Positions 1-51,655 of a stretch of DNA of 51,655 bases are shown piece by piece. The notes under the pieces are model-generated. The model had not been told where the DNA came from. It did not search any database and saw only the letters and a program-made list of their open reading frames with translations. Made by a program: the position numbers and the translations under genes. Every line of letters begins with the position of its first letter. The first letter of the stretch is position 1. The DNA lies in NCBI GenBank assembly GCA_028823445.1, contig JAPKBH010000011.1:1-51655 (forward strand), read 5' to 3'. Source of the DNA: Acidimicrobiales bacterium (GTDB taxonomy: Bacteria; Actinomycetota; Acidimicrobiia; Acidimicrobiales; MedAcidi-G1).

Positions 1-60
1 TTGCATGTGTTAGGCCCGCCGCCAGCGTTCGTCCTGAGCCAGGATCAAACTCTCCATCAA
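1..60 (-). rRNA. rrs: 16S ribosomal RNA, 5' end only (partial)
   Basis: The reverse complement of 1-53 reads as the universal bacterial 16S 5' region: the 27F primer site AGAGTTTGATCCTGGCTCAG at 34-53, followed by GACGAACGCTGGCGGCGGGCC. Aligning that site to E. coli numbering puts mature base 1 near position 60. Only the first 60 bases are in the window, and the gene runs off the left edge. The GGCGGCGGGCCTAACACATG wording is typical of Actinobacteria and other phyla with a GGCGGC helix and is not diagnostic alone. The gene is transcribed leftward, so its promoter and leader lie at 61-510. Confidence 0.97.
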
Positions 61-480
61 AATCTCAAATGATTACCACCGAAGTGATAACCACCATCGA
101 ATCATGGTGTAACCGCCTTTCGGCGGCTTATTACACGAGTTTTTCAGTCAATGAAAACACCAATTCTCATTGACTAGGCTTCAGGACAAGAGCAGTTAAC
201 CGAAGTTAATTACTGCTGTCCGTCAGTGCTTGAATTAAATTTAGGGTCTGTCCAGCGACAACTCGCATCGTCGATGGACAGCCCGCACTGGCTATATTTC
301 GTCCTCTGTTCCGTTTTCAAAGAGCACACGATGACCGAAAGTCATCAGGCACACAAAACTCAATGAGCTTTGGTGGTGCCGTGGTTGCCGGCCGATTCGA
401 TCTTTAAAGATCTGCCGGTGGGCAACGCACTACGCTCGGTTAACCAAGCCGATTGGCTTTTGTCACCCGTGCGCCCCGCA
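61..480 (-). other. rRNA operon leader with serial hairpins
   Basis: This gene-free stretch lies between the 16S 5' end and the inferred rrn promoter. Read on the minus strand it contains a series of strong hairpins: 248-281 (CTGTCCA paired to TGGACAG, inner CGAC/GTCG), 184-221 (closed by a TTCG loop), 146-175 (9-bp perfect stem AGTCAATGA/TCATTGACT), 110-130 (CCGCC-GAAA-GGCGG) and 73-90 (TTCG loop). Such structures are usual in rRNA precursor leaders and may include one strand of the RNase III processing stem, but the partner 3' of 16S is outside the window. No convincing protein gene is present; the small open frames here have no start signal and cross the hairpins. Confidence 0.7.
314..346 (-). 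promoter_or_regulatory. rrn antitermination signals: boxB-like hairpin and boxA
   Basis: On the minus strand a small hairpin GATGAC-TTTCG-GTCATC (330-346) is followed three bases later by TGCTCTTTGAAAA (314-326). The second element is close to the rRNA boxA consensus TGCTCTTTAACA, and the order boxB then boxA is the one known from E. coli rrn leaders. BoxA is the site where NusB-NusE load onto the nascent RNA; nusB itself is at 41764-42183 in this window. The boxA match is strong. The hairpin's role as boxB is inferred from position only. Confidence 0.75.
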
Positions 481-530
481 ACGCTAGCGGTACCACCCAT
501 CACTTCAACGCGCAAAACACACATTTCTTT
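481..530 (-). promoter_or_regulatory. Candidate rRNA operon promoter with AT-rich upstream element
   Basis: On the minus strand TTGAAG (503-508) and TAGCGT (481-486) are separated by 16 bp. The next bases are GC-rich (TGCGGGGCGC), as expected of a stringently controlled discriminator. Upstream of the -35 (about 509-555) the sequence is rich in A and T tracts, as in UP elements. The -10 matches the consensus only at its key T, A and final T, so this is a candidate. A second weak possibility begins at GTGACA (461-466). More than one promoter is common for rrn operons. Confidence 0.45.
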
Positions 531-553
531 CAAATTTCTGAGATTTCTTTTCG

Positions 554-1843
554 TCAGCCAACCAGCAGCAAATGACGCGACCGACGACCCTTTTGCAACA
601 ACACAAATCGCCCGCCTACCAAGTGGCCAACGGGCAGCGCCAGAGCGTCTTTTTCTTGCCGTTGCCCGTTCACCGAGACCCCTCCGCCGGCTACCGTGCG
701 CCGGGCATCGCCTCGTGAACTGCACAGTTCGCTTTGCACCAAAGCGTCAATAAGCGACTCCAGTCCAGCCAGGTCTTCTTGCTGCACCGTGGTCTCGGGC
801 ACAATCCCTCGTAGTGCTTCGAGCACTTCTGCGGTCGGCGGTTCTTGTCCAAACAAGCCGCGAGCCGCTAAGGCGGCGCGAGCGGTTTCTTCGGCGCCAT
901 GGACCAGCGTGCAAACTTCGTCGGCGAGGCGCCTTTGGGCCAGCCGGTCTGCGGGCTGCTTTTCGTGTTCGGCCATCAAAGCCGCTACTTCTTCAACCGA
1001 CACCAGGGTCAACTGCAACAAGAAGCGTTCGGCGTCTCGGTCGTCGACGTTAAGAAAGTACTGATGCAATTCGTAAGGCAAGGTGCGTTTCGGGTCAAGC
1101 CATATTGCGCCGTCGGCGGTCTTGCCAAACTTGGCCCCATCAGATCGGGTCACCAACGGCACAGTCAACCCGTGGGCCGAGGCTGCTGAGCGTCGACGAA
1201 TCAAATCAATACCAGCCGTAATGTTGCCCCACTGGTCTGAGCCACCTACTTGGAGTTCGCATCCGTGACGCTGGTTGAGTTCGTAGAAGTCGTTGGCTTG
1301 TAGCAACATGTAACTGAACTCGGTGAAGGACAAGCCTTGCTCTCCGTCCATGCGGCTCCGTACTGACTCTTTGGCCAGCATGGTTCCTACGGTGATGTGC
1401 TTCCCTACTTCACGGAGAAAGTCCAGCACCCCTACGTCGGCGGTCCATTCAAGGTTGTTGACCATTACTGCGGCCTGGTCACCGGGCGCCAGGTTGCCTT
1501 CGAAATGTAAGAAGGCATGCAACTGGCTCGCTACTGCTTCCACATTATGAGCCAAGGTGGGGTCGTCTAAAAGGTTGCGCTCTTCGGATCGTCCACTGGG
1601 GTCGCCCACCATGCCGGTAGCTCCGCCGGCTAACGCAATTGGTCGGTGGCCGGCATCTTGAAAGCGGCGCAGCAAAAGCAACGGGACTAAATGCCCAATA
1701 TGCAAACTGTCTGAGGTCGGGTCAAAACCGCAATACAAGGTAATGGGCCCTTGATTGAGTCTTTCCGCCAACGCTTCAGCGTCAGTTTGGTCGTGGATAA
1801 GTCCCCGCTGGGCGAGGTCGTTTAGAAAATCGTTGCTGCTCAC
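554..1843 (-). CDS. tyrS: Tyrosyl-tRNA synthetase
   Basis: TyrRS attaches tyrosine to tRNA-Tyr in the cytoplasm. The 429-residue product has the class I signatures: CGFDPTSDSLHIGHL near residue 40 with the HIGH motif, the tyrosine-site segment GGSDQWGN near 200, and KFGKT (KMSKS equivalent) near 240. A C-terminal S4-type RNA-binding stretch (SSRGDARRTVAGGGVSVNG) follows. The start is GTG at 1843. An AGGAGG directly abuts it with no spacer, too close for a normal Shine-Dalgarno, while CATTAT sits six bases upstream, so a leaderless transcript is possible. The PBP gene is divergent, and a plus-strand TATAAT overlaps the same intergenic bases. No terminator is seen before the rrn promoter downstream. 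Confidence 0.96.
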   Translation of the reverse strand: MSSNDFLNDLAQRGLIHDQTDAEALAERLNQGPITLYCGFDPTSDSLHIGHLVPLLLLRRFQDAGHRPIALAGGATGMVGDPSGRSEERNLLDDPTLAHNVEAVASQLHAFLHFEGNLAPGDQAAVMVNNLEWTADVGVLDFLREVGKHITVGTMLAKESVRSRMDGEQGLSFTEFSYMLLQANDFYELNQRHGCELQVGGSDQWGNITAGIDLIRRRSAASAHGLTVPLVTRSDGAKFGKTADGAIWLDPKRTLPYELHQYFLNVDDRDAERFLLQLTLVSVEEVAALMAEHEKQPADRLAQRRLADEVCTLVHGAEETARAALAARGLFGQEPPTAEVLEALRGIVPETTVQQEDLAGLESLIDALVQSELCSSRGDARRTVAGGGVSVNGQRQEKDALALPVGHLVGGRFVLLQKGRRSRHLLLVG

Positions 1844-1848
1844 CCTCC

Positions 1849-1854
1849 TATAAT
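1849..1854 (+). promoter_or_regulatory. Candidate -10 box for the PBP gene
   Basis: A perfect TATAAT lies in the tyrS-PBP divergent gap. No good -35 is seen 16-19 bp upstream. Transcription from it would start near 1861, giving a roughly 94-base leader before the preferred PBP start at 1955 and excluding the upstream ATG at 1853 as a start. Confidence 0.35.
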
Positions 1855-1954
1855 GACCGATCGGAGGCCCTTAGCCCAACCATTTAACAAAGATCTCTTG
1901 GTTACCTTTGCTTGGTGCCGTCTTTTCGGTTGTTTCACAGGCCACAATAGAGGG

Positions 1955-4345
1955 GTGGCTAAACAGTTTTTTTTCGGACGCCTTGGCGCGGTAACGGTGG
2001 CTTGCGCTTTGCTGGCCACCGCTTGTTATAGCTACGAGTCTCGGGAGTTCGAAATCACCATTCCTGAACAGTCAGAGACCTCTACTGTTTTCGCCGCCGA
2101 CGGCACTGTTCTCACTGCCATGGTGGCTCCTGAAAACCGCTCGGTGATTCGTGACATTGAGGTCATCCCCGAGATGGTTCGCAATGCGGTTATTGCTATT
2201 GAAGACGAACGCTTCTATGCCCACGATGGGGTCGATCTACGGGGCATCATCCGGGCGGCCCGCACCAACCTCGAAGCAGGCGGCATTAGCCAGGGTGCCT
2301 CTACCATCACCCAGCAGTACGTCAAGTTAGCCATTATCGAAAACTCGGAACGCACGGCGAGTCGCAAGCTTGAAGAGATTTGGTTCTCCATGCGCCTCGA
2401 AGAGCAATTCTCTAAAGATTTCATTTTGTTGCAGTACCTCAACACCGTTTATTTTGGCCACGGCGCTTACGGCATCGAAGCGGCCTCTCATACTTATTTC
2501 AATAAGGGTGTGGGTGAACTTACGGTGGCTGAGGCAGCCATGATCGCCGGCATTGTGCAGCGCCCCACCTATTACGACCCCATGCGTAACTACAGCGCCA
2601 GTTTGCGCCGAAGCCACATGGTCTTAGGCCGCATGTTGGCCAACGAGTTCATAACCGACGAGGAGTACCAAGAAGCAATCGACGTGCCACCGGTGCTAGA
2701 GGAATACTCCGCTCGGCTCGACACGGTCTATCCGGCTGGCCATTTTGTCGAAGAGGTTCGCCGTTGGTTTTTAGCCAACACCGACATCGCTGACACTCTT
2801 GGCCAGCGAGAGGCCTTGCTTTTTGAAGGCGGGTTGCGTATCGAAACGACCATTGATTTAGAACTCCAAGCGGCCGCCGAGGCTGCTGTAGAGGCGCACC
2901 TCCCTGATGGTTACGGTTTGCCTGATGCTTCGGTGGTGGTCATGGACCCTCAAACGGGGTTTGTGCTGGCCATGGTGGGTGGACGTGATTTCTTTGCCGA
3001 AGAAGAAGATGCCAAAGTAAACCTTGCTATGGGTAACGGCCGCCAGGTGGGGTCTTCTATGAAGCCCATTGGTTTAGCGGCGGCCCTCGAAGCGGGTTGG
3101 GGCGCTACCTCGGTGTACCCGGCACCCAACGAAATAGAATTTGATATTCCCGGTGGCGTCGGCGATGCCGCCTTGTGGAATGTCAGTGGTGGAGCCACCG
3201 GGTACCGACTGCCTGACCCGGGGCCGGACGGTGAAATACCCGATCCAGAAATGGTCACTTTGGTGCAAGCCACTTGGGGTTCATACAACACGGTGTATGC
3301 CCAGTTAAGTATGGAAATGGGCCCACAGCGCTTGGTATCGATGGCAAAGCGCATGGGCATCCAAAGCCCAGTGGAAGAGGTTTACGCCAACATTTTGGGC
3401 ACCTCTGACACCACCATGTTGGACATGGCTTCGGCGTATTCTACTTTTGCCAACCGGGGCGTTTCGCTTCCCCCGGCGTTTGTTACCCGCATTACTCGCT
3501 CCGATGGCACCACCTTGTGGGAGTGGGAACGTGAACAAACACGGGTTTTGAGCGCCTCCATCGCCGACCAAATTACTTGGATTCTTGAAGGGGTGATTGG
3601 CCACGGCACCGGCCACCGTGCCGATTTTGGCCGGCCGGCCGCCGGGAAAACCGGTACGACACAAAACTATGCTGACGCGGTATTTGTTGGTTACACGCCA
3701 CAAATCACTACCTCGGTTTGGGTGGGCTACCCCGAAGGCCAGATTTCTATGGTGCCTCCCCTTTTGGACCGCAAGGTTTTCGGTGGAACTTTCCCGGCGC
3801 TTATTTGGCATGACGTTATGGAGGTCGCTCATGCGGATCTTCCTCAAACCGATTTCACCGAACCGCCCCCCTCTCGGGCCCCCACCACTACCGAAGCACC
3901 GGACGTGATCGTGCCCACCCCCCAACTGGTGGGCTTAAGCCTTGAAGCCGCCACCCAACTGCTTAACGATTCAGGAACCGGCATCACCATTTTGGCTTCT
4001 TTCGATATCGAGACCGGTGACGCCGAACCGGGCACTGTCTTGAGCCAGTCCCCGGTGGCGGGTTCCACCATGGCCGAAGGCGGGTCGATGGTGTTAGAAG
4101 TCGCGGTGCCGCTTCCTTTGGTAGCGGTGCCAGATTTGGCGGGGATCACCGAAGCAGCGGCACGTTCTTTAATAGAAAATGAGGGACTCATCTTTGTGGT
4201 AGTCGTTGCCGCCAATCCTTTTGAACCTGACGCCCCGGCCGGCATGGTGTGGGGTCAAGACCCAGCCATCGGAGTCGAGGTTGAGGTTGGTTCCTCTATC
4301 ACCGCCCAAGTAACCCCCGAACCCGAACCCGAGCCGGAAGCATGA
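1955..4345 (+). CDS. Class A penicillin-binding protein with two PASTA domains
   Basis: This is a bifunctional peptidoglycan synthase anchored in the membrane by a segment near residues 8-24. The glycosyltransferase (GT51) domain has EDERFYAHDG near 83, GASTITQQ near 114, RKLEE near 137 and the ILLQYLN-GHGAYGIEAAS block near 157. The transpeptidase domain has SSMK (S367 nucleophile), SYN near 443 and KTGT near 565. Two PASTA-like repeats follow, from about 635, and a Pro-Glu tail ends the protein. PASTA units bind muropeptides or beta-lactams and are typical of actinobacterial and Firmicute cell-wall proteins. The GTG at 1955 is chosen because it places the membrane anchor at the N-terminus; the frame is open back to an ATG at 1853, which is less likely. 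ATGA overlap couples the next gene. Confidence 0.93.
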   Translation: MAKQFFFGRLGAVTVACALLATACYSYESREFEITIPEQSETSTVFAADGTVLTAMVAPENRSVIRDIEVIPEMVRNAVIAIEDERFYAHDGVDLRGIIRAARTNLEAGGISQGASTITQQYVKLAIIENSERTASRKLEEIWFSMRLEEQFSKDFILLQYLNTVYFGHGAYGIEAASHTYFNKGVGELTVAEAAMIAGIVQRPTYYDPMRNYSASLRRSHMVLGRMLANEFITDEEYQEAIDVPPVLEEYSARLDTVYPAGHFVEEVRRWFLANTDIADTLGQREALLFEGGLRIETTIDLELQAAAEAAVEAHLPDGYGLPDASVVVMDPQTGFVLAMVGGRDFFAEEEDAKVNLAMGNGRQVGSSMKPIGLAAALEAGWGATSVYPAPNEIEFDIPGGVGDAALWNVSGGATGYRLPDPGPDGEIPDPEMVTLVQATWGSYNTVYAQLSMEMGPQRLVSMAKRMGIQSPVEEVYANILGTSDTTMLDMASAYSTFANRGVSLPPAFVTRITRSDGTTLWEWEREQTRVLSASIADQITWILEGVIGHGTGHRADFGRPAAGKTGTTQNYADAVFVGYTPQITTSVWVGYPEGQISMVPPLLDRKVFGGTFPALIWHDVMEVAHADLPQTDFTEPPPSRAPTTTEAPDVIVPTPQLVGLSLEAATQLLNDSGTGITILASFDIETGDAEPGTVLSQSPVAGSTMAEGGSMVLEVAVPLPLVAVPDLAGITEAAARSLIENEGLIFVVVVAANPFEPDAPAGMVWGQDPAIGVEVEVGSSITAQVTPEPEPEPEA

Positions 4346-4863
4346 CCCAACCTTTAAACGAAGACGCCGCCAACCCTATTGTCCGTTTTGCCCTCTCGTT
4401 GCTGGTACTTTCTCTTGCTGTTTTCTGGTTCTGGGCGCTCCTCCTGGCCCCTTCCGGCAACCCGGATCGTTTAGAGGATCGCACTTGGGCAACTAGCGCA
4501 GAAGCCCGTTGTGCTGCTTTTCGCGTTGAACTGGCGGCTTTGCCGGCAGCTACTGAGGCCACCACCCCCGACCAGCGAGCGGACCAGATTGACGTGGTTT
4601 CTGCGCTGCTAAGCGAAATGCTTAGCGATCTTGAATCTTTGTCTGGCGGCACCGTTGATGACCAACAAATGGTTGCTTTGTGGCTGAGCGACTGGCAAAT
4701 ACACCTTGGTGACCGAGCCAGTTTTAGCGAGCGCATGCGCAGCGATGGCGATGTCGCTCCCCTGCTGACCACTACCGAAGAGGGCGGTTCTTACCTGAGC
4801 CGACAAAACGGGTTCGCTCGAGTCAACGACATGGACTCTTGTCTTGATGCTGGAGACTTTTAA
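4342..4863 (+). CDS. Single-pass membrane protein of unknown function, coupled to PBP
   Basis: I do not recognise this family. The 173-residue product has one hydrophobic helix at about residues 14-36 (IVRFALSLLVLSLAVFWFWA) with a short cytoplasmic N-terminus, which predicts an extracytoplasmic domain of about 135 residues. Two cysteines (around residues 53 and 168) lie in that domain and could pair. The ATG overlaps the PBP stop (ATGA), which implies translational coupling and a possible role alongside the PBP at the envelope; this is context only. The stop codon overlaps that of the convergent NUDIX gene (TTAA at 4860-4863). Confidence 0.75.
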   Translation: MTQPLNEDAANPIVRFALSLLVLSLAVFWFWALLLAPSGNPDRLEDRTWATSAEARCAAFRVELAALPAATEATTPDQRADQIDVVSALLSEMLSDLESLSGGTVDDQQMVALWLSDWQIHLGDRASFSERMRSDGDVAPLLTTTEEGGSYLSRQNGFARVNDMDSCLDAGDF

Positions 4864-5423
4864 AGTTCTTTAAGAAGCGTTAAGCCGCGGTGGACCATAC
4901 GCATGGTTCCGGGGTCTACACCCAGATCGCACATTTCGGTTTCATCGACCCAACGCAATGCTTGGGATTCATGGTTTCCTTGAGGCACTGCCCCGGGGGG
5001 CGCCAACACCAAAAAGCGCACATCATGGTGTTGGTGTTGATCTTCGCTCGGTGGATTCACCGTGTGCACATCAAGGTCAATAGCCGGCTCTACTACCCGC
5101 AGGCCTTCAATACCGGTTTCTTCGGTGGCTTCTCGTAAGGCCACCCGGGCCAGGTCGCCGTCACCGTCTGCGTGGCCACCGGGCTGGAGCCAACGCTGCA
5201 ATTTGGTATGAAAAAGCATAAGGATTTTTTGGTTTTCTGGGTCGACCACCAGCGCTGACCCGGTGAAATGCCCCGGCCGACAGGTGCGCACTAGGGCATC
5301 GGGGTGCGTTGACAAAAGCTCCAACATGGCCGTTTGTTCTGGCCCGGAGGGGCCAAGGCGCACAGTCTCCTTCGGGGCTACGCCGGTGCGGTGAGCGAGA
5401 TCGTCAACCGCCCAAATATTCAC
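4860..5423 (-). CDS. NUDIX hydrolase
   Basis: NUDIX enzymes hydrolyse nucleoside diphosphates linked to another group. The Nudix helix is visible as GGHADGDGDLARVALREA followed by TEETGIE; the key REA-EE-G residues are intact, and the usual upstream Glu is replaced by Gly/Asp, as in the GGHAD subgroup. The GTG at 5423 overlaps the argH stop (GTGA) and gives 187 residues. The frame extends 150 bases further into argH, but that part is an antisense-like Arg/Ser-rich run and is rejected. The gene is the last of the arginine operon by coupling. The substrate cannot be told from sequence. Confidence 0.88.
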   Translation of the reverse strand: MNIWAVDDLAHRTGVAPKETVRLGPSGPEQTAMLELLSTHPDALVRTCRPGHFTGSALVVDPENQKILMLFHTKLQRWLQPGGHADGDGDLARVALREATEETGIEGLRVVEPAIDLDVHTVNPPSEDQHQHHDVRFLVLAPPGAVPQGNHESQALRWVDETEMCDLGVDPGTMRMVHRGLTLLKEL

Positions 5424-6802
5424 TGCGTCAAACGGGTTTGTTGTTCGGCGAGTTTTTGCGCAAACCGTTCGGCTTGTACTGCTACGGCGGCCGGCCCGGC
5501 CCCACCGGGGGTCGTACGGCGAGTAACTGCTACTCCCGGAGCCAAGAGTTCTGCTGCTTCGGCACCCAGACAAGGGTCGGCGGTTACCAGGTCTTTGAGG
5601 CTTCCGTGGCCGGCTAAAGCATTTTGTACGTGGCCGCCAACCACGGCGTGGGCTTCACGAAATGGCATGCCTTGGGCCACCAAGTATTCGGCTAAATCAA
5701 CGGCGGCGGCGTACGGGCTGTCGGCCGATTCAGCCATTCGTTCGGTGTTGAAGGTCAAGGTAGCCAGCATGCCGTTGAGGGCCAGCATGGTGAGCCTTAC
5801 TGTGTCGCAAGCGTCAAAGAGCGGTTCTTTGTCTTCTTGGAGGTCTTTGTTGTAGGTCAGGGGCAGCCCTTTGAGGGTGGTCAATAAACCGGTGAGGTGC
5901 CCGATGAGCCGGCCGGCTTTACCCCGTGCCAGTTCGGCAATATCAGGGTTTTTCTTTTGTGGCAGCATGGATGAACCGGTAGAAAAAGCATCGTCTAAAG
6001 AGACGAATCCGAATTCGCTGGAGGCCCACAGGATCATTTCTTCGCCGATACGCGAAAGGTGCACGCCCAGCAAGGAGAGAGCAAAGAGTGCTTCGACCAC
6101 GAAGTCGCGGTCAGATACGGCGTCAAGTGAGTTTTCGAATCGTGCGGCGAAGCCGAGTTCTTGGGCCACCATGTCGGGGTCAAGGGGCAGCGAAGACCCG
6201 GCGAGGGCTCCGGCTCCGAGGGGCGACACGTCGGCGCTTTGACCGGCCGCTAAGAGCCGGTCAACGTCACGGGCCAAAGCCCAACCGTGAGCCAACAAAT
6301 GGTGGGCCAACAGTACGGGTTGCGCTTGTTGTAGGTGGGTGTAGCCGGGCAGGTAGGCCGGGCCGGCGGTTTCGGCTTGTTGGGCCAGCACCGCTTGCAG
6401 GTCGGCTACTACCCCAGCGAGGTCGACCATTTCTCGTTTGGTCCAAAGCCGAAGGTCGGTGGCTACCTGGTCGTTGCGGCTCCGTCCGGTGTGTAGACGT
6501 GCCCCGGCTGCTCCGGCCAACTCGGTGACCCGACGTTCTACGGCGGTGTGAATGTCTTCGTCGTTGACGGCAAAAACGAAGGCGCCTTCAGCTATTTCAG
6601 TTTCGGTGGTGTCTAAGGCGGCCAACACTGCTGCGGTGTCGGCGGCGGTGAGCAACCCCACATGGCCCAGCATGCGGACGTGGGCCCGCGAGCCAGCAAT
6701 GTCTTGGCTAAACATGCGTTGATCAAAAGGCAACGAGTCGTTGAGGGCCTGCAGCGCTTCTGCGGGGCCGCCGGCGAACCGGCCGTGCCAGAGGGTGCTC
6801 AT
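5420..6802 (-). CDS. argH: Argininosuccinate lyase
   Basis: ArgH splits argininosuccinate into arginine and fumarate, the last step of arginine synthesis. The 460-residue protein belongs to the fumarase/aspartase superfamily. It has the signature [15 protein letters not shown] near residue 277 carrying the catalytic Ser loop, the TGRSRNDQ substrate segment near 104, and [10 protein letters not shown] near 152 with the catalytic His. The start ATG overlaps the argG stop (ATGA). The gene follows argG as in other actinobacterial arg operons. Confidence 0.97.
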
Positions 6803-8034
6803 GTGGTTTCCTCGCTTCGTGCGTTGCGCCGGGCGATGGTCCGCAACCGTAGGGCGTTGAGTTTGATGAAACCTTCGGCGTCGGCTTGGTTGTAGGCCCC
6901 GTCGTCTTCTTCGAAGGTGGCGATGGCTTCGTCGAACAAAGTGTCGTCAGATTCCCGGCCCACGATTTCTACGTTGCCTTTGTAGAGCCGCACCCGAACC
7001 CGGCCGTTTACTTTGATTTGGCTGTGGTCAATGGCTACTTGCAGCATTTCTCGTTCGGGGCTGAACCAAAATCCGTTGTAAACAATTTCGGCGTAGCGAG
7101 GCATGAGCTCGTCTTTAAGGTGTGCCGTGCCGCCGTCTAGGGTGATGGATTCAATGGCCCGGTGGGCTTTGAGCATGATGGTGCCTCCGGGAGTTTCGTA
7201 AGCGCCCCGCGATTTCATTCCTACGTACCGGTTTTCGACTATGTCGGTGCGCCCTACCCCGTTGGCGCCGCCAATACGGTTGAGTTCGGTGAGCACGGTG
7301 GCCGGGCTCATCGCTTTGCCGTCAATAGCGACAATGTCGCCTTTCTGGTAGGTCAGGTCAAGGTAGGTGGCTTCGTTGGGGGCTTGTTCGGGGCTGACTG
7401 TCCAGCGCCACATTTCTGAGGCGGGCTCGTTCCATGGGTCTTCTAGAGGCCCGCCTTCGAAAGAAATATGCAGCAAGTTGGCGTCCATGGAGTACGGCGA
7501 TTTGGTGCCTCGTTTCATTTCTACGGGGATGCCGTGTTTTTCGGCGTAGTCCAGCAGGCTTTGCCGTGAGCCGAGGTCCCATTCTCTCCAGGGGGCGATG
7601 ATGGCTATGTCGGGGTTCAGGGCGTAGGCGCCGAGTTCGAAACGTACTTGGTCGTTTCCTTTGCCGGTGGCTCCGTGGCTAACGGCGTCGGCGCCGGTTT
7701 CGGCGGCAATCTCCACCAGTCTTTTGGCAATCAGTGGCCGGGCTATTGAGGTACCCAACAGGTATTCGCCTTCGTAAAGAGCGTTGGCTCTAAACATGGG
7801 GAACACGTAGTCGGCGACGAATTCTTCTCGAAGGTCTTCGATGTAAATTTCTTTGACGCCCATGGCTTCTGCTTTGATTCGGGCCGGTTCAATCTCTTCG
7901 CCTTGGCCGAGGTCTGCGGTGAAGGTCACTACCTCGCATTGGTAGGTCTCTTCGAGCCATTTCAAAATTATGGAGGTGTCGAGGCCCCCGGAGTAAGCCA
8001 GCACTACTTTGTTGATGTCATCTTTGTTGTTCAT
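6799..8034 (-). CDS. argG: Argininosuccinate synthase
   Basis: ArgG condenses citrulline and aspartate using ATP. The 411-residue product has the N-type ATP pyrophosphatase loop AYSGGLDTS near residue 13 and the downstream [13 protein letters not shown] motif near 120, both characteristic of the family. Only 30 bases separate it from argR. That gap contains a short repetitive run of CCAAT/CAACC units and a weak purine-rich Shine-Dalgarno (AAAGAAAAA) before the ATG. Confidence 0.97.
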
Positions 8035-8064
8035 AGTTTTTCTTTAGATTGGTTGATTGGTTGG

Positions 8065-8526
8065 TTAGAGGCCAGCGAGTTGGCGCAAATGTTCGGCTAC
8101 TGCTTGGCCGGTGGTGTCGGCTTGGGCCACGATAAGCAGGGTGTCGTCGCCGGCCACCGTGCCTGCTATTTCCGGCATGGAGGATCGGTCAAGAGCCGAA
8201 GCCACCACGTGGGCTGATCCGGGCGGGGTGCGCATGACCACCATGTTGCCAGAAACCACTACTTCGACCACCCATTCTCCCATGACCCGCCGTAAATGGT
8301 CTTCGGGGACCATCCGGTCGGCGGGGTGTTCGGGTATGGCGTACACGCTTTCGCCACCTGGGAGCCGTACTTTTACTGCTCCGAGTTCTTCGAGGTCGCG
8401 TGAAACGGTGGCTTGGGTGGCCGTAATGCTGCGTTCTTCGAGTAGTTCTGCCAATTGGGTTTGGCTGCCTACTGCGGTTTCGGCCAGCAGTTGGGTGATT
8501 TGGTGTTGCCGTTGTGCTTTGCTCAT
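8065..8526 (-). CDS. argR: Arginine repressor
   Basis: ArgR represses arginine biosynthesis when bound to arginine. The 153-residue length is normal. The N-terminal winged helix (residues 1-70) includes [18 protein letters not shown], the recognition helix region. The C-terminal oligomerisation and arginine-binding domain has [10 protein letters not shown] near 104 and [12 protein letters not shown] near 126. It lies inside the operon it is expected to control; the probable operator is upstream of argC at 13726-13761. The ATG overlaps the argF stop. Confidence 0.96.
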
Positions 8527-9419
8527 GCGTTGGCCTCCCCTAAAAGCCAGGCCAGCAGGCCCCGGGCGGCGTGCATCCGGTTAGCGGCTTGAGGCCAAAC
8601 CCGGCTGGCTGCGCTGTCTACTACGCCGTCGCTTACTTCTTCTCCGCGATGGGCGGGCAGGCAGTGTAAAAAGATTGCTTGGGGGCCGGCGGCTACCATG
8701 AGTTTTTCGTTTATTTGAAAGCCTTCGAAGTCTTTGAGTCGTTGTACCGATTCGGCTTCTTGCCCCATGGAGGTCCACACGTCGGTGTACACCGCGTCTA
8801 CGCCTTCTACGGCTTGTTCGGCGTGGTCGTGTTCGCTGAAGGCCACCCCGGCCATAGCTAACCGGTCGCGGTCTGCTTCTGACAGTCGGTAGCCGGGAGG
8901 GCCCGAAAACCGGATCTCCATACCCAACATTCCGGCGGCTAAAGCCAGTGACCGAAAGACGTTGTTGCCGTCGCCAATGTAGGCCACGGAGCGTCCGGTT
9001 AGGTCACCGAATTCTTGTTGGAGGGTGAGCACGTCGGCCAGTGCTTGCAGAGGGTGGCTTTCGTCGCACAGCATGTTGACTACCGGTACCAAGTTTTCGT
9101 TGGCCATGCGTTCCACGGTGCTGTGGGCGAACACCCGTGCCCCGATAGCCGCATGAAAGCAGGCCAGGGTACGGGTGACGTCTTCTACGGTTTCTCGGGT
9201 GTCCATACCCACCTCGTCGGCTTGGATGTACACGGGGTGGCCGCCGAGTTGCACTACGGCCATTTCCATGGAGTTTCTGGTACGGGTGGATGGTTTTTCG
9301 AATACCAGAGCCATGCCTTGGCCGGCTAATACCTGTGGCGGATTGGGGTCTTGCGCTAAGGCCAGAACCCGATGCAACTCTTCGAGGGTTAGGTCGTCGA
9401 TTTCTAATAAGTGTTTCAT
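8523..9419 (-). CDS. argF: Ornithine carbamoyltransferase
   Basis: ArgF makes citrulline from ornithine and carbamoyl phosphate; the carbamoyl phosphate could come from carA-carB in this window. The 298-residue protein has the STRTR carbamoyl phosphate loop near residue 45, HPLQALAD near 122, and HCLPAHRG near 253 with the catalytic Cys. Length is slightly short but complete. The gene overlaps argD upstream and argR downstream by four bases each. Confidence 0.96.
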
Positions 9420-10612
9420 GCCGCTATTTCTGGGTTGTTTAAGACGTCGGCGAGGAGAGCCACGCCTTGGGTTATTTCTTGGTCGGTGATGGTGATAGGC
9501 GGAGCCAACCGCAGAGCGGTGGGGGTGATGCCGTTGACGATGAGTCCTGCTTTGAGGCAGGCGGCAGCGATTTCTGGTCCGGTGCGTCCGGCCAGGCCAT
9601 CATGATTTATTTCTACGCCTAAGAGGAGGCCCCAGCCGCGCACGCTTTCTACCCCGGGGAGGTCTAAAAGCTCCTTGGTGAGCGCCTGGCCTTTGAGTCG
9701 GGCCATTTCCGGGGCGTTTATTTCGGTCATGATGCGTAGTACTTCTCGAGCGGCTGCTGCGGCGAGGGGTTGCCCGCCAAAAGTTGACCCGTGGTCTCCG
9801 GGTTTAAAAGCATCTGCTACTTCTTCGGTGGCCCACACGGCCCCAATGGGTACCCCGTTGCCGAGGGCTTTGGCGGTGGTCACGATGTCAGGGGTTATAC
9901 CGGTGTGTTGAAAGCCGAACCAGCGGCCGGTGCGCCCTAAACCGGTTTGCACTTCGTCCATGATCAACAAGATGCCATGCTGGTCGCAGAGTTTTCGTAT
10001 GCCTTGTAAGAAACTCTGGTCGGCGGGGTTTACGCCGCCTTCGCCTTGCAATGGTTCCAGCAAAATGGCTCCCACGGTGGGGTCAACAGCGGCGGCAAAT
10101 GCTTCGAGGTCGTTCCAGGCGGCGTGGCGAAACCCTTCGGGCAGAGGCTGGAAGGGTTCGTGTTTTTCTGGTTGCCCGGTGGCCGCCAGGGTGGCCATGG
10201 TGCGCCCATGAAAAGACCGGAAGGCCGATAAAACGACGTGACGGCCCCGTCCTTGGTATTTGCGGGCCAGTTTCATGGCGGCTTCGTTGGCTTCGGCTCC
10301 GGAGTTTTGGAAGAGGATTTTCCCTGGGGTGGTCAGGTCGGTGTCGGTGCGTATTAGTTGATCCAACCGGGTTGCCACTTCAAGGTGGGGCTCGGTTTCA
10401 AACAGGTTAGAAACGTGCACCAGGGTTTGGGCTTGCTGGGCTAAGGCGGCGGCTACCCGTGGGTGGCTGTGGCCTAGGCTGGTTACGGCGAGGCCGCAGA
10501 GAAAATCTAGGTACCGTTTTCCTTGGTCGTCGAAGACCATGGTGCCTTGGCCCCGTACCAGTTTTATTGGTGGGGTGCCGTAGTTGTTCATGAGCGGCCG
10601 GGTGTTGTTCAT
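9416..10612 (-). CDS. argD: Acetylornithine aminotransferase
   Basis: ArgD is a PLP-dependent class III aminotransferase that makes N-acetylornithine. The 398-residue protein shows [13 protein letters not shown] near residue 214 (PLP Asp) and [15 protein letters not shown] near 243 containing the PLP Lys. The chosen ATG overlaps the argB stop as TAATG. A second in-frame ATG seven codons later (before NNYG) is a plausible alternative start. Confidence 0.95.
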
Positions 10613-11508
10613 TAGTTTTTCTCGGCGTCTGGGCCGCCCCCTACTGGGAACACCATGGTGCCGATGCCAGAGTCGGTGAAGAGTTCCAAGAGCAGCACGT
10701 GGGGTAGCCGGCCGTCCACCATGTGTGCGGATCCCACCCCGGCGTTTACTGCGTTGAGGCAGGCTTCGGCTTTGGGGATCATCCCGCCGCTTATGGTGCC
10801 ATCGTCCATGAGGTTTTGCAGGGCGGCTACGTCGAGCCTTGAGATATGACTGGCCGGGTCGTCAATGTCGGTCCGGAGGCCTTCGATGTCGGTCAGGTAG
10901 AGAATTCGTTCGGCACCGAGAGCGCCGGCTAGGGCGGCGGCTACCGTGTCGGCGTTTATGTTGTAAGCCTGCCCGTTTTTGTCGGCTCCGATGCTGGAAA
11001 TAACTGGGATGAGCCCTTCGCTGAGGAGACCGTTGACAATGGCCGGGTTTACTTGGGCCACGTCGCCCACGAACCCGAGGTCTTGGTTACGGGCCGTGGC
11101 GGTGATCATCCCGGCGTCTTCGCCAGAGAGCCCTACGGCTAGTGGCCCGTGCACGTTGATACTGGACACGATGTCTCGGTTTACTTTGCCCACCAGAACC
11201 ATGCGGGCTACGTCGAGGGTGTCGGCGTCGGTTACCCGAAGGCCTTCTACAAACTGGGGTTCCATGCCTAACCGGTTAAGCATGTCGGTTATTTGTGGTG
11301 CCCCGCCGTGGACGACTACGGGCCTAATGCCTACCGATTGCATAAGCACGATGTCTTTGGCGAACTGTTGGGCTAACTCTTGGTTAACCATGGCGTTGCC
11401 ACCGAACTTAACCACGATGGTGGCGCCGGCGAATCGTTGAATGTAGGGCAGGGTTTCGATGAGTACCGAGGCCCGCCGTTCGGGTGAAAAGTCTTCTGGG
11501 GTGGTCAT
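10612..11508 (-). CDS. argB: Acetylglutamate kinase
   Basis: ArgB phosphorylates N-acetylglutamate and is the usual arginine feedback point. The 298-residue product has VVKFGGNAM near residue 31, VVHGGAPQI near 65 and the nucleotide/substrate segment YNINADTVAAALA near 194. The frame is open 21 codons further upstream, but the ATG at 11508 is preferred: it has a good AGGAG six bases upstream, directly after the argJ stop, and begins at the family's usual N-terminus. Confidence 0.95.
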   Translation of the reverse strand: MTTPEDFSPERRASVLIETLPYIQRFAGATIVVKFGGNAMVNQELAQQFAKDIVLMQSVGIRPVVVHGGAPQITDMLNRLGMEPQFVEGLRVTDADTLDVARMVLVGKVNRDIVSSINVHGPLAVGLSGEDAGMITATARNQDLGFVGDVAQVNPAIVNGLLSEGLIPVISSIGADKNGQAYNINADTVAAALAGALGAERILYLTDIEGLRTDIDDPASHISRLDVAALQNLMDDGTISGGMIPKAEACLNAVNAGVGSAHMVDGRLPHVLLLELFTDSGIGTMVFPVGGGPDAEKN

Positions 11509-11515
11509 GTTGCTC

Positions 11516-12679
11516 CTAGGACGTCCGCATGTTTTCGTCGATGTAGGCGTGGCTGAGGTCGGTGGTGACAATGCGTGCGGTACCGGTGCCTTGGCCGAGG
11601 TCTACTTCTAGATCAAGACGCCGACCGGCCATGTGGGCGGTCAGGGCTGTTTCGTCTACTGGTTGGGCTTGTCCGTCGGCGTACACCACTTGGCCGCCGT
11701 AAGAGATGGTGGTGGTTTCTGAATCGAAGGCGATACCGGCGGCCCCCATTTCGGCGGCGATTCTTCCCCAGTAGGGGTCTTGTCCGTACCAGGAGCATTT
11801 TACCAGTTGACAATTGGCGGTGTCGCGAGCCCCTTTGGCGGCCTCGGTGTCGTTAGCGGCCCCGGTCACGGTCAGGAATACTGTTTTGGTGGAGCCTTCG
11901 GCGTCGTCGGCCATTTGGGTGGCCAGCGAGGCGCAGGCTTCGGTGAGGGCGTCCCCGAATTCTTGGGGGTCGGTGGGGCCGGCGGTGCCGGAGGCCAGCA
12001 ATAACACCGTGTCGTTGGTGGATTCCGCTCCGTCTACGGTGAGGCAGTTAAATGAGGTGCCCACGGCTTGTTGGAGCAGTTTCGTGCCGGTGGCGGCATC
12101 TATTTGGGCGTCGGTGGTGAGTACCGCCAACATGGTGGCCATGTTGGGTTCGAGCATGGCGGCCCCTTTGGCGATGCCGCCGATGGTGAATCCTTGGCCG
12201 TTGATGGTGACCGTTTTGGGCACGGTGTCGGTGGTCATGATGGCTTCAGCGGCTGCTGGGCCGCCGTCGGTGGTGAGGTTGGCGGCTGCTTGGGGTATGC
12301 CGGTGCTTATTTTGTCCATGGGCAGGGTGAAGCCAATCCACCCGGTGGAACAAACCAGTACCTCTTGGGGTTGGCAGCCCAGTTCTTGGGCGGTGAGGGC
12401 GGCCATGGTGCGGGCGTCGTTGAGGCCTTGTTGGCCGGTGGCGGCGTTGGCGTTTCCGCTGTTGAGGATTACCGCGGCGGCCTGACCGCCGGTAGCAGCA
12501 AGGGATTCCTTGCAGAGCAGCACGGGGGCGGCGGTCATTTTGTTAGAGGTAAATACTCCCATGGCGGTTACTGGGGTGTGATCGGCGTGGGCTACTAAAG
12601 CTAGGTCGGTGGCTCCGGAGGTTTTTATGCCGCAGGTGGCGTGGCCGGCGGTGAAACCGGGGACGGCGGTGACGCTCAT
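11516..12679 (-). CDS. argJ: Bifunctional ornithine acetyltransferase / N-acetylglutamate synthase
   Basis: ArgJ moves the acetyl group from acetylornithine to glutamate, recycling it, and in bifunctional forms also uses acetyl-CoA. The 387-residue precursor has KGAAMLEPNMATML near residue 177; family members self-cleave at the Ala-Thr bond there to give alpha and beta chains, with Thr as nucleophile. No separate argA is present in this operon. The ATG at 12679 overlaps the argC stop (ATGA). An open extension of 21 codons upstream is rejected because it lies within argC and lacks conservation. Confidence 0.95.
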   Translation of the reverse strand: MSVTAVPGFTAGHATCGIKTSGATDLALVAHADHTPVTAMGVFTSNKMTAAPVLLCKESLAATGGQAAAVILNSGNANAATGQQGLNDARTMAALTAQELGCQPQEVLVCSTGWIGFTLPMDKISTGIPQAAANLTTDGGPAAAEAIMTTDTVPKTVTINGQGFTIGGIAKGAAMLEPNMATMLAVLTTDAQIDAATGTKLLQQAVGTSFNCLTVDGAESTNDTVLLLASGTAGPTDPQEFGDALTEACASLATQMADDAEGSTKTVFLTVTGAANDTEAAKGARDTANCQLVKCSWYGQDPYWGRIAAEMGAAGIAFDSETTTISYGGQVVYADGQAQPVDETALTAHMAGRRLDLEVDLGQGTGTARIVTTDLSHAYIDENMRTS

Positions 12680-13710
12680 GGGGTGAGTCCGATGCTGGTT
12701 AGTCCGAGGGTTTCTTCGAAGCCCAGAGCCAGGTTGGCGCATTGCAAGGCGGCGCCTGAAGCGCCTTTGCCGAGGTTATCTAAGGCGCAAATGCTGACCA
12801 GTAGTCCGGTGCGGGGGTCGACCCGAGCGGTGAGGTGAGCGGCGTTGGAGCCCAAAGTGTTTTTGGTGGAGGGCGACCGTTCGCTCACCACCATGAAGGG
12901 TTCCTTGGCGTAATGGTTGGTCAAAACGGCCAGGGCGGTTGCTGTGTCAAGGTCTTTGCTGGGCCGGGCGTAGCAGGTGGCCAGGATGCCTCGGTTCATG
13001 GGGGCCAGGTGCGGGGTGAAGAGCACGCTTACTTCTTGGTCGGTGCCGGTGGCCAAGACTTGTTCCATTTCTGGGGTGTGCCGGTGGCCTTCCAAGGCGT
13101 AGGCGGTGAAATCTTCGTCCACGGCGCAGAAGGTGGTGTTGTCTTTGGCGGCTCGGCCAGCGCCAGAAACACCGGTGGCGGCATCAACAATTATTCCGGT
13201 GGTTTCGATGAGTCCGGCTTTTACGAAAGGGGCCAGGGCCAGGCTGGCCGAGGTGGGGAAGCATCCGGGGACAGCGATGAGGTCGGCGTCCTTAAGGGAT
13301 TCTCTGAAGAGTTCTGGGAGCCCGTAGACCGCTTGGGCCAGCAGTTCGGGGTTGGCGTGGGCTTCGCCGTACCACTGGGGGTAGAGGGCGGGGTCGGTGA
13401 GCCGGTAGTCGGCGCCGAGGTCTATGAGGGGGATTTTTAGTGAGCGGAGTTGTGGCACTAAGGCTTGGCTGGCCCCGTGGGGTAGCCCGAGAAACACCAC
13501 GTCGCAGCCGGCAAAGAGTGCGGGGTCGGTGGGGGCGTAGGTCATGGTGCCGTAGTGGGCGGCCAGGCTGGGGTACAGGTCGGCTACCGAAGTGCCGGCC
13601 ATTGAGTCGGCGGCCGCCACGGTGACCGTGAGGTCGGGGTGGCCGGCGCAGAGCCGCATGAGTTCTGCTCCGGTAAATCCCGAAGCGCCGATTATGCCTA
13701 CGTTCTTCAT
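12676..13710 (-). CDS. argC: N-acetyl-gamma-glutamyl-phosphate reductase
   Basis: ArgC reduces acetylglutamyl phosphate with NADPH. The 344-residue protein begins with a Rossmann motif (GIIGASGFTGAEL) and has the active-site Cys in PGCFPTSASLAL near residue 145 and a His segment GHRHTPEM. It is the first gene of the arg operon. The ATG at 13710 is chosen over one at 13725 because the upstream ATG overlaps the -10 box TATGAT (13717-13722); the gap from -10 to ATG is six bases, so the mRNA is probably leaderless. Confidence 0.96.
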   Translation of the reverse strand: MKNVGIIGASGFTGAELMRLCAGHPDLTVTVAAADSMAGTSVADLYPSLAAHYGTMTYAPTDPALFAGCDVVFLGLPHGASQALVPQLRSLKIPLIDLGADYRLTDPALYPQWYGEAHANPELLAQAVYGLPELFRESLKDADLIAVPGCFPTSASLALAPFVKAGLIETTGIIVDAATGVSGAGRAAKDNTTFCAVDEDFTAYALEGHRHTPEMEQVLATGTDQEVSVLFTPHLAPMNRGILATCYARPSKDLDTATALAVLTNHYAKEPFMVVSERSPSTKNTLGSNAAHLTARVDPRTGLLVSICALDNLGKGASGAALQCANLALGFEETLGLTSIGLTP

Positions 13711-13716
13711 AAACGA

Positions 13717-13761
13717 ATCATACATTTGAATGCATGGTAATGCAACAATTCATGCATTGAG
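13717..13761 (-). promoter_or_regulatory. arg operon promoter overlapped by ArgR operator
   Basis: On the minus strand TTGCAT (13740-13745) and TATGAT (13717-13722) are spaced by exactly 17 bp, a good sigma-70-type promoter. The same bases hold an inverted repeat AATGCATG (13729-13736) / CATGCATT (13751-13758), with a central TGCAT-like copy that is the -35 itself. Three ATGCA cores at roughly helical spacing resemble the ATGCAT-containing ARG boxes described for Streptomyces. ArgR (8065-8526) bound here would cover the -35 and spacer. Confidence 0.85.
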
Positions 13762-13777
13762 TTGAAAACTTATGCAG

Positions 13778-16132
13778 CTAAGAGCGCAGGACAGCGGGCA
13801 AGGCCCCTTGAACCACATCGATGCAGCGCTGACGTGTTTCGGCAATTTCGCCATCAGTCAACGTGCGGTCATCGGCCTGAAAACGCAAGGTGTAAGCCAA
13901 ACTGCGCTTCCCCTCCCCCATGGACTCGCTGCGAAACACATCAAATAACGCCAAGTCCACCAGCAAATCCCCAGCCGCTTCACGCAAAGCCGTGGCCACT
14001 GCGGCAGCCGGCACTGACTCTTCAACTTCAAAAGCTAAGTCCACGTCTGAAGTCGGGTAACGGCTAAACGCAGCAAACATCTTGACCCCATGAGGCAAAG
14101 CCAGCAACACGTCAAGGTTCACTTCAAGCCACCCCACCCGTTGCGGCACTTCGTAAGCCGCCAAAACCGTTGGGTCGATTTCCCCCACAAAACCTACGAG
14201 GGTGCCAGAAACTTCAATACGAGCCGTTCGAGTAGCGTGCAAACCCGCCGGTTGATCCGCCACCAACTCGTACTGGCCCAGCGCCAAAGCATCGGCCAGC
14301 GCCGACCACACGGCCACCGCTTCACCGGCATCTACTCCTGCTAAAGCCACACCCAAGTGTTCGTTCTCGTCGGGCAAAGGCTGCGACTGGGCCGGCTGAT
14401 CATAAACATGGCCCACTTCAAAAATTTGCAAACCGGTCAAGCGGTGTGACGCGTTGTAAGCCAACGTTTTTAACAAACCAGGCCGCAAAGAAGCACGCAT
14501 TACTGACTCTTCGGCCACCAACGGGTTAGCCACCGTTACCCCAGCAGCCGACAAACCGGCTGCTGCGAGGTCTCCGGGCGCCAAAAAAGGCACCGGCATG
14601 GCTTCATCTATGCCTAGCCCCAACATAGTGTTGCGCACCAAACGGCGATCTTTTTGCCGACTGGTTAACCCACCGGTCAACGTAGACAGCGGTACTGTTT
14701 TGACAATGTTGGCGTAGCCATATAAACGAGCCACTTCTTCGGCAATATCAGTTTCGGTGGTGGTGTCGGGGCGAAAACTCGGAACAACTACCTGCAGGTT
14801 GTCTCCGTCGACGGTATTGGCAAACTCCAACGAGGCAAGCAAAGCGCTCATTGCCTCTTGAGAAATTTCGGTACCCAGCAAAGCATTTACCCGAGCCACC
14901 CGCACAGTTACCGGGCCAGCAACCGGCAGGTTGCCGCGTACGTCTATAAGACCGGGGGCCATGGTTGCCCCACTGGGGGCCAACAACTCAACGAAACGTT
15001 GCATAGCCAGTTCTGCTACTTCTGGGTCGGCGCCTCGTTCAAAACGTGCCGAAGCCTCGCTCCGCAGGCCCAAACGTCGGGCGGTGGCCGAAATAGAAAT
15101 AGGGTCCCACCAGGCCATCTCTAAAGCCACGGTGGTCGTTGTTTCATCGATCTCGGTCGACGCACCGCCCATCACACCGGCAATGCCGATGACTACGTTT
15201 TGGGCATCGGTAACCACGCCGTCGCTTGATTCAAGCGTGCGCTCCACCCCATCTAAGGTGGTTATTTCTTCGCCGTCAACAGCACGGCGCACGCTAAACC
15301 CGGCGCCATCAAGGCGGGCCAAGTCGTAGGTATGGCTGGGCTGACCTAGTTCCAACATGACGTAGTTTGAGGCATCAACCACGTTGTTGATGGGACGCAT
15401 ACCTAAGGCCGTTAAACGGTTAGCCAGCCAGCGAGGTGACGGTTCTACGGTGATGCCATCGAGCACTCGTAGCGCAAAGCGACCACACAGGTCGGGGTCA
15501 ATAATTTCTACCGAAACCCGGCCCGGTGCGGGGTCGCCAGATTCTTGCACCGTGGGCTGTTTAAGTGAAAACGAAACTTGCTGCACCGCTGCGAGGTCGC
15601 GCGCTACCCCGGCCACCGACATGGCGTCTGGTCGGTTGGGGTTGACCTCAAGTTCGTAAAGCACATCAGAGACAATCTCTAACGCTTCGCTCAACGGAGT
15701 GCCGGGTTCCAGTGCAGCATCAAGCAACATGATCCCTTCACTATCGTCGCCCAAACCTATTTCTTCGGAGGCGCAAAGCATGCCATTGGACCACTCCCCC
15801 CGCATTTTGCGGCGAGCGATTTCCATCCCGTTAGGCATCACCGTGCCCAAGGTGGCCAAGGGCACGAGGTCGCCCACACTCATGTTGAACGCTCCGCAAC
15901 AAATTTGTAGCGCTTGACCGTCGCCGGCATCCACATCTACCAGTTGGATTCGGTCAGCATCGGGGTGAGGACGCAAGTCTAAAACACGGGCCACCACCAG
16001 GCCCTCGAACCCTTCGCCTACTGCGGTCATTTCTTCTACCGCTAAACCCAGGGCACTCAGTTGGTCAGCGATGCCTTCGGGGGTGCCTTCCAACGGAGCG
16101 AACTCGCGCAGCCACGACAACAGCACCTTCAT
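13778..16132 (-). CDS. pheT: Phenylalanyl-tRNA synthetase beta subunit
   Basis: PheT forms the alpha2-beta2 PheRS with PheS; the beta chain carries the editing site and anticodon-binding domain. The 784-residue protein has an N-terminal tRNA-binding OB fold (about 39-145), the B3/B4 editing region, B5 DNA-binding-like segments, a catalytic-like core and the C-terminal anticodon-binding domain (AFSRYPTSDVDLAFEVE near 700). The Shine-Dalgarno GGAG lies nine bases before the ATG. It is 25 bases after pheS. Length is typical. Confidence 0.96.
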   Translation of the reverse strand: MKVLLSWLREFAPLEGTPEGIADQLSALGLAVEEMTAVGEGFEGLVVARVLDLRPHPDADRIQLVDVDAGDGQALQICCGAFNMSVGDLVPLATLGTVMPNGMEIARRKMRGEWSNGMLCASEEIGLGDDSEGIMLLDAALEPGTPLSEALEIVSDVLYELEVNPNRPDAMSVAGVARDLAAVQQVSFSLKQPTVQESGDPAPGRVSVEIIDPDLCGRFALRVLDGITVEPSPRWLANRLTALGMRPINNVVDASNYVMLELGQPSHTYDLARLDGAGFSVRRAVDGEEITTLDGVERTLESSDGVVTDAQNVVIGIAGVMGGASTEIDETTTTVALEMAWWDPISISATARRLGLRSEASARFERGADPEVAELAMQRFVELLAPSGATMAPGLIDVRGNLPVAGPVTVRVARVNALLGTEISQEAMSALLASLEFANTVDGDNLQVVVPSFRPDTTTETDIAEEVARLYGYANIVKTVPLSTLTGGLTSRQKDRRLVRNTMLGLGIDEAMPVPFLAPGDLAAAGLSAAGVTVANPLVAEESVMRASLRPGLLKTLAYNASHRLTGLQIFEVGHVYDQPAQSQPLPDENEHLGVALAGVDAGEAVAVWSALADALALGQYELVADQPAGLHATRTARIEVSGTLVGFVGEIDPTVLAAYEVPQRVGWLEVNLDVLLALPHGVKMFAAFSRYPTSDVDLAFEVEESVPAAAVATALREAAGDLLVDLALFDVFRSESMGEGKRSLAYTLRFQADDRTLTDGEIAETRQRCIDVVQGALPAVLRS

Positions 16133-16157
16133 GACAGATCTCCAAGAAGTTTTAGCA

Positions 16158-17159
16158 TCAGAATTGGCTCAAGAATCGGTGGTCGTTACGAAACAATTCA
16201 CGCAGGTCGTCAATGTCGTGGCGCATCAAAGCCAAGCGATCTAGCCCAAAGCCAAAAGCAAACCCTGACCATTCTTCGGGGTCTAGCCCGGCGGCCGTCA
16301 ACACGTTGGGGTGCACCATGCCGCAACCCCCGAGTTCTAGCCAGGAGCCATCGGGGCGACGAATATCAAATTCGGCGGAAGGTTCGGTGAAAGGAAAATA
16401 CGAAGGCCGCAAGCGGGAGGTAAACCCTTCGCCGAAATACGCTGTGGTGAAGGCCTCCAAGGTGCCGGCGAGGTCGCCAAAAGTAATGCCTCGATCTATT
16501 ACCAGGGCCTCAATTTGGTGGAATACCGGCATGTGGGTGGCGTCGGCGGTGTCTGAACGAAATACTCGTCCGGGCATTATTGAATAGATCGGCGGTTCTT
16601 GGTCTTCCATGACCCGTACCTGCACCGGCGAGGTGTGAGTACGCAACAGCGTGCTTTGCGGGTCGCCGTAGTTGACGTACAGCGTGTCGTACATATCTCG
16701 AGCCGGGTGGTCGGGAGGAAAGTTCAAGGCCCCAAAGTTGTGCCATTCGTCTTCGATCTCTGGGCCTTCGGACACGGTGTAACCCATGCCCACAAAAAGA
16801 TCTTCGAGACGTTCCCATGTTTGGGTAATAACGTGACGGTGCCCTAAGCGTCGGCCATGGTCTAACTCGGTAAGGTCCAGTCGCTCGTTTTCCAACTGGG
16901 CGGCCCGCTCCCCTACTTCGAGGTGGCGGCGCCGTTCATCAAGCAACCCGGTTAGTTCGTCACGAACTTCGTTTAGTCGGAGTCCCAATGCTCTTCGCTG
17001 GTCGGGTTCCAAACCGCCGAGGGTTCGTTTGGCCGCCGTGATGGCAGATTTTTTTCCCAGCAAGACCCCGTCGAGGTCTTTTAAGGCCGCCAAATCAGTG
17101 GCCGCCGCAATATCGGTGGCCGCTTGGGCGAGGTGGGCGTCAAGATCAATTTCATTCAT
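16158..17159 (-). CDS. pheS: Phenylalanyl-tRNA synthetase alpha subunit
   Basis: PheS is the catalytic chain of PheRS. The 333-residue protein has an N-terminal coiled coil (about 1-90) that contacts tRNA, then the class II motifs: motif 2 near FRSDTADATHMPVFHQ (about 200) and motif 3 in FAFGFGLDRLALMRH near 305. The 51-base gap to the upstream rRNA methyltransferase gene has no clear riboswitch or T-box. TAGAGT occurs 12 bases before the ATG and could be a weak internal -10. Confidence 0.96.
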   Translation of the reverse strand: MNEIDLDAHLAQAATDIAAATDLAALKDLDGVLLGKKSAITAAKRTLGGLEPDQRRALGLRLNEVRDELTGLLDERRRHLEVGERAAQLENERLDLTELDHGRRLGHRHVITQTWERLEDLFVGMGYTVSEGPEIEDEWHNFGALNFPPDHPARDMYDTLYVNYGDPQSTLLRTHTSPVQVRVMEDQEPPIYSIMPGRVFRSDTADATHMPVFHQIEALVIDRGITFGDLAGTLEAFTTAYFGEGFTSRLRPSYFPFTEPSAEFDIRRPDGSWLELGGCGMVHPNVLTAAGLDPEEWSGFAFGFGLDRLALMRHDIDDLRELFRNDHRFLSQF

Positions 17160-17210
17160 AGTTCCGAAAGGACTCTAGGCCACGGCAGGCCGCTGGTGGC
17201 GACCATTTTT

Positions 17211-17987
17211 TTATCGCCGTGACAAAGCATAAAGAGCGACCGAACCAGCCACGGCGACGTTCAGCGATTCGGCGTGACCAGAGGTGGGTATTTGTAATTG
17301 GCCGGCGCAAGCCGCTTGAACTTTAGTGGCCAGCCCACGCGGTTCGTTGCCTACAATGACCGCTACTGGCTGGCCGGTTGGCACCTCTTCGGGGGCGATA
17401 CCTTCTTCGGGTATCGCAGCCCAACAGGCATAGCCGGCTTCGGTTAAGGCCTGCACCGTTTCGAGGGGGTCCGGCAAGCAAACAACGGGGAGTCGAAATA
17501 ACGAACCGGCGCTGGCTCGCACCACTTTGGGGTTAAAGGGGTCGACCCCTCCGGCGAAAACCACGCCACTGGCGCCAAAAGATTCTGCCGATCGAATGAG
17601 TGTTCCAGCGTTGCCGGGGTCGGCTACCTCAGCCAGTACCAGCAAAAGCCCGCCAGTGACCGTTACGTCGGCCAGAGAAACCAGGTGTTCATCCAATACA
17701 GCCAGAGCTGGTTGGGGGTTGCGGGTGCTGGAAAGCGAAGAAAAAATTTGTTCGCTTACTTCAACCCACGGAACGTTTTTTTGGTTTAGCTCTTCAACGA
17801 ATTGTTCGCTGGTGGCCGATTCGGGCACCAACACTACCTCTACGCTGCGGCCTGCTTTAAGTGCTTCTCGGACCAATTTTGGCCCTTCGACAATGTAAAC
17901 CCCCTCGTCCCGGCGGGCCGAGCGCTGGCGAACCAGGCGTCGGACCCGCTGAACGAGCGTGCTTTTATCGCCGGCCCGGTTGATCAC
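17211..17987 (-). CDS. SpoU/TrmH-family rRNA 2'-O-methyltransferase
   Basis: SPOUT methyltransferases of this group methylate the 2'-OH of rRNA or tRNA using SAM bound in a knotted fold. The 258-residue protein has an N-terminal substrate-binding domain (about 1-95) and the three SpoU motifs: [16 protein letters not shown] near 125, [10 protein letters not shown] near 208, and [14 protein letters not shown] near 240. It resembles the RlmB/TsnR branch, and in many actinobacteria such a gene follows rplT. The GTG start overlaps the rplT stop. The exact target base is not predictable. Confidence 0.9.
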
Positions 17988-18550
17988 CGAGCAGCGTTAA
18001 TGGCGTCGATCAACTCGGCCTTACGAAGACCAGTAATCGACAAGTTCAACTCAGCAGCTACCTCTTTGAGTTCAGCTACGGTTTTAGACGACAAGTCATC
18101 ATCACCTGCTGCTTCTTCGGCAACCGAAGACTCGGGTGCAGATTCAGCCACCGGGGCAGTTTCCGCAACGGGGATAGCTTCAGAAGAAGCTTCGGGTGCA
18201 GGCGCTGCCGCAGCCAAAGCCACCAAAGAGGCAAAGGCCGCTTGATCGGTGACCGCAAGGTCAGCCAACATTTTACGGTCTACGGAAATACCCGCATTTT
18301 TAAGACCGTTGATGAAACGACTGTACGTCGTGTCGTGTTGACGGCAGGCTGCGTTGATGCGTTGAATCCACAAACGACGAAACTGGCCTTTGCGGGCCCG
18401 GCGGTCACGGAAGGCATAGTTGCCAGAGTGCATGACCTGTTCGTTTGCGGCGCGGAACGAACGGCTTTTGTTGCCGTAGTAGCCTTTCGCCTCTTTAAGT
18501 ATTGCGCGATGTTTTTTCTTACTATGTACTGCTCGTTTGACCCTGGCCAT
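17984..18550 (-). CDS. rplT: Ribosomal protein L20 with C-terminal Rho_N/SAP-like domain
   Basis: L20 binds 23S rRNA early in 50S assembly. Residues 1-115 are a normal L20 ([20 protein letters not shown], then [20 protein letters not shown]). Most L20 proteins stop there at about 115-125 residues; this one is 188. An Ala/Pro/Glu linker (about 116-152) is followed by a 35-residue helical module ([18 protein letters not shown], then [11 protein letters not shown]) that looks like the Rho N-terminal or SAP fold, a small nucleic-acid-binding helix-extended-helix unit. It is in frame with no sign of a frameshift. A good AGGAG precedes the ATG. Confidence 0.94.
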
Positions 18551-18621
18551 CAGGGGCTCCTTTGTTTGCGGGTTGGTTAAGAATTTGTGGCAAATGTTGC
18601 CGGTTTGGCGATCAGTGACGA

Positions 18622-18816
18622 TCAGGTGTTGAGACGACTCCGAATTGAACGGTCGTCTGCTTTTGAAACGTCGCTTTCGCCAGAAAGGCGACGCTTGCGA
18701 CGGGCGGATTTCTTTTCTAAAAGGTGGCTACGGTTTTTACTGCGTTTCCGTAAGCGGCCTTTGCTGGTCACCTTGACTCGTTTTGCGAGCCCTCGGTGGG
18801 TTTTCATTTTCGGCAT
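18622..18816 (-). CDS. rpmI: Ribosomal protein L35
   Basis: This small basic 50S protein is 64 residues long and begins [20 protein letters not shown], the family hallmark. A strong AGAGGAG Shine-Dalgarno lies six bases before the ATG. The gene sits between infC and rplT in the universally common order. The 71-base gap to rplT contains no obvious terminator. Confidence 0.97.
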
Positions 18817-18835
18817 GTCATTCTCCTCTGCGTGG

Positions 18836-19552
18836 TTACGCAGTTTCTTCGGTTGTAGTTTCTTCGGCTGTCGTTTCTTCTGGTTTGACTGCCTCTTCGT
18901 TTTCGGTTGTTGTTTCTTGGGGTGCCGTTTCTTCTGTTGCGCCAGCCACTTCGTTTTCTGCTGTTACTTCTTCGGCTGCTACTTCTGCGGCTCGTTCGGT
19001 TTCTATCGCTACGGCTTCTTCACGTTGGCGGCGGGTTCCTTGCCCGGGAACCAGCACCATCACCATGTTGCGGCCATCCAATTTTGGGTAAATTTCTATG
19101 CGTCCAACATGTGCTACGGCATCAGCCACATCATCCAAGATGCGCCGACCCAGTTCAGGGTGCTGCTGTTCGCGGCCCCGGAACATGATGGTGACCTTTA
19201 CCTTGCTTCCTTCGCCGAGAAACTTTTCGACCTTGCTGGTTTTGGTGTTGAAGTCGCCAACCCCAATTTTGGGCCGGTACTTCATCTCTTTGACCGAAAC
19301 GGTGGTTGCTTTTTTACGAGCTTCCTTGGCTTTTTGGGACTGTTCGTACTTGAACTTTCCGTAGTCCATGATTCGGCAAACCGGTGGGTTTGCATTGTCG
19401 GCCACCTCAACAAGGTCAAGACCACTGTCTTGGGCCATGTTGAGGGCCTGAGCTAATGAACGGATTCCTATTTGTTCACCGTCTTGGCCGACTAAACGCA
19501 CCTCTCGAGAGCGGATGCGGTCATTTATTCGAGGTTCTTGTGGTGTTGCTAT
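18836..19552 (-). CDS. infC: Translation initiation factor IF-3 with AUA start and acidic tail
   Basis: IF3 checks start-codon pairing on the 30S subunit. The conserved N-terminal PRINDRIR element is upstream of the first ATG/GTG in frame, so translation must start earlier. The only plausible initiator between that element and the in-frame stop at 19559-19561 is ATA at 19550-19552, with AGGAG nine bases upstream. Non-standard starts (AUU in E. coli) are a known IF3 autoregulation device. The N-domain, linker and C-domain (CRIMDYGKF, MFRGREQQH) end near residue 171. A 67-residue Glu/Thr/Ala-rich acidic tail follows, which most IF3s lack. Total is 238 residues. Confidence 0.92.
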   Translation of the reverse strand: MATPQEPRINDRIRSREVRLVGQDGEQIGIRSLAQALNMAQDSGLDLVEVADNANPPVCRIMDYGKFKYEQSQKAKEARKKATTVSVKEMKYRPKIGVGDFNTKTSKVEKFLGEGSKVKVTIMFRGREQQHPELGRRILDDVADAVAHVGRIEIYPKLDGRNMVMVLVPGQGTRRQREEAVAIETERAAEVAAEEVTAENEVAGATEETAPQETTTENEEAVKPEETTAEETTTEETA

Positions 19553-19627
19553 TGCTCGTCACTCCTGTGTGTCACGCAGGTATTTCTCCTGGTGTGGTTG
19601 GGTATGACACCCGCTTGTTCGGTAACG

Positions 19628-19659
19628 AAAAAGGCGGGCGTCAAAAAGCCGACGCCCGC
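19628..19659 (-). terminator. Intrinsic terminator / attenuator in infC leader
   Basis: On the minus strand a perfect 9-bp stem GCGGGCGTC (19651-19659) / GACGCCCGC (19634-19642) with loop GGCTTTTT is followed by C and five T (19628-19632). It lies about 76 bases upstream of the infC start in the same orientation, and no gene ends just before it. Its likely role is premature termination of the infC-rpmI-rplT transcript, as in the L20- or IF3-controlled leaders known from other bacteria. Confidence 0.8.
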
Positions 19660-19760
19660 ACCGAACCACCAAAGGTAGTTGGTTTAAGAAACGACCGAGA
19701 CGCACCTTGGGTGGCTCGGTGGGGTTACCCCCGCTTTTCAATTCTGTTGTATTAATAAGA
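19660..19760 (-). promoter_or_regulatory. Structured 5' leader of the infC operon
   Basis: Upstream of the attenuator the minus strand can form GGGG-TAA-CCCC (about 19721-19732), ACCGAG/CTCGGT with inner CACC/GGTG (19694-19720) and AACCA/TGGTT (19664-19684). The segment GAGCCACC (19710-19717) can also pair with GGTGGTTC (19663-19670), giving an alternative fold that disrupts the two local hairpins. The promoter is uncertain: TACTCT with TTGTCT 19 bp upstream is the best seen. The ligand could be L20 or a ribosome signal; sequence alone does not say. Confidence 0.5.
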
Positions 19761-19816
19761 GTAGCAGCACATACCGTTGAGCAGACAAACCACCCCCATT
19801 TAACGAAAAGAGCATC

Positions 19817-20242
19817 ATGAGCACCCTGTGGACCCCAGACGGCGAACACCAAGTAGAGCCAGACACTTCCCCCACCACTCAAGACACGGAACTATCGCCC
19901 GAGGATCAAGAACGAGCGCAAGCCATGGCTGAGGATATGGCTGCGGCTCGCCAAAAGATCGCTCAAGTGCCGGCCTCCATGGTTGTCAACAACCACCTCA
20001 TGGGGTTTTTCGAACTGGCGGCTATCCATCTTTCGAACCAGCCACCTAACATGCCGGAAGCCGCTTTAGCAATTGACGCTTTGGGGGCAGTGGTAGACAA
20101 GCTTGCTGGCCGCCTCGGCGAAGACGAAGAAACCCTGCGAGATAGTTTGCAACAGATTCGTTTGGCCTACGTGGGCCTTGAACGCCAAAGCCAAGAAGAG
20201 GCCGCAGCCCCAGCAAGCGGTGAAGAGAAACCTGACGCTTAG
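19817..20242 (+). CDS. DUF1844 family protein
   Basis: The 141-residue protein has the conserved DUF1844 core (VVNNHLMGFFELAAIHLS near residue 55, then ALAIDALGAVVDKLAGRLG) between disordered acidic ends. The function of the family is not known to me; it is common in actinobacteria and other phyla, often beside infC. The gene is divergent from the infC leader. GAG in AAAAGAGCATC before the ATG may serve as the Shine-Dalgarno. Its stop overlaps that of hisG (TTAG, 20239-20242). Confidence 0.9.
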   Translation: MSTLWTPDGEHQVEPDTSPTTQDTELSPEDQERAQAMAEDMAAARQKIAQVPASMVVNNHLMGFFELAAIHLSNQPPNMPEAALAIDALGAVVDKLAGRLGEDEETLRDSLQQIRLAYVGLERQSQEEAAAPASGEEKPDA

Positions 20243-21114
20243 TGCACTATTTTAGAAAGAGGAATTTCTAAAATATCGGTGGCTCCCCCGTCACGGAGTT
20301 CGGGGATTAGCACATTAATCACGTTTTTTGCTACCACGGTTTCTACGGCAAACCCCGAGCCTTGGTACAACTCGTTTACGGTGGGAGCCTTCATGGACGG
20401 GATGATTTCCATAATCCGGTTGAGGTCCTCGGCCGACACGTTCATTTTTACCAGCACTTTGCCGCGTGCTTCAAGTGTGCCTTGCAGTAACCGATGAATT
20501 TGTTCCATGGCGTGACGTTTTTCTGGATCAGCCGCTGCTTCGGGGTTGGCCACCAACTCGGTGAAACTGGTCAACATGGTTTCGATTATTTTTAATCCAG
20601 CGACCCGCAGAGCCCGGCCGGTTTCGGTGAGATCAACTACTACATCGACAATGTCGGGGGCTTTGGCTTCGGTTGCTCCGTAAGAAAGGCGAATGTCTGC
20701 TTCGATTCCTTTTTCGGCGAAGAACCGTCGGGTGAGTTCGGGGTACTCGCTCGATACCCGTACGCCGGATGGCAGGTCTGCTACTGATTCCCAAGGGGAG
20801 TCTTCGGGGACCGCTACCACGATGCGTACCGGACGGGCGGTGGCTTTGGAGTAGTGAAGTTGACCTAATGAAACCACGTCGCTGCTGGTTTCTTCTATCC
20901 AGTCTCGGCCGGTGATTCCTAAGTCGAACATGCCTTCGGCGACATACCCGGCGATTTCTTGGGGGCGCAAGATGCGCACCTCGTCAATGCGAGGGTCATC
21001 AATGGTGGCTCGATAGTCCACCGAAGAGTTTCGATTCACCCCTAAGTCGGCGCCTTCAAAAAGCGCCAGGGTAGATTTTTCTAAGGATCCTTTGGGAAGT
21101 ACAAGTTTCAGCAC
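20239..21114 (-). CDS. hisG: ATP phosphoribosyltransferase, long form
   Basis: HisG joins ATP and PRPP in the first step of histidine synthesis. At 291 residues this is the long form, with a C-terminal ACT-like regulatory domain (about 215-291) that binds histidine, so no HisZ is needed. The catalytic part shows LPKGSLEKST near the N-terminus, DLGITGRDWIEE near 64 and the PRPP loop region VVDLTETGRALR near 160. The GTG start has TAGATT six bases upstream (21121-21126), suggesting its own leaderless promoter inside the ribD gap. No hisE or other his gene is adjacent. Confidence 0.95.
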   Translation of the reverse strand: MLKLVLPKGSLEKSTLALFEGADLGVNRNSSVDYRATIDDPRIDEVRILRPQEIAGYVAEGMFDLGITGRDWIEETSSDVVSLGQLHYSKATARPVRIVVAVPEDSPWESVADLPSGVRVSSEYPELTRRFFAEKGIEADIRLSYGATEAKAPDIVDVVVDLTETGRALRVAGLKIIETMLTSFTELVANPEAAADPEKRHAMEQIHRLLQGTLEARGKVLVKMNVSAEDLNRIMEIIPSMKAPTVNELYQGSGFAVETVVAKNVINVLIPELRDGGATDILEIPLSKIVH

Positions 21115-21148
21115 GTGAAAAATCTATCGTCTCGCAACGGTTCTCCCG

Positions 21149-22144
21149 CTATGAATTATTTTCGTCCAAAATTAGGTCAAGGCGAAGGTCGTTTCCAAGG
21201 CGCTTTACTTCGACAAAACGTCCCCGTTGAATCTCTTCCATGGTGGGCGCACCGGGCCCGGCGAGAACTGGCCGACCATCTTCGCCGCCCAGCAATGCGG
21301 GGGCCATGTAGATGCAATAACGATCCACCAGGCCGTCTCGGTGGAAGCGCCCCGCTAGGTCAGCGCCGCCCTCTACTAAGAGTTGCAGCACCCCTTCTTG
21401 GCCGAGGCGTTCGAGTAAATCCTTCGGGTCGCCGCGATAGTTTTCGGCCGGTTGCACTTGTGCGTCGGGTGCTACCTCGCCAAAGACGATGCGGCGCAAG
21501 TTGGTGTTTTCGCCGTTTTCTGCACGCACCGTCAACTTAGGGTCGTCGGTGCGTACCGTGCCCGCCCCCACGCAAATGGCGTCGCTTTGGCTTCGAAGTT
21601 TTTGCACATCGTCTCGTGCCTCGGGCCCGGTAATCCAGGCACTTGAGCCGTCGGGGGCGGCGATGCGCCCATCTAAAGTGGTGGCGAGTTTGAGCACCAC
21701 GTAAGGGCGGCCGGTGCGCCGGTGGTGCAGGTACGCCGCAAGTTGTTGGGTTATTTCTTCGTTTAAGCAGCCCACCGTCACCACAAGGCCTGCTTCTTGC
21801 AGATACTTGATGCCGCTTCCTGCTACTTGAGGGTCGGGGTCTTGTACCCCTACTACTACTTTGGTGATGCCGGCTTTGATTATGGCTTCGGTGCAGGGCC
21901 CGGTGCGTCCTTGATGGTGGCAGGGCTCCAAAGTGGTGTACAAGGTGGCACCTTGAGTTTTTTCTCCTGCTTGATTTAGCGCAGATATTTCTGCGTGAGC
22001 GGAACCAGGAGGGGCGGTTGCCCCGCTCCCCGCTACTTCACCGTTGGCCACCACCACTGCCCCGACCCAAGGGTTCGGTGAGGTGTGGCCGTACACTTCG
22101 GCCGCCGCAGCAATGGCTAACGCCATGAACTCTTGGTCAGGCAT
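21149..22144 (-). CDS. ribD: Bifunctional riboflavin deaminase/reductase
   Basis: RibD deaminates and then reduces the pyrimidine intermediate of riboflavin synthesis. The 331-residue protein has an N-terminal zinc deaminase domain with HAEISAL near residue 50 and EPCHHQGRTGPC near 74, followed by a reductase domain from about 145 (VVLKLATTLDGRIA). The ATG overlaps the mogA-like gene by eight bases, so the two are co-transcribed. No FMN riboswitch is seen, and the other rib genes are not in the window. Confidence 0.95.
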   Translation of the reverse strand: MPDQEFMALAIAAAAEVYGHTSPNPWVGAVVVANGEVAGSGATAPPGSAHAEISALNQAGEKTQGATLYTTLEPCHHQGRTGPCTEAIIKAGITKVVVGVQDPDPQVAGSGIKYLQEAGLVVTVGCLNEEITQQLAAYLHHRRTGRPYVVLKLATTLDGRIAAPDGSSAWITGPEARDDVQKLRSQSDAICVGAGTVRTDDPKLTVRAENGENTNLRRIVFGEVAPDAQVQPAENYRGDPKDLLERLGQEGVLQLLVEGGADLAGRFHRDGLVDRYCIYMAPALLGGEDGRPVLAGPGAPTMEEIQRGRFVEVKRLGNDLRLDLILDENNS

Positions 22145-22628
22145 TGGTGTCCGGGTGAGGGTCGGCGTTGTCTACTAGTAATCGCACGGCGTGGGGAACC
22201 ACATCAATAACTGCTTCGAGACACTCCACGCAGCCTTTGGCCGAGCCCGGGGTGTTCAGTATGAGGGTGGTCCCGCAGGTACCGGCCGTTCCTCGGGAGA
22301 GTCGGCCCAGGGGGTTAACGAGGCGCATGGCTTCGGCCAGCCCGGGGGCTTGCCGGTCTAAAACAGTGAGGGTGCCTTCTGGGGTGAGGTCGCGGGGGCC
22401 GAACCCGGTGCCGCCGGTGGTGACGATAAGGCCATGAAAGTCTTTGGCCAGGGATCGCAATGCCTGGGCTACTGAATCAGTTCCGTCGGCGGTGACGGTT
22501 TTTTCAATCACTGTCCACCCGGCAGCCATCATGCGTTTTTCAAGCGCTGGTCCAGAAATATTTTCACGCGAGCCATGAATCACTCCGTCGGAGACGGTGA
22601 GTATTTTCACCTTGACTGGTTCTTCCAT
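22137..22628 (-). CDS. MogA/MoaB-family molybdopterin-binding protein
   Basis: Members adenylylate molybdopterin or bind it during molybdenum cofactor synthesis. The 163-residue product has the family signature TTGGTGFGPRDLTPE near residue 70 and a second one, LILNTPGSAKGCVECLEAV, near 125. The ATG at 22628 has TACCCT six bases upstream (22635-22640), suggesting a leaderless start; an open extension to 22682 is rejected. It overlaps ribD. No other moa/moe gene is nearby, so whether it serves molybdenum cofactor is unproven. Confidence 0.88.
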   Translation of the reverse strand: MEEPVKVKILTVSDGVIHGSRENISGPALEKRMMAAGWTVIEKTVTADGTDSVAQALRSLAKDFHGLIVTTGGTGFGPRDLTPEGTLTVLDRQAPGLAEAMRLVNPLGRLSRGTAGTCGTTLILNTPGSAKGCVECLEAVIDVVPHAVRLLVDNADPHPDTNA

Positions 22629-22686
22629 ACGGTGAGGGTACTGCCCGAACGGCTGGCACGACAGCCCGGCAGGTAAGGTCATCGCT

Positions 22687-23481
22687 ATGAGCGTAAACGA
22701 CCTGCACGGCTACCAGATTGACGAGTTCGCTCATGGCGGAACAACCCACACTGTTTTGCGTACCGGAACCGGGCCAGCGGTAATCATCATGGCGGAAATT
22801 CCGGGCATCACCCCTCGGGTGGCTGAGTTTGGTCGCCGAGTGGCTGCTCTTGGTTGTACCGCTGTTTTGCCTTCACTGTTTGGCAAACCGGGTAAATCGC
22901 CGTCCCCGCTTTATATCACTTCGAGTTTAGCCAAGGCCTGTATTTCTCGTGAGTTCACTGCTTTTTTACGGAATCGCACTTCGCCAGTTACTTTATGGTT
23001 GCGGGCTTTGGCGGCCCACGAACACGGCCGCTGTGGGGGACCAGGAGTGGGCGCCGTGGGCATGTGCTTTACCGGCGGTTTTGCTTTGGGCATGATGGTT
23101 GACCAGCGCATGTTGGCCCCTGTGCTAACTCAGCCCAGTTTGCCGTTGCCTTTTGGCAAGGGAAGCAAACGGGCGCTGGGTATTTCAAAAAAGGATTTAG
23201 AAAAAGCCCGCCAACGCGTTGATGAAGGGGTTTGCGTGTTGGGCTTGCGCTTCTCTCATGACGCCATGGCCCCGGGTGAACGTTTTACCCGTTTAAAAGA
23301 AGAGTTTGGCGAAGGGTTCATTGGGGTGGAGATTAATTCTTCACCGGGCAATGCTTACCGTATTTCCCCTCGAGCGCACTCGGTATTGACCGAAGAGTTG
23401 GTTGATGAACCTGGTCACCCCACAAGAGCGGCGTTAGATCAAGTCTTGGACCATTTAGCCAGCCGCTTGTTGGATAGTTAA
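22687..23481 (+). CDS. Dienelactone hydrolase family protein
   Basis: This is an alpha/beta hydrolase with a cysteine nucleophile, as in dienelactone hydrolase: GAVGMCFTGGFAL near residue 120 carries the G-x-C-x-G-G elbow. A downstream Asp (RFSHDAMAPG near 195) and a His (SPRAHSVLTEE near 230) would complete the triad. The protein is 264 residues long. TAAGGT lies seven bases before the ATG (22674-22679), consistent with a leaderless monocistronic transcript divergent from the mogA-like gene. The substrate is unknown; family members act on lactones and esters. The stop overlaps that of rsmB (TTAA). Confidence 0.87.
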   Translation: MSVNDLHGYQIDEFAHGGTTHTVLRTGTGPAVIIMAEIPGITPRVAEFGRRVAALGCTAVLPSLFGKPGKSPSPLYITSSLAKACISREFTAFLRNRTSPVTLWLRALAAHEHGRCGGPGVGAVGMCFTGGFALGMMVDQRMLAPVLTQPSLPLPFGKGSKRALGISKKDLEKARQRVDEGVCVLGLRFSHDAMAPGERFTRLKEEFGEGFIGVEINSSPGNAYRISPRAHSVLTEELVDEPGHPTRAALDQVLDHLASRLLDS

Positions 23482-24608
23482 TCTGTTTTTTGGTAGCGGA
23501 AGATCGCCATGCCTTCGCTGTCGGCGTCTTGAGGCAACATGATTCCACCGGTCCCGTGGGGTCGCCATGGCTTGGGGAGAGGTTCTGCGCTTTGCGCTCC
23601 ACTTGCTTGACGAAACCGCTCATCAACGCCGATGGTTTCAGCAGTAGTAACCGTGCAAACACTGTAAACAAGTTGTCCACCGGGGCGCACTAAAGGCCAG
23701 GCGGCGGTTAACAAAGCGACTTGTAGGTCTGCCAGACGATCTATTTCTTCTTGGGTGACTCGCCATCGGGCGTCGGCGCGGCGGCGCAATACTCCAAGCC
23801 CTGAACACGGCGCATCTACCAACACCCGGTCAAAGGTGTTTGGCCGAAATGGAGGGTGGAGCCCGTCGGCGGCTACCAGCCCTAAAGGTAATTCCAGGCG
23901 CTGCGCATTGTCGGCCACCAGATTGAGTCGCTTGGGTCGCACATCAGCGGCCACTACCCATGGGCCTTCGGTGGCGATACCGGTGGCTTTACCTCCCGGC
24001 GCGGCGCACAGGTCAAGGACTTTTGCTTGTTCGGTGAGCCCCTGGGCTACGCAGGCAGCCACCATTTGCGAGGAATGGTCTTGGTGGTACCCATCTTGAC
24101 GCACCACCGCTAACGCTGGTTGGTTCATGGTGGCCAACATGGTGTGGGCCGTGGCCGAGCCGAGGTCTTGTTCAAGCCGGGCAACTAACCAGTCGGGGTA
24201 GCTCAGTTCTATGGCCGACGACGGCCACTCGGTTACCGGGTTGTCGCTGACCCGACGCAACACGGCGTTACACAAGCCGCGCACCCGGCGGGGGGCTACC
24301 GCCACTGTTTCTGAAACGGCGGCGTGGGCCGGTACCCCGCCAAAGGCCACCTGCCAAGCGCCGAGGCGTAAAACGGTGCGCACCGAGGGCTCTACTTCGT
24401 CGTGTAAAAAACGGTTCAGCAAATGGTCGCAGGCTCGTTGCATGCGGGTGGTGCCGTAAACCATGTCGGTGACGAACGCTCGGTCTCGTTTGTCAAAACC
24501 GGAGCGGTCTAAGGCGGCGCTGAGGGCCAGGTTGGCGAAGGCTCCGTCGTTTTCTATGCGGTTTAAGACTTCTACAGCGAGGTGGCGGGGGGTGATTTTT
24601 TGGTTCAT
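23478..24608 (-). CDS. rsmB: 16S rRNA m5C967 methyltransferase
   Basis: RsmB methylates C967 of 16S rRNA. The 376-residue protein has an N-terminal NusB-like RNA-binding domain (about 1-130) and a SAM-dependent methyltransferase domain with LDLCAAPGGKAT near 197, VDAPCSGLGVLRR near 265 (catalytic PC motif) and YSVCTVTTAE near 317 with the second Cys. It is the third gene of def-fmt-rsmB. Its ATG overlaps the fmt stop (TAATG). Confidence 0.94.
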   Translation of the reverse strand: MNQKITPRHLAVEVLNRIENDGAFANLALSAALDRSGFDKRDRAFVTDMVYGTTRMQRACDHLLNRFLHDEVEPSVRTVLRLGAWQVAFGGVPAHAAVSETVAVAPRRVRGLCNAVLRRVSDNPVTEWPSSAIELSYPDWLVARLEQDLGSATAHTMLATMNQPALAVVRQDGYHQDHSSQMVAACVAQGLTEQAKVLDLCAAPGGKATGIATEGPWVVAADVRPKRLNLVADNAQRLELPLGLVAADGLHPPFRPNTFDRVLVDAPCSGLGVLRRRADARWRVTQEEIDRLADLQVALLTAAWPLVRPGGQLVYSVCTVTTAETIGVDERFRQASGAQSAEPLPKPWRPHGTGGIMLPQDADSEGMAIFRYQKTD

Positions 24609-25474
24609 TAAATAAATCGGTCTTGGTCGGTGAGGCGTGCCCCAGATTGCCAGGTGCCCCAGGGTTGGCGTGCTTTGTTTTCGGCTTGTACTTCAATGAG
24701 GCGAAGGGTGCCTTGGCCGGTTGCAACGTGGTCGTGGTGGAGGGCACCTGGGTCGCTCGCGGCATTTTGTCCGGCTTCGGCCACCCAGATCTTGAATCGT
24801 TGGCCGCGGAAGGTGGTCCATGCTCCTCCAAGGCGTACTTGCCGGAGGAGTTCTTCGGCGGGGTGGTTCCAGTTGAGGTGTCGGTCTTCGGTAGTGATTT
24901 TGTGGGCGTAGCTTGGGGTGCCGTTTTGGGGCACGGGGGCGCCGAGTCCGGCCAGCAGAGTTTGGGTAAGTAGTTCACTCCCCACTTCGACCAGTTTTTG
25001 TCGAAGCTGTCTTGCCGTTTGTTGGCCAATAGCTACTTCGGTTTTTGCGTAAATGCCGCCGGTGTCGAGTTCTTGGGCTACTTCCATAACGCATACCCCG
25101 GTGGAGGTGTCGCCGGCCAGCAGGGAGCGTTCCACGGGGGCTGCTCCTCGCCATTTGGGGAGCAGTGAGAAATGTAGGTTCACCATGGGGATGCGCTGCA
25201 GCAGGTCCATGGGGAGCAACTTGCCGTAGGCCACCACTACCCCAAGGTCGGCTGAGCAGTCGTTTAGTGCGTCCAGTTCGTGGGCTACGGGTAACCCCAG
25301 TGCTTGGGCGGCTTCTTTGACTGGACTGGGGCTGAGGTCGGCTCGGCGGCCTCGACGCTTGTCGGGGCCAGTGATTACCTGCACGATGTCGAAACCGGCC
25401 GCGCACAAGGTTTCGAGTGGCGGTACCGCTGCTTGGGGGGTGCCTAAATAGACCAGGCGTTGTGGTGCGGTCAT
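24608..25474 (-). CDS. fmt: Methionyl-tRNA formyltransferase
   Basis: Fmt formylates initiator Met-tRNA using 10-formyl-THF. The 288-residue protein has the family block NLHFSLLPKWRGAAP near residue 98, with the catalytic Asn and His, and the Asp in VAQELDTGG near 133. The C-terminal tRNA-binding domain is present (from about 200). It overlaps def by one base (TAATG), which couples formylation and deformylation genes. Confidence 0.95.
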   Translation of the reverse strand: MTAPQRLVYLGTPQAAVPPLETLCAAGFDIVQVITGPDKRRGRRADLSPSPVKEAAQALGLPVAHELDALNDCSADLGVVVAYGKLLPMDLLQRIPMVNLHFSLLPKWRGAAPVERSLLAGDTSTGVCVMEVAQELDTGGIYAKTEVAIGQQTARQLRQKLVEVGSELLTQTLLAGLGAPVPQNGTPSYAHKITTEDRHLNWNHPAEELLRQVRLGGAWTTFRGQRFKIWVAEAGQNAASDPGALHHDHVATGQGTLRLIEVQAENKARQPWGTWQSGARLTDQDRFI

Positions 25475-26004
25475 TAAGGCAACCGGAGTTCGCCCGGGGC
25501 GGGGGGCGAGCTTGGGCGTTGGAAGTTCATTTTGCGCAGGGTGCCGAGGGCTTCTTTGCGTTGCTCATCGTCGAGGTGGTCAATGAGCAGCACCCCGTTG
25601 AGGTGATCTATTTCGTGTTGAAAGAGGCGGGCTTCTATTTCGTCGGCTTCTTTTGAAACTTCGTTACCTTCGAGGTCAATGCCTACCAGGTGAATGGTTT
25701 TGGGCCGGGTTATTTCCCATGAAAGGCCGGGCACAGAGAGGCACCCTTCTTCGAATACCCATTCTCCGTCGCTTTCTACAATCTTTGGGTTCAAGATGAC
25801 CCCAACTTCGTCGCCGTGGTCGTAGACGAAGAATTGTTTTTGTACCCCAACTTGGGGGGCCGCTAAGCCGATGCCGGCCGCTTCGTACATGGTTTCGAAC
25901 ATGTTGTCGACTAATTGCACCAAGGCGCCGTCGACGTTGTCTACGGGGTCGCCAATGGTGCGTAACACTGGGTCGCCAATTATCCGTATCTCGTGGGGAT
26001 TCAC
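25474..26004 (-). CDS. def: Peptide deformylase
   Basis: Def removes the N-formyl group from nascent proteins. The 176-residue enzyme has all three motifs: GIGLAAPQVG near residue 43, EGCLSVPG near 90 (metal Cys) and QHEIDHLNG near 131 (two metal His and catalytic Glu). The start is GTG at 26004 with TAGCCT six bases upstream (26011-26016), so it is probably leaderless and heads def-fmt-rsmB. The promoter overlaps the opposing one of the divergent methyltransferase gene. Confidence 0.95.
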   Translation of the reverse strand: MNPHEIRIIGDPVLRTIGDPVDNVDGALVQLVDNMFETMYEAAGIGLAAPQVGVQKQFFVYDHGDEVGVILNPKIVESDGEWVFEEGCLSVPGLSWEITRPKTIHLVGIDLEGNEVSKEADEIEARLFQHEIDHLNGVLLIDHLDDEQRKEALGTLRKMNFQRPSSPPAPGELRLP

Positions 26005-26027
26005 ACAGCAAGGCTACCGTCATAGAT

Positions 26028-26645
26028 ATGAACGACCCCGATCAGCATTATTGGACGAGTAATCCGGATGCTCCTTCTGCTCCCCGCCAGGTTGAACTCT
26101 TGCTTCCTGATGTTCATTTGTCGCTGACCACCGACCGGGGAGTGTTTTCTGCTGACCAGGTGGACCGGGGCACACGGTTCTTGCTTCTTGAGGGCCCTCC
26201 CCCGTTGGCCTCGGCGCAGAACCTTTTAGACGTTGGTTGCGGCTACGGGCCGATCGCTTGTTCGTTGGCGGTCCGTCACCCTCAATCTCATGTTTGGGCG
26301 GTCGACACCAACCAAAGGGCTTTAGCGTTGTGTCGTACCAATGCAGAAAAAGCCGGTCTGACCAACGTGACTGCTTGTTTGCCCGAAGAGGTACCGGAGG
26401 GAATAGTTTTTGATGCGTTTTGGTCTAACCCTCCTATTCGTATTGGCAAGCCGGCTTTGCATGACCTGTTGTTGCACTGGTTACATCGGCTATCTTCAAC
26501 CGGAGAAGCACACTTGGTGGTACAGCGTCACTTGGGGGCCGATTCGTTGGCTCGCTGGCTTGACGATCAGGGGTGGCTCACCGTGCGAAGAAATTCTCGA
26601 AAGGGTTTCCGGTTACTTGATGTGGAACGAAAGGTTTCTTCATGA
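26028..26645 (+). CDS. RsmC-like class I SAM methyltransferase
   Basis: This 205-residue protein equals the catalytic half of RsmC/RlmG enzymes, which methylate guanine N2 in rRNA. It has the SAM motif LLDVGCGYGPIACSLA near residue 67 and the catalytic NPP motif in FWSNPPIRIGK near 130. The extra N-terminal pseudo-methyltransferase domain of E. coli RsmC is absent, as in many short homologues. TACCGT lies seven bases before the ATG (26015-26020). The stop overlaps the next gene (ATGA). The target base is not assignable from sequence. Confidence 0.87.
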   Translation: MNDPDQHYWTSNPDAPSAPRQVELLLPDVHLSLTTDRGVFSADQVDRGTRFLLLEGPPPLASAQNLLDVGCGYGPIACSLAVRHPQSHVWAVDTNQRALALCRTNAEKAGLTNVTACLPEEVPEGIVFDAFWSNPPIRIGKPALHDLLLHWLHRLSSTGEAHLVVQRHLGADSLARWLDDQGWLTVRRNSRKGFRLLDVERKVSS

Positions 26646-27199
26646 AAAATCTTGACAGTACGGGGCTGAAGCGTTTGCACCGGGAGTGGCGGCGCCGCAC
26701 TGAAGGCGATGTGGCTTTGCTTTTAGACAGCGTGCAGACTCCTTTTAATGTTGGTTCTATTTTGCGTACGGCGGCGGCTTACCGGGTTTCGCATATTTGG
26801 TTAGCGGGCGCTACGGCGTCGCCGACCCATACCAAAACAAATCGCACGGCGTTGGGCACTGGCCGTTATTTGACGTGGACGGCATGCGAAACGGCGGCCG
26901 AGGCGTTGGTTGAAATTAAAGAAGCGGGCTACTTTTTGTTGGGTATTGAGTTGGCTGATCACGCGGTGCCGCTTCATAAGGTGAGCATGGCTGATCAGGT
27001 GTGTTTGGCTTTGGGCCACGAAGATCGTGGTTTGTCGGCTCCGGTTTTGCAGGCCTGCGATGCGGTGGCTTTTATTCCGCAATTGGGGCGGGTAGGCAGC
27101 CTTAACGTGGCTACCGCGGCGGGTATCGCTTTATACGAAACGAATCGTCGTACTTGGGCCGAAGATTCAGGAGCGGAGCGGTCCGACCTCGATACGTAG
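26642..27199 (+). CDS. TrmH/SpoU-family RNA 2'-O-methyltransferase
   Basis: This short SPOUT methyltransferase (185 residues) has motif 1 NVGSILRTAAAYRV near residue 36, motif 2 LALGHEDRGLS near 116 and motif 3 GSLNVATAAGIALYE near 149. It has no added N-terminal RNA-binding domain, so it resembles TrmH or TrmL-like tRNA methyltransferases. It is coupled to the RsmC-like gene. Its last 11 codons overlap the 3' end of the convergent priA gene by 33 bp, with no terminator between them. Confidence 0.87.
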   Translation: MKNLDSTGLKRLHREWRRRTEGDVALLLDSVQTPFNVGSILRTAAAYRVSHIWLAGATASPTHTKTNRTALGTGRYLTWTACETAAEALVEIKEAGYFLLGIELADHAVPLHKVSMADQVCLALGHEDRGLSAPVLQACDAVAFIPQLGRVGSLNVATAAGIALYETNRRTWAEDSGAERSDLDT

Positions 27200-28987
27200 C
27201 CGCCCCGGGGGGCGTTCTACTTGAGCCAACACGTCGGCAAGTTTTTCGGCGGTTTTTGCTCGTATCAGCCAGGCTCCGTCTCGGGGGCCTAAAACATCAA
27301 CTTCTTCGGGGCGGCCGAGGTTGGTTATGAATGCTTGAGCAGCGGCCCCGGAGATTTGCGCTAATGCTGAAAATGGTGGCAAGTTGAGTAGTTGACGCCG
27401 AACGGTTTCTGGTTCTACCAGCCGAGAGGGGTCGCTCAGTAGCGTTGCTTGAAGCACCTCGTGGTCGGGTAACCGGGTTTGTATAGCAAGGCGGCCTCCA
27501 TCTTGGCGGCCGCCGAGTAGCCGAGCGGCACGGATTATCAAAGCCATGGCTTGTTCGCTGGCTCGGGTGCGGGGCGCTAAGAGTTCTTGATCAAATTCCA
27601 GAAACACCACGCAGGCTGCTCGGTCGACACGATGTAACACGGCTTCGGTTCCGACTAAAAGTTTGGCTTGCTTTAAGTCGCTTTCGGGGGTGTCGGCGGT
27701 GACTTCAACTACTGGCCGGCGGGCTAATGCTTCGAGTTCTTCACGTACTCGGGTTACGCCGGCTCGGAGGTTTTTAAAGCGCACCGAGCCGCAAGATTCG
27801 CAGACTGCGGGGCGGCGCACTTGGTCTATGGGGCATATCAATACTTCTTGATCGTCTTGGGTGAGCGGCACTTGGTGGTCTTCGCAGCAAATCAAGTTGC
27901 CGCATTGGGCGCAGGCCAAAAGGCGGGAGCGCCCTTTGCGGTTTAGTACGCAGACCACGGGGTCTCCTTGTTCGCCTCGGATGAGCGGTACCAGCGCTTC
28001 GCTGAGCAGGCCCGAGCGAACCGGGTCGTCGGGTCGGCGGTCGATGAGGTCAACTTTGGGCCAGCCTTGGCGTTCTTCGGCTCGGGGCAGCATTTGTGCT
28101 TCGCCCCAAGCCAGTGCTTCCAAACTGGGGTTCGGTGAGGTCAGCACGCAGGGCACGCCGGCTCGGCGGGCTCGTTCTATGGCGAGTTCTCGTGCGTGCC
28201 AGGTGGGGTTGCGTTCTTCTTGGTGGGCTTCGTCGTGTTCGTCAATCACGACGACCGCTGCCAGGTTTGCTACGGGGGCCAGTACCGCTGAGCGGGTGCC
28301 GATAACCATGCCGCCGGCGGCCGCCCGGGCCCAGTCTCGGGGCATAAGGGCCACCGGTAAACCTGCTTGGCGTACCTCTAAGGCCAAACGTTGGGCCTGC
28401 TTGAGGGTCGGCACAATCACCAGGGTGTCGCCTCGGCGGGCTGCTGCTTTTAACAGAGGAAGCACCGAAAAGCCGGGGGGTAGCCGTAGCGAAGTACAAG
28501 GTTGTTCAAGCGCTCGGGCAGCCCAGGTGGCTTCTTTTCCGTGGGCCTCTATGTGTGCTGGAGCGGGTGGGATGCGGGTCACGTTTACCGCGGGAGAAGC
28601 AGTTTTTAACAGTGACGAGAGGCGCCCGGCCCAACGGTGGGCCGCCCAGCGGGCCAGGTCGATTATTTCTTCGCTTGGCCCTCTGCTGCTAAGTTTGGCC
28701 AGGGAGCGAAGCTTTACCCCAGGAGGTGGTTCCACGTTGTCGGCTATTACCCATCCCCCGACTCGTCGGCCGGCGAGAGGTATCCGCACGCTGCTTCCTA
28801 TTTGTAGTGCTTCACTACGGCCGTCGGCTTCCCAAGTGGAAGGCACCAGGTAGTCAAAGGCTCGATCAATGGCCGTTACGTCAGTGAGGACTCGTACCAC
28901 ACGTCCCTCTGGTTGCTCTTCAATAACCGCTGGTTCTTGCGGTAAATCAAAAGAAAGTTGACCGGGGTCCGCTTTTTTCCCGGCCAC
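27167..28987 (-). CDS. priA: PriA-like primosomal protein without Walker A
   Basis: PriA restarts stalled replication forks. This 606-residue homologue keeps the N-terminal DNA-binding domain (about 25-130), a degenerate helicase core with VVVIDEHDEAHQEE near 246 followed by WHARELAIERA, and the zinc-binding region (CAQCGNLICC near 358; later CPID and CESCGSV). No G-x-G-K-T/S loop occurs where Walker A belongs; the aligned stretch reads LPPGFSVLPLLKAAARRG. Loss of ATPase motifs is known for actinobacterial PriA, so it may load other proteins without unwinding DNA. GTG start with AGG five bases upstream. Confidence 0.88.
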   Translation of the reverse strand: MAGKKADPGQLSFDLPQEPAVIEEQPEGRVVRVLTDVTAIDRAFDYLVPSTWEADGRSEALQIGSSVRIPLAGRRVGGWVIADNVEPPPGVKLRSLAKLSSRGPSEEIIDLARWAAHRWAGRLSSLLKTASPAVNVTRIPPAPAHIEAHGKEATWAARALEQPCTSLRLPPGFSVLPLLKAAARRGDTLVIVPTLKQAQRLALEVRQAGLPVALMPRDWARAAAGGMVIGTRSAVLAPVANLAAVVVIDEHDEAHQEERNPTWHARELAIERARRAGVPCVLTSPNPSLEALAWGEAQMLPRAEERQGWPKVDLIDRRPDDPVRSGLLSEALVPLIRGEQGDPVVCVLNRKGRSRLLACAQCGNLICCEDHQVPLTQDDQEVLICPIDQVRRPAVCESCGSVRFKNLRAGVTRVREELEALARRPVVEVTADTPESDLKQAKLLVGTEAVLHRVDRAACVVFLEFDQELLAPRTRASEQAMALIIRAARLLGGRQDGGRLAIQTRLPDHEVLQATLLSDPSRLVEPETVRRQLLNLPPFSALAQISGAAAQAFITNLGRPEEVDVLGPRDGAWLIRAKTAEKLADVLAQVERPPGRLRIEVGPLRS

Positions 28988-28997
28988 GTAACCTGTC

Positions 28998-30188
28998 TCA
29001 GTTCAGGCCGAGGGCTGCCTGAACCTCTGCCACCTTATTGGTTTGTTCCCAAGGGAACTGAGGGCGCCCGAAGTGGCCGTAAGCGGCTGTTTCTTTGTAG
29101 ATCGGCCGTTTTAAATCAAGGTCTCTGATGATGGCGGCGGGGCGCAGGTCAAAAATCTCGTTCACGCAGGCGGCAATCTGATCTGGATCCACCGCTTCGG
29201 TGCCGAAGGTTTCTACGTAGATAGATACCGGGCGAGCCATACCGATGGCGTAGGCCACCTGTACTTCGCAGCGTCGTGCTGCTCCGGCGGCTACCAGGTT
29301 TTTGGCTACCCACCGGGTGGCGTAGGCCGCTGAGCGGTCAACTTTGCTGGGGTCTTTGCCGGAGAAGGCGCCACCACCGTGACGGGCCATGCCGCCGTAG
29401 GTGTCAACAATTATTTTGCGACCGGTTAACCCGGCGTCGCCTACTGGCCCGCCGATAACAAAGTTTCCGGTGGGGTTAACGAAAACCTCGTAGTCGTCGT
29501 CGGCGAATTGTTCGGGGATAACCGGTTTGATAATTTGTTCAATCAGATCGGGGCGAATCATGCTGTCTCGGTCTATGCCGGCATCGTGCTGGGTTGAGAC
29601 CAGCACGGTGGCCAAACGCACCGGGCGGTCATCTTCGTATTCGAAGGTGACTTGGGTTTTGGCGTCGGGGCGCAAGTAAGGGATGGACCCTCCTTTGCGA
29701 ACGGCAGCGTGTTTTTCGGCCATGCGGTGTGCCAACTGGATAGGTAGAGGCATCAAGACGTCGGTTTCGTCGCAGGCGTAGCCGAACATCATTCCTTGGT
29801 CGCCGGCCCCTTGGTTGTCTAAGTCGGTTTGGGTGGCACCGGTGCGGGTTTCTTCAGATTTGTCAATGCCTTGAGCGATGTCGGGCGATTGGGCGTCGAG
29901 GGTGACCATGACGCCGCAGGTTTCGCCGTCGAAGCCGAAGTCTTCACGGTCGTAACCGATTTCTTTTATGGTGTTGCGAACTAAGCGTGGGATGTCTACG
30001 TACCCGTCGCAGGTAACTTCGCCGGCTACCACTACCAACCCGGTGGTGATGAGAGTTTCGCAAGCCACTCGGCTTTCGGCGTCTTCTTGCAACATGGCGT
30101 CCAAAATGGTGTCCGAAATTTGGTCGGCCATTTTGTCGGGGTGCCCTTCGGAGACGGACTCCGAGGTGAATGTCCATTTTTTATTCAT
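28998..30188 (-). CDS. metK: S-adenosylmethionine synthetase
   Basis: MetK makes SAM from methionine and ATP, supplying the several methyltransferases in this window. The 396-residue protein has [16 protein letters not shown] near residue 10, [12 protein letters not shown] near 126 and [19 protein letters not shown] near 265, the ATP and methionine sites. GAGG precedes the ATG. The 10-base gap to coaBC leaves no room for a SAM riboswitch, so control is with the operon. Confidence 0.97.
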
Positions 30189-30198
30189 GGCGTTCCTC

Positions 30199-31422
30199 TT
30201 AGTTCTTTGAGTTTTGATGAAGGGTCTTTAGGGCCGCATCGAGTACGGCATTGGCGATTTCTGTTTTGCTGGCTAAGGGTACTTCTTCGCTGCTTCCGGT
30301 GGCACTTAAAATTACTACGGCGTTGGTGTCGTGGCCAAACCCCACTTGGTCGGCCGCCACATCGTTGGCCACCATCAGGTCAACGCCTTTGGCGGCAAGT
30401 TTTTTGGCGGCATTTTCGACGAGGTCGTTTGTTTCTGCGGCGAAGCCCACCAGCACTTGGCCGGCGGTCCGCTGGGCGCCCAAGGTAGCCAAAATGTCTA
30501 CCGTGGGTTGTAAAAGGATTTCTGTTGTTCCGGTGCTTTTTTTAATTTTTTGCTCGGCAACCGACACCGGGGTGAAGTCCGCTACGGCGGCGGCCATTAT
30601 CACTATGCTGCTTTGTGGTGCAGCCTCAAAAACGGCTGACGTCATTTGGGCGGCCGTGTCCACTGCTTGCACGGTTATTTGTGGGTGCTGGGGTGCTTGG
30701 TCGGCTTGGGTGGTTACACAAATCACTTGTGCGCCTCGGGCCACTGCTTGGGCGGCTATGGCATGCCCTTGTTTTCCAGAGGAGCGGTTCCCCAAGTAAC
30801 GCACCGGGCAAATGGGTTCGCGGGTGCCGCCGGCGGTCACTAAAATCTGTAATCCGGTTAAATCTTTTTGTGGTGCTTGTTCCCCCAGTAAACGTTCAAC
30901 GGTAGCCAAAATGTTTACCGGGTCAGCCAGTCGACCTTCGCCGCTATCGCCTCCGGCCAATCGTCCTTTTTCGGGACCCACGATTTCTACGCCACGTTGC
31001 GCTAAGACAGTTACGTTTTCTTGCACCGCTGGTTGTTCCCACATTTCGGTGTGCATGGCCGGGCAAATCACCACGGGGGCTCGGGTGGCCAACAAGGTGG
31101 CAGTCAAGAGGTCGGCCGAGCGACCCATACGGTAGTCGGCCAGCAACCGAGCGGTAGCCGGGCAAACCACAATCAGGTCTGCGTTTTGCCCCAGCAAGGT
31201 GTGCGGGATCGGGCTTTCTTCATCCCAAAGCGAGGTTTGTACTTTTTCTGAAGCTAGAGCGTCAAAGGTGGCTTTGCCAATGAAGCGTTGTGCTGCGTTG
31301 GTCAAGATGGGCGATACGTGCGCCCCGGCGTCCACCAGGCGACGACATACTTCTACCGCTTTGTAAGCGGCGATGCCCCCGGTGACCCCAAGGACGATGC
31401 GGCGACCGTCGAGTGTTCCCAT
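30199..31422 (-). CDS. coaBC: Bifunctional phosphopantothenoylcysteine decarboxylase/synthetase
   Basis: CoaBC performs two steps of coenzyme A synthesis. The N-terminal flavin decarboxylase (CoaC, about 1-190) shows [11 protein letters not shown] and CPAMHTEMW; the last is the PAMN motif with His in place of Asn, a variant also usual in mycobacteria. The CoaB synthetase part (about 191-407) has [20 protein letters not shown] and KIKKSTG with the catalytic Lys. Total 407 residues. It lies between rpoZ and metK as in many actinobacteria. Confidence 0.95.
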
Positions 31423-31435
31423 CGGTCGCCCAGTT

Positions 31436-31792
31436 TTAGGCGCTCTGGTCGCCGTCTTGGTCGGCAGTTTCTTCGCCGTCTTCTTCGGCTGCTTCTGCTT
31501 CCATAGCGGCGATGGCCAGCAGTTCTTCTTCGCTGGGCTCTTCTTCTTCTACCACGTCTACCGAAATGATTTTGTCGGCATCCATTTCTTCAAAAGCTAT
31601 GGAGAGAGGCTTGCGGGCCGTGGAGGTGATTTGAGGAGGAATGGTAGAACCCAATCCTTCACCCAGTTGACCAAAGTAAGCGTTGATTTGGCGGGCTCGT
31701 TTTGAGCTCAGCACTACCAACTTAAATTTAGAGTCTGCTCGCTCTAAAAGCCCTTCAATTTCAGGGTTAACTAGGGTGTCGTGGCCCTTCAC
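31436..31792 (-). CDS. rpoZ: RNA polymerase omega subunit with acidic tail
   Basis: Omega helps fold and assemble the beta' subunit. The core (residues 1-78) has LVNPEIEGLLERADSKFKLV and KRARQINAYFGQLGEG, close to mycobacterial omega. A Glu/Asp/Ala-rich tail of about 40 residues follows the usual end near KPLSIAFEEMDADKI. The GTG at 31792 is preferred because GAGG lies seven bases upstream; the open frame to 31870 would add an unconserved 26 residues. Length from GTG is 118. Confidence 0.88.
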   Translation of the reverse strand: MKGHDTLVNPEIEGLLERADSKFKLVVLSSKRARQINAYFGQLGEGLGSTIPPQITSTARKPLSIAFEEMDADKIISVDVVEEEEPSEEELLAIAAMEAEAAEEDGEETADQDGDQSA

Positions 31793-31896
31793 AAGAATAC
31801 CTCGGTGTGCGTTGATGGTTTGGTGCGGTTTTGCACCATGAACGAAGGTAAACGGTACCAGAAAGGGCAATCGTTCCCTCCCTCCGCGGCCTGCTT

Positions 31897-32454
31897 CTAG
31901 CCGCGTTTTTCGTTAATCAATTCTTTAATTTCTGTCACCGTTTGCGCTAAGTTGTCATTGGTGATGAAGGAGTACCCTAAATCTTTTGCTTCTTGGGTCT
32001 CTCGTTTTCCTTCGGCAATGCGTTCTTCTGCTCGAGTAGGGTCGTCGCCCCGAGACAATAGGCGGCGGCGTTGTTCTGCTTCGCTGGGTGCTTCAACAAA
32101 AATCATGAGCGCATCGGGTTGATGGTCCAGCACTTGTCGCCCCCCGGCCACATCGATTTCCAGCAACAAATCTTGTTGAGTTTCTGGGTCAGGCACGGGG
32201 GTTCCGTAGTAGTGATCTAAAAACTTGTTCCACTCCAGAAAGCCTTGCTGGTTGCGGTGGGCCAAAAAGTCTTGTTCAGAAACGAACACGTAGGCGTCCG
32301 CTAGGTCATCTTTGCGGCGAGGCCGGGTGGTCCAAGAACGGCTGAGTGCCAGTTTTGGGTCGGCGGCGATCAGTGCGGTGGCTAACGTTCCTTTGCCTAC
32401 GCCACCTGGCCCTGAGAGAACAACCAGCAACGGAGCCTTCCCCGACTCAGCCAT
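31897..32454 (-). CDS. gmk: Guanylate kinase
   Basis: Gmk phosphorylates GMP to GDP. The 185-residue protein has the P-loop LSGPGGVGKGTLA near residue 13, the GMP-binding SRSWTTRPRR near 38 and YVFVSEQDF near 55, and the lid residues near RRRLLSRGDD. It starts six bases after the mihF stop. Its own stop codon lies within a GC-rich hairpin (31885-31905). Confidence 0.95.
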   Translation of the reverse strand: MAESGKAPLLVVLSGPGGVGKGTLATALIAADPKLALSRSWTTRPRRKDDLADAYVFVSEQDFLAHRNQQGFLEWNKFLDHYYGTPVPDPETQQDLLLEIDVAGGRQVLDHQPDALMIFVEAPSEAEQRRRLLSRGDDPTRAEERIAEGKRETQEAKDLGYSFITNDNLAQTVTEIKELINEKRG

Positions 32455-32459
32455 CGCAG

Positions 32460-32774
32460 TTAAGAAAAACGAGCAAGCAGGTCGGCTCGTTGTTGTTTGC
32501 CTAAGCCTCGTAAGCGACGGCTTTCACTGATCCCTACTTCTTCCATGGTGCGCTTTGCTTTTACTTTTCCTAATTTAGGCAAAGACTGCAGCACTGCTTT
32601 GACTTTCATTTTGGCCAAGATCGGGTCGTTGTCGGCCCGGTCGAGCAGTTCAGGAAAAGTTAGCGAACCCATTTTGAGAAGCTCTTTTATTTCGGCTCGT
32701 GCTTGGCGAGCTTCGGTGGCTTTGGCCAGAGCGGCTCGTCGTTGTTCGTCGGTTAGTTGAGGAAGTCCTGCCAT
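32460..32774 (-). CDS. mihF: Actinobacterial integration host factor (mIHF)
   Basis: mIHF is a small essential DNA-bending nucleoid protein specific to actinobacteria, unrelated to proteobacterial IHF. The 104-residue protein has the conserved basic C-terminal half with the helix-two-turns-helix DNA-binding motif (LQSLPKLGKVKAKRTMEEVG, then RLRGLGKQQR). Its place between pyrF and gmk is the usual one and supports the phylum assignment. TAAAGT lies seven bases before the ATG (32782-32787), suggesting a leaderless internal promoter. Confidence 0.95.
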   Translation of the reverse strand: MAGLPQLTDEQRRAALAKATEARQARAEIKELLKMGSLTFPELLDRADNDPILAKMKVKAVLQSLPKLGKVKAKRTMEEVGISESRRLRGLGKQQRADLLARFS

Positions 32775-32813
32775 GGCACGGACTTTAGCGTCCCAAAAGG
32801 CCAGCGAGTGAAA

Positions 32814-33539
32814 TCACCCCAAAAGGTGGCCTACTAATTCTGCGGCCGCCAAAATGGGTTCTGGGGTTGCCGTGACCCCTCGACCGATAACTAAGAGGTC
32901 GGCGCCGTTATTTAACGCGGTGCGCGGGTCGGTGACTCGTATTTGATCATGGGTTTCGGCGCCTGGTAAACGGGTACCGGGAACCACCCGGGTGAGTTGT
33001 TCAGCCCAGGGGGCGGTCAAGGGCAAGTCAGGGGCGGCGCAAATTATTCCGGCGCAGCCCGTAGCGGCGGCCAGTGCGGTGCGTTCGGTTAAGAGGTCCG
33101 GGTCGTTGAGCTCGTCGCTGGTGAGCACGGTGACCCCTAATACGCCGGGTGGTGGGCCTTCTAGCCCGGCTGATCCGGCCGCTAAACCTTCCACGGCGGC
33201 CCGGAGCATCGCTTCGCCTCCGGCGGTATGCACGGTGAGCCAGCGCACGCCGAGCGACCCCACTACTCGGGCTGCTCGCTCCACCGTGGTGGGAATGTCA
33301 TGCAATTTGAGGTCGGCAAAAACGTCCCAACCGTTGGTGACAAAACCCGCTAACACATCGGGTCCGGCGGCGGTGTAAAGTTCTAAACCAATTTTTATGG
33401 TGCCAAAAAATTCGTCAAGATCGTTGGCCATACGTCGAGCTGCTACCACGTCATCAACGTCGAGGGCCAGAGCCAAACGAGCGCGTATTTCGGCGGGTAC
33501 TTCGCCTTGGTCGAGGTCGTCGAGTATTTCTTCAGTCAT
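32814..33539 (-). CDS. pyrF: Orotidine 5'-phosphate decarboxylase
   Basis: PyrF makes UMP from OMP, the last step of the pathway. The 241-residue protein has the catalytic DLKLHDIPTTVERAA near residue 78 with the Lys/Asp dyad, typical of the short group (not the larger mycobacterial-type enzyme), and the phosphate-binding VIGRGVTATPEP near 220. It overlaps pyrD by eight bases and ends 39 bases before mihF. Confidence 0.95.
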   Translation of the reverse strand: MTEEILDDLDQGEVPAEIRARLALALDVDDVVAARRMANDLDEFFGTIKIGLELYTAAGPDVLAGFVTNGWDVFADLKLHDIPTTVERAARVVGSLGVRWLTVHTAGGEAMLRAAVEGLAAGSAGLEGPPPGVLGVTVLTSDELNDPDLLTERTALAAATGCAGIICAAPDLPLTAPWAEQLTRVVPGTRLPGAETHDQIRVTDPRTALNNGADLLVIGRGVTATPEPILAAAELVGHLLG

Positions 33540-34452
33540 GGGCTGCTCCTGTTAGTTCGCTGAGATGGTTGATGTCGTGGGCGGTACACCATTTGGTGAG
33601 TTCGTTTAAAACGTTTTGGGTGGCTCGGGGGTTGGCAAAGGTGGCGGTCCCTACTTGGATGGCGGAGGCTCCAGCTAAAAGGAACTCCACGGCGTCTTCC
33701 CCGGTGGCGATACCTCCGACGCCGATTATGGGCAGGTCGGGGTGGACGGCAAAAGTGTCGTAGACCGCTCGCACGGCGATGGGGCGTATAGCGGGGCCGG
33801 ACAACCCCCCTCGTCCTGCTCCTAATCGGGGTCGTCGAGTCTCGGGGTCGATAGCCATACCCAACAGCGTGTTGGCCACGGTGACTGCTTGGGCGCCGGC
33901 TTGGGCTGCTGCGTCGGCCACGTCGGGCAGCAGAGGGGTGTTGGGGCTGAGTTTGGCCCAGCAGGGGCGTCCCGTGGCTGCGACGGCGGCGGCCACCACG
34001 GCGCTGGTGGCTTCGGTGGAGTGAGCAAAAAGGTTGGTGCGGTCTTCTAAGTTCGGGCAAGAAGTATTCACCTCTACCGCCACCACGCTCGGAGGGGCGG
34101 CGGCCAATACTTGGGCAGCTTGGGTGAATTCTTCTACGGTGCGGCCCCAAATGCTGGCTACCACTCGGGCGCCGGTGGCTTCTAGGGCGGGAAGCTCTTG
34201 GTCGAGCCAGGCTTGCACCCCGGGGCCTTGGAGCCCCACGCTGTTGATCATGCCCGCAGCGGTGGCGTGCACTCGGGGGGCCGGGTTTCCGGCCCATGGG
34301 TTGATGTGCAGCGACTTGGTGACCACTGCGCCGAGGCTCGCTAAGTCGAGGTGGCGCGCCAGTTCGGTGCTGTGTCCGGCGGTACCCGAGGCGGTCATTA
34401 CCGGGTTGGGTAACTCCACTGAGCCAATACGGGTAGCGAGGTTTACCGTCAT
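33532..34452 (-). CDS. pyrD: Dihydroorotate dehydrogenase, class 1B type
   Basis: PyrD oxidises dihydroorotate to orotate. The 306-residue soluble protein has no membrane-binding N-terminal extension and has the class 1 active-site loop with Cys in VEVNTSCPN near residue 130; class 2 enzymes use Ser. Class 1B enzymes normally work with the iron-sulphur flavoprotein PyrK to pass electrons to NAD, but no pyrK is present in the operon. It overlaps carB and pyrF by a few bases each. Confidence 0.92.
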
Positions 34453-37400
34453 GCCGATGCGTTGTCCGGTTCTGCGAGTGCTTGGTCTTTAGTTATGCCT
34501 TGGTGGTATTCCTGCAGGGTGCGTACCGCGAGGGGGTAGGTCTGCCAGTCGTGGAGGCCTCGAGCGGCGGCTACGGCGGCCGAAGCGGTGGTCAGCAGTG
34601 GGATGCCTTGGGCGCCGGCTGCTCCACGAATGTGGTCGCCATCGGCTCGGGGGCCACGCCCGTGGGGGCTGTTGACCACCAGTTGGATTGCTCCTGATCG
34701 AATGAGTTCCACGGCGTCGGTACCTTCTTCGTGGAGTTTGGCTACCACCTCGGCTATCGGCACTCCGTGGGTTTCGAGATAAACGGCGGTGCCTTCGGTG
34801 GCCACGATGGTGAGCCCTAATGCGACCAGGCCGCGGGCTGCTTCCAAGCCGGTGGCTTTGTCTCGGTCGGCCAGCGACATAAACACAGTGCCTTCATCGG
34901 GCATCGCTCCCCCGGCGGCAATCTGCGATTTGGCGAAAGCTAAACCGGTGGTGAGGTCAATGCCCATGACTTCTCCGGTGGAGCGCATTTCTGGGCCCAA
35001 CACGGGGTCGGCTTCGGGGAATCGGTTAAAGGGCAACACGGCTTCTTTGACTGAAACATGGTCGCCTACTACTCGATCTACCAAGAGTCCTTCGGTGCGG
35101 AGTTCGGCCAGGGTGGCGCCCATCATGACTCGGCTGGCTACTTTGGCTAGCGGCACTCCGGTGGCTTTGGCCACAAAAGGCACGGTCCTTGAGGCTCGCG
35201 GGTTGGCTTCGATCACATAGATTTCTTCGTCTTTTACGGCGAACTGCACGTTGATGAGGCCGCAGACTTCGAGTGCTTCGGCGATACGCAAGGTGGTTTT
35301 TTCAATGCGTTGGATTACCGAGTCCGAGAGGTACGGCGGCGGGATGACGCAAGCGCTGTCCCCGCTGTGTATTCCCGCTTCTTCCACGTGTTCCATGACG
35401 GCACCGATTATGGCTGCCCCGGTGTTGTCGCGTATGGCGTCGACGTCTACTTCGGTGGCTTCTTCTAAGAACCGGTCTACCAGCACCGGGCGTTCTGCGG
35501 ATAGTCCCCCTTCGATGCCCAAACTGCCAAAGGCTAAGAGTTGATCCATGGCTCGTTCGAGTTGGGTGTGGTCGTAAACGATTTCCATGGCTCGGCCGCC
35601 CAAAACATAGGAAGGTCGCACCAAAACGGGAAAGCCCACTTGGTCGGCGATCTTTTGTGCCCCGGCTAAGTCAACGGCCGTGCCTCCGGGAGGTTGAGGG
35701 ATTTCCAGTTCTTCACATAGAGCGTTCCAGAGTTCCCGGTCTTCGGCCAAGTCGATGGAGCGTGGGCTGGTGCCGGCGATGAGTTCTTGAGGGAGTTCTC
35801 CGGCCAGTTTTAGCGGGGTTTGTCCACCCATTGACACGATGATGCCGACGGGTTGCTCGGCTTCAATAATGTTGGTCACGTCTTCGAAGGTCAGTGGCTC
35901 AAAATACAGTCGGTCGCTGGTGTCGTAATCAGTGGACACCGTTTCGGGGTTGCAGTTCACCATGATGGTTTCGTAACCGGCTTCGCCGAGGGCGTAGCTG
36001 GCGTGGACGCAGCAGTAATCAAACTCGATGCCTTGGCCGATGCGGTTTGGTCCGGAGCCTAAAATCATGACTTTGGGGCGGTCGGCGGGGCGCACTTCGT
36101 CTTCGTCTTCCCACGCTGAGTAGTGGTAGGGGGTGTCGGCGGCGAATTCGGCAGCGCAGGTGTCTACCGTCTTAAAAGTGGGGTGCACCCCGGCCGCTTG
36201 GCGGGCTGCTCGTACGGTTAGTTCGTCATCTTTCCAGAGGTAGGCCAGTTGGGCGTCGGAAAAGCCGAGTTGTTTGGCTCGTTTCCAGTCTGGGGCGCTG
36301 AGGTTGCTGGCCGTACGGGTTTCGAGGTGGGCACGTTCTTCGGTGATGGCCAACATTTGGTCTAAGAACCAAGGGTCTACGGCGGTGTCGGCATTTACTT
36401 GGTCCACGGTGTAGCCCCGTCGCAGCAAGGCTTCTAGTTGAAAAATGCGTCCCGGGGTAGCGATTTTTGCGGCGGCCCGTAGTGCGTTGTCGTCGAGGTC
36501 GTTTAAGGCTTCTTCGGCGGGGTCAGCGTTGAGGCCCAAGCGGCCGTTTTCTAGCGAACGTAAACCTTTTTGCAACGACTCGGGGAAGGTCCGTCCGATG
36601 GCCATGACCTCCCCTACTGATTGCATGGCGGTTCCGAGTATGCCGGAGGTGCCGGGGAATTTCTCGAAGGCCCAGCGAGGGATTTTGGTTACCACGTAGT
36701 CGATGGAGGGTTCGAAGGCCGCTGGTGTTTTTTTGGTGATGTCGTTGGGTATTTCGTCCAGGGTGTAACCAACGGCGAGGCGGGCCGCAATTTTGGCGAT
36801 GGGAAAACCGGTTGCTTTGGAGGCCAGCGCCGACGAACGACTAACCCGAGGGTTCATTTCGATGACTACTTGTTGCCCGTTGGCGGGGTTGACGGCGAAC
36901 TGCACGTTTGAGCCGCCGGTTTCGACGCCGACCCGGCGCAGGCAGGCGAATGAGGCGTCGCGCATTTCTTGGTATTCAACGTCGCTAAGGGTTTGGGCGG
37001 GGGCCACGGTGATGGAGTCACCGGTGTGGACCCCCATGGGGTCAATGTTTTCGATAGAGCAAACCACCACGCAGTTGTCGGCGTGGTCACGCATGACTTC
37101 GAGTTCGTATTCTTTCCACCCGGCGATGGACTTTTCGATCAAGATTTCGCTAATCGGGCTGGCATCTAAACCGTTTTGCGCCACCTTGGTGAACTCTTCC
37201 GGGGTGGAGGCAATGCCGGTGCCTTTCCCTCCCAAAATGTAGGCAGGGCGAATGACTACCGGGAGGCCGATTTCACCAATTACTTCTTGGGCTTGTTCCA
37301 TGTTGTGGGCGACCCCAGAGTCCGGCACCTGAAGGCCAATTTCGATCATGGCTTCTTTAAAGAGTTGCCGATCTTCTGCGGTGGCGATGGCTTCGGCTCG

Positions 37401-37754
37401 GGCGCCGATGAGTTCTACGTTGTTGTCTTCTAGTACCCCGGCTTCTACGAGTTCCATGGCCAGGTTGAGCGCCGTTTGACCGCCCATGGTGGGCAACAGG
37501 GCGTCGGGTTTTTCTTTTTCGATTATACGAGTGAGTACGTCGAGGCGTAGGGGTTCTATGTAGGTGGCATCGGCGAAACCGGGGTCGGTCATGATGGTGG
37601 CCGGGTTGGAGTTCACCAAAATTACTCGGTAGCCCTCTTGACGCAGCACCTGGCAGGCTTGGGTTCCGGAGTAATCGAACTCGCAGGCTTGTCCGATCAC
37701 AATGGGTCCTGATCCAATGATCAGGATGCTGGAAATATCGTTACGGCGAGGCAT
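34449..37754 (-). CDS. carB: Carbamoyl phosphate synthase large subunit
   Basis: CarB makes carbamoyl phosphate from bicarbonate, ammonia and two ATP; the product feeds both PyrB and ArgF. The 1101-residue protein has two homologous halves, each with an ATP-grasp domain ([18 protein letters not shown] near residue 13 and [17 protein letters not shown] near 575), and a C-terminal MGS-like allosteric domain from about 945. Length is full. It starts one base into the carA stop region (38-kb side) and overlaps pyrD. Confidence 0.97.
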
Positions 37755-38857
37755 TAGTTGGTTTTTCCGTTTACGGAGGCCATGAGATTTTCAAAATCCT
37801 TAAAGAGGTAACGACTGTCGTGGGGGCCGGGACCGGCTTCGGGGTGGTATTGCACGCTGAAGGCAGGCAGGTCGGTGCAGCGCAGGCCTTCTACGGTTTC
37901 GTCATTAAGGTTGATGTGGGTTAGTTCGGCGTTGCTTAGCGACCCGTCGGCTACGCAGTAGTTGTGGTTTTGGCTGGTTATTTCTACTTGACCGGTAGAC
38001 AAGTTTTTTACTGGGTGGTTTCCGCCGTGGTGTCCGAAAGGGAGTTTGTAGGTTTCGGCGCCCAGGGTGGCGGCCAGCAGTTGGTGGCCCAAGCAGATGC
38101 CAAAGATAGGCACTTCCCCCAGCAGGGTTTCGATGTTGTGGCGAATTTCCGTTAAAGGTTCGGGGTCACCAGGGCCGTTGGAGAGAAACACTCCGTCGGG
38201 TTCGTGGGCCAACACTTCTTGAGCACTGGTGTGGGCCGGTACGACCAGTACGTCGCCGAGGGCGGAGAGTTGCCGCAAGATGGTGGTTTTGATGCCGAAG
38301 TCGTAGGCCACCAACCGGCGGGATCCTCCGGTGGAGGCCACTTGGTAAGGCTGGGCGCAGGTCACGGTAGAGACAAGATCGAGACCGTCGGTGGAAGGTG
38401 CTTGGGCCACGGCGTCTCGCAGGTCGTCAAGGTCGGCGGTACCGAAGGCGGCGGACATGGCTCCGTGGTCGCGTAGGTGGCGGGTTAGACGCCGGGTGTC
38501 AAGGCCCGCTAAGCCGGCTAGGGCGTATTGTTCGAGGAGGTCTTGCAGGCTTCCGGTGGCCCGCCAGTTGCTGTGGCGGCGAGTGAGTTCTCGTACGAAA
38601 ACCCCGGCACAAGCGGGTTGGCTGCTTTCGGCGTCGTGGTCGTTTACCCCGTAGTTTCCGATATGCGGGTAGGTAAAGGTGATAATTTGTCCAGCATAAG
38701 AGGGGTCGGTTATTACTTCTTGATAGCCGGCCATCACTGTGTTGAAAACTACTTCTCCGGTGGTTATTCCGTTGCTGGGGGTCACGCCGATTACTTCGCC
38801 GGTAAAGACCATGCCGTCGGCCAGCACCAAGTGTCCGGGGGTTAGTTGGGTGCTCAT
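37754..38857 (-). CDS. carA: Carbamoyl phosphate synthase small subunit
   Basis: CarA is the glutaminase that supplies ammonia to CarB. The 367-residue protein has an N-terminal CPSase small-chain domain and a class I glutamine amidotransferase domain with the Cys nucleophile in [15 protein letters not shown] near residue 255 and the His/Glu pair in [16 protein letters not shown] near 335. Its ATG overlaps the pyrC stop. Confidence 0.97.
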
Positions 38858-40146
38858 CGTTGTGCCTCGCCGTCTACTACTACTGCTTCACCCGCGTAGA
38901 TGGTGTGGCGTATGCGGCCGCGTAGCGTGCGTCCTTCGTAGGGGGTGTTGGCGCTGCGACTGGCCATGGCTTGGCCCGAAACGGTCCACGTGGCGTCGGG
39001 GTCGATGACGCAAAGGTTGGCGGCGGCCCCTGGTTGCACGTTTACTCCTTGGTGGTCGCTGAGCCCGGCGATGACGGCAGGTTTCCAGGACATGACGGCC
39101 AGAATATCTGGCAGGTCAAGACCTGAGTCTTCCAGAGCCACACTAAATGCGGTTTCTAGGCCCAACATGCCGGGAGAGGCGAGGTCGAAGGCGTGTTCTT
39201 TGTCGTGTGCGGTGTGGGGGGCGTGGTCGGTGGCGATGGCGTCGATGGTGCCGTCGGCTAAGCCTTGGCGTACGGCAGCCACGTCTGCGTCGGTGCGCAA
39301 CGGGGGGTGCACTTTGAACACTGGGTCGAAGGTAGCGCAGGCCGCATCGGTGAGGCTGAAGTGGTGGGTGGTTGCTTCGGCGGTTACCGGTAGCCCCTCT
39401 GCTTTGGCGACTCGTACCAGTTCTACCGACCCGGCGGTGGAGAGGTGTTGAAAATGCATGTGGGCTCCGGTGAGGCGCATGAGGGCTATGTCGCGGGACA
39501 CCATAAGTTCTTCGGCTTCGGCAGGTTGGCCGCCGATGCCCAGTTTGGCTGACCATTCGCCTTCGTGCATGTAGCCGCCTTTGCTGAGGGCTTCTACTTC
39601 GCAGTGTTGGGCCAAGATCACCGGGCGTCCCAGGCGTTTGCTAAGCCCGGTGCTGTATTCCATGATGCGACGCATTAGGCGGGGGTCTTGAAGGCCGGTG
39701 CCGTCGTCGGTGAAGATACCGATGCCTAAGTCGACGAGCTCGCCGAGGGGTGCCATTTCTTGCCCGAGACGGTCGATGGTCATGGCGGCGGTGGGCACTA
39801 TTTCGCAGAGAGCATTTTTTCCGAGGGTGCGTATTTGTTCTACTACCGCAGCGCAGTCGGTGGTTGGGGTGGTGTTGGGCATGGTGACCAGAGCGGTGTA
39901 GCCGCCGAGGGCGCCACCTCGGGCACCGGTTTCAATAGTTTCGGCAACTTCTTGCCCTGGTTCACGAAGATGGCTGTGGAGGTCGACAAACCCGGGTGAC
40001 ACGATGCAACCGGCGGCGTCAAGGTGTTGGCCTCCGGAAAGGTTTTGCCCTACTGCTTCGATTCGCCCGTCGTCGCCGATTAACACGTCGGCTTGTTGTT
40101 GGCCAGAAGCATCGATGATGGTCCCGCCGTGAATTACCGTGCTCAT
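38854..40146 (-). CDS. pyrC: Dihydroorotase
   Basis: PyrC cyclises carbamoyl aspartate to dihydroorotate. The 430-residue type I enzyme has the metal-binding DLHSHLREPG near residue 57, AQHCEVEALS near 178, GAHMHFQHLST near 230 and ATDHAPHTAHDKE near 304. In place of the carbamylated Lys of some relatives there is an Asp in GIFTDDGTG near 150, as in the Bacillus/Aquifex type. It overlaps pyrB and carA. Confidence 0.96.
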   Translation of the reverse strand: MSTVIHGGTIIDASGQQQADVLIGDDGRIEAVGQNLSGGQHLDAAGCIVSPGFVDLHSHLREPGQEVAETIETGARGGALGGYTALVTMPNTTPTTDCAAVVEQIRTLGKNALCEIVPTAAMTIDRLGQEMAPLGELVDLGIGIFTDDGTGLQDPRLMRRIMEYSTGLSKRLGRPVILAQHCEVEALSKGGYMHEGEWSAKLGIGGQPAEAEELMVSRDIALMRLTGAHMHFQHLSTAGSVELVRVAKAEGLPVTAEATTHHFSLTDAACATFDPVFKVHPPLRTDADVAAVRQGLADGTIDAIATDHAPHTAHDKEHAFDLASPGMLGLETAFSVALEDSGLDLPDILAVMSWKPAVIAGLSDHQGVNVQPGAAANLCVIDPDATWTVSGQAMASRSANTPYEGRTLRGRIRHTIYAGEAVVVDGEAQR

Positions 40147-41108
40147 TTGTTTCCTTCTGCCGTTGGGCTTTCAATAAGGTCTCGTCCTGCGCCGAGCAAC
40201 AAAAATAAGACGGCCATGCGTACCGATACCCCGTTGGCTACTTGGTCCAGGATGACCGCTCGAGGGTCGGCGGCCACTGCGGCGTCTATTTCTACGCCAC
40301 GGTTGGTGGGGCCGGGGTGGCATATTATTGCTTCGCTGGGTAACAGGTTGGCTCGTTTTTCGTTCATGCCGAAATCGTTTACGTATTCACGAACGGAAGG
40401 GATGAGGCCTTCGCTGATGCGTTCGTGTTGGAGCCGAAGCAGATAGCAAACATCGGTTTGTTCCAGCACGGCGTTTAGGTCATGAGAAACTTCTACTGGC
40501 CACCCGGCCAACGATGAGGGCAACAGGGTGGCCGGCGCCACTAGGGTTACTTTTGCTCCGAGGGCGGTGAAGGCCAGTACGTTTGATCGAGCCACCCGCG
40601 AGTGGTCGATGTCGCCCACCAGGGCAATGCGTAGTCCGTTGAGGCTCCCGCAGTGTTGGCGCAAGGTGTAGGCGTCGAGCAGCGCTTGGGTGGGGTGTTC
40701 GTGGCATCCGTCGCCGGCGTTTATCACTACGGCGTCGGTCCAGTTGGCGATGCGTTGGGCAGTCCCGGCCATGGGGTGGCGGACGATGAGTGCGTCGGCC
40801 CCGTAGGCCTCAATGACTTCAACGGTGTCTCGCAGGCTTTCGCCTTTGCTTAGCGAGGATGAGCCTGCACCGAAGGTCATGGTGTCGGCCGATAAGCGGC
40901 GGGCCGCAGTGTCAAAAGAGAGGCGGGTTCGGGTGGAGTTTTCAAAAAATAGGGTGGCGATGGTTCGGCCCCGTAGCGCCGGTACTTTCGGGATGGGGCG
41001 TTGGCTAATTTCGGCGAAGATGTCGGTGAGATCGAGTATTTCTTCGATTTCGGTGGCGGTCATGCCTTCGATGCCCAGCAAGTTGCCGTCTACTAATGCG
41101 TTGCTCAT
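40143..41108 (-). CDS. pyrB: Aspartate carbamoyltransferase catalytic subunit
   Basis: PyrB joins carbamoyl phosphate and aspartate, the committed step. The 321-residue protein has the carbamoyl phosphate loop ENSTRTRLSFDTAA near residue 56, HPTQALLDAYTL near 138 and the C-terminal HPGPTNRGVEI near 270. No regulatory PyrI is present, so control is expected through PyrR. The ATG overlaps the pyrR stop. Confidence 0.96.
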   Translation of the reverse strand: MSNALVDGNLLGIEGMTATEIEEILDLTDIFAEISQRPIPKVPALRGRTIATLFFENSTRTRLSFDTAARRLSADTMTFGAGSSSLSKGESLRDTVEVIEAYGADALIVRHPMAGTAQRIANWTDAVVINAGDGCHEHPTQALLDAYTLRQHCGSLNGLRIALVGDIDHSRVARSNVLAFTALGAKVTLVAPATLLPSSLAGWPVEVSHDLNAVLEQTDVCYLLRLQHERISEGLIPSVREYVNDFGMNEKRANLLPSEAIICHPGPTNRGVEIDAAVAADPRAVILDQVANGVSVRMAVLFLLLGAGRDLIESPTAEGNK

Positions 41109-41671
41109 TTTTCTACCGCCCCAAGGTCGACGCCTTGCTGGTGCACATCTACTACTTCGTCGCGGCGGGTGGGCAAGTTTTTTCCGACGTAGTCGGGGCG
41201 AATAGGTAATTCACGGTGACCGCGGTCCACCATGACGGCGAGCTGTACTCCTTTGGGGCGGCCGAAGGTGCCCAAGGCATCGAGGGCGGCGCGGATGGTG
41301 CGACCGGTGAACAATACGTCGTCTACCAGCACCACTGTTTTCCCGTCGAGGTTCATGGTGATGTCGGTTACTGCTTCGGGCACTACCGGGCGCAACCCAA
41401 TGTCGTCGCGGTGGAGGGCCACGTCAAGGGTGCCGGTGGCGGGGCGTTGTCCGTCGATTTCGGCGAGGGCTTCGGCGAGTTGTTGGGCGACAAAAACTCC
41501 GCCGGTTTGTAAACCGATGAGCACGACGTCGTTGAGGCCGTGATTGCGTTCAATGATTTCGTGGGCCATCCGGCGGACCGCTCGGGCCATGTCTTCGGCG
41601 CTCAGTATTCGTGCGTAGGCAATAAAAACGCCCCCAAAGGGGGGCGTCTGTCCTCGTTCTCTTTTTGCCAC
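41105..41671 (-). CDS. pyrR: PyrR: pyr mRNA-binding attenuation protein / uracil phosphoribosyltransferase
   Basis: PyrR binds pyr leader RNA when loaded with UMP and represses the operon; many also have uracil phosphoribosyltransferase activity. Signatures are RMAHEIIERN, the PRPP loop VVLVDDVLFTGRTIRAAL near residue 117 and VDRGHRELPIRPDYVGKN near 150. The GTG at 41671 is chosen because GGAG lies six bases upstream (41678-41681). This gives an N-terminal extension of about 15 residues relative to B. subtilis PyrR, and those codons (9-16) contain a strong terminator hairpin. The alternative is an AUU start at 41621-41623, where homologues begin, but it lacks a nearby ribosome site. The product is 188 residues. 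Confidence 0.93.
   Translation of the reverse strand: MAKRERGQTPPFGGVFIAYARILSAEDMARAVRRMAHEIIERNHGLNDVVLIGLQTGGVFVAQQLAEALAEIDGQRPATGTLDVALHRDDIGLRPVVPEAVTDITMNLDGKTVVLVDDVLFTGRTIRAALDALGTFGRPKGVQLAVMVDRGHRELPIRPDYVGKNLPTRRDEVVDVHQQGVDLGAVEK
41624..41648 (-). terminator. Intrinsic terminator inside the start of pyrR
   Basis: On the minus strand ACGCCCCC (41640-41647) pairs with GGGGGCGT (41628-41635) around a four-base loop, followed directly by five T (41624-41628). This is a canonical intrinsic terminator in the sense orientation of pyrR. It covers codons 9-16 when translation starts at the GTG at 41671. Confidence 0.88.
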
Positions 41672-41687
41672 TTGATGCTCCGTTCGT

Positions 41688-41718
41688 CCGTGTGAGCCTC
41701 TCTGGACTCACTTCACGG
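41688..41718 (-). promoter_or_regulatory. PyrR-binding RNA hairpin
   Basis: On the minus strand the element AGTCCAGAGAGGCT (41695-41708) matches the PyrR-binding consensus ARUCCNGNGAGGYU. It is presented in the expected fold: lower stem CCGT/ACGG, a GAA bulge on the 5' side, upper stem GTGAG/CTCAC and the conserved loop TCCAGAGAGG. It lies seven bases upstream of the pyrR Shine-Dalgarno (41678-41681), so bound PyrR should block ribosome entry. Confidence 0.92.
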
Positions 41719-41728
41719 TCGAAAACAG

Positions 41729-41737
41729 ACTCTAGCA
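41729..41737 (-). promoter_or_regulatory. Possible extended -10 for the pyr operon
   Basis: On the minus strand TGCTAGAGT in the nusB-pyrR gap fits an extended -10 (TGN-TANNNT). No good -35 is seen at 16-18 bp. A start near 41722 would still include the whole PyrR hairpin. If it is not used, the pyr genes depend on readthrough from nusB. Confidence 0.35.
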
Positions 41738-41763
41738 AGAACGGCGAGTGAACGCGGCAACCG

Positions 41764-42183
41764 TTAGCTTTCTTGGCGTTTTTCTTGGGCGATACCTGAA
41801 ATAACCCCGTTTACGAAGCGGCTAGATTTTTCGGTGGAATAGTCGCTGGCTAGTTCTACCACTTCGGTGAGGATGGCTTGGGTGGGTACGTCGGGTCGGT
41901 GGGTGATTTCGTAGACCGCCATGCGTAGCAGTGACCGGTCGACGGCGGGCATGCGGTCGATGTGCCAGCCTTGAGAGAACTTGTTGATGAGTTCATCTAT
42001 TTCATCTTGATATTGGGCCACCCCGCGAACGAGATCTTCGGTGAACTTTTCGGGGGTTAGGGCTTGGTTTTCTAGTTCTGTGATGAGGTCGTGGTCGGCG
42101 TGTTCGGCGGCGTAGAGAATTCCTAAAGCGGTTTCTCGGTCTTCGCGTCGTGAACCAACACCGGTTCCGGATCGATCAGGCAT
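41764..42183 (-). CDS. nusB: Transcription antitermination factor NusB
   Basis: NusB with ribosomal protein S10 binds boxA RNA and prevents premature termination in rRNA operons; a boxA is present at 314-326 of this window. The 139-residue protein has the all-helical NusB fold segments RREDRETALGILYAAE near residue 12 and DRSLLRMAVYEITHRPDVPTQ near 82, followed by ILTEVVELASDYSTEKSSRFVNGV (first part of the helix pair). It ends 92 bases before pyrR, the largest gap in this operon. Confidence 0.95.
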   Translation of the reverse strand: MPDRSGTGVGSRREDRETALGILYAAEHADHDLITELENQALTPEKFTEDLVRGVAQYQDEIDELINKFSQGWHIDRMPAVDRSLLRMAVYEITHRPDVPTQAILTEVVELASDYSTEKSSRFVNGVISGIAQEKRQES

Positions 42184-42186
42184 GCT

Positions 42187-42750
42187 TTAGACCCGGCTGA
42201 GGTATTCGCCGGTGCGGGTATCTACTTTTACTTTTTCGTTTGGTTCAACAAAAAGTGGCACTTGGATAACCAATCCGGTTTCTAGAGTGGCTGGTTTTCG
42301 TGCGCCGGATACTCGGTCGCCTTGTAGCCCTGGTTCGGTTTCGGCGATGGTTAGTTCGACTGCTGCGGGAAGTTCGACTCCTACTACTTCTTCGCCGTAC
42401 ATCAAGAGTTGTGGTTTGCTGGTGTCGGTCAGGTAGTTGGTGGAGTCGCCGAGGGTTTCTGGGGTGACGGTGAGTTGGTCGTAGGTTGAGGTGTCCATGA
42501 ACACGTAGTCTTCGCCTTCTCGGTAAAGGAACTGCATGGTTCGCTTGTCGATAATGGCTCGTTCAACTTTTTCGCCGGCTCGGAAGGTGCGGTCGACGAC
42601 GGACCCGGTGCGTACGTTGCGCATGGTGGTGCGCACGAAGGCGTGACCTTTGCCGGGTTTGACGTGTTGAAAGTCCACGACTTGCACGAGGGAGCCTTCG
42701 AGGTTGAGGCTCATTCCGTTTTTTAGATCGTTGGTGGTGATGGTGGCCAT
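42187..42750 (-). CDS. efp: Elongation factor P
   Basis: EF-P relieves ribosome stalling at proline runs. The 187-residue protein has the three-domain length and FQHVKPGKGHAFVRT near residue 28, with Lys at the tip of the loop that is the usual modification site. The C-terminal OB domain ends in VDTRTGEYLSRV. GGAG precedes the ATG. It lies three bases before nusB, a common bacterial pair. Confidence 0.97.
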   Translation of the reverse strand: MATITTNDLKNGMSLNLEGSLVQVVDFQHVKPGKGHAFVRTTMRNVRTGSVVDRTFRAGEKVERAIIDKRTMQFLYREGEDYVFMDTSTYDQLTVTPETLGDSTNYLTDTSKPQLLMYGEEVVGVELPAAVELTIAETEPGLQGDRVSGARKPATLETGLVIQVPLFVEPNEKVKVDTRTGEYLSRV

Positions 42751-42760
42751 GGTTTCTCCG

Positions 42761-43843
42761 TCAGAGTGTTTTGGGTGCTTTGGTGAGCGCCCGGTGTCCG
42801 GTGTCGGTTACTACCAGGGTGTCTTCCCAGCGCACGCCTCCGAGTTCTTCGAGGTAGGCGCCGGGTTCGACGGTAATAACTTGACCGGTGCGCAGGTTAC
42901 CAGTGGAGCGTGAAGACACTGCGGGGGCTTCGTGAATGTCTAGGCCAACCCCGTGGCCGGTGCCGTGAATGAAGGCGTCTCCTAAGCCGGATTTTTGCAG
43001 GCTGTTGCGGCAGGCGGCGTCTATGTCTTTGAGAGGCACCCCGTTGGCTACTGCGTTGAGGCCGGCTTGTTGGGCTTGCAACACTGCTTGTAGGAGGTCG
43101 GCTTTGGGGCCTTGGCCGGTGCCGCCTACCCGGAATGAGCGTGTCATGTCGGAGCGGTAGCCGTCGATTTGCGCCCCGAAGTCGCAAATGACCAGGTCGC
43201 CTTTTTCGAGTTGGCGGCCGGTGGGTTGGGCGTGGGGTCGGGCGCTGTTGGGGCCGCTGGCTACCAGGGTGGTGAAGGCTGTTCCGTCAGCGCCTCTGGC
43301 CATCATTTCTTTTTCGAGGGTTTGGGCGATTTCTTTTTCGGTGACCCCGGGGGTGATGAGGCCCGTCACGGCGGCCAACGATTGGTCGGCCAGGTGGCCG
43401 GCATTTTCTATGCGGTCGATTTCTCCGGGGTCTTTGATACTGCGGAGTTCTTCTACCAGGCCACTGGTGGGAGTTACCGCGGTGGGGGCAAACCAGTTGA
43501 CGTAGTTTTGTTGATCGGCCCAGGTCACGTTGTTTGCTTCCAGGCCGATGGTGGTTTGGTTTTTAGCTGAACCGATGAGTTTTTCTTTCCCGCCATCGCT
43601 GGTTATCTCAATGTGGGTTTCGGTTGCTGCTATTTCGTCTGCGGCTTGGCTGCGGTAACGCCCGTCGGTAATTAGCCAGGCCTCTTTTGCCTCTACCCAA
43701 AGCACTCCTGCTGAGCCGGTGAACCCGGTGAGGTAGCGAATGTTGGTCAGGTTGGTGACCAGCAAGGCCGAGCAAGCTGCTTGGTCCATGAGGGGCCGTA
43801 AGCGGTCGAGGCGACCGGCCAGCTCGAGGGGGGCGAGGGTCAC
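42761..43843 (-). CDS. M24 family aminopeptidase / Xaa-Pro peptidase
   Basis: The 360-residue metallopeptidase has a creatinase-like N-terminal domain (about 1-130) and the pita-bread catalytic domain with all five metal ligands: the Asp pair in CDFGAQIDGYRSDMTR near 220, His in HGTGHGVGLDIHE near 290, and Glu in TVEPGAY and RWEDT near 325 and 338. This type cleaves X-Pro bonds and commonly lies next to efp. It overlaps aroQ by four bases. Confidence 0.93.
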   Translation of the reverse strand: MTLAPLELAGRLDRLRPLMDQAACSALLVTNLTNIRYLTGFTGSAGVLWVEAKEAWLITDGRYRSQAADEIAATETHIEITSDGGKEKLIGSAKNQTTIGLEANNVTWADQQNYVNWFAPTAVTPTSGLVEELRSIKDPGEIDRIENAGHLADQSLAAVTGLITPGVTEKEIAQTLEKEMMARGADGTAFTTLVASGPNSARPHAQPTGRQLEKGDLVICDFGAQIDGYRSDMTRSFRVGGTGQGPKADLLQAVLQAQQAGLNAVANGVPLKDIDAACRNSLQKSGLGDAFIHGTGHGVGLDIHEAPAVSSRSTGNLRTGQVITVEPGAYLEELGGVRWEDTLVVTDTGHRALTKAPKTL

Positions 43844-44283
43844 TGTTTGAGTAGTGCGGCGGTTGCGTCAAGTGCGAGGCGGTACCCCAAGGCGCCAAAA
43901 CCGGCGACCGTGCCTGAAGCCACGGGGGCCACTACTGAGGTGTGGCGCCATGGTTCACGGGCCGCGGGGTTAGAGAGATGCAGTTCAATGATCGGGCCTT
44001 CGAAGGTAGCGAGGGCATCGTGGATGGCCCAGGCGTAGTGGGTGAATGCTCCGGGGTTTATGACAATGGCGGCGCAGCGTCCTCGGGCGGCGTGGATGGC
44101 TTCTACTAGTTCGCCTTCGTGGTTGGATTGCTGGTGTTCCAGGGTTAGGCCGTGAGCGGCGGCGGCTTTTTCTGCGGTGGCTTGGTGTTCTTGAAGCGTT
44201 TGGGCGCCGTACACCTCGGGGTCGCGTTGGCCCAAGAGGTTCAGGTTGGGGCCGGAGAGCAGCAAAACAATTGGTTCACTCAT
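43840..44283 (-). CDS. aroQ: 3-dehydroquinate dehydratase, type II
   Basis: AroQ dehydrates 3-dehydroquinate in the shikimate pathway. The 147-residue type II enzyme shows GPNLNLLGQRDPEVYG near residue 10 with the catalytic Arg and Tyr, SNHEGELVEAIH near 53, INPGAFTHYAWAIHDAL near 75, and ELHLSNPAAREPWRH near 99. It overlaps aroB by eight bases. Confidence 0.96.
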   Translation of the reverse strand: MSEPIVLLLSGPNLNLLGQRDPEVYGAQTLQEHQATAEKAAAAHGLTLEHQQSNHEGELVEAIHAARGRCAAIVINPGAFTHYAWAIHDALATFEGPIIELHLSNPAAREPWRHTSVVAPVASGTVAGFGALGYRLALDATAALLKQ

Positions 44284-45304
44284 GAGAGGTTCCTCGTTTT
44301 TCTTCCATTTGGTTCAGTGTTTGGAGTACATCTTGTGGTTTTATGTCGGCCACTACTTCTACCCCTTGGGGGCCGTCGAGGGCGAAGGTTAAACCATTGA
44401 GTGCTTTTTTGTCGCGTCCCATTACTGCCAGCAGTTCTTGATGGTCAGTGCCTGCTGGTAAATCAACGTTGAGGTCATAACCGGTGACGGTTTGGTAGTG
44501 CTCGGTCACCCGTTGTTGGTCTATGCGCCCCAGCGAGGCCGCTAGGTGGGCGGCAAAAATCAAGCCGATGGCTACCGCTTCGCCATGGCGTAACCCGTAT
44601 TGCCCGGTGGTTTCTAAGGCGTGGCCCAGGGTGTGGCCGTAATTCAATATGGCTCGGCGGCCGGACTCTCGTTCGTCTTCGGCCACTATTTGGGCTTTTA
44701 TTTCTCCGCAGCGGGCGACTTTTTCATCGAACGATAATCCGGCAAGGTCTTGCCCGCCGAGGAAATGGTATTTCGCCATTTCGCCGAGCCCGCTGCGCAT
44801 TTCAGCGACCGGCAGGGTGGCCAAGGTAGCGGTGTCGCACAGCACGGCGGTGGGTTGCCAAAAGGCTCCGACTAAGTTTTTTCCTTCGGGCAGGTTGACC
44901 CCAGTTTTTCCGCCAATGGCGGCATCTATTTGGCCCAGCAGGGTGGTGGCTACGTGTATCACTGGGGTTCCTCGATGGTATGACGCTGCGGTGAACCCGG
45001 CCAGGTCAGTGACCACGCCGCCGCCTACTCCGACGATGCAGTCTTGTCGGGTGAGTCCCCATTGGGCCAGCGAGCGGCAAAGGTTTTCTACGTTGCTTAA
45101 GGTTTTGGCTTGTTCGCCGTCGGGCACCAAAAAAACTCGGTGTTCTCGGCCGGGGTCTACGTTCACCCCGATGCCTTCTTGGGTGATGACGGCTACTCGT
45201 TGCGCAGCGTCTGGCACTACTTGAGCCAACTCGTTTGCTGCTCCGGGGCCTACCAAAACCGGGTAACCCCGGCCGTTGTTTAGGGGTACTTCGATACGAA
45301 TCAT
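44276..45304 (-). CDS. aroB: 3-dehydroquinate synthase
   Basis: AroB closes DAHP to 3-dehydroquinate using NAD and a metal. The 342-residue protein has GVGGGVVTDLAGFTAA near residue 94 (NAD site), the PTTLLAQVDA-like TTLLGQIDAAIGGKTGVN near 121, and metal ligands including NYGHTLGHALE near 224 and RHGEAVAIG near 240. It overlaps aroK and aroQ in frame-shifted order. Confidence 0.96.
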   Translation of the reverse strand: MIRIEVPLNNGRGYPVLVGPGAANELAQVVPDAAQRVAVITQEGIGVNVDPGREHRVFLVPDGEQAKTLSNVENLCRSLAQWGLTRQDCIVGVGGGVVTDLAGFTAASYHRGTPVIHVATTLLGQIDAAIGGKTGVNLPEGKNLVGAFWQPTAVLCDTATLATLPVAEMRSGLGEMAKYHFLGGQDLAGLSFDEKVARCGEIKAQIVAEDERESGRRAILNYGHTLGHALETTGQYGLRHGEAVAIGLIFAAHLAASLGRIDQQRVTEHYQTVTGYDLNVDLPAGTDHQELLAVMGRDKKALNGLTFALDGPQGVEVVADIKPQDVLQTLNQMEEKRGTSHE

Positions 45305-45837
45305 TGGCTTGCTCCGGTGAGGTCGAGGGCCATAATTTCTTCAACAATGGCTTTTAGCGTGCGGTCATCGGTGTCGATGATCGCCTCGGCGGCGGCTTGG
45401 TAGGCCGGCCGGCGTTGGCGGTCGAGTTCTTGCAAAACAGTTAAAGGATCGCCTTGGGCCAGCAGGGGTCGGCCGGTGCCATCGCCTACTCGTTGGGCCA
45501 GTGTTTCTGGGGTGGCTCGCAGCCACACCACGTGGGTTCGTTCTTTAAGTACCTGCTGGTTTTCTGCCCGGGTTAAGACCCCTCCCCCGGTGGACAGCAC
45601 TAAGGGTTGTTCGATTTGAAGTACTCGTTGCAAGGTGTCTGTTTCGGCTTGGCGAAAAGCTTCTTCGCCGCCTTCGGCGAACAGTACGCCGATGGATCGT
45701 CCGGTGTCGTTTTGTATCCACCGGTCGAGGTCAATATGGCGACGGTTGCCTTGGGCTGCCAGGGCGGCACCCACCGTTGATTTGCCGGCACCCATCAACC
45801 CGATGAGGGCCAGGTGGGGGCGGTGTTGAGCGGTCAT
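45301..45837 (-). CDS. aroK: Shikimate kinase
   Basis: AroK phosphorylates shikimate. The 178-residue protein has the P-loop LIGLMGAGKSTVGAAL near residue 12, the shikimate-binding DLDRWIQ near 37 and STGGGVLTR near 81. TAACCT lies exactly six bases before the ATG (45844-45849) with no Shine-Dalgarno, suggesting an internal leaderless promoter. The chorismate synthase gene often found just upstream is absent; only 39 bases separate aroK from the peptidase gene. Confidence 0.94.
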   Translation of the reverse strand: MTAQHRPHLALIGLMGAGKSTVGAALAAQGNRRHIDLDRWIQNDTGRSIGVLFAEGGEEAFRQAETDTLQRVLQIEQPLVLSTGGGVLTRAENQQVLKERTHVVWLRATPETLAQRVGDGTGRPLLAQGDPLTVLQELDRQRRPAYQAAAEAIIDTDDRTLKAIVEEIMALDLTGASQ

Positions 45838-45876
45838 GTTCTTAGGTTACTGACTACCACCGGTTAGGTCGGGGGA

Positions 45877-46356
45877 TTAATTCCAGATCGCCGAAATTAA
45901 TAGTGTGGCGACGGCTAGTGGGGGGCCAAAAGCGACCGGTCCGGTGAAGCGTTTGCCGGAGCGTTGAAGTAACAAAAGCATCAAGGCGCCTCCGCAGGCC
46001 GCCACGAGGGTGAGGGCCACCGCCAAAAAAATGTCGGGCCCGGCGACCCAACCCAGTTGCCAGCCCAGGGGCCCGGCCAGGCGCACGTCACCGCCGCCGA
46101 GGCCTTCGGGGGCTCGCCGGTGGATGAGATACAGGAACCCGGCAAAGCCGGCCATGCCCAGGAATGCCCAAAATAATGGGGCGGGCCGGTCTTCGATTAA
46201 GGCCACCGCCACGTGGAGCGCTACTAACCCAGCGGCCAAGCGGCTCACCATGGAGGTGGGTAGTCGGTGTTGGCGCAGGTCCACTAGAGACAGCGCCACG
46301 AGCCAGCCGATAAGCCACAGCCACGCTAAATCGTTAAATACAGTTTGGGCGGTCAC
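45877..46356 (-). CDS. Prepilin peptidase (A24 family), catalytic domain only
   Basis: A24 peptidases cleave type IV prepilin or pseudopilin leaders in the membrane. The 159-residue protein is strongly hydrophobic, with about five or six helices, and has the two Asp motifs: SLVDLRQHRLP near residue 25 and GGGDVRLAGPLG near 90 (GxGD). The cysteine-rich methylase domain of E. coli PilD-type enzymes is absent. The GTG at 46356 overlaps the aroE stop (GTGA); a longer reading to 46437 lies within aroE and is rejected. No pilin genes are in the window. Confidence 0.85.
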   Translation of the reverse strand: MTAQTVFNDLAWLWLIGWLVALSLVDLRQHRLPTSMVSRLAAGLVALHVAVALIEDRPAPLFWAFLGMAGFAGFLYLIHRRAPEGLGGGDVRLAGPLGWQLGWVAGPDIFLAVALTLVAACGGALMLLLLQRSGKRFTGPVAFGPPLAVATLLISAIWN

Positions 46357-47228
46357 TGAGCAGTGTGGGAGCGGGCTTCCAAAGCAGCGGTTACTGCGTT
46401 TTCCATGGCCTCTATAGGGGCAGGCTGGTTGGTCCACAGGTTGAATGCTCGGGCCGCTTGGAACAGCAGCATGGAGACCCCGTTGTGGGCTTCGATGTCT
46501 TGTTTTTTTAGGGCCGCCATCCAGGGGGTAACCAACGGGTGGTAGATCAAGTCGATCGCTACTTGCCCGGGGTGGAGCAGCGTGGGGTCACAGGGCATAC
46601 CTGGGGGGCCGCCGTGCATGCCGACTGAGGTGGCGTTCACAATTAAATCGGCGGTAGCCAGAGACTGGTGGTCTCCGGTGTGGCCAATCGGGCCAGCGAG
46701 TTGCGCAGTTTCTTGCGCTTTTTCTGCGGTGCGGTTGATGACCGTTACGGAGTTTGCTCCGGCTTGGGCGAGGGCCAAAACTACGGCGCGGGCCGCTCCT
46801 CCGGCCCCCAGTACCACGGCTCGGCATCCGGCCACGGTGAAGTTTGCGTCGTGGGCGAGGCCGCCCAGGAAGCCTTCGCCATCGGTGTTGTGGCCTACTA
46901 ATTCTTGGCCTTGGGGGGCCACACAATTTACTGCATTGAGCAGGGTGGCGGTTTCGGTGCACCGGTCAACTGCGTTGGCTACTGCGGTTTTGTGGGGCAT
47001 GGTGACGGAGAGCCCGCCCAAACCGGTGCTACGCATATCGTTTAGTGCTTGTTCTGCTTCGCCGGGGGCCACCTCAACGGCGGTGTAATGCCAGGTCAAG
47101 CCAGCAGCGGCGAAGGCGGCGTTGAGCAAAGTTGGCGAAAGCGAGTGGGCAATAGGGCTTCCGATGACGGCCGCCAGGGTGGTCTCGTCGGGCAACCCTT
47201 GGGCCGCTGCGGTAAAGGTGTTAGCCAC
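46353..47228 (-). CDS. aroE: Shikimate dehydrogenase
   Basis: AroE reduces 3-dehydroshikimate with NADPH. The 291-residue protein has the substrate-binding GSPIAHSLSPTLLNAAF near residue 23, VTMPHKTAV near 75 with catalytic Lys, NTDGEGF near 113 with catalytic Asp, and the Rossmann loop VLGAGGAARAVVLAL near 139. The GTG start overlaps the mltG stop by eight bases. Confidence 0.95.
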   Translation of the reverse strand: MANTFTAAAQGLPDETTLAAVIGSPIAHSLSPTLLNAAFAAAGLTWHYTAVEVAPGEAEQALNDMRSTGLGGLSVTMPHKTAVANAVDRCTETATLLNAVNCVAPQGQELVGHNTDGEGFLGGLAHDANFTVAGCRAVVLGAGGAARAVVLALAQAGANSVTVINRTAEKAQETAQLAGPIGHTGDHQSLATADLIVNATSVGMHGGPPGMPCDPTLLHPGQVAIDLIYHPLVTPWMAALKKQDIEAHNGVSMLLFQAARAFNLWTNQPAPIEAMENAVTAALEARSHTAQ

Positions 47229-48618
47229 AGCCCAAATCTTTGGCTCGGCATATTTCTACGGCTGCCGCGAATTCTTCTCCGGTGACGGCGAAGGTGTGGG
47301 CTCCTAACACATCGTTTTCGTCGGTGCGAACAAAAAACATCCAAGGCCCGTCTTCTGGGCTAACTGCTGCTTCGAGCGAGGAGCGTCCGGGGGCAGAAAT
47401 TGGGGTGATGGGAAGCCCCGGTTCTATCCAAGTGTTCCACGGAGAGTCGCTAGAAAGGTCGGCGCTTACCAGGTCTTGGCCGGCGGTTTTTCCGGCGGCG
47501 TAACGCACCGTGGATTCCAGCCCTAATGACCACCCTTGGTCAAGACGGTTGTGAATGACTTGAGAAATTTTGCCTCGATCAACGTTGAGCAAGGCCTCTT
47601 CTTCAATGAGCGAAGCCACTATCAGTGCTTCGTAGGGGTTGAGCCCGACTTCGGCGGCTCGTGCTTCGAAGTCCAGTTCGGCCACCACGTTTAGAAACTG
47701 GTTGTGCATGCGGGTAACCAAACTGAGTTCGTTGGTCAAGGTGGCGTCATCAAGTTGATAAGTATCAGGGAAAAACATGCCTTCGTAGTAAGGCATGTTG
47801 AACTCTTCGGGGTAATGCTCCCACCGCACCACGTCGCTGACGAACGCTTCTTGCAGTTGCGCTTCGCTGTAGGTGGGCATGCGTTCTTTTAACCGGGTAA
47901 TGGTTTGGCTAATGGTCAGGCCTTCGGGGATAGTTACCCGAACAACTTCTGGCGGTATGGGCCCTTCGTTTAATGCGTCGACCACCCCTTGGAAACCCAT
48001 GTGTTCTTGCAGCACGTAGGCGCCGGCTTGAAACGAGTACTCCACATCGGCGGGGCAGTCAATAAACCATCCCAAGGTGGGGTGGCAGCGCATCCATTGA
48101 CGAAACATGGCCGAATCGTCAATTATTTCTGCGCCTCCTAGGTTGACCGCTACTTCGTTGGCTGACCAACCGGGTTCGATAACGAAATCTACTTCTTCAC
48201 CGGGAAGCGCCTGGGGGGCCACCAAACTGTTGACCCAATTGTCAACCTTTCGATAGGCAAAACCGAGGGAAGAAAAGACTACAAAAGCCACAATTCCCCA
48301 GCGTGGGAGCGGGCCGAGGGGTGGCCGCTGGCGCACCCAACGTACGTCGGGGCTGGCTTCGGCTCGGCCGCTAAAAATTGAGTCGTCTTCGGTTTCGGAA
48401 AAAACTGAAGGGTCCCACACGATTTCTTCGGCTACTGCTTCTTCTTCGGGAACCACCGCTACTTCTTGGGTGGTGGGGTCAAGCCGGGGAGGGTTCGGTT
48501 CAGCGGCCAGGTTTGCGCCGATGCTGGCCGAGGAGCGTCCCGATGGGGCAAGGTCGGACGACGAGCGACGAGCGACGTTTTCCTCTAACCCTTCTTCGGG
48601 TTGTTCTTCCTCGCTCAA
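47221..48618 (-). CDS. mltG: Endolytic murein transglycosylase MltG
   Basis: MltG cuts nascent glycan strands at the membrane. The 465-residue protein has a long acidic and disordered cytoplasmic N-terminus (about 1-108), one membrane helix (WGIVAFVVFSSLGFAY near 108-125), a LysM-like segment and the YceG catalytic domain with the Glu in VASLIEEEALLN near 362 and the QVIHNRLDQGWSLGLESTVRYA-type block just after. It overlaps ruvX by four bases, the usual actinobacterial order alaS-ruvX-mltG-aroE. Confidence 0.93.
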   Translation of the reverse strand: MSEEEQPEEGLEENVARRSSSDLAPSGRSSASIGANLAAEPNPPRLDPTTQEVAVVPEEEAVAEEIVWDPSVFSETEDDSIFSGRAEASPDVRWVRQRPPLGPLPRWGIVAFVVFSSLGFAYRKVDNWVNSLVAPQALPGEEVDFVIEPGWSANEVAVNLGGAEIIDDSAMFRQWMRCHPTLGWFIDCPADVEYSFQAGAYVLQEHMGFQGVVDALNEGPIPPEVVRVTIPEGLTISQTITRLKERMPTYSEAQLQEAFVSDVVRWEHYPEEFNMPYYEGMFFPDTYQLDDATLTNELSLVTRMHNQFLNVVAELDFEARAAEVGLNPYEALIVASLIEEEALLNVDRGKISQVIHNRLDQGWSLGLESTVRYAAGKTAGQDLVSADLSSDSPWNTWIEPGLPITPISAPGRSSLEAAVSPEDGPWMFFVRTDENDVLGAHTFAVTGEEFAAAVEICRAKDLGCG

Positions 48619-49043
48619 CGTTCCTCCTGGTTTTGTTGACTATCTAGCCAAGCTTGCAGCATGACAGCCGCCGCTATTTGATCAACGACTTGGCGGCCGG
48701 CTTTTCCTTTGAGGCCTTGCTCCCGCATGGAGCGCTCAGCGGTGACGGTGGTCAGACGTTCATCGTAGGTCTCCACCGGCACCCCAAGGGTGGCACCCAA
48801 CTGTTTTGCTTCTTTTAACATAAGCAGCGCCATGGGTCCGATGCTTCCGTCAAGTGAGTAGGGCACGCCGACTACTACTATTTCTACTTCCCATTCGGCA
48901 ACCAGTGCCGCCAAGGCACGGTGTTCGCTGGGGCGATCGTTGGTGCGTTGCACGGTTTCTATGGGCGTAGCCAGACGGCCGCCGCTATCGCTTACCGCTA
49001 CACCGATGCGTCGGGTTCCGAGGTCCAGGCCGAGGGCCCGCAC
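48615..49043 (-). CDS. ruvX: Putative pre-16S rRNA nuclease / Holliday junction resolvase-like YqgF
   Basis: The 142-residue RNase H-fold protein has LGLDLGTRRIGVAVSDSGG near residue 4 with the first catalytic Asp, VVVGVPYSLDGSIGP near 58 and YDERLTTVTAERSM near 99 with the later acidic residues. YqgF is reported to mature the 5' end of 16S rRNA. It starts six bases after alaS. Confidence 0.94.
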   Translation of the reverse strand: MRALGLDLGTRRIGVAVSDSGGRLATPIETVQRTNDRPSEHRALAALVAEWEVEIVVVGVPYSLDGSIGPMALLMLKEAKQLGATLGVPVETYDERLTTVTAERSMREQGLKGKAGRQVVDQIAAAVMLQAWLDSQQNQEER

Positions 49044-49049
49044 AGTTGG

Positions 49050-51629
49050 TTAGCCTGCCTGGGCAGCGGCCCGGGCTTGTTCTAAGGCTTGGGGGAGGTT
49101 TTCTGGGTTGCGGCCGCCAATGACCGTCATTTCGGCGTTGGGGCGCCCTCCGCCGCCAATGGTTTTTGCTGCTTGGGCTACTAACACTCCGGCATCGAGG
49201 CCGCTTTGGGCGGTGGCCACCGCTACTAGAGCTGCTCCCCCACCTTCGGGTGCTGTTCCTAAAACCACGGCGCGCACTCCGTCTTGAGTGCTGATGGCTA
49301 CCGCCAGGTCCCGTAAACCGTCACGGTCTATGTCGTCTACTTGGCTCACTACTAGCCCGTCTTGGGCGGTGGCCGCTAATTCGTCGACTCGGCCTAAGGC
49401 CAGTTGGCGGCGAGCTTGAGCGAGTTGTTGGCGGGTGGTTTTGTGTTCGGCTAAACGTTTTTCTACGCCGTCTAGCAGGTCGTCTACCGGTACACCGATC
49501 AGGTCGGCGGTTCGGGCCAGGGTGATTTCGGCTTGGCGGAGGCATTCTATGGGGGCGGCCCCGGTGACTGCTTCGATGCGGCGAATGTTTGATCCGATAG
49601 AACTTTCACTCACTATTTTGAACGACCCGATGTCACCGAGGGCCTTTACATGGGTTCCTCCGCAGAGTTCCACGGAGTGTGGCCCGGCTTCGAGCACCCG
49701 TACCCGGTCGCCGTATTTGTCGCCAAAGAAGGCGATGGCTCCTGCTGCTTCGGCTTCGTCTTTGGTGGTTTCGTAGTTGTTGCAGGTGGGGTTGTTCAAC
49801 ACGTCGGTGTTAACGAGGTCTTCGATGGCTGTGGTTTCTTCTGCAGTGAGGGCTTCGTAGTGGCTGAAGTCGAAACGTAACCGGTCGGGGCCTACGGAGG
49901 ACCCTTGTTGTTTGACGTGGTCGCCGAGGACTCGCCGCAATGCGGAGTGTAGAAGGTGGGTGGCGGTGTGGTTGCGGCGAATGCCGGAGCGCCGGTTTAC
50001 GTCTATGGCCGCTTCTACCTGGTCTCCGGCGGCCAAGGCTGCTTCGCCTTGTTCTATTTGGTGGGTGTGTAACCCGTCGAGGGCCAGGGTGGTGTTGGTT
50101 ACCGTGATTGTCCCTTGGGGGCCGGTCAGGGTGCCGGTATCGCCTATTTGCCCGCCAGATTCGGCGTAGAAAGGGGTGCGGTCTAAGACGACCAACCCGT
50201 GGTCGGCGTAAAGGACTTGAGCGGTCACTGTGTTTTCGTCTCGTCCGCAGAATTCGGTGACTCCATGGGCGTCGATGACGGCACGCAGGTCGCCGGTGGC
50301 GGCCGAGGTTCCGGTTTCTTTACGGGCTGCTTTGGCTCGCTTTTTTTGTTGGTTCATGGCGGTGGCGAAACCGTCAAGGTCAACGGATATGGATCGTTCG
50401 GCGGTGATTTCTTCGGTCAGTTCCAGAGGGAACCCGTAGGTGTCGTGGAGTTTGAAGGCCACTTCGCCGCTGAGCGATTGGCCTGCGGTGAGTTCCGCTA
50501 AAGCGGTGTCCAAAATGGTTAGTCCAGAGCGCAGGGTTTCGCGGAATCCTTCTTCTTCTCGGTCTAGCACACCGCGAATAAAGTCATGGTTTTGAGTGAT
50601 TTCGGGGTAGTCGGCGCCCATTACTTCCATGACTGCGTCTACTAGGGGCCCCATTATTTGGTCTTCTACCCCGAGCAGCCAGGCGTGGCGGACGGCGCGG
50701 CGGACGATGCGGCGCAGTACGTAGCCCCGGTCTTCGTTAGAGGGGAATACTCCGTCGCTTACCAAAAAGGTTGAGGAGCGAGCGTGGTCGGCCAAGATGC
50801 GCATGGAGACATCGGTGGCCGAGTCGGTGCCGGGTGTTTTGCCGGTGAGTTGGCTGATGGTGCCCAGCAGGCGAGCGAATTCGTCGGTTTCCCATACGGA
50901 ATCTACGTTTTGTAGTACTGACAAGATGCGTTCTAGGCCGGCCCCGGTGTCGATGGAGGGTGCGGGTAGCGGGGTTTGGGAGCCGTCTTCGTGTTGTTCG
51001 AATTGCATGAACACCAGGTTCCAGATTTCGATAAATCGGTCTTCGTCGCCGTGGGCCGGGCCGCCGTCTTCGCCGTGTTGGGGGCCTTTGTCCCAAAATA
51101 TTTCTGAGCAGGGGCCGCAGGGGCCGGTGTCGGCCATGCGCCAATAGTTGTCTTCGTCGAGGCGTTGGATGCGTTCGGGTGGTACCCCGATTTCATGTTC
51201 CCAAATTGCTGCGGCGTCGTCGTCGCTGATGTGCACGGTGACCCAGAGGCGTTCTGGGTCAAGGCCGAGGGTGCCGGTGACAAACTCCCAGGCGTAGGCG
51301 CAGGCTTCAGATTTGAAGTAGTCGCCGAAACTAAAGTTCCCCATCATTTCAAAAAAGGTTAGGTGTCGGCTGGTGCGTCCGATTTCGTCAAGGTCGTTGT
51401 GTTTTCCGCCGGCGCGAACGCACTTTTGTACGGTGACTGCTCGGGGCCAGGGGGCGGGTTGTTCGCCGGTCAGGTAGGCCTTGAAGGGCACCATGCCGGC
51501 CACGGTAAAGAGCAGGGTCGGGTCGTGCGGGATGAGGCTCGCTGAGGGTTCTGGCGAATGCCCGCGTTCAGTAAAGAAGTCGGTGAATGCTTGTCGTACC
51601 GCTTGGGCGGTGAGGAGTTGTTCGGCCAT
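49050..51629 (-). CDS. alaS: Alanyl-tRNA synthetase
   Basis: AlaRS charges and proofreads tRNA-Ala. The complete 859-residue protein has a class II catalytic domain (FFTERGHSPEPSASLIPHDP near residue 18, later RPCG-like ADTGPCGPCSEIFWD near 177), the tRNA-recognition helices, the editing domain with zinc ligands HTATHLLHSALR near 557 and CGGTHVKALGD near 660, and the C-terminal DHHA1 domain ending in GGGGRPNAEMTVIGG. TAGACT lies nine bases before the ATG, so the 5' leader would be very short; the window ends 26 bases upstream, which hides any -35. Confidence 0.97.
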   Translation of the reverse strand: MAEQLLTAQAVRQAFTDFFTERGHSPEPSASLIPHDPTLLFTVAGMVPFKAYLTGEQPAPWPRAVTVQKCVRAGGKHNDLDEIGRTSRHLTFFEMMGNFSFGDYFKSEACAYAWEFVTGTLGLDPERLWVTVHISDDDAAAIWEHEIGVPPERIQRLDEDNYWRMADTGPCGPCSEIFWDKGPQHGEDGGPAHGDEDRFIEIWNLVFMQFEQHEDGSQTPLPAPSIDTGAGLERILSVLQNVDSVWETDEFARLLGTISQLTGKTPGTDSATDVSMRILADHARSSTFLVSDGVFPSNEDRGYVLRRIVRRAVRHAWLLGVEDQIMGPLVDAVMEVMGADYPEITQNHDFIRGVLDREEEGFRETLRSGLTILDTALAELTAGQSLSGEVAFKLHDTYGFPLELTEEITAERSISVDLDGFATAMNQQKKRAKAARKETGTSAATGDLRAVIDAHGVTEFCGRDENTVTAQVLYADHGLVVLDRTPFYAESGGQIGDTGTLTGPQGTITVTNTTLALDGLHTHQIEQGEAALAAGDQVEAAIDVNRRSGIRRNHTATHLLHSALRRVLGDHVKQQGSSVGPDRLRFDFSHYEALTAEETTAIEDLVNTDVLNNPTCNNYETTKDEAEAAGAIAFFGDKYGDRVRVLEAGPHSVELCGGTHVKALGDIGSFKIVSESSIGSNIRRIEAVTGAAPIECLRQAEITLARTADLIGVPVDDLLDGVEKRLAEHKTTRQQLAQARRQLALGRVDELAATAQDGLVVSQVDDIDRDGLRDLAVAISTQDGVRAVVLGTAPEGGGAALVAVATAQSGLDAGVLVAQAAKTIGGGGRPNAEMTVIGGRNPENLPQALEQARAAAQAG

Positions 51630-51655
51630 GTCTGGGTGAGTCTACCGTTCTGGTT

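Follow-up and report, generated by a model that had tools for sequence, protein, structure and literature searches.

In Bacillus subtilis, a terminator is promoted by ribosomal protein L20 (PMC10931766, in excerpt), and the infC leader of that organism stands behind the Rfam family RF00558, L20_leader. RNAs of this type are described as narrowly distributed, in Firmicutes (PMC6097659, in excerpt). The E. coli L20 protein recognises a long-range pseudoknot (PMC10931766, in excerpt) together with a hairpin in the rpmI-rplT operator, and it controls how the ribosomal protein genes, but not infC, are translated. The L20 r-leader of Deltaproteobacteria keeps an AA dimer and two G-C pairs (PMC7247131, in excerpt), in a scaffold that, compared by description, differs from the one presented below. 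No L20 leader named as such in Actinomycetota was found in the literature searched; regulation like that in B. subtilis has been suggested, by analogy, as a possibility for the M. tuberculosis infC 5' UTR, which is 326 nt long and whose UTR/CDS read ratios are 2.6 and 4.9 (PMC3207917, in excerpt). Scr1601 (Rfam RF02830), catalogued as an sRNA, is one of a group of Streptomyces RNAs whose expression has been confirmed (PMC8388888, in excerpt).

The RNA described here precedes infC-rpmI-rplT, the position typical of RF00558, in a 51,655-nucleotide stretch of Acidimicrobiales DNA (the window; features in Table 1). It shares with RF00558 the operon, an AAG-N-P1-C-ACC-P2-GGU core and a terminator downstream, and one model, R3, matches both. 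It differs in falling below the Rfam cut-off, in having an extra helix (P3) and a conserved C-G pair between bulges, and in a terminator loop that is paired to the 5' arm, a pairing that is not seen by eye in Paenibacillus or Laceyella. (In another of the Bacillota, Acidaminococcus, a 7-pair arm-loop match is visible, as in the window.) The E. coli operator is alike in its L20 operon, its long-range pseudoknot and, possibly, its similarity to the 23S site (PMC10931766, in excerpt), whereas the window element precedes infC and has a terminator at its end. What is new, as far as sequence comparison can tell, is the phylum, and the pseudoknot that would join 5' arm and terminator loop.

Table 1. 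Features of the infC leader and operon in the window, in the order of transcription
Feature	Position	Strand	Basis or remark
Extended -10-like element TGCTACTCT, presumed infC promoter	19758..19766	-	Sequence and order-level recurrence
5' arm UUGAAAAGC, with invariant AAG 19734-19736	19733..19741	-	Pairs with terminator loop
P1 hairpin, GGGG-GUAA-CCCC	19721..19732	-	Pair counts, alignment A2
P2, ACCGAG 19715-19720 with CUCGGU 19694-19699; invariant CC/GG at its base	within 19694..19720	-	Compensatory changes at three pairs
Conserved pair between P2 and P3	C19714-G19701	-	
P3, CACC 19710-19713 with GGUG 19703-19706	within 19694..19720	-	Alignment
Spacer AACCAACUACCUUUGGUGGUU, own hairpin possible; overlaps alternative pairing	19664..19684	-	Sequence
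3' partner of lineage-specific alternative pairing with 19710-19720	19660..19670	-	Window locus (L001) and L002 only
Intrinsic terminator hairpin, GC-rich, 9-bp stem 19651-19659/19634-19642	19634..19659	-	Sequence, consensus scan
Terminator loop GGCUUUUU	19643-19650	-	Sequence
Partner of 5' arm, GCUUUUUGA	19641..19649	-	Sequence complementarity
Terminator T tract, TTTTT	19628..19632	-	Sequence
infC SD, AGGAG	19562-19566	-	Sequence; common to relatives
infC start codon AUA, non-canonical	19552-19550	-	Sequence; common to relatives
infC (IF3)	18836..19552	-	Pfam IF3_N and IF3_C
rpmI (L35)	18622..18816	-	Pfam Ribosomal_L35p
rplT (L20), presumed effector	17984..18550	-	Pfam Ribosomal_L20, SAP, Rho_N

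A sequence-only reading of this DNA had proposed an attenuator-like leader of the operon, with a 9-bp hairpin and T run about 76 nt before infC and no upstream gene to terminate. Closer analysis bears this out: a conserved structure precedes infC, its position is class-wide, and a rho-independent terminator, of the kind that marks attenuators, is predicted ahead of the first gene, its T run ending (19628) 76 nt short of the AUA codon at 19552. Since the upstream gene, of the DUF1844 family, is divergent (19817, plus strand), there is no gene for the hairpin to terminate. A consensus scan finds 4 terminator-like sites in 19480-19900, the predicted terminator among them, where shuffled sequences give 0.7 +/- 0.8. 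Folding energy alone says little, since the plus strand here, too, is more stable than its shuffles (z -2.7). The hairpin is conserved in the relatives compared, and some loci have no recognisable terminator. In 40 of the 52 order-level loci with the core, an extended -10-like sequence, TGNTANNNT, precedes AAG by 17-25 nt (mostly 20-21 nt), so that the infC promoter most likely lies upstream of the hairpin; the same recurrence argues against a start downstream of it, which would have told against an attenuator.

The operon has peculiarities of its own. L20 of the window bears a C-terminal SAP/Rho_N domain (Pfam; 17984-18550, minus strand), and similar tails are present in 6 of 6 listed same-genus loci with a readable stop (L001, L002, L003, L005, L006 and L008); 160 of 176 readable L20 proteins are at most 130 aa long. 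The genus seems to have fused a nucleic-acid-binding domain to the presumed leader-binding protein. Past IF3_C, IF3 continues in a long, acidic, E/T/A-rich tail (18836-19030, minus strand). A rough pattern count over 109 regions gives the infC start codons of relatives as approximately ATA 43, ATC 17 and ATT 6; the AUA start after a good SD sequence suggests translational self-control by IF3, added to the leader. A 16S rRNA gene is interrupted by the window start (1-60, minus strand). No 23S rRNA gene was found in the genome's own assembly, and the 23S copy of another genome (G038), used instead, contains AAGUGG, to be compared with AAGYGG of the leader; 23S mimicry by the leader is at most a lead.

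The conserved core, AAG-N-P1-ACC-P2/P3-GGU, lies at 19694-19744, just upstream of the pairing and terminator region to which attention had previously been drawn. Upstream of infC, the 58 loci compared, which come from the same genus, family and order, show a shared succession of elements: the -10-like sequence, AAGYGGG...CCCACC, a six-pair P2, a conserved C opposite an NGN bulge, P3 and GGU(C), followed by a spacer to the terminator whose length varies freely. Model R1, built from alignment A2, detects the core in 53 of the 58; 23 of those 53 are its training rows. In A2 (23 sequences, left after 9 of the 32 rows of A1 were dropped because MAFFT had moved P2 by one column or because of a P3 variant), 98.3% of cells are paired, three P2 pairs change on both sides (CG, UA, AU and GC types), and the covariation score is 0.301 against 0.150 for shuffled and at most 0.196 for slid alignments. 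Base pairs do covary in Acidimicrobiia, as the sequence-only reading had proposed to check, in P2 of the core and in the arm-loop pairing. Pairing reaches 100% in alignment A6 (19 of 44 candidates dropped en route, 7 before A5 and 12 after), partly by selection, because the finder that picked its rows requires P1, ACC and GGU. Model R2, whose source alignment A4 was fitted to the structure of R1, matches the window at 19694-19744 with 57.1 bits. AAG and CC/GG are invariant in A2 and A6; the core thus has what appear to be the AA dimer and the two consecutive G-C pairs of L20 r-leaders, the identity of these residues being our reading of PMC7247131 (in excerpt).

Across 198 genomes of the class, all 41 R1 matches at E<1e-3 lie on the same strand and at most 600 nt upstream of IF3_N, as do, at E<1e-2, at least 47 of 49 matches, and, at E<=0.1, at least 60 of the 90 listed. 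R2, run on 396 genomes of the phylum at E<=0.1, matched 44 of them, 34 in the class and 10 outside it; the latter matches were rejected, none being near infC. With a looser core, AAG-N-P1-C-ACC-P2-GGU, 57 of 118 infC-upstream regions from outside the class score at least 5, and none of 590 first-order Markov shuffles does. Among named loci, the finder reports this core in Nocardioides, Nocardiopsis, Geodermatophilus, Brevibacterium, Slackia and Gordonibacter, and also in single MAGs of Hydrogenedentota, Abyssobacteria and Aquicultor. This finder, the stricter one, missed one Paenibacillus locus, L182, that R3 detects.

The sequence-only reading had found no resemblance to a motif that it could name; on this point it has to be revised, for the core resembles that of L20 leaders. 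The Rfam search that it recommended gives a divided answer: the whole RF00558 model (1-127) can be aligned to 19742-19620 with 26 bits (E 0.0042 for 381 nt and 4227 families), but the gathering score of 58.7 bits is not reached, and a search of the whole genome with fast filters yields no match at E<=10, although the short-stretch search gives one. That cut-off is strict even inside Bacillota, because only one of four loci, Laceyella L190 (65.9 bits), passes it; Acidaminococcus L184 scores 54.4 bits and the Paenibacillus loci L182 and L189 score 53.7 and 46.3. Outside the class, RF00558 matches 4 of 20 loci tested (L245, L246, L259 and L244; 42.3 to 25.8 bits). R3, trained on 25 out-of-class Actinomycetota only, matches all four Bacillota leaders (L184, 9.7e-7; L190, 1.8e-6; L189, 8.2e-6; L182, 6.3e-5) at the sites that RF00558 matches, as well as, at E<=1, 52 of the 58 order-level loci, with 51 matches at the sites that R1 matches; matches elsewhere are few (L027, L012, L173). 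On the window locus itself R3 is weak (16.2 bits, E 0.11 in the pooled search), and R2 at E<=1 does not reach the four Bacillota leaders. (L173, from a Thermoleophilia MAG, has a second R3 match at 130-178, plus strand, of 24.5 bits, some 770 nt upstream of its leader match.) Because R3 and RF00558 match the intermediates, the series from Bacillus-type leaders to the window appears continuous, with no single model strong at both ends. Judged in this way, the leader is an RNA of the same kind as RF00558, although it falls outside that family as curated, and L20 feedback control probably reaches a second large phylum, Actinomycetota.

Scr1601 fits into this series. RF02830 gives 102 bits in an out-of-class actinomycetote (L277, 127-286, minus strand), where the match starts before the AAG core and ends on the terminator upstream of infC; by these coordinates Scr1601 is the infC leader of that locus and contains an L20-type core. 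RF02830 has no match in the window at its gathering score, and spacer and terminator differ between the two RNAs. Scr1601 and the M. tuberculosis UTR, as far as the excerpted sources go, are independent hints of early stops in leaders of the phylum.

The invariant AAG closes a segment whose complement is found in the terminator loop, and changes in one partner are matched by changes in the other. The 7 pairs of the window, GAAAAGC/GCUUUUU, lie entirely inside the terminator loop; elsewhere the partners are GGAAAGC/GCUUUCC, GGGAAGC/GCUUCCC, CAGGAAGC/GCUUCCUG, AGAAGC/GCUUCU, CGGAAGC/GCUUCCG, ACGGAAGC/GCUUUCGU, AUAGAAAG/UUUUCUAU, GCGAAGU/ACUUCGC, GCAAAGU/GCUUUGC and GCAAGC/GCUUGC. Over 32 unique combinations, mean complementarity is 6.88, where permutation gives 5.85 (sd 0.18; p<=5e-5, 20,000 trials), with a null that ignores relatedness, the changes nevertheless occurring in many separate families, and with 6 of the 52 core loci omitted (L009, L018, L033, L046, L053 and L055) for an unclear terminator or a wrong hairpin pick. 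In the class, 47 of 110 unique loci score at least 6.5, where 12.4 are expected from region shuffles; in this test 11 loci had no core by the finder, and the count is lowered because the finder took a wrong AAG in some others (L005, L021, L042, L052 and L074, for example). Mismatches occur in L010, L014, L015, L017, L024 and L026, and outside the class the pairing of the arm with the terminator apex is weaker (10 of 59 loci score at least 6, 2.5 expected).

The leader is real, conserved and by all signs regulatory, and probably it is an autoregulatory L20-type RNA that works by transcription attenuation. Transcription would begin shortly before 19741. The L20 site, to which L20 in excess of free 23S rRNA would bind, would consist of the AAG-bearing 5' arm, P1, and P2, which has two invariant G-C pairs at its base. 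The 5' arm would pair with the terminator loop, the pseudoknot, stabilised by L20, would hold the terminator hairpin, and polymerase would stop before infC, so that less IF3, L35 and L20 is made. With L20 in short supply, the clamp would be loose and polymerase would read through. That L20 is the ligand, that the hairpin terminates, and the sign of the pseudoknot's effect are what we infer. A wider proposal is offered tentatively, as quite possible: that the L20 leader is old and multi-phylum (Bacillota, many branches of Actinomycetota, single Hydrogenedentota, Abyssobacteria and Aquicultor loci), and that in Actinomycetota it takes the form of a protein-clamped pseudoknot, in which the 5' end of the transcript is locked on the terminator loop with no competing antiterminator helix.

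The main rival reverses the sign. A free 5' arm would capture the emerging terminator loop and delay the hairpin, and L20 would free the loop from AAG and thereby let the terminator form. The arm does hold the AAG that L20 should contact, so that arm-loop pairing and L20 binding could exclude each other; the leaders were searched for another conserved antiterminator and none was found; and in three out-of-class loci (L231, L280 and L208) the arm reaches into the 3' arm of the terminator as well. In Acidimicrobiia, however, the partner is in the loop, and a stem of at least 6 bp flanks the paired segment in 42 of 68 loci (15% of control positions), so that the pairing need not open the terminator. 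Moreover, several families without a U tract (L018, L087 and L104, for example) keep the pairing, where an antiterminator would be purposeless, which suggests that it is part of a protein site instead. Antitermination is thus a doubtful alternative, and by analogy with B. subtilis and E. coli (PMC10931766, in excerpt) we prefer the reading in which L20 clamps the pseudoknot and the terminator is thereby stabilised.

The sequence-only reading had placed alternative folds elsewhere, in a pairing of 19710-19717 with 19663-19670. That pairing exists and is longer than was noted, ACCGAGCCACC (19710-19720) with GGUGGUUCGGU (19660-19670), 11 contiguous pairs that none of 300 shuffles equals, but the importance given to it has not stood up: it was rejected as a conserved switch because it is confined to the window and one of its seven same-genus relatives (L001 and L002, 2 of 8 loci), and at that length it occurs nowhere else. 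In the window it might still be a switch that destroys P2/P3, and with them the L20 site, and sets the default state; it does figure in the predicted minimum-energy fold. That fold also contains the terminator, the competitor of the 11-bp helix being P2/P3 and not the terminator stem, so that no antitermination would follow from it by itself, and we regard such a switch as improbable. The conserved element of the alternative-fold kind, to judge from the alignments, is the 5' arm with the terminator loop.

An unregulated constitutive hairpin, or the remnant terminator of another gene, is very improbable, in view of a strand with no upstream gene and of a structure conserved before one operon throughout the class. 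Ribosome-mediated attenuation through a leader peptide, for which a 107-codon minus-strand frame (19559-19882) does run open across the leader, is likewise very improbable, the likely start point leaving little room before AAG, and what is conserved being base pairs, with a spacer to the terminator that is free in length.

If a second phylum does have the same core, L20 feedback would rank among the widest-spread ribosomal leaders, Streptomyces Scr1601 would be explained as an infC leader, and the long infC 5' UTR of M. tuberculosis (PMC3207917, in excerpt) would fit. The covarying arm-loop pairing offers a simple and testable model for how a protein may drive a terminator; if the pseudoknot is indeed clamped by L20, a ribosomal protein and a terminator would be directly coupled, with no antiterminator helix to compete.
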